Origin: Halorubrum persicum
GTDB taxonomy: Archaea; Halobacteriota; Halobacteria; Halobacteriales; Haloferacaceae
DNA: 33,543 bases
Assembly (NCBI RefSeq): GCF_002727125.1
Contig: NZ_NHOA01000110.1
Span: forward strand, 6,622 to 40,164
Direction: 5' to 3'
In this document: positions 1 to 33,543 of the stretch, piece by piece
How the letters are laid out: the number at the start of each line of letters is the position of its first letter
How positions within the stretch are numbered: position 1 is the stretch's first letter
Notes under the pieces: generated by a model
Seen by the model: only the letters and a program-made list of their open reading frames with translations
The model's database searches: none
What the model was told of the DNA's origin: nothing
Position numbers and translations under genes: made by a program

Positions 1-1016
1 CGGCGGCAGGCGACCCACTCGGCGAGTGCGGCGGCTGGATCCTCGGTGTCCGTCGAGGGGCCCCCCACCGACGGCCCTCCCGCGGTTCCGTCGATCACCT
101 CGCCGACCGCCCCATCCACGGTGTCGAGGATGTGCCGGAGGAAGTACGCCTCGTCGGCAGGGTACGCCTCGTCGCTTGGGAGTCCCGCATCGTCGAGAGC
201 CGCCTCGCCGGCAGGGGTAGGAGCCTCGGGACCGGGGCGCCGACCCGTCTCCGGGGTCGGTCTGACCACCCAGTCCGACCCGGCGACGCCGACGAGCGAG
301 GTGCCCTCGATGTCGCGGAGCCGCGAGAGGGCGTCGCCGCCGGCGCGGCTGCTCCCGCCGGGCTTGGCGTCCATGTGCGCGTGGTAGCGACGCTCGATCG
401 CCCGATCGGCCGGGTGTGACGGGCGGAAGCGGGTCCCGCCGTCGAACGTGATCGGGAAGTAGTACGTCCCGCCCGGAGCGAGCGCGCCGAGCAGGGTCCC
501 GAGCCCCTCAAGATCGAGGACATCCAGCAGCGCCATGCCGATCATGGCGTCCCACTCGCCCGCGTTCGCCTCGGCGTGGGCGATAGCGTCCGCGGCGACC
601 GGCTCGACCGTGACCGCGTGCGCGTCGGTCTCGACGGTGACCGTGCTCGTCTCTCCGCCACCGGCGGCGTCCGCGACGGAGACCGAGGCCTCCCGGTCCG
701 CCGCCCACGCCCGGAGGAACGGACCGAGGCCGGCGAGCGTCCCCGCGTCGCGGTCGACGGCGACGTACCGGGTCTCGCCCGGCGGGAGCACCTCCCAGTC
801 GATCAGGCGGGCGATCATCGTTCCGATCCCGGCCCCGACCTCCAGCACGCGAAGCGGTCCATCGGTCGCCGCGGCGCGGTCGGCGAGCCGCTCTCCGAGA
901 ATCCCGACGAGCCGCCGGTCGAGCGCCCGGTCGTCGACGGTGCGCTTCGCCCGGAGGTAGCGCCGGAAGGCGGCGGGATCGTCCTCGCGACGCCCTGTCG
1001 GTTCCTCCCCCGTCAC
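1..1016 (-). CDS. Class I SAM-dependent methyltransferase (C-terminus cut by window edge)
   Basis: The minus-strand frame is open from a GTG at 1016 to the window edge, so the C-terminus is missing. Near residue 45 there is a glycine-rich SAM-binding loop (VLEVGAGIGT), followed by an acidic residue at the end of the next strand (VAVDRDAG), as in Rossmann-fold class I methyltransferases. A later WDAMIGMALLDVLD segment matches the fourth strand of such folds. The GTG overlaps the stop of the upstream glycosyltransferase by four bases (GTGA), which indicates translational coupling in one operon with that gene and the PTPS-family gene. The substrate cannot be read from the sequence; context suggests a small molecule or lipid-linked intermediate rather than nucleic acid. 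The family call is firm and the role is inference. Confidence 0.8.
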   Translation of the reverse strand, partial: MTGEEPTGRREDDPAAFRRYLRAKRTVDDRALDRRLVGILGERLADRAAATDGPLRVLEVGAGIGTMIARLIDWEVLPPGETRYVAVDRDAGTLAGLGPFLRAWAADREASVSVADAAGGGETSTVTVETDAHAVTVEPVAADAIAHAEANAGEWDAMIGMALLDVLDLEGLGTLLGALAPGGTYYFPITFDGGTRFRPSHPADRAIERRYHAHMDAKPGGSSRAGGDALSRLRDIEGTSLVGVAGSDWVVRPTPETGRRPGPEAPTPAGEAALDDAGLPSDEAYPADEAYFLRHILDTVDGAVGEVIDGTAGGPSVGGPSTDTEDPAAALAEWVACR

Positions 1017-2179
1017 GACACCACCTCGGGGTCGACGGCGTGGGGCGCGTCTGCGACTTCGGCGAGGAGTCGGCGGACGCGGGCCGTCGACGCCGCCCAA
1101 CTCGGGTGGGCCTCGTACCGGCGTCTGGCCGCGCGCCCCATCGCCGCGAGACGGTCGGGATCGGCCGCGAACTCGTCGAGCGCCCGGGCGACGGCGACCG
1201 AGTCCTCCGGATCGACGAGAACGCCCGTCTCGCCGTCCGCGACCGTCTCGCCCGCGCCGCCCGCCCGCGCGGCGATCGCCGGGAGGCCGAAGCTCATCCC
1301 CTCCAGATAGACGATCCCGAACCCCTCGTACCGAGAGGGGACCGCGAGGACGTGGCTCGCCCGGAGCGCGTCGGCCAGCTCGTCGTCCGACAGTCGACCG
1401 GAAAAGCGCACCCGGTCGCCGAGCCCGCGCTCCCGGACCAGCCGCCGGACGTCGGCGACGTGGCTCTCGTCGACCGTTCGCCCGACGACGGTGAGGTCGA
1501 CGGCGGCGTCGGCCCCGGCCACCCCCTCGACGAGCGTGTCCAACCCCTTCCGGGGCGCGAGGTTCCCGACGAACGCGACCCGGAGGGGTTCGGAGCCGGG
1601 CCCGCGTCCCCGTTCCGAACCGTCGGCCGCTTCGCCGCCCGCGCTATCCCCGCCGCCTCCGGTGTCTCCGCCGAGCACCGCGGCCCGCGCCTCGATATCG
1701 GCGTCGTCGATCGCGGGGTCGAACCGGTCGCCAGCGGGCGGGGCGACCACGGTCGCGTCGCGGTCGACGCCGAGGGCAGCGACGGTGTCGCGGGTCGCCG
1801 CGCTGTTACAGACCGCGCCGTCGACGGTCGCGAGGTACCGGCGCTCGACGGCGCGGTACAGCGGCGCGAGGCGGCGGGGCTCGCTCGCGCGCAGGTGGTG
1901 GACGAGGCTGACGATCGGGTACGGGAGGTCGCGGTTGGCGCGGAGCAGCGAGGGGTGTGCGAGCTCGTCTTGCAGCATCACGTCGACGTCGACGCGGAGG
2001 CGGTCGCCGAGGGCCGTGGTGACGTTGTCGAGCAGTCCGCGGGGGTACGCCCGCCACGGGAGTTCGACGACCTCCACGGTGTCGCCGGCCCGACGGAGCC
2101 CCTCGACGAGTTTCCGGTCGTAGCGGAAGCCCCCCGACTGCTCGTCGAGGCTCCCGTACAGGGTGAGACCGACCCTCAT
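1013..2179 (-). CDS. GT4-type glycosyltransferase (GT-B fold)
   Basis: A 388-residue protein with the two-Rossmann layout of retaining GT-B transferases. The N-terminal acceptor domain starts MRVGLTLYGSLDEQSGGFRY and includes a glycine-rich loop. The C-terminal donor domain contains FVGNLAPRKGLDTLVEG and then the family-4 signature around VPSRYEGFGIVYLEGMSFG, whose E-x7-E pattern contacts the nucleotide-sugar. The closing segment GETGVLVDPEDSVAVA is also typical. It probably transfers a sugar from an NDP-sugar to an unknown acceptor. There is no membrane span. It starts 31 bases after the PTPS-family stop and overlaps the methyltransferase start by four bases, so the three are very likely one operon. 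The acceptor could be a pterin, a lipid or a polyol; nothing in the sequence decides this. Confidence 0.9.
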   Translation of the reverse strand: MRVGLTLYGSLDEQSGGFRYDRKLVEGLRRAGDTVEVVELPWRAYPRGLLDNVTTALGDRLRVDVDVMLQDELAHPSLLRANRDLPYPIVSLVHHLRASEPRRLAPLYRAVERRYLATVDGAVCNSAATRDTVAALGVDRDATVVAPPAGDRFDPAIDDADIEARAAVLGGDTGGGGDSAGGEAADGSERGRGPGSEPLRVAFVGNLAPRKGLDTLVEGVAGADAAVDLTVVGRTVDESHVADVRRLVRERGLGDRVRFSGRLSDDELADALRASHVLAVPSRYEGFGIVYLEGMSFGLPAIAARAGGAGETVADGETGVLVDPEDSVAVARALDEFAADPDRLAAMGRAARRRYEAHPSWAASTARVRRLLAEVADAPHAVDPEVVS

Positions 2180-2210
2180 ACCGGCCTCCCGAACCGCGTG
2201 CGTCTGCCCC

Positions 2211-2588
2211 TCATACCGGCGCGTCGTACGTCGCGGCGGCCGCGTCGTCCTCCCAGACCGTCACGGCCAACTCGGCCACGGTCTCGTCGGTCACCGCGTC
2301 GGTCACGCGCTCGAAGACGACGCGCGCGAACCGCTCGACGCTGGGGTTGTCGCCCTCGAACTCGGGGAGGTCGTTGAGCAGCTCGTCGCGGTAGCGGTCG
2401 GCGAGGTCGGCGAGCGCCGCCTCGGCGTCGTCGATGTCGACGAGGTAGTCGTGGGCGTTCAGCTCGGGGCCCCGGAAGGTCACCTCGATCTCGAAGTGGT
2501 GGGAGTGCGGCACGCCTTCGGGCCCGGGATCGGGGACCGTGAGGTAGTGCTGGGCCACCAAGTCGGTGACGACCGTCGTCGAGTACAT
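2211..2588 (-). CDS. 6-pyruvoyl-tetrahydropterin synthase / QueD family protein without cysteine
   Basis: A 125-residue protein of the PTPS/6-carboxytetrahydropterin synthase (COG0720) family, close to the usual length. Zinc ligands are visible as His14 (AQHYL) and the His28-x-His30 pair (PHSHHFEIEV). The family's catalytic cysteine is absent and the protein contains no cysteine at all. In its place is Glu24, giving an E-x3-H-S-H pattern. From the literature I recall that PTPS-III enzymes use Glu at this place to make 6-hydroxymethyl-dihydropterin; applying that here is inference. I chose the ATG at 2588 because longer readings run into the divergent gene's promoter, and a TATA-like element at 2613-2619 sits 25-31 bases upstream. 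It heads the operon with the glycosyltransferase and methyltransferase. Confidence 0.88.
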   Translation of the reverse strand: MYSTTVVTDLVAQHYLTVPDPGPEGVPHSHHFEIEVTFRGPELNAHDYLVDIDDAEAALADLADRYRDELLNDLPEFEGDNPSVERFARVVFERVTDAVTDETVAELAVTVWEDDAAAATYDAPV

Positions 2589-2666
2589 GCACCGATACAG
2601 GGACGCGACGCACCTAAATCCGGAGGGCGGCGGGACACCTATACGTCTCGCCGCCTCGGTACGACC
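2589..2666. promoter_or_regulatory. Divergent promoters for the PTPS-family operon and the reductase fusion
   Basis: This 78-base gap separates two outward-facing genes. For the plus strand, CTATAC at 2639-2644 lies 23-28 bases before the GTG at 2667. For the minus strand, ATTTAGG (2613-2619) lies 25-31 bases before the ATG at 2588. Both spacings fit leaderless archaeal transcripts. The closeness of the two TATA elements suggests the two operons may be regulated together. Confidence 0.6.
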
Positions 2667-4637
2667 GTGAACTGTCTGTTCGTCGGGGCCGGGTCGATCG
2701 CGCCGGAGTACGCCGCCGGCCTGCCGGGGAGTTCGCTGTCGCTCGCCGGCGTCGTGGACCTCGACGGAGACCGCGCCGCCGCCCTCGCCGCGGACCACGG
2801 CTGCCCGTCGTTCACCGACTTGGAGACGGCGCTCGCGACCGTCGACGCGCCGCTGGTGGTGAACCTGACGAGCCACGCCGCCCACGCGCCGGCGACGCGG
2901 ACAGCGCTGGAGGCCGACCGCCACGTCTACTCGCAGAAGCCGCTCGCGCTCGACGCCGACGAGGCGAAGGCGCTGGTGGCGCTCGCACGCGACCGCGGGC
3001 TCGGGCTCGGCTGCGCGCCCGGCACGCCGCTGGGGCCCTCGCAGCGCCGCGCTGGCCGCCTCCTCGCCGACGGGCGACTGGGTCCGGTGGGTCTGGGGTA
3101 CGCCCACGCCCACGTCGGTCGCGTGACCGACTGGCACGACCGCCCCGACTCCTTTCTGGAGATCGGGCCCCTGTACGACGGGGCGGTGTACCCGCTCGCG
3201 CTCCTGGTGTCGTGGTTCGGTCCGGTCGAGCGCGTCCGCGTCGCCGACGCGCTCGACGTCTGGCCCGAGCGCGAGGACCGGCGACCGTCGACCCCGAGCC
3301 ACGTCGAGGCGACGCTGGCGTTCGCGACGGGGGCGACCGTCAGGCTGACCGCGAGCTTCTACGCGCCACACCGGAGCCGGGAGTTCTACGGGCTGGAGCT
3401 CCACGGCGACGACGGCTCGCTGTACCTGAAGGGGACGGGGGCGATGGACGACGACCGCGACCACGTTCGGTTCGGGCGCGTCGGGCGGGAGTACGTGAGC
3501 GCGCCGCCGGACGCGCCGACGGAGCCGTACGAGTACGTCGACGCCGTCGAGCGCCTCGCTGCGACGGTCGAGACGGGCTCACCGTCCCGAGTCGGAGGGC
3601 GGCGGGGGGCCCACGTGGTCGCCGTCTGTAACGCGATCGAGGCGGCGGCCGAAGGCGAGGGGGCGGTCGCCGTCGACGACTGCGGGGCGACCGCCGACCC
3701 GCCGCCGGCCCCGGTCGTCAGGCCGGAACCCCTTTTCGACGGCTCGGGCGCCGCCGGGGTCCGCCTCCCCGCGGTCGGCTTCGGCTGCTCGCGCTACCGC
3801 GACGGGGCGTACGTCGAGCGCGCCGACTCGATCGCGACCGCGCTCGACGCGGGCTACCGCCTCCTCGACACCGCCGAGCTGTACGGCAACGAACACCGCA
3901 TCGGCGACCTGCTCGCCGCGCCGGGCGCGCCGGACCGCGATCGGGTGTTCCTCCTCGGAAAGGCGTGGCGCACCAACCACCGCCGCGAGCACCTGCTCGC
4001 CGCCTGCGCCGGCAGCCGCGAGGAGCTCGGGATCGACGCGTTCGACTGCTACGCGCTCCACTGGCCCGGCGCGCTCGAACACCGCGGCGAGCTGCGTCGG
4101 CTCGCCGAGAAACCGGTCGAGCGACAGGAGGCGCTCGCCTTCCCCGAAGGCGAGGACGGCGGGCCCGCGACCGCCGACGTGTCGCTCGCGACGGCGTGGC
4201 GAAACCTCGAGATCGTCCACGAGCGGGGGTGGGCGCGGACGCTCGGGATCTGTAACGTCTCGCGGACACAGCTGGAGACGGTACTGGAGGCGGGCGCGGT
4301 CGACCCGGCGATCGTGCAGGTGGAGCGACACCCCTACCGGCCGCGGCGCGGGCTCGTCGAGCGCTGTCACGAGCGGGGGATACGGGTCGTCGCGCACTCG
4401 CCGCTGTCGGCGCCCGATCTCCTCGACGAGCCCGTCTTGGAGGCGATCGGCGCGGATCGAGGCCTCTCCCCCGCCGAGGTCGTCGTCGCCTGGAACGTCG
4501 CCCGAGGGGTCGTCCCGATTCCGTCCAGCACCACCGAGTCGCACGTCGTCTCGAACCTGGCCGCCGGAAGCGAGCGGCTGACCGCGGAAGAAGTCGCGCG
4601 CGTCGACGCCCTCAGGGATCCGGATTTCGAGCGATAG
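2667..4637 (+). CDS. Gfo/Idh/MocA oxidoreductase fused to an aldo/keto reductase
   Basis: A 656-residue two-enzyme fusion. Residues 1 to about 340 form a Gfo/Idh/MocA-type dehydrogenase: a Rossmann start (LFVGAGSIAPEYAAGL), a YSQKPLAL motif near residue 90 equivalent to the family's EKP, and a C-terminal substrate domain. Residues from about 353 to the end form an aldo/keto reductase. Its complete catalytic tetrad is visible as Asp401 and Tyr406 (LLDTAELYGNEHRIG), Lys432 (LLGKAW) and His465 (YALHWP), and it ends with a typical VPIPSSTTESHV cofactor segment. The GTG at 2667 is chosen because the Rossmann strand starts there and a TATA element sits at the right distance; the open frame upstream lies inside the opposite genes. 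Both halves should use NAD(P)(H), so the protein may carry out two consecutive redox steps on one polyol, sugar or side chain. The substrate is unknown. Confidence 0.88.
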   Translation: MNCLFVGAGSIAPEYAAGLPGSSLSLAGVVDLDGDRAAALAADHGCPSFTDLETALATVDAPLVVNLTSHAAHAPATRTALEADRHVYSQKPLALDADEAKALVALARDRGLGLGCAPGTPLGPSQRRAGRLLADGRLGPVGLGYAHAHVGRVTDWHDRPDSFLEIGPLYDGAVYPLALLVSWFGPVERVRVADALDVWPEREDRRPSTPSHVEATLAFATGATVRLTASFYAPHRSREFYGLELHGDDGSLYLKGTGAMDDDRDHVRFGRVGREYVSAPPDAPTEPYEYVDAVERLAATVETGSPSRVGGRRGAHVVAVCNAIEAAAEGEGAVAVDDCGATADPPPAPVVRPEPLFDGSGAAGVRLPAVGFGCSRYRDGAYVERADSIATALDAGYRLLDTAELYGNEHRIGDLLAAPGAPDRDRVFLLGKAWRTNHRREHLLAACAGSREELGIDAFDCYALHWPGALEHRGELRRLAEKPVERQEALAFPEGEDGGPATADVSLATAWRNLEIVHERGWARTLGICNVSRTQLETVLEAGAVDPAIVQVERHPYRPRRGLVERCHERGIRVVAHSPLSAPDLLDEPVLEAIGADRGLSPAEVVVAWNVARGVVPIPSSTTESHVVSNLAAGSERLTAEEVARVDALRDPDFER

Positions 4638-4672
4638 GAAGGCGGAACCGATCGGATGCAGCAGATGCGGGC

Positions 4673-4682
4673 GGTATTTCTA
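4673..4682 (+). promoter_or_regulatory. TATA-like element for the 4-TM protein gene
   Basis: GGTATTTCTA lies 26-35 bases before the ATG at 4708. This supports that ATG over the in-frame GTG at 4684, which is too close to the element to be on its transcript. Confidence 0.45.
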
Positions 4683-4707
4683 TGTGAGAGAAGCACATGC
4701 ATGTAAC

Positions 4708-5094
4708 ATGGCACAAACGGGAACGCGGCAGCCCACGGTCGACGTCGGCTCGTTGAACGGGCTCCACTGGGTAGGCATCGTCGCGGCCCTGGTCTCCGCC
4801 GTCGTCCACCTCCTCCTCGGCGTCAGGATGATTCCGTCTCCGATGGGGATCAGTTTCATCCTCGCGGGGCTCGGCTTCGTCGGCGGGGTCGGGCTGCTCC
4901 TGGTCGACTATCGACGGCGAGCGGTGTACGCGGTCGGGATCCCCTTCACCCTCGCCCAGATCGTCCTGTGGTACGTCGTCAACTTCGCGGGGGGGACGAA
5001 GTCGTTCCCGGCCGAGGTCGGGGCGCTCGGCGCCGCGGACAAGCTCGCCCAGGTGGTGTTGATCGCCGTGCTGGTCGCCCTCCTGCGCCGGTAA
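4708..5094 (+). CDS. Small four-TM membrane protein of unknown function
   Basis: A 128-residue protein with four hydrophobic spans at about residues 19-40, 47-67, 72-95 and 108-126. They are separated by short loops, one of them positively charged (DYRRRAVY). I recognise no catalytic motif and do not know its function. The ATG at 4708 follows a TATA-like element by about 30 bases. The next gene, a CDP-alcohol phosphatidyltransferase, starts 74 bases downstream on the same strand, so the two may be co-transcribed. A helper or scaffold role for membrane lipid chemistry is possible but only guessed from position. Confidence 0.8.
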   Translation: MAQTGTRQPTVDVGSLNGLHWVGIVAALVSAVVHLLLGVRMIPSPMGISFILAGLGFVGGVGLLLVDYRRRAVYAVGIPFTLAQIVLWYVVNFAGGTKSFPAEVGALGAADKLAQVVLIAVLVALLRR

Positions 5095-5168
5095 CCGTGC
5101 CGACGCGGAACCGCCGACCCCGACGCGAACGCGTCGCCGCGATCGCCGGGGCGAGGGGTGACGGGTAG

Positions 5169-5939
5169 ATGGCCGAAGCGCGCCCGCGGCGGTCCGTTCG
5201 CGTCGGGGTCGGCGTCGGACTGCCGCTCGTCGCCGCGCTCGCGCTCGCGGTGCTCCTGTCGCGGTTGTTGCCGGCGACCGCGGCGGGCCGATGGGGGCTC
5301 TCTCCCCCCGTCGTCGCCGGGGTCTGCTGGGCCGGACAGCTCTGGTACGTCGGCTACGGGATCGATCCGGGGAGGGCGACCGGAGCGGTCTGGCGGCGAC
5401 TGTTCGGGCTGGCGAACGCGGTCACGCTCGTGCGGGGGGCGCTGTACGCCGTCGTCGCCGGGTTCGTCGTCGTGCCGACGGCGACGGCGCTCGCGTGGGC
5501 GCCGGCGCTGTGTTACGGGGGCGGCGTTGCCCTCGACGGCCTCGACGGGACCGTCGCTCGGACGGTCGGGCGGGAGACCGAAATCGGTCGCCGGCTCGAC
5601 ATGGCGTTCGACACCTTCGGATTCGTCGTCGCGCCGCTGGTGGCGGTGCTGTGGGGGTTGTTACCGGTGTGGTACCTCTCCATCTCCGCCGCGCGGTACG
5701 TCTTCCGCGGCGCCGTGTGGGCGCGGCGCGTCCGCGGCCTGCCCGTCGGCGACCTCCCCGACGGCGACCTCAGTAGATACCTCGCGGGCGTCCAGATGCT
5801 GTTCGTCACGATCGCGCTCGTCCCGCCGGTACCGACGGAGTTCGTGTGGACCCTCGCGCCCGTCGTCCTCGCCCCGTCGCTGGCGGTGTTCGCGCGGGAC
5901 TACCTCGCCGTCAGCGGGCGGCTCCCCGGCCGCCGGTGA
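5169..5939 (+). CDS. CDP-alcohol phosphatidyltransferase family membrane enzyme
   Basis: A 256-residue integral membrane protein carrying the complete family signature DxxDGxxARx8GxxxDxxxD at about residues 123-148, with all four metal- and CDP-binding aspartates present. Hydrophobic spans lie before and after it (about 15-35, 41-55, 90-115, 155-175 and 205-250). Members of this family move a phosphoalcohol between CMP and an alcohol acceptor to make phospholipids such as archaetidyl-inositol, -glycerol or -serine, or related phosphodiesters. The particular alcohol cannot be read from the sequence. Its place beside polyol/sugar-type oxidoreductases, a glycosyltransferase and a methyltransferase suggests a specialised headgroup rather than bulk lipid synthesis; that is inference. 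The ATG at 5169 is the first good start and precedes the first span. Confidence 0.9.
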   Translation: MAEARPRRSVRVGVGVGLPLVAALALAVLLSRLLPATAAGRWGLSPPVVAGVCWAGQLWYVGYGIDPGRATGAVWRRLFGLANAVTLVRGALYAVVAGFVVVPTATALAWAPALCYGGGVALDGLDGTVARTVGRETEIGRRLDMAFDTFGFVVAPLVAVLWGLLPVWYLSISAARYVFRGAVWARRVRGLPVGDLPDGDLSRYLAGVQMLFVTIALVPPVPTEFVWTLAPVVLAPSLAVFARDYLAVSGRLPGRR

Positions 5940-5951
5940 GGTCCCGGAGGG

Positions 5952-6968
5952 TCACTCGTACTCGAAGATCACCTGCACCGCCGCGTCGGGCGCCGAGTCG
6001 AGCAGCTCGTACGCTTCAGCCGCGCGCTCGAAGGGGATCCGGTGGGTGATCAGCTCGTCGGCGGGGATCCAGTCGAGCCGGTCGAGCGCCGCGTCCATGC
6101 GCCGGTCGCGGTCCCAGCGGCCGCGCAGCTCCGGGCTGATCGTGGACACCTGACTGGAGACGATGTCGATGCGGTCCCGGTGGAACCGCCCGCCCAGATC
6201 GATCGGCTCGCGCTTGGTCCCGTACCACGAGCCGACGACGACCCGAGCGTCGTAGCCGACCGCCCCGATCGCCTCGTCGAGCGCACTCGGCTGCCCGGAC
6301 AGCTCGATCGCGATGTCGGCGCCGTCGACGCCGGGGGGCGCGTCGGCGGACGCGGTCGCGGCGAGTTCGTCCGGCGTCGCCGTTCGGTCGGCGCCGAGCG
6401 TCGCAGCGAGCGCCCGGCGGCGCTCGAGCGGGTCGACCACGACGAGCGATTCCAGCGGAAACGCCGCCAACAGGCGAGTGACACAGAGCCCGATCACCCC
6501 GGCGCCGAACACCACGACCCGTTCCCCGATCCGCGGGGCGGCGTCGAGGACGATGTTCGTCGCCGTCTCGACCGACGGGAGCAGCGACCCCGCCGCCGGC
6601 GTCGTTCCCGGCGGCAGCGCGACGACCGAGTCGGGGGTCGTGCGGAAGCGCGTCTGGTGCGGGACGAACGAGAACACCGACCGGCCGACCCAGCTTGGAT
6701 CGACGTCGCCGCCGACCTCGCGGACGACGCCGCTCGCGGCGTAGCCGTACCGGAGCGGGTACGACAGGTCCCCGTCGAGCGCGTCGAGCGTCTCGTCAGC
6801 CGGGAGCTCGGTCGGGACCTGGTCGCGGTAGACGAGCAGCTCCGTCCCGGCGCTTATCGCCGATGCGCGGGTGTCGACGAGCAGTTCGTCGGCGGCCGGC
6901 GAGCCGACCGTCGCCTCCCGCACCTCGACGGCCTTCGGGCCCGTGAAGTAGAGCGCGGCGTCCGTCAT
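5952..6968 (-). CDS. MDR-family (zinc-type alcohol dehydrogenase-like) oxidoreductase lacking catalytic zinc ligands
   Basis: A 338-residue medium-chain dehydrogenase/reductase. The N-terminal GroES-like domain includes LRYGYAASGVVREVG. The NAD(P)-binding Rossmann domain starts at VVVFGAGVIGLCVTRLL near residue 165 and has an acidic cofactor residue in VVVDPLERR. The Cys and His pair that binds catalytic zinc in classical alcohol dehydrogenases is replaced by SAISAGTELLVYRD, and the structural-zinc cysteines are absent; the only cysteine is in the Rossmann helix. This resembles zinc-free MDR branches such as BchC-like enzymes. It converges on the CDP-alcohol phosphatidyltransferase gene with a 12-base gap. 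It lies 265 bases downstream of ftsZ2 and may have its own promoter there. The substrate is unknown. Confidence 0.85.
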   Translation of the reverse strand: MTDAALYFTGPKAVEVREATVGSPAADELLVDTRASAISAGTELLVYRDQVPTELPADETLDALDGDLSYPLRYGYAASGVVREVGGDVDPSWVGRSVFSFVPHQTRFRTTPDSVVALPPGTTPAAGSLLPSVETATNIVLDAAPRIGERVVVFGAGVIGLCVTRLLAAFPLESLVVVDPLERRRALAATLGADRTATPDELAATASADAPPGVDGADIAIELSGQPSALDEAIGAVGYDARVVVGSWYGTKREPIDLGGRFHRDRIDIVSSQVSTISPELRGRWDRDRRMDAALDRLDWIPADELITHRIPFERAAEAYELLDSAPDAAVQVIFEYE

Positions 6969-7181
6969 CGGGTCGCGAATCCGGTCCGGTCGCGGGCGGC
7001 GCCCGAGCGACGCCGCGGGCTTCGGGTCGGCTGGTGGTGTGACACGGTGCGTCCCACGGACCGTGCGATGTTAAGTCCTCGCGCCGCCCGACGGGCGAGC
7101 CGAACGCGGCGAGTGGACGGACGTGAGAAACGATCCGAAGGATCGAAAGCGGAAGCGAAGGTGGAAGCGGAAACAGAGCCG

Positions 7182-7197
7182 AAAACGGAGCCAAAAA
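7182..7197 (-). terminator. T-tract terminator after ftsZ2
   Basis: Read on the minus strand, this stretch carries a T5 run (7193-7197) and a T4 run (7182-7185), 37-52 bases past the ftsZ2 stop. Archaeal intrinsic termination mostly uses such T-runs. The rest of the 6969-7233 gap holds no gene I can support. A weak TATA-like CTTAACA (minus strand, about 7070-7076) could serve the MDR gene, leaving a leader of roughly 75 bases. Confidence 0.5.
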
Positions 7198-7233
7198 CGA
7201 AAGCCGCGTCGATGGACGGATACCGCGGGATGC

Positions 7234-8451
7234 CTAGCGGATGACGTCGAGTCCGTTGTTCTTCTCGGTCGGCTCGCTGCCGCCGTCGGACTCCCACGCG
7301 CCCTGCTCGGTGCCGCCCGAGGCCGCGGCGGTACCGGCAGTGCCGTTCGCCTCGGCCGCCCGCGAACGCGAGTCGCCGAGGTCGTCGCTGTTCACCGCGG
7401 CGCGGGACTTGTCCGCCTGCTTCTGGGTCGACGGACCGAGCACCTGTGCGCTCTGGACGCCCGTCATAATCGCCATGACGCGGACCTTCCCCTTGTACTC
7501 GTCCTGGATGCGGGCGCCCCAGATCACGTTGGCGCTCGCCTCCAGCCGCTCGGTGATGTTGTTCGCGATGCCCTCGGCCTCTTTGAGCGTGAGGTCCGGA
7601 CCGCCCGTGATGTGGACGAGCCCGCCGCTCGCACCGCGGTAGTCGACGTCCAAGAGGGGATGGTTCATCGCGTCGTTGACCACCTCTTGGGTCTTGTTCT
7701 TGTCCTGGGTCTCGCCGACCAACATCACGGCCACGCCGCCCTGGTTCATGATGGTCGACATGTCGGCGTAGTCCAGGTTGATGAGGCTCGGCTGGGTGAT
7801 CGTTTCGGAGATCCCCTTGACCGTCTCCGCGATGATCTGGTCCATCACGGAGAACGCCTTCCCGATCGGCAGGTTCGGCACGTAGTCGAGCAGCCGGTTG
7901 TTGTCGAGGACGATGATCGAGTCGGCCTCGTTGCGGAGGTCCTCTAACCCCTCTTCCGCCTTCACCGTGCGGGCGCGCTCGACGTTGAACGGCGTCGAGA
8001 CCATCCCGACGACGATTGCGCCCTGCTCTTTCGCGATCTTCGAGACGACCGGCGCCGCGCCGGTCCCGGTGCCGCCGCCCATCCCGGCAGTGACGAAGAC
8101 GAGGTCGGCGTCGCCGAGCACCTCTTTGATCGTTCCCTGGGCCATCTCGGTGGCGCGCTCGCCCATCTTGGGGTCGCCGCCGGCGCCGAGCCCCTGCGTG
8201 AGCGACTTGCCCACGAGGATCTTGGTGTCGGCCTCGATCATCTTGAGGTGCTGTTTGTCCGTGTTGATGGCGACGGTGTCGGCGCCGTCGACGCCGATGT
8301 TGTACAGTCGGTTGACCGTGTTGTTGCCGGCGCCGCCGGCACCGACGATGACGATTCGGGGGTCCCCGAACTCGTCGTCGTCCATGTCGACGTCCATGTC
8401 GCGCTTCTCCGCTTCCGCGTTGTCAAGGGCGTCCTGAACGAGATCTTGCAT
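7234..8451 (-). CDS. ftsZ2: Cell division protein FtsZ2
   Basis: A 405-residue tubulin-superfamily GTPase. The N-terminal nucleotide site is at residues 36-44 (VGAGGAGNN), the tubulin signature GGGTGTG at 125-131, and the T7 catalytic loop NLDYAD at 225-230. The C-terminal region after about residue 340 is a variable acidic linker ending in NGLDVIR, a short conserved tail likely to bind division partners. The Phe-poor DGDPR-to-VIVGAG start and NGLDVIR end match FtsZ2 rather than FtsZ1 as I remember the Haloferax proteins. In haloarchaea FtsZ2 acts with FtsZ1 at mid-cell and is needed for constriction. I chose the ATG at 8451 (MQDLVQDAL), four bases after the cdrS stop. The longer frame from 8496 would overlap cdrS and adds residues unlike FtsZ. 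It is co-transcribed with cdrS. Confidence 0.97.
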
Positions 8452-8455
8452 CAGT

Positions 8456-8635
8456 TTACACCTTCGCCCAGTTGCGGTTGCGGCCGCGCTCCTCACGCTC
8501 GCCGTCCTGTTCGTTCAACATGTCGCGGACGGCCGACCGGATCGCCTCGCTCCGGTTCGGGAACTCGCCCGTCTCGACCATCTGTTCGACCTCGTCGATC
8601 TGCTGTTTCGGGATTCGTAGTGTCACACGCTCCAT
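8456..8635 (-). CDS. cdrS: CdrS, short ribbon-helix-helix regulator of cell division
   Basis: A 59-residue ribbon-helix-helix protein: the beta strand [12 protein letters not shown] is followed by helix A ([11 protein letters not shown]) and helix B ([16 protein letters not shown]), then a charged tail. The size, fold and four-base gap to ftsZ2 match CdrS, which published work on Halobacterium and Haloferax describes as co-transcribed with ftsZ2 and needed for regulated cell division. The ATG at 8635 is chosen because the DNA-binding strand must be N-terminal; the longer reading from 8731 adds unrelated residues over the operator region. CdrS should bind DNA as a dimer through its strand. The inverted GTAAGAC repeats just upstream are reasonable candidate sites for it or for CdrL. 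Confidence 0.94.
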
Positions 8636-8648
8636 TGGTATTCCCCCG

Positions 8649-8802
8649 GTAAGACGGCGACCACGCGACGCGTGTGTCTTACAGCGACGAATCGCCCGAC
8701 GACAGGGGGTCACCCCGTCCCGGACGGCCACTGTAAGACGACCGTCTTACGCAGTTGTAGTCACCGAGTCTACTATTATAAAACTACCGGTGGTTGTAAG
8801 AC
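8649..8802 (-). promoter_or_regulatory. cdrS-ftsZ2 control region with five GTAAGAC half-sites
   Basis: The heptamer GTAAGAC or its complement GTCTTAC occurs at 8649-8655, 8676-8682, 8733-8739, 8744-8750 and 8796-8802. The third and fourth form a tight inverted repeat with a four-base spacer (8733-8750). The first and second form a wider inverted repeat with a 20-base spacer. A minus-strand TATA box (TTTATAAT core, 8776-8783) predicts transcription start near 8750, so the tight repeat would sit on the start site and the 8796 copy just upstream of the TATA box. This predicts a 5' leader of about 115 bases, unusual in this otherwise leader-poor window. Ribbon-helix-helix proteins bind such repeated short half-sites. 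The repeats are seen; the binder is inferred. Confidence 0.7.
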
Positions 8803-8814
8803 AAAAAGTAAAAA
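8803..8814 (-). terminator. T-tract terminator after cdrL
   Basis: On the minus strand this reads as two T5 runs separated by two bases (8814-8810 and 8807-8803), 39-50 bases after the cdrL stop. It should separate the cdrL transcript from the cdrS promoter that begins immediately downstream. Confidence 0.55.
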
Positions 8815-8852
8815 CGGCCGATATCTGGCGTATACATGCGTATAGGCGGGAG

Positions 8853-9461
8853 TTAGCGATCTTTCAACACGTCGGCAGCGGGGGTTCGGCGTCCGCACCC
8901 GGGACAGAAGGCCCAGTCGGTCCGCAGCTCGTCACCGCACTCGCAGAACGCCCTGTGGGACTGCTTCTCGCCACAGTTCGGGCAGTAAACGTGGTCAGAC
9001 GGGACGTTTTCGCCACATCCGCCGCAGACATTTTCGCGTGTTTGCACGTCCGAATCGGCCGGCGTCTTACGCGTTTGCTCGTCGGCGTCTGCGGTCGCCT
9101 CACGTGTCACACTCGCGTCGTCCCCGTCGGCACCCGGAGCGTCGAGAGTGACGTTTACGTTGATGTCGCCGGCGTTTCCGGGCGTATACGCAGAGTGAGG
9201 CGCCGTCGAAGTCGCCGGCCGGTCGCCGAGCCGCTCGTCCAACGCGGCGTCGAGCCGATCGGCGATGAGGTCGTCGATCCGATCCGCCAGCGCGTCGTCG
9301 ACCGTCGCGTCCGACGCGGTCACGTCGCCGGCCTCGTCCCCGTCGATCGCCCCGTCGAGGTGGGTCCGGAGGGCCTCCCGCATCACCTCGCTTTTGGAGG
9401 CGTCACACGCTTCCAGCCGCTCGACGAGGTCGTCGTCGGCACGGAAGGTGATCTTGCTCAT
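8853..9461 (-). CDS. cdrL: CdrL, long ribbon-helix-helix regulator with double zinc ribbon
   Basis: A 202-residue protein in three parts. Residues 1 to about 45 form a ribbon-helix-helix DNA-binding domain (MSKITFRADDDLVERLEACD, then KSEVMREALRTHL). Residues about 46-145 are an acidic, probably flexible linker. Residues about 146-190 form two C-x2-C zinc ribbons: CGGCGENV...YCPNCGEK and FCECGDEL...FCPGCGRR. Its architecture and position directly upstream of cdrS match CdrL, reported in Halobacterium as a direct regulator of cdrS-ftsZ2. A minus-strand TATA-like AAGATACTT at 9488-9496 lies 27-35 bases before the ATG, so the mRNA is probably leaderless. It is divergent from the coiled-coil/smc/scpA operon and shares a 170-base control region with it. 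Confidence 0.9.
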   Translation of the reverse strand: MSKITFRADDDLVERLEACDASKSEVMREALRTHLDGAIDGDEAGDVTASDATVDDALADRIDDLIADRLDAALDERLGDRPATSTAPHSAYTPGNAGDINVNVTLDAPGADGDDASVTREATADADEQTRKTPADSDVQTRENVCGGCGENVPSDHVYCPNCGEKQSHRAFCECGDELRTDWAFCPGCGRRTPAADVLKDR

Positions 9462-9631
9462 ACCGAATCGGTATCAACCCTCGCTACAAGTATCTTCTCC
9501 CCGTGTCTGACGGTCGACAGACACGTTTCACACTGCTGAAACGGATCCCCCGTCAGCGGTCGAGATCATGCGACACGAACACACATGTCTGACGCAGATT
9601 TATACGGCCCGCGTGGGCATACGTGTGTATA
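9462..9631. promoter_or_regulatory. Divergent control region between cdrL and the smc operon
   Basis: There are two adjacent 7-base inverted repeats: GTGTCTG at 9503-9509 with CAGACAC at 9518-9524, and CGTTTCA at 9524-9530 with TGAAACG at 9537-9543. TGTCTGACG occurs at 9504-9512 and again at 9586-9594, the second copy four bases before the plus-strand TATA (ATTTATAC, 9598-9605). This nonamer differs by one base from the TGTCTTAC-type sites upstream of cdrS. The cdrL TATA is at 9488-9496 on the minus strand. The layout suggests that one regulator could touch both promoters. Confidence 0.6.
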
Positions 9632-10066
9632 ATGAGTAACCGCGTGGAGGACCTCGAGCGGCAGGTTGCGGAGCTACAGGCGGCGGTCAACGGGCTCACC
9701 GAGGAGCTCGTCGAGATGAAAGAGCGTGTCCGACAGGTGGAAGACGCTCAGGAGGTGTCCGTTGCTGCCGACGCCGCCGAGTCGGCGGAGCCGGCGCGCG
9801 ACGAGCCGGCGGACGCGGACGACTCGGCGTCCGAGGCGACCGGCGGCGAGCGCCAGACCCACTCCGACGACCACGTCGAGGTCGTCGAGCGGACCGACGA
9901 CGGGTCCGGAGAGACCGAGGCCGCCGACGGCGAGGAGAGCGCCTCCGGAGACGACGTGATCGTCCCCGATCAGGAGGCGGCGACGCCCGACGCCGAGGCC
10001 GCCGAGGAGTCGGGCGCTGACGGAGAGGGCGACGAGGAGTCCGACAGCGACATCATCGTCGCGTAA
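9632..10066 (+). CDS. Small coiled-coil acidic protein upstream of smc
   Basis: A 144-residue protein. Residues 1 to about 38 form one heptad-patterned helix (MSNRVEDLERQVAELQAAVN, then LTEELVEMKERVRQVEDAQE), a short coiled coil resembling a leucine zipper. The remaining ~105 residues are a very acidic, low-complexity Ala/Glu/Asp tail ending SDSDIIVA. I recall similar unnamed haloarchaeal proteins in front of smc but cannot give a function. The ATG at 9632 is preferred to the one at 9623 because the TATA box at 9598-9605 places the start site around 9630, making a leaderless mRNA. It is 24 bases upstream of smc and likely heads that operon, so a role as an SMC accessory or adaptor is possible. 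Confidence 0.85.
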   Translation: MSNRVEDLERQVAELQAAVNGLTEELVEMKERVRQVEDAQEVSVAADAAESAEPARDEPADADDSASEATGGERQTHSDDHVEVVERTDDGSGETEAADGEESASGDDVIVPDQEAATPDAEAAEESGADGEGDEESDSDIIVA

Positions 10067-10090
10067 CCTGCGCTCACCCTCCCGCGACAC

Positions 10091-13000
10091 ATGCACATTA
10101 CAGAAGTGGTTTTAGACGGGTTCAAGAGCTTCGGACGAACGACGAGGATCCCCTTTTACGACGACTTCACGGTCGTCACTGGGCCGAACGGCTCCGGAAA
10201 GTCGAACATCATCGACGGGGTGCTCTTCGCACTCGGGCTGGCTCGCACCAGAGGGATCCGTGCGAAGAAGCTCACGGACCTGATCTACAACCCCGGTCAC
10301 GACGGCGGCGAGGGCGCGGACGGCCCGAACGAGGCGTCGGTGACGGTGGTGCTGTCCAACGAGGACGGGACCCTCGACCGCTCGCAGGTGGTCTCCGCGG
10401 CCGGGACGGAGAACGTCGGAGACGTCTCCGAGATCACGATCAAGCGACGCGTCAAAGAGACCGAGGACAACTACTACTCGTACTACTACCTCAACGGGCG
10501 GTCGGTGAACCTCTCCGACGTGCAGGACCTGCTCGCGGCCGCCGGGGTCACGCCCGAGGGGTACAACGTCGTGATGCAGGGCGACGTGACCGAGATCATC
10601 AACATGACCCCCTACCAGCGACGGGGGATCATCGACGAGATCGCGGGGGTCGCCGAGTTCGACGCGAAGAAGGAGGCCGCCTACGAGGAGCTGGAGACCG
10701 TCGAAGACCGGATCGGGGAGGCGGACCTCCGGATCGGAGAGAAGCAGGACCGGCTCGATCAGCTGGCCGACGAGCGCGAGACGGCCCTCCAGTATCAGGA
10801 GTACCGCGACGACCTCGACGAGTACCGCGGCTTCCTCAAGGCCTCCGAGCTGGAGGAGAAGCGCGAGACGCTCGCGGGCGTCGAAGCGGACATCGACGAC
10901 GCCGAGGCGGACCTCGAAGAGCTCCGCGTCGAGCTCGACGCCAGACAGGGGAAGCTCACGCGGCTGGAAGAGGACTTAGCCGATCTCAACCACGAGATCG
11001 AGACCAAAGGCGAGGACGAACAGATCGAGATCCGCTCGGAGATCGAGGAGGTGAAAGGCGAGATCTCGCGGTTGGAAGACCGGATCGAGACCGCCGAGGA
11101 GCGCGCCGCGGAGGCGGAGACCGAGCGCCGGGACGCCTTCGTCCAGATCGACCGCAAGGAGGAGACGATCGAGGAGCTCGACGACGAGATCCGCGAGGTG
11201 AAAGTCGAGAAGGCGTCGGTGAAATCCGAGATCGCCACGAAGCGGTCCGAGCTCGCGGACGTGGAGGCGGAGATCGAGGGCGCCGACACCGAGTTCGACG
11301 AGCTGAAGGCGGAGCTCGCGGAGAAGAAGGAGTCGGTCGAGTCGCTGCGCGAGGAGAAAAACGAGCTGCAACGCGAGAAGGACCGCCTGCTCGACGAGGC
11401 GCGCCGGCGCTCGAACGCGGTGAGCGAGGCGCGGACGGAGCTCGAGGAGGCCCGCGAGTCGCTCCCCGAACACAAAGCGCGGATCTCCGAGCTGCACAGC
11501 GAACTCGACAAGGCCCGGAAGAACGAGGAGACGATCGAGGACGCGGTCGCCGACCTGTTCGCCGACAAGGCGGAGCGGAGCGAGCGGCTGGAGGCGATCG
11601 AGGCGGACCTCCGCGAGAAGCAGAACGAGTACGCGAAGCTGGAGGCGGCCGCCGACCAGCGCGGCGACGCCTCGTGGCCGCGTGCGGTGACGGAGGTGAA
11701 GAACGGCGGGATCGACGGGGTCCACGGCGCGGTCGGCGAGCTCGGCTCGGTCGAGGCCGAGTACGCCGAGGCGTGCGAGACGGCCGCCGGCGGCCGGCTC
11801 GCGAACGTCGTCGTCGACGACGACGGAGTGGGGTCGACGTGTATCGACTACCTCAAGCGGCGCAACGCGGGTCGGGCGACGTTCCTCCCCATCACGGAGA
11901 TGGACGACCGAAGCCTCCCGCGCAAACCCTCGGTGCCGGGCGTCGTCGACTTCGCGCGTAACCTCGTGGAGTACGACAGCGAGTACGAGTCGATCTTCTC
12001 GTACGTGCTCGGCTCGACGCTGGTCGTCGAGGATATGGCGACCGCCCGCGACCTGATGGGCGACTACCGGATGGTGACGCTCGACGGGGACCTCGTCGAG
12101 AAGTCCGGGGCGATGACCGGCGGGTCGGGCGGCGGCTCCCGGTACGCCTTCACGAAGTCCGGCGGCGGGAAGCTCGAACGGCTCGCGAGCGAGATCGCGG
12201 AGCTGGAAGACGAGCGACAGGCGCTCCAGGCCGAGATCGACGAGCTCGAAGACGACATCGACGACGCCCGCGACCGGAAGGCCGACGCCGCGGAGCGCGT
12301 CCGGTCGTTGGAGGCCGACGTCGAGCGCGCCGAGGACGAACTGGCCGACGCCGAGGACCGAATCGACGAGCTCGAGGCGGAACTGGAGGAGCTGGAGGCG
12401 GAACGCGAGTCGGTCGACGCGGAGATGAGCGAGCTCGACGCCGACATCGACGAGCTGAACGCCGACATCGACGAGCTGAACGCCGACATCGACGACATCG
12501 AAACGGAGCTGGCGGACTCGAAGATCCCGGAGCTCTCGGAGCGCGCCGACGAGATCCGCGGCGAGATCGCGGACCTGGAAGACCGGATGGGCTCGCTCGA
12601 GGGGCGGCGCAACGAGCTCGAACTCGAGAGGGGGTACGCCGAGGACGCGGTCGACGACCTCCACGACACCGTCGAGACGGCGCAGAACCGGAAAGCCGAG
12701 GCCGAGGAGGCGATCGACGAGTACGAGGCCGAGATCGCGGAGCGAGAGGAGACGCTGGAGGCGAAACGCGAGGCGATCGCGGAGCTCGAAGAGGAGCTCA
12801 CGGAGCTGAAGGCCGACCGCGACGACCTCCGCGACGAGATCACCGAGGCGACCCGCGAGCGCGACGAGCAGCGGTCGCTCGTCTCGGAGGCGGAGTCGGA
12901 CTTGGAGGACCTGACCGATCGCCGCGACCGGCTGGAGTGGGAGATCGACGAGCTGGAGTCGCAGGTCGGCGACTACGACGCCGACGAGATCCCGGACCTC

Positions 13001-13672
13001 GACGAGGTGGAGGCGCGGATCGAGGAGCTGGAGGCGGAGATGGACGCGCTCGAGCCCGTCAACATGCTCGCGATCGACGAGTACGACGAGGTCCAGGAGG
13101 CGCTCGACACGCTGCAGGAGCGCCGGGACGTGCTCGTCGAGGAGCGCGACGCCATCGAGGAGCGCATCGAGGGGTACGAGGCCGAGAAGAAGCGGACGTT
13201 CATGGAGACGTTCGAGTCGATCAACGACCACTTCGAGGAGATCTTCGCGCGCCTCTCGGCCGGCAGCGGCGAGCTCCTCTTGGAGAACCCCGAAGACCCG
13301 TTCGAGGAGGGGTTGACGATGAAGGCCCAGCCCGCCGACAAGCCGGTCCAGCGGCTCGACGCGATGAGCGGCGGCGAGAAGTCGCTGACCGCGCTGTCGT
13401 TCATCTTCGCGATCCAGCGGCACAACCCCGCGCCGTTCTACGCGCTCGACGAGATCGACGCGTTCCTCGACGCGGTCAACGCCGAGCGCGTCGGCGAGAT
13501 GATCGAGGAGCTGGCCGATGACGCCCAGTTCGTCGTCGTCGGGCACCGGTCGGCGCTGCTGGAGCGCTCCGACCGCGCCATCGGCGTCACGATGCAGGGC
13601 GACAACCTCTCGGCGGTGACGGGGATGCAGTTCGGCGACGACGGCGAGGAGGAGGTGACCGCGGATGACTGA
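10091..13672 (+). CDS. smc: Chromosome segregation ATPase SMC
   Basis: A 1193-residue full-length SMC. The head N-half has Walker A at residues 31-39 (GPNGSGKSN). A coiled coil follows to about residue 510. The hinge spans about 520-680 and includes a glycine-rich GGSGGGSRYAF segment. A returning coiled coil leads to a head C-half with the ABC signature MSGGEKSLTALSF near residue 1093 and Walker B YALDEIDAFLD near 1117. The motif set and length mark a true SMC rather than Rad50 or a halophilic SMC-like Sph protein. It should form dimers that compact and organise the chromosome with the kleisin ScpA, whose gene overlaps the smc end by eight bases. Within the second arm, three 21-base units at 12431-12493 encode a repeated ELxADID heptad. 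Confidence 0.97.
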   Translation: MHITEVVLDGFKSFGRTTRIPFYDDFTVVTGPNGSGKSNIIDGVLFALGLARTRGIRAKKLTDLIYNPGHDGGEGADGPNEASVTVVLSNEDGTLDRSQVVSAAGTENVGDVSEITIKRRVKETEDNYYSYYYLNGRSVNLSDVQDLLAAAGVTPEGYNVVMQGDVTEIINMTPYQRRGIIDEIAGVAEFDAKKEAAYEELETVEDRIGEADLRIGEKQDRLDQLADERETALQYQEYRDDLDEYRGFLKASELEEKRETLAGVEADIDDAEADLEELRVELDARQGKLTRLEEDLADLNHEIETKGEDEQIEIRSEIEEVKGEISRLEDRIETAEERAAEAETERRDAFVQIDRKEETIEELDDEIREVKVEKASVKSEIATKRSELADVEAEIEGADTEFDELKAELAEKKESVESLREEKNELQREKDRLLDEARRRSNAVSEARTELEEARESLPEHKARISELHSELDKARKNEETIEDAVADLFADKAERSERLEAIEADLREKQNEYAKLEAAADQRGDASWPRAVTEVKNGGIDGVHGAVGELGSVEAEYAEACETAAGGRLANVVVDDDGVGSTCIDYLKRRNAGRATFLPITEMDDRSLPRKPSVPGVVDFARNLVEYDSEYESIFSYVLGSTLVVEDMATARDLMGDYRMVTLDGDLVEKSGAMTGGSGGGSRYAFTKSGGGKLERLASEIAELEDERQALQAEIDELEDDIDDARDRKADAAERVRSLEADVERAEDELADAEDRIDELEAELEELEAERESVDAEMSELDADIDELNADIDELNADIDDIETELADSKIPELSERADEIRGEIADLEDRMGSLEGRRNELELERGYAEDAVDDLHDTVETAQNRKAEAEEAIDEYEAEIAEREETLEAKREAIAELEEELTELKADRDDLRDEITEATRERDEQRSLVSEAESDLEDLTDRRDRLEWEIDELESQVGDYDADEIPDLDEVEARIEELEAEMDALEPVNMLAIDEYDEVQEALDTLQERRDVLVEERDAIEERIEGYEAEKKRTFMETFESINDHFEEIFARLSAGSGELLLENPEDPFEEGLTMKAQPADKPVQRLDAMSGGEKSLTALSFIFAIQRHNPAPFYALDEIDAFLDAVNAERVGEMIEELADDAQFVVVGHRSALLERSDRAIGVTMQGDNLSAVTGMQFGDDGEEEVTADD
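12431..12493 (+). repeat. Three tandem 21-bp units in the smc coiled coil
   Basis: The units are 12431-12451, 12452-12472 and 12473-12493. The second and third are identical and the first differs at three positions (CGA versus GAA inside the unit). Each encodes one seven-residue period (ELDADID or ELNADID), so any copy-number change keeps the heptad phase and lengthens the arm by one turn pair. The near identity at DNA level points to recent duplication. Confidence 0.85.
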
Positions 13673-14612
13673 GGAGTCGGCGGGCGGCGTTCCGGACCTC
13701 GACCTGACGAGCGATCGGGACGGCGGACCGCGGGACGGAGCGGCGTTCGGCGAGGTCGTCGAGGAGACCGACGAGCGGACGAGCACGGGCGACGGAGACG
13801 CCGGAGACGGAGACGAAGAGACGGTGGAGCCCGTCGAGCTCCTCGTCCAACTCGCCGAGGAGGGCGAGATCGAGCCGTGGGACATCGACATCGTACAGGT
13901 GACCGACGCGTTCCTGGAGCGGCTCGACGAGACGGACCTCCGGACGACCGGACGGGCGCTCTTCTACGCCAGCGTCCTGCTCCGGATGAAAAGCGACGGG
14001 ATGCTGGCCGACGACGACGGGGACGACGAGGAGCCCGAGCCGGAGCCGTGGGAGGTCGCGATGGAGGGTGGCGCGGCGGACCCCGCCGACGGCGACATCG
14101 ATCCGATCGACAAGCTCGAGGCGGAGATGGACCGCCGGCTCGAACGGAAGAACACCCGCGGCTCTCCCGAGACGCTCGACGAGCTGGTCCGGGAGCTCCG
14201 CGAGGCCGAGCGCGGCTCGTGGTGGAAGGACTCCCGCGAGTACGACACCTCGGAGTCGCCGCACGGCCACGCCCGCGGCACCCAGACGCTCGATTACCAC
14301 GCCGGCGACGAGTTCCGGCAGGACGGGGAGCCGACCGCCGGCGAGGCGACCGACCGCACCCACGACGAGGACATCGAGGAGGTGATCGTGGAGATCGACA
14401 ACGCCCTCCGGACCCACTTCGACCACGGGCGCACGGAGGTGTTGTTCGCCGAGATCGAGACCGCCGGCGGCCGCCCCTTCATGACGTACCTCGCGCTGCT
14501 GTTCATGGCCCATCGCGGCTCCGTGCGACTCCAGCAGGACGACCTGTTCGGCGACCTCTGGGTGAAAGACCCGGCAGCGATGACCGGGGAGTCAGAAGCG
14601 ATCGCGGACTGA
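13665..14612 (+). CDS. scpA: Segregation and condensation protein A (kleisin)
   Basis: A 315-residue kleisin. After an acidic, poorly conserved N-terminus of about 50 residues comes the ScpA core VELLVQLAEEGEIEPWDIDI, then VTDAFLERLDETDLRTTGRALFYASVLLRMKSD, which contacts the SMC neck. The middle is acidic and variable. The C-terminal winged helix (VLFAEIETAGGRPFMTYLALLFMAHRG, with LQQDDLFGDLWV) would bind the partner SMC head. It begins eight bases inside the smc frame, so translation is coupled. No ScpB is encoded in this window. It converges with the salactin gene with 19 bases between stops and no obvious terminator hairpin. Confidence 0.93.
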   Translation: MTEESAGGVPDLDLTSDRDGGPRDGAAFGEVVEETDERTSTGDGDAGDGDEETVEPVELLVQLAEEGEIEPWDIDIVQVTDAFLERLDETDLRTTGRALFYASVLLRMKSDGMLADDDGDDEEPEPEPWEVAMEGGAADPADGDIDPIDKLEAEMDRRLERKNTRGSPETLDELVRELREAERGSWWKDSREYDTSESPHGHARGTQTLDYHAGDEFRQDGEPTAGEATDRTHDEDIEEVIVEIDNALRTHFDHGRTEVLFAEIETAGGRPFMTYLALLFMAHRGSVRLQQDDLFGDLWVKDPAAMTGESEAIAD

Positions 14613-14631
14613 TAGCTCGGTTGAGTCGAGG

Positions 14632-15663
14632 TCAGTCCTCGGCGTCCGGCGCGGCGGTTTCGGTCTCGGTGCTGGCGTCCTTGTCTTCCTCCTCGGAGCG
14701 CGCCGCGACGAGTGCGCCGCTTGCGACGCTGTACATCGGCTCGTCCGGCGAGCGGACGCCGCTGATCGAGAACGGCATGTTCGCGTCCTTGAGGTGGTCG
14801 GCGAACAGATCCTCGAATCCGCTGGGGCTGGAGGTGCCGCCGGTGACGACGACCGGCACGTCGAGTCCCTCTTCGACGTCTTCCTCGTCGACCTCTCTGC
14901 TGATGTTCTCGATGACGTAGTCGAGCAGGTTCTCGTAGTAGATGGCGAGCGCGCCCTCGACGCCGCCGACGTCGGTCCGGAAGTCCAGCTCGAAGTCGTC
15001 CTCTTTGATGCTCGTCACCTTGTCGACCGGCGTCCCGGTCGCCTGGGCGGTCTGTTCGTCAACCCAATCGCCCCCGCGGGCGATGGAGAACTTCATCACC
15101 GGCACCGCGTAGTAGGCCAGACAGACGTTCGTCATCCCGGCGCCGAAGCTGATACCGAGGCCGGTGAAGTTCTCGTCGGCGAGCTCGGAGTAGATGACGG
15201 CCATGCCCTCGTTGATCGGCTCGGGGTCGTATCCCATCTCACCGAGCATCGACTCGAGGGTCTTCTCGTGGTACAGCGTCGACAGATCCGAGTCGATCGG
15301 GTCGGCGGGACTCGAGTAGTACAGCCGTTCGTCCGGCCGCGATGGCTCTCCGACGACCTGCTCTGTGATGAGCTTGATCATCGGGATCGCCGACGACTCG
15401 TTGCTGGAGAGGATGCCGTGCTGCATCGGCCGGCGTGTTTCCTCGTTGAATATGTTCGCAAAGTTAAGCGCATCGTCGCCGACGACGTACACCTCGTCGT
15501 CCTTTCGAATGTGAAGGACGTTGCTCCGTGAGAGCATCTGCTCGGCCATATCACTATACTCGATCTCGACGAATGAGTTGCGCTGTTGGACGAAAACGGT
15601 TTCGGCACCCTCCTGCCGCGCGGAGAGGATGTTCATCGTTCCGACGTCAAGCCCCTTGGCCAT
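14632..15663 (-). CDS. Salactin-like actin homologue
   Basis: A 343-residue actin/Hsp70-fold protein. Phosphate-1 loop LDVGTMN is at residues 5-11. Phosphate-2 loop [16 protein letters not shown] comes mid-protein, followed by [15 protein letters not shown], an MreB/ParM-like region. The adenosine motif [16 protein letters not shown] is near residue 285, and a short Glu/Asp/Ser/Thr tail follows. The N-terminal [19 protein letters not shown] and its haloarchaeal context match salactin, described in Halobacterium as a dynamically unstable actin filament at cell poles with a proposed role in DNA segregation. A minus-strand TATA (CTTATGT, 15686-15692) with a purine-rich BRE (CGAAAG) lies 23-29 bases before the ATG, so the transcript should be leaderless. 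Convergence on scpA places two DNA-partitioning systems side by side. Confidence 0.88.
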
Positions 15664-15685
15664 ACTCGACGTTCATAACCAATCC

Positions 15686-15698
15686 ACATAAGCTTTCG
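15686..15698 (-). promoter_or_regulatory. BRE/TATA promoter of the salactin gene
   Basis: On the minus strand this reads CGAAAG followed by CTTATGT, 23-29 bases before the ATG at 15663. It is a clean haloarchaeal BRE plus TATA arrangement. The rest of 15664-15810 holds only a small perfect hairpin (CCGCCG-CTC-CGGCGG, 15768-15782) whose role is unclear. Confidence 0.6.
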
Positions 15699-15810
15699 TA
15701 GCAGCCGCATCGGTGGGGCGTTTTCACCGCTACAGCGGGGAGCTCTCTACGCCCGGACGGGAGAAGTCCGCCGCTCCGGCGGGCGCTCTGTACCGCCCCG
15801 GTCGACGGTC

Positions 15811-16719
15811 TCAGGGTCCTCCGCGGATCCGGTCGACGAGACCGCGGATCCGGTCGGTGAGTCCGTCGGTCTCGTCGTTCTGTTCCGCGTCACGCTGTTG
15901 CTCGCGCAGTTCACGGAGCGCGGCGGCCTGATCGTCGGTACTGCCGCCGCTCGCGGTCTCGACCTCGCCGCCCTGTAACCCCCTGAGCTGCGCGACCGCG
16001 GCGTCGACGCTGCCGTCGCCGGTTCGGGTCTCGGTGCTTGAATCCGGCAGCGAATCGCGGTTGATCTCGTCTATCTCGCTCGTGTTGAGGCTCAGCCGCC
16101 GGGTCTCAGTGCGCTCCACGCCGCCCCACGAGAGCTCGGCATCGCCGAGCTCGCGGTCGATGTCCGCGCGCACCTGCTCGTCGCTGACGGTCTCGTCGCT
16201 CTCGTCGGCGCCGTCGTTCGCCTCGGCCGCCGTCGCGCCGTCCGTGACGCGTTCGACACGGTGGGCGACAAGCGCGACGCCCGTCGCCGCCACGACGAGC
16301 GCGATGCCGACGCTGTAGAGCGCGATCACCCGCGCGCTGTAGTCCGGCGGGACAGCAACGTTCCAGTCGTGCGGGTACGCCCACACGAATACGCCGACCG
16401 CGGCGACGGTCACGGCCGAGCCGGCGGCCGCGACGTACAGCATCCGCTTGTCGACCGGCAGTAGGACGACGATCCCGAGCAACAGGGCCGGCAGCCCGAC
16501 GGCCGCAGCGACGCCGGCAACCTCTCTGACGGCGTAGGTCGACAGCTCGGTCGGCGGCAGCGTAGCGCTGTAGAGGAACACGGCGACACCGACCGCGCCC
16601 AGTCCCAGCCCGACAAAGAACAGTCCGAATCCGGCGTAGACGTCGACCGTGCGGTCGGGGTCGCCGACGTATCGCCGGTAGTAGCGGAGGAGTCGGTTCG
16701 CGTCGGTCGGCTCGCTCAT
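15811..16719 (-). CDS. Four-TM protein with long acidic cytosolic tail, function unknown
   Basis: A 302-residue protein. The short N-terminus (LLRYYRRYVGDPDRTVDVYA) is followed by four hydrophobic spans at about residues 28-52, 64-86, 91-113 and 127-150. A soluble acidic tail of about 150 residues follows, with heptad-like helices near the end (AALRELREQQRDAEQ and LTDRIRGLVDRIRGGP). I recognise no enzyme motif; it looks like a haloarchaeal conserved membrane protein. It lies upstream of salactin on the same strand, 147 bases away, and salactin has its own promoter. An anchoring or regulatory role for that filament is only a positional guess. The last helix could be amphipathic and membrane-touching. 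Confidence 0.8.
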   Translation of the reverse strand: MSEPTDANRLLRYYRRYVGDPDRTVDVYAGFGLFFVGLGLGAVGVAVFLYSATLPPTELSTYAVREVAGVAAAVGLPALLLGIVVLLPVDKRMLYVAAAGSAVTVAAVGVFVWAYPHDWNVAVPPDYSARVIALYSVGIALVVAATGVALVAHRVERVTDGATAAEANDGADESDETVSDEQVRADIDRELGDAELSWGGVERTETRRLSLNTSEIDEINRDSLPDSSTETRTGDGSVDAAVAQLRGLQGGEVETASGGSTDDQAAALRELREQQRDAEQNDETDGLTDRIRGLVDRIRGGP

Positions 16720-16805
16720 GCGTGGGCGTATCGGGCCGAGTGTAATGACTGTTCCCCTGACCCCAGTGCTTTACCACCCCGACGACGAAATGCGAGTGAT
16801 CAGCA

Positions 16806-16988
16806 GTGGAACCGGACTGTCCGCGGTGCGGGAGAGAGCTGACGGCGTTCGCGCTGTCTGGCATCGAGGCGTTCACTTGCGAGGCCTGCGGCTACGTCGG
16901 CGTCGAGGCCGACCACTCCGGCGAGCCGCGCTCCGCAGAGAGCTGGGAAGACGCGCTCCGCCGGTTCCATCGCGATGACGACAGGTGA
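16806..16988 (+). CDS. Small zinc-ribbon protein
   Basis: A 60-residue protein starting at GTG 16806. It has two C-x2-C knuckles: CPRCGREL at residues 5-12 and CEACGYVG near residues 25-32, together one zinc ribbon. An acidic C-terminal helix follows (AESWEDALRRFHRDDD). Many haloarchaeal proteins of this size exist and most are unassigned; a nucleic-acid or protein-binding adaptor is plausible. A TATA-like CTTTACC about 30-36 bases upstream fits a near-leaderless start. It opens a three-gene operon: its TGA lies two bases before the ATG of the next gene. Confidence 0.82.
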   Translation: MEPDCPRCGRELTAFALSGIEAFTCEACGYVGVEADHSGEPRSAESWEDALRRFHRDDDR

Positions 16989-16990
16989 CC

Positions 16991-17731
16991 ATGCACACGA
17001 TCGAAATAACCGAAGACCAGTACGACCGCATCAGGGCACTGCGCGAGGAGCTCGCTGACCACCACGCCGACCGCTACACGTCTGTCACGCTCCCCGACGG
17101 CGTCGCCTACCTGTTGGATCTGGCAGAGGCCGTCGACGACCCGGACCGCACCGCCGAAGTCGGGACGGGCGACGACGCGGGTGCCGTCGGCGCGGGCAGC
17201 ACGGACGGGACCGACTCCACCGACGGGCCCCGACCGTTCCCGCGCGAGGCGCTCGAAGCCGAACTCACCGAGCGGAACCGTCGTCACACGGACCCGGAGG
17301 CCGCATCGCGAATGGACCTCTACGAGATCGCCGCCGAGTACGACGTCTCAGGTCGCAGCAGCATGACGAAAGGGGAGCTCGTCACGGCGATCACCGAGGC
17401 GGTCGAGCGGCGGTACACCGATCCGCTCGCGCCCGTCGACGTGGACGTGTCCGGGCTGTCGCCCGAAGACAAGGGAAGCGACGACAGCGAAGAGGAGATC
17501 GACGACGGCGGCGAAACCGTCGACGAGCCCGGCGAGCGCGATGAGGCCGACGACGGGTCGACCGACGACGGCGGGCAGCTCAACGCGATGTTGAGCCTGC
17601 TCGAGACCCACGAGGACAAGTGGCGGTCCGCCGACGGCGACGCCCGATACGAGGTCGATCTCCCGGACGGAAGCGTCGAAGCGGCTAGAACGAAAGACGA
17701 TGTTCGCGCGGTCCTCTTCAGACACTACTGA
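16991..17731 (+). CDS. Unknown acidic protein with SAP/Rho-N-like helical segment
   Basis: A 246-residue protein. The N-terminus (MHTIEITEDQYDRIRALREE, then LPDGVAYLLDLAEAV) resembles the antitoxin-like or ribbon-type starts seen in haloarchaeal regulators. The middle segment MDLYEIAAEYDVSGRSSMTKGELVTAI has the helix-extended-helix pattern of SAP or Rho-N-type nucleic-acid binding motifs; this is a resemblance, not a firm assignment. An acidic linker follows, then a compact C-terminal part (LNAMLSLLETHEDKWRSADG to AVLFRHY). ATG 16991 is used; an in-frame GTG at 16985 overlaps the upstream stop and would add two residues. Two bases separate it from the next gene, so the three are probably translated from one mRNA. 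Confidence 0.75.
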   Translation: MHTIEITEDQYDRIRALREELADHHADRYTSVTLPDGVAYLLDLAEAVDDPDRTAEVGTGDDAGAVGAGSTDGTDSTDGPRPFPREALEAELTERNRRHTDPEAASRMDLYEIAAEYDVSGRSSMTKGELVTAITEAVERRYTDPLAPVDVDVSGLSPEDKGSDDSEEEIDDGGETVDEPGERDEADDGSTDDGGQLNAMLSLLETHEDKWRSADGDARYEVDLPDGSVEAARTKDDVRAVLFRHY

Positions 17732-17733
17732 CC

Positions 17734-18012
17734 ATGGGAGTGATCGAGACGCTCAGGTCGTGGCTCGGACTCGGAGGCAACGCCGACCGGGAAGAGGCCG
17801 AGACCACGGCCGGTGATACTGCGACGGCCGACCCGCCCGCTGAGGACGCCGCGGACGCGGACGGAGAGCCGAGACTGGACCCGGAGGGCGCGACAGAGAC
17901 CCGAGTCGAGACGACGGAGACCGCGGTCGACGCGCTCAGGGAAGCCCGCAACGCGGACGACGAGGACTCTTCGGGCGACACCGTCGACGCGGACGACCGG
18001 GGTATCGGGTGA
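17734..18012 (+). CDS. Small acidic protein with N-terminal amphipathic helix
   Basis: A 92-residue protein. It begins MGVIETLRSWLGLGGNADRE, an amphipathic helix with Trp and Leu on one face that could sit on a membrane or a partner. The rest is a Glu/Asp/Ala/Thr-rich low-complexity tail with one predicted helix (TETAVDALREARNADDED). I do not recognise a family. It is the last gene of the zinc-ribbon operon. Its stop lies only five bases from the stop of the convergent mtnP gene, and the overlap zone contains the palindrome ACTTATAAGT. Confidence 0.7.
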   Translation: MGVIETLRSWLGLGGNADREEAETTAGDTATADPPAEDAADADGEPRLDPEGATETRVETTETAVDALREARNADDEDSSGDTVDADDRGIG

Positions 18013-18017
18013 GTTAC

Positions 18018-18899
18018 TTATAAGTAGTCGCCCAGCAGCGGCTCGACGCGCTCCTGGGTCTCCTCGGGGATCGCCTCCGTGGGCGTGTTGACGGTGCCGT
18101 CGAGGGAGGTGTGCGCCTCGCACTCCAACTCGTCCGGAAGCGTCCGCACGGCCTCCTCGACGGCGGCCTTGATCGCCTTCTGGTTCTGCTCGGCGTTTTC
18201 GAGCACCTCGGCCAGCGTCACCTCGCTGTCCGCCTTCCACACGTCGTAGTCGGTGACGCCGGCGATCGTCGCGTAGGCGATCTCGGCCTCCCGGGCGAGC
18301 TTCGCCTCCGGGATCGCGGTCATGCCGACCAGATCCCACCCCTGCGACTTGTAGAACTCCGACTCCGCGCGCGTCGAGTACTGCGGCCCCTCGATGCAGA
18401 CGTAGGTGCCGCCCTTCACGACCGTCGTGCCGTCGCCCTCGCCCGCACCGCCGACGGCCGACTCCGCGGCCTCCGTGAGGTGGTCGACCAGTTCGGGGCT
18501 GTACGGGTCCGCGAACGGCTGGTGGACGACGACGCCGTCGCCGTAGAAGGAGAGGTCGCGGTGTTTGGTCCGGTCGTAGATCTGGTCGGGGACGACGAGG
18601 GTGCCGGGCTCCAGTTCCTCCTTCAGACTCCCGACCGCGTTCGACGCGAAGATGTGGGTGACGCCCGCTCGCTTCAGCGCGTACATGTTCGCGCGGTACG
18701 GGAGGTCGGTGGGCGAGACGCCGTGGTTCGAGCCGTGCCGGGGGAGGAAGGCGACCTCCTTCCCGGTGTCCGCGAACTCGCCGATCGTGATCGCGTCGCT
18801 GGGCTCGCCGTAGGGCGTGTCGTACTCGACCTCGCGCACGTCGTTCAGGGGGAGCGCCTCGTAGATACCGCTGCCGCCGATGAAGCCGATGGTGCTCAT
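18018..18899 (-). CDS. mtnP: S-methyl-5'-thioadenosine phosphorylase
   Basis: A 293-residue nucleoside phosphorylase of the MTAP/PNP family. It cleaves methylthioadenosine with phosphate to adenine and methylthioribose-1-phosphate, recycling the by-product of polyamine and other SAM-consuming reactions. Visible motifs are the phosphate-binding GGSGIYEALP (residues 8-17), LPRHGSNHG around residue 53, the conserved FASNAVGSLKEELEPG, CIEGPQYSTRAES, and the base-site region GMTAIPEAKLAREAEI, with TDYDVW after it. Length is typical. A minus-strand TATA (CGTATAAGTA, 18921-18930) lies 22-31 bases before the ATG, so the mRNA should be leaderless. The neighbours do not form an obvious methionine-salvage operon. 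Confidence 0.93.
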   Translation of the reverse strand: MSTIGFIGGSGIYEALPLNDVREVEYDTPYGEPSDAITIGEFADTGKEVAFLPRHGSNHGVSPTDLPYRANMYALKRAGVTHIFASNAVGSLKEELEPGTLVVPDQIYDRTKHRDLSFYGDGVVVHQPFADPYSPELVDHLTEAAESAVGGAGEGDGTTVVKGGTYVCIEGPQYSTRAESEFYKSQGWDLVGMTAIPEAKLAREAEIAYATIAGVTDYDVWKADSEVTLAEVLENAEQNQKAIKAAVEEAVRTLPDELECEAHTSLDGTVNTPTEAIPEETQERVEPLLGDYL

Positions 18900-18943
18900 A
18901 CGCGGAGTGCGTCCGCGCGCTACTTATACGGACTGAAGCGGGA

Positions 18944-19939
18944 TCACAGCAGCCACCGCACCGCCGCCAGCGCGAGCGCGCTCACGGCGAGCAGGTGGAC
19001 GAGGACGGCGCCGACGGCGGCCCCGCCGACCTCGCGCATCTCTCGGAGCCGGATCGAGAGGCCGAGGCCGACGAACGCCAGCGTGAAGAGGGCGTCCGAG
19101 ACGCGCCCGATCGACGCCAGCGCCGCCGGCGAGAGGAGCCCGCTGTTCGCGATCGCGGCGACCGCGAGAAACCCGAGCAGGAACTTCGGGAACTCCGCCC
19201 ACAGTCGGCGAACGCCGGGGTCCGTCGCCGAGCGCGCGGTGTACGCCAGCGAGTAGGCGACCGCGACCCCCCCTAAGAGGGAGTTGCGCGCGAGCTTCGT
19301 CACGGTCGCCCACTGCCCCGCTTCGGGCGAGTGCGCGAATCCCGCGGCCGCGACGGGACCGGTCGAGAACATGCTCACGCCGGCCCAGACGCCGAACTGC
19401 CGTCCGGTGAGCCCGAGCCACTCGCCCGCGATCGGGAACGCGACGAGCGTGACGGCGTCGAAGAGCAGGACGGTCGCCGCCGCGAACGTGATCGCCGACC
19501 CGCGCGCGTCGAGCACGCGCCCGATCGCGACGACCGCGGAGACGCCGCAGATGCTCGCGCCGGCGGCCAGCAGCGATGGCGTCGTCCCGTCGAGGCGGAA
19601 CAGCCCTCGGGCGATCAGCTCCGCGAGGAGGAGCCCGCCGCCGACGGCGGCGACGACCAGTCCGAGCACGGTCGGCCCCGCGGCGAGGAACTCCTCGACG
19701 ACCACCGCGGCGCCCAGCAGGACGATGCCGGTCTCCAAGAACAGCTTGTCGACGCCGACGCCCGGCTGGGCCGCCTCGGGCGTACCGACGGTGTTGCCGA
19801 CGAGCGCGCCGACGCCGACGGCGACGACGAGCGGCTGCAGCCCGTCGACCGCGCCGGCGACGACCTGCGAGAGGAGCGCGCCGCCGGCCAGCAGTGCGAG
19901 GCCGGGAACGTACGAGCGAGCCGCGGCAGCGACGCCCAT
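18944..19939 (-). CDS. YeiH/UPF0324-family membrane protein (putative anion exporter)
   Basis: A 331-residue polytopic membrane protein with about ten hydrophobic spans. Signature segments are PLVVAVGVGALVGNT, GVDKLFLETGIVLLGAAVV, the LLAAGASICGVSAVVAIG loop with its conserved cysteine, and EFPKFLLGFLAVAAIANSGL. These match the YeiH/PSE family, often called putative sulfate exporters although the true substrate is rarely shown. ATG 19939 is chosen because it begins at the first transmembrane region. It overlaps by one base (TGATG) the stop of a tiny upstream ORF, so it is likely translated by coupling. The frame extending upstream to 20032 is that small gene's shadow. Confidence 0.87.
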   Translation of the reverse strand: MGVAAAARSYVPGLALLAGGALLSQVVAGAVDGLQPLVVAVGVGALVGNTVGTPEAAQPGVGVDKLFLETGIVLLGAAVVVEEFLAAGPTVLGLVVAAVGGGLLLAELIARGLFRLDGTTPSLLAAGASICGVSAVVAIGRVLDARGSAITFAAATVLLFDAVTLVAFPIAGEWLGLTGRQFGVWAGVSMFSTGPVAAAGFAHSPEAGQWATVTKLARNSLLGGVAVAYSLAYTARSATDPGVRRLWAEFPKFLLGFLAVAAIANSGLLSPAALASIGRVSDALFTLAFVGLGLSIRLREMREVGGAAVGAVLVHLLAVSALALAAVRWLL

Positions 19940-20079
19940 CAGAAGACGCCCGCGACCTGTCCCGCGGCGTGGACGGCGACGACTCCCAGCCCGAGCGCGA
20001 GCGCCTGCCAGCCGCGATCGAGCGCGGTCCACCGGTCGACGAGCGGAGAGTCGGGCTGACCAGCGGTGTCCGATACCAT
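19939..20079 (-). CDS. 46-residue single-span membrane ORF coupled to the YeiH-like gene
   Basis: ATG at 20079 opens a 46-codon frame beginning MVSDTAGQPDSPLVDRW and ending in a hydrophobic stretch of about 23 residues (WQALALGLGVVAVHAAGQVA, then GVF). It has G/C-rich third positions like neighbouring genes. Its TGA overlaps the ATG of the YeiH-like gene (TGATG). A minus-strand TATA (TTATAAGTAG, 20101-20110) lies 22-31 bases before its ATG and would not suit the YeiH start 140 bases away, so the transcript appears to start with this ORF. It may be a small subunit or a leader that couples translation. I know no named family for it. Confidence 0.68.
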   Translation of the reverse strand: MVSDTAGQPDSPLVDRWTALDRGWQALALGLGVVAVHAAGQVAGVF

Positions 20080-20100
20080 GCGCGGAGAACGTCGGGCTCG

Positions 20101-20110
20101 CTACTTATAA
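20101..20110 (-). promoter_or_regulatory. TATA box of the small ORF/YeiH-like operon
   Basis: TTATAAGTAG on the minus strand lies 22-31 bases before the ATG at 20079. The same core with the same flank (TATAAGTAG) drives mtnP at 18921-18930. Confidence 0.6.
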
Positions 20111-20194
20111 GAACGGAATCGGAGCGTTTCGGGAGCGGAGCGTCGGAGGGGACCGAAAAATGCACGTCGCGGGACGGTGTCGTGTCCACAATCG

Positions 20195-21631
20195 ATGCCC
20201 ACCACCCAGATCAAAGACCCCGTCCACGGCTACGTCGAGCTGCCGGACGCGCTCGTCGAGGGCGTCGTCGACACGCGGCCGTTCCAGCGGCTGCGGTACG
20301 TTCGGCAGCTCTCGGCGACGCACCTCGTGTATCCGGGGGCGAACCACACCCGGTTCGAGCACTCGCTCGGGGTGTATCACCTCGGGCGGACCGTCTTCGA
20401 GAACCTCCGCCGGCAGTCGTACTTCGCGCGGGGCGCGACGACCGACGAACTGGAGGAGATCCAGCGCACGCTGGAGTGCGCCTGCCTGCTCCACGACGTG
20501 GGCCACCCGCCCTTCTCGCATCTCTCCGAGGGGTTCCTCGACGAGGGGGTCCTCCGGAAGCGCGTCGCGGAAACCGGGCTGGTCGACGCCTTCGACGACG
20601 CCGGCGTCGGCGGCGCCCCGCTCCGGTCGGCGAACCCTCACGAGCTGCTCGGCTGCGTGATCATCGTCGAGGAGTACGGCGACGACCTCCGCGCGTTCGA
20701 CGTGGACCCCTTCGAGGTGTGCGCGTACGTGCTCGGCTACAGCCTCGCGTACGAGCGCGGCGAGCCGTGGCAGTACGGGGTCGGCGCCCAGCTGCTCCAC
20801 TCGCCCATCGACGTGGACCGCCTCGACTACATCACCCGGGACAACGACATGACCGGGGCGGGGGTGTTGAGCTTCGACGTCGAGCGCATGGTCGACGCCT
20901 ACACCGCCCACCCCGAGGAGGGGTTGGCGCTCTCGGAGAAGGCGCTGTCGACCATCGGTAACTATCTCGAGGGGCGGATCGCGCTGTACATGTGGGTCAC
21001 CCAGCACCACAAGTCGGTGTACGCCAACCGGCTCCTGCAGGCGATGCTCGGCGAGTACGCGGCCGAGACCGGCGAGAGCCCGGTCACCGTCGACGGCATC
21101 TTAGACCGCGAACTCGACGACAACGCGGTGCTCGAACGCCTCCGGATCGCCGCCCGCGAGCACCCCGAGTCGACGCTGGCGTCGATGTACGACCGCTTCC
21201 GCGGGCGGCGCTTCCCGGCCACCTGCTGGAAACACCGGATCGCGCTGGCGGACCGGGTGGGCGGCACCCTCGACGGCAGCCGCAGCGAGGAGGGCGAGGA
21301 AGGCGGCCCCGACATCGACGCGTTCACCGCGTGGCTCACCGAGGGCGACGACCGGCTGGAGCGGCTCCTCGCCGACGCCCTCGACGTGCCGGTCCACGAG
21401 GTGTGGATCGACCGGTCGTACGTCCCCGCCTACGACCCCGACGAGCTGGAGGACATCCCCATCGCGTACGGCGGGACGACGCGGTCCGTCGGCGACTGGG
21501 GGTTGTACGGCGACCGCGCGTTCGACGTGCCGATCCCCTTCGTGTTCGTCCCGGACGGGACGAAGCGGCGGGCGATCCGCGTGCTCAGAGTGGCGTTCGA
21601 TCGGGAGGTCGGCGTCGCGTCGGAGACGTAG
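20195..21631 (+). CDS. SAMHD1/YdhJ-type HD-domain phosphohydrolase
   Basis: A 478-residue metal-dependent HD hydrolase. The N-terminal QIKDPVHGYVEL and the FQRLRYVRQL segment are hallmarks of the dGTPase/SAMHD1-like branch. The metal ligands are His in HTRFEHSLGVYHLG, the His-Asp pair in CACLLHDVGHPPFSH, and Asp in PIDVDRLDYITRDN. Members hydrolyse dNTPs or related nucleotides, and some act in defence; the substrate here is not visible. ATG 20195 (MPTTQIKDP) is preferred to the in-frame GTG at 20177 because the conserved domain starts at once. No partner gene is adjacent: the next plus-strand gene starts 99 bases downstream. Confidence 0.9.
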   Translation: MPTTQIKDPVHGYVELPDALVEGVVDTRPFQRLRYVRQLSATHLVYPGANHTRFEHSLGVYHLGRTVFENLRRQSYFARGATTDELEEIQRTLECACLLHDVGHPPFSHLSEGFLDEGVLRKRVAETGLVDAFDDAGVGGAPLRSANPHELLGCVIIVEEYGDDLRAFDVDPFEVCAYVLGYSLAYERGEPWQYGVGAQLLHSPIDVDRLDYITRDNDMTGAGVLSFDVERMVDAYTAHPEEGLALSEKALSTIGNYLEGRIALYMWVTQHHKSVYANRLLQAMLGEYAAETGESPVTVDGILDRELDDNAVLERLRIAAREHPESTLASMYDRFRGRRFPATCWKHRIALADRVGGTLDGSRSEEGEEGGPDIDAFTAWLTEGDDRLERLLADALDVPVHEVWIDRSYVPAYDPDELEDIPIAYGGTTRSVGDWGLYGDRAFDVPIPFVFVPDGTKRRAIRVLRVAFDREVGVASET

Positions 21632-21730
21632 AACGCGACGGCGACGCCGTCAGACCGCGACGGAGGCCCAAAGCACATACCCAGAGGCGACGTAGGCGCA
21701 GGACGACGCCGAGCCGTCCCGAACGGACAC

Positions 21731-22177
21731 ATGACTCTTGACCCGAACGCGGCCCTCTGGCGAGCGCTCCTCGGGTCCCCCTCGTCGCCGAGGCGGCTCG
21801 GAGCCGCGGCAGGCGCAGGGCTGTTCGGCGCGACCGGGCTGTTCGCGTTCGCGTCACACGCCCTCTTCGACGCGATACCCGAAGCGTTCCTGTGGCTGTT
21901 CGTCCTGCTCGGCGCGCTGCTGGCGGTCGGAGCGGCGTACGCGGGAAGCGGGGTGCTCGTCAGTTCGGCGCTCGTGTTCGGGCCGGTGTACGGGCCGGTG
22001 ACGTGCTACGCGTGGCTGATCTCGACGCGGGAGGCGGCGCCGGTGGCGTTCATGCTGTCATTTTACGGACACGGGGCGCCGGCGCTCTGGGCGCCGGTCG
22101 CGGTGGTCCTCGTCGCGGTCAGCTACGCGCTCGGGGCGCTCGGCCGACAGGTCGTGAACCGCCCCGAACGTCAGTGA
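21731..22177 (+). CDS. Small four-TM membrane protein, function unknown
   Basis: A 148-residue protein with hydrophobic spans at about residues 23-44, 52-72, 74-98 and 113-138. There is a conserved-looking Pro/Tyr/Gly segment (ALVFGPVYGPVTCYAWL) between the third and fourth. I recognise no motif that gives a function. ATG 21731 follows a 99-base gap with no clear TATA box, so it may depend on the HD gene transcript. It converges on the Mqo gene with 13 bases between stops. Confidence 0.75.
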   Translation: MTLDPNAALWRALLGSPSSPRRLGAAAGAGLFGATGLFAFASHALFDAIPEAFLWLFVLLGALLAVGAAYAGSGVLVSSALVFGPVYGPVTCYAWLISTREAAPVAFMLSFYGHGAPALWAPVAVVLVAVSYALGALGRQVVNRPERQ

Positions 22178-22190
22178 ATCGAGGGTCGCG

Positions 22191-23594
22191 TCAGTCGTCG
22201 GCTTCGGCGGGGACGCGGCTGTCGCCTTCGCCGGCCTCGGCGTCGGCGCCCTCGTCGTCGGCCCGCGGGAAGTTCTCGATCGTCGCCTCGCGGAAGGCGT
22301 CCTCGTCGAAGGCGTAGTCCTCCTCGAAGAAGTCGAGGACCGTCTGCACGTCGGTCATCGCGTTCTTCAGCGCGGTCGAGGCGCCCGGCGAGGGCGTGAT
22401 GTTGAACAGGATCCCGTCGCCGGTGATCTTCGCTTCGCCCATGTCGAGCTCCTTGTTCTTCGTGTCGACGATCTGCGGGCGCACGCCGCCGTACCCCTTC
22501 GCGCGCTCGATGTCGTCGACGTCGACCGTCGGGACCACCTTCTGGACGTTCGGGAGGAACGCCCGCTTGCCGACCTCGGGGAGGTCGTACACGAGGTTCC
22601 GGACGACGTAGGGGAACAGGATGCGGTCCGAGAGGATGTTGACGTAGCTCAGGACCGACGCGGGAGAGAAGCCGAACACGTCGGCGAAGTCGCTCACGGT
22701 GGAGAGGCGACCGCGTTCGAGCGCGGGGACGAGCTTCGCCGTGGGACCGAACCGGGTGACGCCGTCGTCGTGGACGTCGGCGTCGCCGTGGACCGCCGCG
22801 AACGGGAGCTTCTTCATCTGGAGCGTGTACACCTTCCCGTTCAGCAGGTCGTCCGCGAGGAAGAAGCTCCCCGCGACCGGCAGCAGCGACATATGCTCGC
22901 CGTACCCCATCTCCTTGGCGAACTGGAGGCTGTGGGAGCCGGCGGCGACCACGACGGCGTCGGCCTCGAAGTCGCCGTCGTCGGTCTCGACGGTGAACCC
23001 GTCGCGCCCCTCGTCGACGTTCTCGACCGCGGTGCCGAGGTGGACGCCGACGCCCTCCTCCTCGCGGGCGGCGTCGACGAACGACTTCGCGACCGCGCCG
23101 TAGTCGACGACGTAGCCGTCGGGCGTCTGGAGCGCCTTGAGCTCCGTCCCCGGGTCGCGTCCCTCGACGACCTTCGGCTCCAGCTCCGCGATCTCGTCGC
23201 GACCGATCTCGCGCAGCTTCGGGAAGAGGTCGCCGAACCCGTTCTCGTGGTAGCGCTCCGCCAGCTTGTCGGTCTCCTCGTCGCCGACGCCGAGCACCAT
23301 CTTGCTGCGCTTGCTGTGCATCTCCCGGTCCGGGTCGGTTCCCTCGAGGTAGCCCGCGAGCAGCTCGGCGCCCTCCTTCACTTCCTCGGCCTTTTCGAGG
23401 GTGTAGTTCGTCTCGATGTCGCCGAAGTGCAGCGTCTGGGAGTTGTTCGTCCGGTGAGAGTTGATCGCCGCGATCTCCCGCTCCTTTTCGATCAGTGTCA
23501 CGTCGTCGATGTCGGTGAACTTCGCGACCGTGTACAGAAGCGACGCCCCGCTAATTCCCCCGCCGACAATGATCAGATCAGTGTTCTCGGACAT
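22191..23594 (-). CDS. mqo: Malate:quinone oxidoreductase family FAD enzyme
   Basis: A 467-residue FAD-dependent enzyme. The N-terminal dinucleotide fold is LIIVGGGISGASLLYTVAKF (residues 7-26), followed by IEKEREIAAINSHRTNNSQT, then LHFGDIETNYTLEKA; this substrate/FAD region resembles the Mqo NNAGTGH-type segment. Later come an AVVVAAGSHSLQFAKEMGYG strand and a C-terminal GILFNITPSPGASTALKNA motif that closes the FAD site. It should oxidise malate to oxaloacetate and pass electrons to menaquinone at the membrane face. The related L-2-hydroxyglutarate oxidases are the main alternative. The acidic C-terminal tail is typical of halophiles. Upstream of the ATG there is an AT-rich stretch (TAAGAACGTTAACGG on the minus strand, near 23630-23645) that could carry the promoter. 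Confidence 0.85.
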   Translation of the reverse strand: MSENTDLIIVGGGISGASLLYTVAKFTDIDDVTLIEKEREIAAINSHRTNNSQTLHFGDIETNYTLEKAEEVKEGAELLAGYLEGTDPDREMHSKRSKMVLGVGDEETDKLAERYHENGFGDLFPKLREIGRDEIAELEPKVVEGRDPGTELKALQTPDGYVVDYGAVAKSFVDAAREEEGVGVHLGTAVENVDEGRDGFTVETDDGDFEADAVVVAAGSHSLQFAKEMGYGEHMSLLPVAGSFFLADDLLNGKVYTLQMKKLPFAAVHGDADVHDDGVTRFGPTAKLVPALERGRLSTVSDFADVFGFSPASVLSYVNILSDRILFPYVVRNLVYDLPEVGKRAFLPNVQKVVPTVDVDDIERAKGYGGVRPQIVDTKNKELDMGEAKITGDGILFNITPSPGASTALKNAMTDVQTVLDFFEEDYAFDEDAFREATIENFPRADDEGADAEAGEGDSRVPAEADD

Positions 23595-23745
23595 GCGTGG
23601 TGAAAGCTCTCACTCTCCGAGACGAACTGATCCGTTAACGTTCTTACTATCTGCCGCCGCTGATCGGCCGTGAGAGGGCCTACAGTCGTCGTTTTCGGGG
23701 TTCGACGAACGTCGAATGGCGGCGTTCGGGCGGGAGCGCTGGAGG

Positions 23746-24396
23746 CTACGGGTCGGTGCGGGCCGCGCGGTACCGAGCGCGGAGGCGATCGAACAGCGCT
23801 CGGCCGGCGTCGGTCCGGATCCGGAGCTCGGTCGTCGCAAAGAACTCGTCGAGGTCGTCGTACTCGCGGAACGCGTCCGGGTCGCCGTCGGCGGGGTCGT
23901 ACCGGTCTGCGCGCTCGTAGCACACCGCCTGTAGACAGACGTCGAGGAGGTCACACTCCTTGACCAACACCGCCTCGGGCGACTTGCGGGCCTCGTACGC
24001 CTCCCACGCGTCGCGGACCCGATCGGGGAGCGGGCCGGCGAGGTCCGCCATCGCCTCGCGCTCGGCGGCCTCCTTCGCGGCCGGATCCACCGAGTCAGCG
24101 GTCGAATCGGCACGCGTCGCCACGTCGCCGGTCTCGGCCTCCGCGACGTCGTGGACCACGGCGAGCCGGAGCGCGCGGTCGAGGTCGAGGTCGGGCAGGT
24201 CCTCGCGGAACCGGTCGCCGAGCGCGAGGACGAGGTACGCGACGCCCCACGTGTGGGCGGCGACCGACTCGGGAGCGTCGACGCCGCGGAGCTGCCAGCC
24301 CGTGCGCCGCTCGTCTTTCAGCGCGTAGGCGTCGAGGAGGGCGTCGATGGCGTCGTCCGGGGTCGAGTCGTCTAGGGCCGGGTCGTCCGAGACCAT
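23746..24396 (-). CDS. HD-domain nucleotidase of the YfbR/HDDC2 type
   Basis: A 216-residue HD hydrolase. Metal ligands are seen in ESVAAHTWG (His), LAVVHDVAEAETGDV (His-Asp with a following Glu) and KECDLLDVCLQA (Asp). The order and spacing fit the YfbR/HDDC2 branch, which includes 5'-deoxyribonucleotidases acting on dNMPs. It starts nine bases after the phosphoribosyltransferase stop and is probably in one operon with it, which supports a nucleotide-turnover role. A 151-base gap to the Mqo start contains no gene I can support. Confidence 0.87.
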   Translation of the reverse strand: MVSDDPALDDSTPDDAIDALLDAYALKDERRTGWQLRGVDAPESVAAHTWGVAYLVLALGDRFREDLPDLDLDRALRLAVVHDVAEAETGDVATRADSTADSVDPAAKEAAEREAMADLAGPLPDRVRDAWEAYEARKSPEAVLVKECDLLDVCLQAVCYERADRYDPADGDPDAFREYDDLDEFFATTELRIRTDAGRALFDRLRARYRAARTDP

Positions 24397-24405
24397 CGTC
24401 GTGCG

Positions 24406-25101
24406 CTACTCGGCGAGCGTCCAGGCGCCCTCGCCGGCGAGGTCGGCCACGTCGCGGCGGACCATCTCGTCGAGCACCTCGTCGAGGCGACCGGCTTGGG
24501 CGACCTCCATCTCGATGCGACCGATGCCGTGGTACTCGTCGAGGTAGTGCCGAACGTCCTCTCGGTCGAAGACGGTCTGGTCGGCGCGCTCCATCGCGCC
24601 CTCGGTGAGGTCGATCATGTCTTCGAGGAAGTTCCACGGGTAGACGACCCACGTCCACTGCTCCAGCCGCTCGCCGACGAAGTCGGGCTGGAACTCCGAG
24701 GTGCCGAGCAGCTGGAGGGTGGCGGTCCGGACCGCGCCCGCGTTCCGGTCGTCGACGTACTCCTCCGCCCGGCTGATCGAGCCGCCGGTGTCCGCGATGT
24801 CGTCGATGATCAGGACGTCTTTCCCCTCGACGCTCCCCTCGGGCATCGGGTAGCGGATCTGCGGCTCGTCGCTTTTCTCCGCGGCGCCGACGTAATGCTC
24901 CATCTTCAGGCTCGTGAGGTCGTTGAGCCCGAGGAAGTCGCAGATGCACCGCCCCGCGAACCAGCCGCCCCGGGCCAGCGCGACGACCACGTCCGGCTCG
25001 AAGTCGGCGCGCTTCACCGCGTTCGAGACGTTGCGGCAGAGCCCGTAGATGTACTCCCAGTTGGTCAGGGTGCAGTCGAAGTCGTCCGGGAGATCGCTCA
25101 T
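24406..25101 (-). CDS. Purine-type phosphoribosyltransferase
   Basis: A 231-residue type I phosphoribosyltransferase. The PRPP-binding motif VLIIDDIADTGGS lies near residue 100, preceded by VVVALARGGWFAGR, which forms the pyrophosphate-side loop. The C-terminal part (FEPDFVGERLEQWTWVVYPW, then NFLEDM) is the base hood seen in the Gpt/Hpt-like archaeal group. It likely salvages a purine base such as xanthine, guanine or hypoxanthine with PRPP. The ATG at 25101 is used because the frame from further upstream covers the divergent promoter. A TATA-like CTTATCAG about 28-35 bases upstream on the minus strand fits. It heads a two-gene operon with the HD nucleotidase and is divergent from gatB. Confidence 0.88.
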   Translation of the reverse strand: MSDLPDDFDCTLTNWEYIYGLCRNVSNAVKRADFEPDVVVALARGGWFAGRCICDFLGLNDLTSLKMEHYVGAAEKSDEPQIRYPMPEGSVEGKDVLIIDDIADTGGSISRAEEYVDDRNAGAVRTATLQLLGTSEFQPDFVGERLEQWTWVVYPWNFLEDMIDLTEGAMERADQTVFDREDVRHYLDEYHGIGRIEMEVAQAGRLDEVLDEMVRRDVADLAGEGAWTLAE

Positions 25102-25207
25102 ACGACCGCTTCTCCCACCCGCGCGCTGATAAGGGTTTAGCAACGGTCCCAGCTGGGACGCGACCGCGTCGACGCGACGGAGGCCCGCCGCGTATCGGTC
25201 CCGACAC

Positions 25208-25215
25208 GATTTAGG
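25208..25215 (+). promoter_or_regulatory. TATA-like element of the gatB operon
   Basis: GATTTAGG lies 25-32 bases before the gatB ATG at 25240, fitting a leaderless start. The same ATTTAGG core serves the PTPS-family operon at 2613-2619. The rest of the 25102-25239 gap contains the divergent promoter of the phosphoribosyltransferase. Confidence 0.5.
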
Positions 25216-25239
25216 TGACCGGCTCACAACGGGTCGGTA

Positions 25240-26727
25240 ATGAGCACTCAGGCCGCGACGGAGGAGCGGACGGTCGTGATCGGGCTGGAGGTCCACGTCC
25301 AGCTCGAGACCGACACGAAGATCTTCTGCGGCTGCTCGACGGAGCCCGAAGACGACGAGGAGCCGAACACGCGCACGTGCCCGACCTGCCTCGGCCTGCC
25401 GGGCGCGCTGCCGGTCCTCAACGAGGCCGCCGTCGAGGCCGCCGTGAAGGTGGGGAAGGCGATCGACGCCGACATCCCCGAGACGACCACGTTCCACCGG
25501 AAGAACTACTACTACCCCGACCTGCCGAAGAACTTCCAACTCACCCAGTACGACGCCCCGATCTGCCAGTCCGGGGAGCTGGAGGTCCGCGTCGACGACG
25601 AGGCGAGAGCCATCGGGATCACCCGCGCGCATCTCGAGGAGGACCCCGGGAGCCTCCAGCACGCCGGCGGCTCCATCGAGTCGGCGACCCACACGCTGGT
25701 GAACTACAACCGCGCCGGGACGCCCCTGATGGAGATCGTCACCGAGCCGGACTTCCGGTCGCCGGCGGAGACGCGGGCGTTCCTCGCGAAGCTCGAAGAA
25801 GTCCTCGAGTACCTCGGCGTCTTCGATCCGACCCGCGACGGGAGCCTGCGCGTCGACGCCAACGTCTCGTTAGTCCCCGAAAGCGAGATCGACGGCGACG
25901 GGGAGATCACCGACGAGGCCCTCGAGGCCGTGAACCGCGCCGAGGTGAAGAACATCTCCAGTCACAAGGGCGCCGAGCAGGCGCTCGCGTACGAGGTCAC
26001 CAGACAGGAGAACGTGCTCCGGCGCGGTCGCGAGATCGAACAGGAGACCCGCCACTGGGACGAGGCGCGCGGCGTCACCGTCTCGATGCGCTCGAAGGAG
26101 GCCGAGAAGGACTACCGCTACTTCCGGGAGGCCGACCTGCCGGCGCTGGAGGTGTCGGACTGGAAAGCGCAGATCCCGATCCCGGAGCTGCCGGACGCCC
26201 GCCGCGAGCGCTTCCGCGAGGAGTACGGGCTCGACCGCGAGTCCGCCTCGAAGCTCACCTCCACGAAGGAGGTCGCCGACTTCTTCGAGGACGTCGCCGA
26301 GGAGTTCGACCCCGACCTCGCCGCGACGTGGGTCGCCGACAACCTGCTCGGCGAGCTCAACTACCGCGAGATGCAGATCACGGACGTAGAGGGCCGCCTC
26401 GACGAGTTCAAGCGCCTGATCGAGCTCGTGGCAGACGAGGAGCTCACCGTGAAGAACGCCGAGGAGGTCGTCCTCCGAGAGATGCTCGACGCCGGGGAAG
26501 ACCCCGAGACCGTCATCGATCGGGAGGGGCTCGGCGTCGCCGACTCCGGCGAGGTCGAGGCCGCCGTCGAGGCCGCCATCGACGACAACCCCGACGCGGT
26601 CGCCGACTACCACGACGGCGACGAGGGCGCGATCAACTTCCTCGTGGGACAGGTGATGCAGGCGACGGGCGGGAGCGCCGACCCGGGCGAGGTGAACGGG
26701 CTGCTCCGCGAGGAGCTGGACGGGTAG
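25240..26727 (+). CDS. gatB: Aspartyl/glutamyl-tRNA amidotransferase subunit B
   Basis: A 495-residue GatB of typical length. The N-terminal cradle begins VVIGLEVHVQLETDTKIFC and carries a four-cysteine zinc site (FCGC and TRTCPTC). Then come YYPDLPKNFQLTQYDAPI and the conserved VNYNRAGTPLMEIVTEPD. Helical and YqeY-like tail domains end in EGAINFLVGQVMQATGGSAD. GatB is the kinase part of GatCAB: it binds misacylated Glu-tRNA(Gln) or Asp-tRNA(Asn) and activates the acyl group with ATP for amidation, which archaea need to make these aminoacyl-tRNAs. GatA and GatC are not in the window. The genes for a SAMP2-like modifier and an acetyltransferase follow closely in the same direction. Confidence 0.96.
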   Translation: MSTQAATEERTVVIGLEVHVQLETDTKIFCGCSTEPEDDEEPNTRTCPTCLGLPGALPVLNEAAVEAAVKVGKAIDADIPETTTFHRKNYYYPDLPKNFQLTQYDAPICQSGELEVRVDDEARAIGITRAHLEEDPGSLQHAGGSIESATHTLVNYNRAGTPLMEIVTEPDFRSPAETRAFLAKLEEVLEYLGVFDPTRDGSLRVDANVSLVPESEIDGDGEITDEALEAVNRAEVKNISSHKGAEQALAYEVTRQENVLRRGREIEQETRHWDEARGVTVSMRSKEAEKDYRYFREADLPALEVSDWKAQIPIPELPDARRERFREEYGLDRESASKLTSTKEVADFFEDVAEEFDPDLAATWVADNLLGELNYREMQITDVEGRLDEFKRLIELVADEELTVKNAEEVVLREMLDAGEDPETVIDREGLGVADSGEVEAAVEAAIDDNPDAVADYHDGDEGAINFLVGQVMQATGGSADPGEVNGLLREELDG

Positions 26728-26762
26728 CGACCGATGCGCGTCACCGTCGCCGAGGGGCGCCC

Positions 26763-26996
26763 GTGAACGTCACCGTCGAGGTCGTCGGCGAGGGGGCCGC
26801 GGAGTACGACCTCCCCGAGGACGCGACCTACGCCGACCTGATCCGCGAGGCGGGGTACCACCCGCAGGAGGCGTCGGCGCTTGTCGACGGCTCGCCCGTC
26901 CCCGGCGACCGCGTCGTCGACGCCGAGTCGGTCCGACTGCTCCGGCTCATAAAGGGCGGGTCGACGGACGGCGGACAGACGGACGACAGCGCGTGA
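26763..26996 (+). CDS. samp2: SAMP2-like ubiquitin-fold modifier with residues after the diglycine
   Basis: A 77-residue beta-grasp protein starting at GTG 26763: MNVTVEVVGEG..., TYADLIREAGY, ALVDGSPVPGD and then RLLRLIKGG. Its first 66 residues align end to end, as I remember it, with Haloferax SAMP2, which is 66 residues and ends in Gly-Gly for attachment to lysines and for sulfur transfer to tRNA. Here 11 more residues follow the Gly65-Gly66 pair (STDGGQTDDSA), and the stop overlaps the start of the next gene. Lys64 is the only lysine; the position I recall as Lys58, used for SAMP2 chains, is Arg. To be conjugated it would presumably have to be trimmed, or be used differently. A 10-codon ATG ORF (26734-26766) directly before it looks like chance or a remnant. 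Confidence 0.85.
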   Translation: MNVTVEVVGEGAAEYDLPEDATYADLIREAGYHPQEASALVDGSPVPGDRVVDAESVRLLRLIKGGSTDGGQTDDSA

Positions 26997-27514
26997 GCGC
27001 GGAGCGCGACACGCCCGACGCCGTCGGGATCGAGACGGCCACGCCGGACGACAGACTGGACGTGCTCCGGGTGCTCGACGCCGCCATGCTGGAGACGGAC
27101 TCCGAGACCGTCGACGCCGCGATCGACGCGGGCGACGCGCTCGTCGCCCGGTTTAGCCGGACCGGCGCGGTCGTCGGCGCGCTGGTCGCGACGCGTCCCG
27201 ACCCGGGCCGTATCCACGTCGACGCCGTGGCCGTCCGGCGGGCGCGCCGCGGGCGGGGGATCGGCTCCGCGCTCGTCGCCGCGGTGGTGCGGCGCGCCGA
27301 GCGCGACGCCGCGGTCGAAACCGTCACCGCGGCGTTCGACGCGGATTTGCGGGCGTTCTACGCAGACCTCGGCTTCGCGATCCGGTCGGCTGAAGACGCA
27401 GACGAGAGCCGACCCGCAGACGCGGTCGGCAACTCCGGAGCGGATCGCGCCGCGGGACGGAGCTCGGAGCGTCTGTGGGGACGGGTGACGGTGGCCGAAC
27501 AGACGCCGCCGTGA
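26993..27514 (+). CDS. GNAT-family N-acetyltransferase
   Basis: A 173-residue GNAT protein. The acetyl-CoA binding loop RRGRGIGSAL is near residues 86-95, after the strand IHVDAVAVRRA; the C-terminal AFYADLGFAI strand/helix closes the fold. The last 40 residues are a Ser/Ala/Arg-rich extension (ADAVGNSGADRAAGRSSERL) unlike a GNAT core. GTG 26993 overlaps the modifier's stop by four bases (GTGA), so the two are translationally coupled. Co-expression with a ubiquitin-like modifier raises the possibility that it acetylates that protein or a related target, but an unrelated small-molecule substrate is equally open. A T6 run at 27555-27560 follows and probably ends the operon. Confidence 0.87.
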   Translation: MSAERDTPDAVGIETATPDDRLDVLRVLDAAMLETDSETVDAAIDAGDALVARFSRTGAVVGALVATRPDPGRIHVDAVAVRRARRGRGIGSALVAAVVRRAERDAAVETVTAAFDADLRAFYADLGFAIRSAEDADESRPADAVGNSGADRAAGRSSERLWGRVTVAEQTPP

Positions 27515-27554
27515 ACCGGGCGCAAGCGGTGCGTCCGACTCGCGGCTGACTGAG

Positions 27555-27560
27555 TTTTTT
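27555..27560 (+). terminator. T6 terminator of the gatB operon
   Basis: Six T residues, 41-46 bases after the GNAT stop, in the only T-rich spot downstream of the operon. The stretch just beyond it (CTATGTGGTATG) may also serve as the promoter of the following broken gene. Confidence 0.5.
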
Positions 27561-27595
27561 CTATGTGGTATGTGTACACATGTCTCCCGAAAACG

Positions 27596-27995
27596 ATGTC
27601 CGCTACATCCGGCACCCACGAGGATCCCGACGGTATCGAGGTGAAGGCGGTGGACTCCATCGACGGCCCGTGGTTTCGATCGACCGCATCTGCGCGCGCG
27701 GTCGGAGCGCGAGCAGCCGCCCGACTACCACCGACGCGTCCGCGCCGCCGCGCTCGCGGCCGAGGTAGAGGCGCTCGAAGCGGAAGTAGAGGCGCTCGAG
27801 CGGGCCGTCGAGTCGAAGGAACGACAGCGACAGCAGGTGATCGACACCTACGAGACGATCGTCGAGGAGCGATCGGAAACCGAGCACGCGTCCGAATCCG
27901 ACGCGTCCAACGAGAGCAAGGGGTGGCGGCCGCTGGGCGCCGTCGCGTCGTGGGTCGAACGAGCAGCCGCGCGGCTGCGCCGCCCGAACGAGTGA
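27596..27995 (+). pseudogene. Coiled-coil protein gene with a one-base frameshift
   Basis: From ATG 27596 the frame reads MSATSGTHEDPDGIEVKAVD and continues SIDGPWF with the G/C-rich third positions of real genes. After the TTT at 27674-27676 this pattern stops in that frame and resumes one frame over, as DRPHLRARSEREQPPDYHRR, then a heptad helix (AAEVEALEAEVEALERAVES, then KERQRQQVIDTYETIVEE), an acidic stretch and a basic amphipathic end (SWVERAAARLRRPNE), stopping at 27995. Removing one T would give an uninterrupted 132-residue protein, and the length (400 bases) is exactly one base too long for an open frame. The downstream part has no start of its own. Either the gene is inactivated, or the extra T is a sequence error. 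Function unknown. Confidence 0.72.
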
Positions 27996-28190
27996 TCGGA
28001 GCCGTCGCCGGTCCGGGCCTCCACCAAACCGGACCCCCCATCCAGCCCGGACCTCCACCGAGTCGATCCGCGATCCCCGAGAACTGCCCACCGATGTCCA
28101 TTTCCGGGTCGGTCCCGTCGTTCCGGGTATGAACGCCGATTCGCCCGCGGTTTCGACAGACATTCGGCCCCGACCCGTGGTGAGAGACGT

Positions 28191-29000
28191 ATGAGTGGAA
28201 AAGACGAGTACTACAACAAGTCGAAACAGCAGGGGTACCGCGCCCGGTCGGCCTACAAGCTGAAACAGATCGACGAGGAGTCGGACCTGTTCGATCGCGG
28301 CGACACGGTCGTCGACCTCGGCGCCGCGCCCGGCGGCTGGCTTCAGGTCGCCGCCGAGGAGGTCGGGGAGTCGGGGACGGTCGTCGGCGTCGACCTCCAG
28401 CGCATCGACGACCTGGAGGAGCACGACGTTGAGACGATCCGCGGCGACATGACCGAGGAGCGCACCCGGCACTACCTGCGAGAGGCGGTCGGCGAGCGCG
28501 GCGCGGACGCGGTGCTCTCGGACATGGCGCCGAACATGACCGGCGAGTACGCCCTCGATCACGCCCGGTCGGTCCACCTCGCGCGGCAGGCGTTCGACGT
28601 GGCCGAGGAGCTGCTCGCGCCCGGCGGCGACCTCGTCGTGAAGGTGTTCCAGGGCGAGGATCTGGACGCGTTCCGCGAGGACGTCCGGAAGGAGTTCCAA
28701 TACCTCCGGACCGTCTCGCCGCCCGCGTCTCGCGACACCTCATCGGAGGTGTACCTCGTCGCCAGAGGGCTGAACACGGCCCCCGTCACGGCGGGCGACC
28801 GGATCGAGGTGACGGTCGAGGAGCGCGGCGACGAGGGCGACGGGATCGCGTACGTCGAGGGGTACTCGCTCTTCGTCGCCGGCGCGGACGTGGGCGAGAC
28901 CGTGACCGTCGAGGTCGACGACGCGAAGCCGCGGTTCGGGTTCGCGACGCCGGTCCATCCCGACGAAGACGGCCACGACGAGAACGCTCGCGACGAGTAG
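28191..29000 (+). CDS. rlmE: 23S rRNA 2'-O-methyltransferase RlmE with C-terminal TRAM domain
   Basis: A 269-residue RrmJ/FtsJ-type methyltransferase. The N-terminal DEYYNKSKQQGYRARSAYKL carries the first catalytic Lys. VVDLGAAPGGWLQVAAEEVG (residues 42-61) is the SAM loop. LSDMAPNMTGEYALDH holds the catalytic Asp, VVKVFQGED the second Lys, and FQYLRTVSPPASRDTSSEVY the final Glu. It should methylate the 2'-OH of the A-loop uridine in 23S rRNA. From about residue 200 an added TRAM domain (GDRIEVTVEERGDEGDGIAY and following beta strands) provides RNA binding; this fusion is known in archaea. ATG 28191 starts at the conserved N-terminus. The 195-base gap before it (27996-28190) holds no supported gene and no clear TATA box. 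Confidence 0.93.
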   Translation: MSGKDEYYNKSKQQGYRARSAYKLKQIDEESDLFDRGDTVVDLGAAPGGWLQVAAEEVGESGTVVGVDLQRIDDLEEHDVETIRGDMTEERTRHYLREAVGERGADAVLSDMAPNMTGEYALDHARSVHLARQAFDVAEELLAPGGDLVVKVFQGEDLDAFREDVRKEFQYLRTVSPPASRDTSSEVYLVARGLNTAPVTAGDRIEVTVEERGDEGDGIAYVEGYSLFVAGADVGETVTVEVDDAKPRFGFATPVHPDEDGHDENARDE

Positions 29001-29114
29001 ACAGCGCGGGGCGACCACGGCGACGACGGGATCGACGCGGCGACGAACCGGCGAGCGAGGAGTTCTGTCCCGAACGCCGGGATTGTTATTAACCGAGATA
29101 ATTCGCGTCGAGCG

Positions 29115-29122
29115 ATTATATA
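29115..29122 (+). promoter_or_regulatory. TATA box of the chemoreceptor fusion gene
   Basis: ATTATATA lies 24-31 bases before the ATG at 29146 and is among the best TATA boxes in the window. It fixes the start against the longer open frame from 29083, whose first codons lie upstream of the box. Confidence 0.65.
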
Positions 29123-29145
29123 CTCTCACGCGAAACGAGCGGCAA

Positions 29146-31683
29146 ATGGATCGCAACGGCACCCGGAACCGATCGGACGAGTCGGAGATGGACCGAGAGA
29201 TCGGGTCGGAGTCGAACGGCCGCGACCCCACTGAAGCGGCGGCACAGACGACGGGCGGGGAGAGGACACAGACCGCGAACGGAGAGACGACCCAGGCCGC
29301 AGGTGGCGACGTGCCGATCGACGCGTTCCGCGAGGTCGCGGCGCAGCTCGCAGGGGGCGACCTCGGGGCGCGGTTCCCGGAGGCGGCGGCGAGCGGTGAG
29401 GCCGCCGCGCTCGCAGGGGATCTCAACGCGTTCGTCGAGGGGGTCGCCGAAACCCTGTCCGCGGCGGAGGGGTTCGGGGACGAGGTCTCGGGGGCCTCCG
29501 AACACGTGCGGTCGAACGTCGCCCGAGCGAAGGGGCAGAGCGGCGACGTGTACGAGGCGGTCGACGGGATCGAGGCGGCGGCGACCCGCCAGCGAGACGA
29601 CATCGCGGAGGCGACCCGAGAGCTGCAGAGCGTCTCGGCGGCGACGGAAGAGGTCGCGGCGTCGGCGGAGGAGGTGGCGACCACGGCGGGGAACGTCGCC
29701 GAGCGCGCCGACGAGGGGAACGACGCCGCGGCCGCGGCGATCGAGGAGCTCCAAGTGGTCGACGAGCGGACCGAGACGGCGCTCGACCGCGTCGAGGAGC
29801 TGGAGGCGGAGGTCGCGGCGATCGAAGACGTCACCGACCTCATCCGGGACATCGCCGACGAGACGAACATCCTCGCGCTGAACGCCTCCATCGAGGCCGC
29901 CAGAGCGGGCGAGGCCGGTGCCGGGTTCGAGGTCGTCGCCGAGGAGGTCAAGAGCCTCGCCGAGGAGTCCCGCGACGCCACGAGCGAGATCGAGTCGTCG
30001 ATCGGCTCGGTGCGCGACGAGACCGACGCCACCGTCGCGGAGATCACGGACATGCGCGAGCGGGTCGGCGAGGGAATCGACACCGCCGAGAGCGCCCTCG
30101 AGGCGTTCACCGACTTGGCCGACGACATCGAGGAGACCACGAGCGGCGTCGAAGAGATCAGCGACGCGACCGACGACCAAGCGGCGGCGATCGAGGAAGC
30201 GGTCGACATGGTCGAAACGGTCGGGGAGCTCGCGGCCGACACCGCCGAGGACGCTGCCGAGGTGACGACGATCGCCCACACGCAAAAGACGTCGCTGACC
30301 GAGGTGGCGGCCGGCGCGTCGACGCTGAGTGACCGGACCGGAGCCCTCGACGACCGGCTCGACGCCTACGACCTCGCCGGGAGCGCGGCGGGCGACGACG
30401 ACACGGTCGTCGAGTTCTGGCACGCGCTCGGGGGACGGAAAGCGCGGCTGCTCGACGAGTTCGTCGACGAGTTCGAGGCGGCGACCGAGGGCGTCTCGGT
30501 CCGCCCCTCCTCGAAGGGGAGCTACCGGGGCGTGTTCGACGCCACCCTCGCCGCGGCCGACCGGGGTGACCCTCCGGCGATCGCGCACCTCTACGAGATC
30601 GGGACCAAGCGCGCGCTCGACAGCGGGGCGTTCGCCCCGGTCGAGGACCTCCTCGCCGACGTGTCCCGAGGGAGGGGCGGCGTGGCCGACGAGATCGCCG
30701 CGGAAGCGAGCCTCGACCCCGACGACCTCCTCGACCCCGTCGCGAACTACTACCGGACCGACGGTCGGCTCCACTCGCTCCCGTTCAACGCCTCGACGCC
30801 CGTGCTCTACTACGACCGCGATGCCTTCGAGCGCGCCGGGTTGAATCCGGACGACCCGCCGTCGACGTTCGCCGAGGTGCGGCACTGCGCCGAGCGGCTG
30901 GTCGACCGCGGCGGCGCCGAGGCCGGGATCACGTTCGCGAACTACTCGTGGTTCGTCGAACAGTGGTTCGCCGAGGCGGGGCAACCGCTCGTCGACGCCG
31001 AGAACGGCCGCGCCGGAACGCCGACCGAGGCGTACTTCGACGCCGAGGCGGGCGAACGCGTGTACGAGTGGATCGCCGACATGGCCGCCGACGGCCTCTA
31101 CCTCGACCCCGGGATCGAGGCCCGAGGACGGGCACGAGAGGCGTTCCACGAGGGACGCGCCGGGATGTTGATCGGGTCGACCTCGGCGATGGTGGGAGTG
31201 CGCGAGGGCGCGTCGTTCCCGGTCGGGACCGGGTACTTCCCGGTGGCCGACGAGCGTCACGGCGTCGTCGTCGGTGGCGGCTCGCTGTGGATTGCCGACC
31301 GGGCGTCGACCGAGCAGCAGCGGGCGGCTGCCGCGTTCCTCGGGTGGCTCGCCGCGCCGGAACAGCAGGCGCGGTGGCATCGGGAGACCGGCTACTTCCC
31401 GGTTCACGAGGGCGCCGTCGATCGACTCGCGCGAGACGGGTGGTTCGACGGGAACCCCGGGTACCGGACGGCGATGGATCAGCTGCTGGACGCCAAGGCG
31501 TCACCGGCCACGTCCGGTGCGCGAATGGGTCCGTTCGACACCGTCCGGACCCTGGTCGCCGAGGCCTCCGTCGAGGCCCGCGAGCACGGCGTCGGCGAGG
31601 CGCTCGACAGGCTCACAGAGAGCGCGGAGCTACAGCTCCGATCGTACGCGGAGAACGCCGAAACGAGAGTGGACACCCGGTAG
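29146..31683 (+). CDS. Soluble chemotaxis transducer fused to an ABC-type solute-binding domain
   Basis: An 845-residue protein. Residues 1-55 are polar low complexity. About 56-105 resembles a HAMP-like unit (FREVAAQLAGGDLGARFPEA). About 110-410 is the methyl-accepting coiled-coil hairpin with its conserved tip near 231-275 (IRDIADETNILALNASIEAA, then the GAGFEVVAEEVKSLAEES arm), which binds CheA and CheW. From about 417 to the end is a family-1 extracellular solute-binding fold: VVEFWHALGGRKARLLDEFV, later LHSLPFNASTPVLYYDRDAF, GRAGMLIGSTSAM and ETGYFPVHEGAVD, closest by eye to UgpB/MalE-like sugar or glycerol-phosphate binders. There is no signal peptide and no membrane span, so the binding domain should be cytosolic. 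I infer an intracellular metabolite sensor feeding the archaellum. No che or transporter genes are nearby. Confidence 0.9.
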   Translation: MDRNGTRNRSDESEMDREIGSESNGRDPTEAAAQTTGGERTQTANGETTQAAGGDVPIDAFREVAAQLAGGDLGARFPEAAASGEAAALAGDLNAFVEGVAETLSAAEGFGDEVSGASEHVRSNVARAKGQSGDVYEAVDGIEAAATRQRDDIAEATRELQSVSAATEEVAASAEEVATTAGNVAERADEGNDAAAAAIEELQVVDERTETALDRVEELEAEVAAIEDVTDLIRDIADETNILALNASIEAARAGEAGAGFEVVAEEVKSLAEESRDATSEIESSIGSVRDETDATVAEITDMRERVGEGIDTAESALEAFTDLADDIEETTSGVEEISDATDDQAAAIEEAVDMVETVGELAADTAEDAAEVTTIAHTQKTSLTEVAAGASTLSDRTGALDDRLDAYDLAGSAAGDDDTVVEFWHALGGRKARLLDEFVDEFEAATEGVSVRPSSKGSYRGVFDATLAAADRGDPPAIAHLYEIGTKRALDSGAFAPVEDLLADVSRGRGGVADEIAAEASLDPDDLLDPVANYYRTDGRLHSLPFNASTPVLYYDRDAFERAGLNPDDPPSTFAEVRHCAERLVDRGGAEAGITFANYSWFVEQWFAEAGQPLVDAENGRAGTPTEAYFDAEAGERVYEWIADMAADGLYLDPGIEARGRAREAFHEGRAGMLIGSTSAMVGVREGASFPVGTGYFPVADERHGVVVGGGSLWIADRASTEQQRAAAAFLGWLAAPEQQARWHRETGYFPVHEGAVDRLARDGWFDGNPGYRTAMDQLLDAKASPATSGARMGPFDTVRTLVAEASVEAREHGVGEALDRLTESAELQLRSYAENAETRVDTR

Positions 31684-31688
31684 GCAAA

Positions 31689-32198
31689 TCAGGCGGGACC
31701 GTCGCGCCGGACCCACTCCCGAAGCGTAAACCGGTCGAACGCGGTCTCGGCGGCGACGGCCCACTCGTCGCCGTCCCACGCCGGGTAGAACGTGTCACCC
31801 TCGTAGCTCCCCGCGATGTGACTGAGAAACATCCGGTCGAGGAGGGGTTGGAACAGCTCGTAGATGGCTCCGCCGCCGAGGACGTAGACGAACGCCTCAC
31901 CCCCGATCCCGTCGTCGCCCGCGACCTCCGCCGCGCGTTCGATTGCCGAATCGATGCCGTCGGCCACGACCGCGGTCGGGACATCGACGGCCTCGACGCT
32001 CCGACTCACGACGATCTGCCGGGAGCCGGGGAGGTCGGCGCGCATCGAGTCGAAGGTGCGGCGTCCCAAGATCACCGGCGACCCCGCGACGCGTTCGCGG
32101 TACTGCCGAACGTCGGCCTCGATGTGAGGCCACGGAACCTCGCCGTCCCTGCCGATCGCTCGGTTCTCCGCGAGCGCCGCGACGCTGACGAGTTGCAC
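31689..32198 (-). CDS. folA: Dihydrofolate reductase
   Basis: A 169-residue DHFR. The start [20 protein letters not shown] holds the first strand and loop. [15 protein letters not shown] carries the folate-facing helix with Glu in place of the usual Asp. [11 protein letters not shown] is the NADPH-binding strand, and [20 protein letters not shown] is the glycine loop and helix. It reduces dihydrofolate to tetrahydrofolate with NADPH. GTG 32198 is chosen because the conserved strand begins at that codon; the longer frame adds arginine-rich residues from non-coding DNA. The acidic C-terminus is typical of halophilic DHFR. Its stop lies five bases from the stop of the convergent chemoreceptor fusion gene. 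Confidence 0.93.
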
Positions 32199-32284
32199 GG
32201 CCGACCTACGAGCGCGGACGACAAAAGCGGTCGGGGGAGGGGTGCGTGAGAGCGGCCCGACGGGACAGAGAGGGTGCCGCCGCG

Positions 32285-33340
32285 CTACTCCGCGAGCCCG
32301 AGGAGGTCGAAGGGGTAGCCGTTGTCGTTGGCGTTGGCCTGCTCGTAGACGACGCGGGCGGCCGCCACGTCCTGAATCGCGAGCCCGGTGGAGTCGAAGA
32401 CGGTGACGCCGTCGACGGCGGCGTCGGGTCCGTCGCTGTCGCTGCCGAACCCGGCGCCGGTGCGTCCCGGACGGTTGCCGACGACGATCTCGCCGATCTC
32501 GCCGTAGATGTCGTCGTCCGTCAGCGCTCCCGCGGCGTAGGGGACGTTGATCTCGCCGGAGTGGGTGCACTGCTCGTGGTCGTCGATGACGACCGTCGCG
32601 TCCAACAGGAGATCGTCGGCGAGCTCGTGTTTGCCCGCCGCGTCGGCGCCCATCGCGTTGATGTGGGTGTGTCCGCCCACGTCGTCGAGACCGACGATCG
32701 GGTCCTCGACGGGCGTCACCGTCGAGAGCACGTCACAGTGGCCGGCCTCCGTGACCGAGCCTGCGCGCACGTCGAACCGGTCCCCGAAGGCGTTGATGAA
32801 GTCGGCGACGCGCTCCTCGTCGAGGTCGCTCACGACGACCTCCTCGATGTCGCGGACCGCCGAAATCGCCTCCAGTTGGGTGTACGACTGGACGCCGGCG
32901 CCGACGATCCCCAGCGAGGTCGCGTCCGGGACCGCCAGCTCGTCGGTGGCGACCGCGGCCGCCGCACCCGTGCGCTTCATCGTGAGCGTCGTGCCGTCGA
33001 GGATCGCCAGCGGGAACGCCGTCTCGGGGTCGGAGTAGATCATCGTCCCCATCACGGTCGGGAGGTCGTGGTCGGCGGGGTTGTCGGTGTGGACGTTCAC
33101 CCACTTGATCCCGGCGGCGTCCCACCCGTCGTCCTCGGCGGTGTCCTCGGTCCGGACGTCGAGGTAGGCGGGCATCGAGCGGAAGTCGCCGTTGTACTCC
33201 GGCAGGTCGATGTACGATTTCGCCGGCATCTTGGCGTTGCCGCGCTCGTAGGCCGTGAACGCGCCCCGGACCCCGTCGATGACGCGGTCCATCCGAGCGT
33301 TCTCGTCGACGTCGTCGGCGTTGAGAAGCAGCGTCTGCAT
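32285..33340 (-). CDS. Ornithine cyclodeaminase / archaeal alanine dehydrogenase family enzyme
   Basis: A 351-residue NAD-dependent enzyme of the OCD/mu-crystallin family. The N-terminal half includes [19 protein letters not shown], the substrate-site segment [20 protein letters not shown], and [20 protein letters not shown]. The Rossmann fold starts [20 protein letters not shown] near residue 150. [18 protein letters not shown] is the usual follow-on motif. Archaeal members include alanine dehydrogenases that interconvert alanine and pyruvate; ornithine cyclodeaminase is the main alternative, and the sequence alone does not decide. A minus-strand TATA-like TTCAAGTATC (33361-33370) lies 21-30 bases before the ATG at 33340. 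It is followed on the same strand by DHFR after an 86-base gap. Confidence 0.88.
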
Positions 33341-33436
33341 ATCGCAAGCTTTGCCGGAGGGATACTTGAACCCTGTTGAATCGACGACGGGGCGGGGGCG
33401 ACGGTGAGACGGGGATCGGAAACGCCGGCGACACGG

Positions 33437-33445
33437 CTTATAAAT
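33437..33445 (+). promoter_or_regulatory. Strong TATA box facing out of the window
   Basis: CTTATAAAT on the plus strand is a near-consensus TATA box with no coding start within 40 bases downstream. Transcription would begin near 33470 and enter the GC hairpin that follows. It probably serves a gene or RNA just beyond the window edge. Confidence 0.55.
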
Positions 33446-33501
33446 GCGCGAGACGGATGCGACGACCGGTTATCGATCGAGTACGGTGCGGCGGCGCGCC
33501 C

Positions 33502-33530
33502 CGGTGAGCGGCCCGAAGGGCCGCGAACCG
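33502..33530 (+). other. GC-rich hairpin near the window end
   Basis: GCGGCCC-GAA-GGGCCGC (33508-33524) is a perfect 7-bp stem. CGGT at 33502-33505 and ACCG at 33527-33530 can extend it. ACGGTGCG occurs on both sides, at 33483-33490 and 33531-33538. It may be part of a structured RNA, a repeat family or a leader; the window ends too soon to tell. Confidence 0.5.
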
Positions 33531-33543
33531 ACGGTGCGAGGGA

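Follow-up and report, generated by a model that had tools for sequence, protein, structure and literature searches.

Several described systems bear on the receptor reported here. In Halobacterium, the BasB/BasT and CosB/CosT pairs resemble it in that a solute-binding protein (SBP) feeds a chemoreceptor, but there the binding protein is separate and extracytoplasmic and the transducer is a membrane protein, whereas the receptor described below is a single soluble polypeptide lying inside the cell. A cytosolic precedent is provided by Car (Htr11) of Halobacterium salinarum, a cytoplasmic receptor for arginine cited in PMC3579733: this too is a haloarchaeal MCP that is soluble and serves an internal nutrient, the likeness drawn here being a functional one, although its ligand is arginine and the accessible part of that article mentions no UgpB-type domain. 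More broadly, a 2022 survey (PMC9680633), in its accessible part, gives 44% of archaeal MCPs as cytoplasmic and some as having C-terminal ligand-binding domains, and lists SBP_bac among archaeal chemoreceptor domain families. As a class, therefore, the architecture is not new, and the fusions considered here may well be among the proteins in the supplementary tables of that survey; its SBP_bac chemoreceptors belong to the same broad class, and the accessible main text is silent on their subfamily, ligand, genomic context and mechanism.

The closest relative of the binding half is UgpB, the component of the UgpBAEC importer that binds glycerol phosphate. Its pocket holds both G1P and sn-glycerol-3-phosphate (G3P), and mutagenesis shows that the tryptophans of its clamp, W188 and W191, matter for G3P binding (PMC12718374). 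None of the articles that we found describes the fusion's UgpB identity, invariant pocket, single origin or glp linkage, joins UgpB and haloarchaeal chemotaxis, or reports a receptor for haloarchaeal glycerol taxis.

Gene, start codon and topology

The window (the whole stretch of DNA analysed, 33,543 nt) derives from a Halorubrum genome, whose nearest relatives are H. lipolyticum and H. kocurii. The gene in question is an ORF of 845 residues running from the ATG at 29146 to the stop at 31683 (29146..31683, + strand); on the basis of the ORF itself, Pfam, orthologues and an AlphaFold2 model, it encodes a cytosolic MCP–UgpB-like fusion receptor. Its neighbours encode an FtsJ-TRAM methyltransferase and a dihydrofolate reductase, with no UgpA, UgpE or UgpC among them, and it has no export signal. 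Elsewhere, a single stretch of the window holds two cytoskeletal genes together with SMC-ScpA: a volactin gene (archaeal actin, Pfam PF25216, E 2e-135) at 14635–15663 (− strand) adjoins the SMC and ScpA pair (10091–14609), and an FtsZ-family gene with Tubulin and FtsZ_C domains lies about 6 kb from it, at 7237–8496 (− strand).

A TATA box, TTATATAC (29116..29123, + strand), is centred ~26 nt 5' of the ATG and is kept in Halorubrum orthologues, seven others having a counterpart at the same distance from their start codons. This spacing suggests that the gene is expressed as a leaderless transcript beginning at ATG 29146; moreover, the conserved box supports this start, and leaves no room for a longer start model with a signal peptide. 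The alternative TTG start at 29083 would prepend MLLTEIIRVERLYTLTRNERQ, which is unlike a signal sequence. The best Kyte–Doolittle (KD) 19-mer in the window protein reaches just 0.94, with no transmembrane span and no signal peptide, and neither a Tat/Sec signal nor a transmembrane helix is present in any start model. The low hydropathy and the conserved TATA box together rule out a secreted or membrane-spanning topology for the window protein, and the sequence-only reading of this DNA, which had noted the lack of both features, was correct.

Provided that the hairpin tip engages CheA/CheW in the cytosol, the binding domain, which comes after the return arm with no membrane span between them, is also inside, as had been proposed for sensor and ligand domain alike. 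The protein is a cytosolic chemoreceptor. That it might instead be exported or anchored, with its binding domain outside like that of ordinary SBPs, is extremely improbable: the fusions are devoid of the Tat-like lipoprotein signals carried by their stand-alone SBP relatives, and an MCP hairpin on the outside could not reach CheA. What favours export is the presence, in the Halohasta and Halonotius orthologues (L015, L016, L019 and L026–L029), of one or two hydrophobic N-terminal stretches ahead of an acidic linker, with KD values of up to 2.2, but no stretch of comparable strength is seen in the Halorubrum, Haloarcula or Haloferax orthologues. To judge from these stretches, the receptor of the Halohasta/Halonotius branch may be membrane-attached.

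The signalling half

The protein begins with a disordered tail (residues 1–55; 29146..29310, + strand; pLDDT about 30) that varies among orthologues. This is followed by a HAMP-like stretch (residues 57–98; 29314..29439, + strand) that falls below the Pfam cut-off for HAMP (E 0.0025; 18.5 bits versus 25), and in which G71, D72 and L73 are near-invariant across 30 fusions. The MCP coiled-coil hairpin occupies residues 85–405 (29398..30360, + strand), as delineated by the AlphaFold2 monomer, in which this segment is modelled as a single continuous helix, by Pfam, and by alignment to 2ch7 and 6s18. The MCPsignal match covers residues 193–360 (E 9e-38; 130.2 bits versus a cut-off of 34.6). The alignment to 6s18 and 2ch7 runs through the hairpin tip, DETNILALNASIEAARAGEAGAGF (residues 239–262; 29860..29931, + strand), the region of contact with CheA/CheW; here, the columns that are invariant in the 30 fusions include T240, N241, L243–A247, I249, A251, A252, G258, G260 and F261. 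Relative to 2ch7, the alignment suggests that the coiled coil of the fusion receptor has about one extra heptad per arm. The window protein thus has the attributes of an MCP, namely an MCPsignal score above the curated cut-off, a conserved tip and a CheA encoded in its own genome.

The solute-binding half and its pocket

Residues 417–843 (30394..31674, + strand) constitute a UgpB-like solute-binding domain, as identified by Pfam, phmmer, Foldseek and structure alignment. SBP_bac_8 matches residues 439–759 (E 3e-37, above the cut-off), SBP_bac_1 matches the C-terminal half with E 7e-25, and phmmer gives E. coli UgpB (4aq4) as the best solved relative, with a full-length match at E 5e-59. An AlphaFold2 model of the whole protein, based on a 30-sequence orthologue alignment, has a mean pLDDT of 77.5, with values mostly between 80 and 96 in the binding domain. 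Residues 418–838 of this model superpose on UgpB 6x84 (the W169S/W172S mutant) with Z 51.3 and an rmsd of 1.4 Å for 404 aligned residues, and Foldseek concurs (E 6e-32). Four UgpB entries head the structural list, 4aq4 and 9lff following 6x84 with Z scores of 45–46; the next matches, at about Z 35–40, are M. tuberculosis UgpB and sugar- or dinucleotide-binding proteins. The earlier claim that an MCP hairpin is joined, in reversed order, to a complete solute-binding domain is therefore upheld by MCPsignal and SBP_bac_8 matches that both exceed their cut-offs, and the proposed fold by the match to 6x84. Of the comparison with UgpB/MalE, the UgpB part stands, since the domain is specifically UgpB-like, and the generic label does not.

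The resemblance to UgpB of E. coli (4aq4/6x84) and Phaeobacter (9lff) embraces the whole-domain fold (Z 45–51) and eight of the nine glycerol-phosphate contacts. Unlike UgpB, however, the fused domain lies behind an MCP hairpin, has neither export signal nor adjoining transporter genes, and has Asn or Thr in place of one clamp Trp. Additionally, it does not reach the NCBIfam equivalog for UgpB, NF008211 (228 bits versus a cut-off of 411), and nor does a stand-alone haloarchaeal homologue encoded beside UgpA/E/C (237 bits).

The ligand contacts reported for UgpB (PMC12718374; given below in Phaeobacter/E. coli numbering) were transferred by alignment to 43 fusions. The phosphate contacts are represented by Y460 (Y64/Y42; 30523..30525), S550 (S143/S121; 30793..30795), S678 (S266/S247; 31177..31179) and Y750 (Y342/Y323; 31393..31395), and those to the glycerol hydroxyls by E484 (E88/E66; 30595..30597), G711 (G303; 31276..31278) and R801 (R393/R374; 31546..31548), all on the + strand. 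These seven polar contacts are all kept and, together with W602 (W191/W172; 30949..30951, + strand), the second clamp Trp, they are invariant in 43/43 fusions; given that 79 of the 427 positions are invariant, the probability of eight invariant contacts arising by chance is about 1e-6. The two-Trp clamp of the window protein is, however, incomplete: the first Trp (W188/W169) is replaced by N599 (30940..30942, + strand), a position at which 35 of the 43 fusions have Asn and the other 8 have Thr.

An Asn at the W188 position is also seen in seven haloarchaeal stand-alone UgpB homologues; in Haloferax larsenii, the gene for one stand-alone homologue lies with those for UgpA, UgpE, UgpC and a glycerophosphodiester phosphodiesterase. 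With eight contacts kept and the Asn shared with stand-alone proteins, the family retains a glycerol-phosphate frame with a relaxed clamp and, given that transporter SBPs have the same Asn, this relaxation is not peculiar to the fusion as an adaptation. Nonetheless, the loss of the first clamp Trp means that the affinity or the ligand of the fusion may differ. Bacterial UgpB proteins have affinities near 1 micromolar; sensing a metabolite inside the cell would call for weaker binding, which a relaxed clamp would fit. Moreover, the fusions have Y600 and R660 where the stand-alone haloarchaeal SBPs are fixed for His and Trp, respectively, differences that, on alignment, may alter the specificity of the fused domain. 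The genome of the window also encodes, on contigs C25 and C33, two near-identical stand-alone UgpB-like lipoproteins (L075 and L076), which are about 40% identical to the fused domain and read NNSNA at the position of NSSTP in UgpB.

The incomplete clamp might be taken to mean that the binding domain is a ligand-free relic, serving as a folded end-piece or an oligomerization module. We regard this as very improbable, as the eight ligand residues are invariant in 43 sequences despite a binding-domain identity between genera that is often just 50–60%, and as the binding domain is better conserved across the fusions than the MCP half.

Distribution and origin of the fusion

A search for related loci returned 53, mostly encoding the same MCP–UgpB fusion. 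In an even sample of the class Halobacteria, 55 of 292 genomes, from several families, carry it (a count of matches with the MCP part in frame, two of them on truncated or split frames; fusion counts, co-occurrences and glpK distances were read by hand from tables). The order, MCP then SBP, is kept in Halorubrum, Haloferax, Haloarcula, Halomicrobium, Halohasta, Halonotius and Halobiforma. The survey of haloarchaea called for by the sequence-only reading therefore finds the architecture to be widespread in the class and not unique to this genome and, with so many separate assemblies involved, a chance ORF or an assembly join is ruled out. In a tree of 56 binding domains, all 39 fusions form one clade (98/98), with the stand-alone haloarchaeal lipoproteins outside it, which rules out repeated independent fusions in favour of a single origin. 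The MCP–UgpB fusion is real and old.

Bacterial matches (Devosia and Brucella) are stand-alone SBPs, plasmid records, among the matches listed, matched the binding-domain part alone, and in a phylum-wide sample of 247 genomes, the fusion was not matched outside the order to which the window belongs; other SBP families may still form fusions elsewhere. A candidate second type of fusion, represented by long open frames in three genomes (G170, G026 and, on contig C25, G000), was rejected, as these are stand-alone lipoprotein SBPs with upstream read-through. Disrupted copies are seen among the loci L010 (3710–6269), L068 and L077: two overlapping frames replace the single fusion ORF in Halorubrum distributum, and a Haloarcula-type genome (G188) has a broken binding domain; these are either pseudogenes or sequencing errors.

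CheA is encoded in 55/55 fusion genomes, including that of the window, versus 185 of the 237 others, and GlpK in 55/55 versus 201/237. The corresponding Fisher p values, 8e-6 for CheA and 4e-4 for GlpK, overstate the strength of co-occurrence because the genomes are related and not independent, and GlpK is common across the Halobacteria regardless of the fusion.

Genomic context

In about 23 of the 55 fusion genomes, including those of Haloarcula, Halohasta and Halonotius, at most about 5 kb separates the receptor gene from glpK. Genes of these loci were identified using Pfam and NCBIfam, except that glpC was named by its position and iron-sulphur-like N-terminus and not by a model. In Haloarcula, Halomicrobium and allied genomes, the order is a divergent glpA-glpB-glpC, receptor, glpK, membrane protein and Cdc6-type gene; glpK starts about 140 bp 3' of the receptor gene in 16 genomes. 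In Halohasta, it is glpK, membrane protein, cdc6, receptor, HPr and enzyme I, with DhaM and DhaL (dihydroxyacetone-kinase subunits) nearby, and the Halonotius locus matches this as far as HPr. In seven further genomes, glpK is no more than about 5 kb from the receptor gene.

In most genomes, the gene directly 3' of glpK encodes a membrane protein with no Pfam match (L017, 7881–9002, and homologues; L083, 310–1473), whereas in Halomicrobium katesii, this position is taken by an aquaglyceroporin-type MIP channel; given this shared position, the membrane protein is a candidate for a different kind of glycerol channel. A Cdc6/Orc1-type AAA gene is also kept beside glpK in several genera (L017, 9071–10243; L018, 8816–10021; L015, 2189–3355).

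In Halorubrum, Haloferax and some others, the receptor gene lies away from glp. Indeed, in the genome of the window, glpK and glpA are found together on another contig without the receptor, so in the Halorubrum and Haloferax branches, the linkage was either lost or never gained.

None of the loci examined links the receptor gene to che or archaellum genes, as might be expected if the protein were a chemosensory-array receptor with no part in glycerol steering, having a non-motility output or tuning array activity to growth state. With the hairpin tip intact and the co-occurrence with CheA strict, we think this quite unlikely.

Proposed function

A UgpB pocket inside the cell, and a gene in a glycerol locus, point to G3P, the product of GlpK, as the ligand. 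The earlier suggestion that a substrate might be sensed after uptake is strengthened by the invariance of the polar glycerol-phosphate contacts and the glycerol catabolic locus of other lineages, both of which would be in keeping with it. A receptor of the same architecture and location could, however, respond to another internal glycerol-phosphate compound, such as G1P, the precursor of archaeal lipids, DHAP, or a glycerophosphodiester released as lipids turn over, in which case it would report lipid precursor or phosphorus status and not glycerol use. UgpB itself binds G1P and G3P alike (PMC12718374), a pocket lacking the first clamp Trp could be wider, and the stand-alone homologue adjoins a glycerophosphodiester phosphodiesterase gene; against this, several lineages link the receptor gene to glpK/glpABC, that is, to glycerol catabolism, and not to lipid synthesis genes, and we consider such a ligand unlikely.

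We favour G3P: the protein is probably a soluble cytosolic chemoreceptor whose UgpB-type Venus-flytrap input reads intracellular G3P, giving metabolism-coupled glycerol taxis. The glycerol that the alga Dunaliella releases is considered a main source of carbon for the haloarchaea of salterns. For Haloferax, formation of G3P by way of glycerol kinase is established, according to the accessible parts of two articles (PMC12853182, PMC12366361). Under the proposed mechanism, glycerol would enter the cell and be phosphorylated to G3P by GlpK, and the rising G3P pool would close the C-terminal flytrap. By closing, the flytrap, which is joined to the membrane-free MCP coiled coil at its tip-distal end, would shift how that coil packs and thereby alter the activity of tip-bound CheA, and the cells would steer towards sites of glycerol uptake and metabolism: glycerol taxis read one step inside metabolism. 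What we infer is the ligand itself, the sign of the response and the mechanical link between flytrap and hairpin. There is perhaps an even chance that the receptor steers cells by the intracellular G3P pool and that it arose in haloarchaea through a single capture of an importer's extracellular flytrap, which was brought inside, attached after an MCP hairpin and installed in the glycerol catabolic locus, such that cells follow the flux through glycerol kinase and not the glycerol outside.

If true, a G3P receptor would supply a concrete example, at the molecular level, of taxis coupled to metabolism, with a single named ligand and in genetically usable organisms. Moreover, a flytrap built for extracellular work would be able to act as an internal sensor, which would bear on the interpretation of the many C-terminal domains found in archaeal chemoreceptors.
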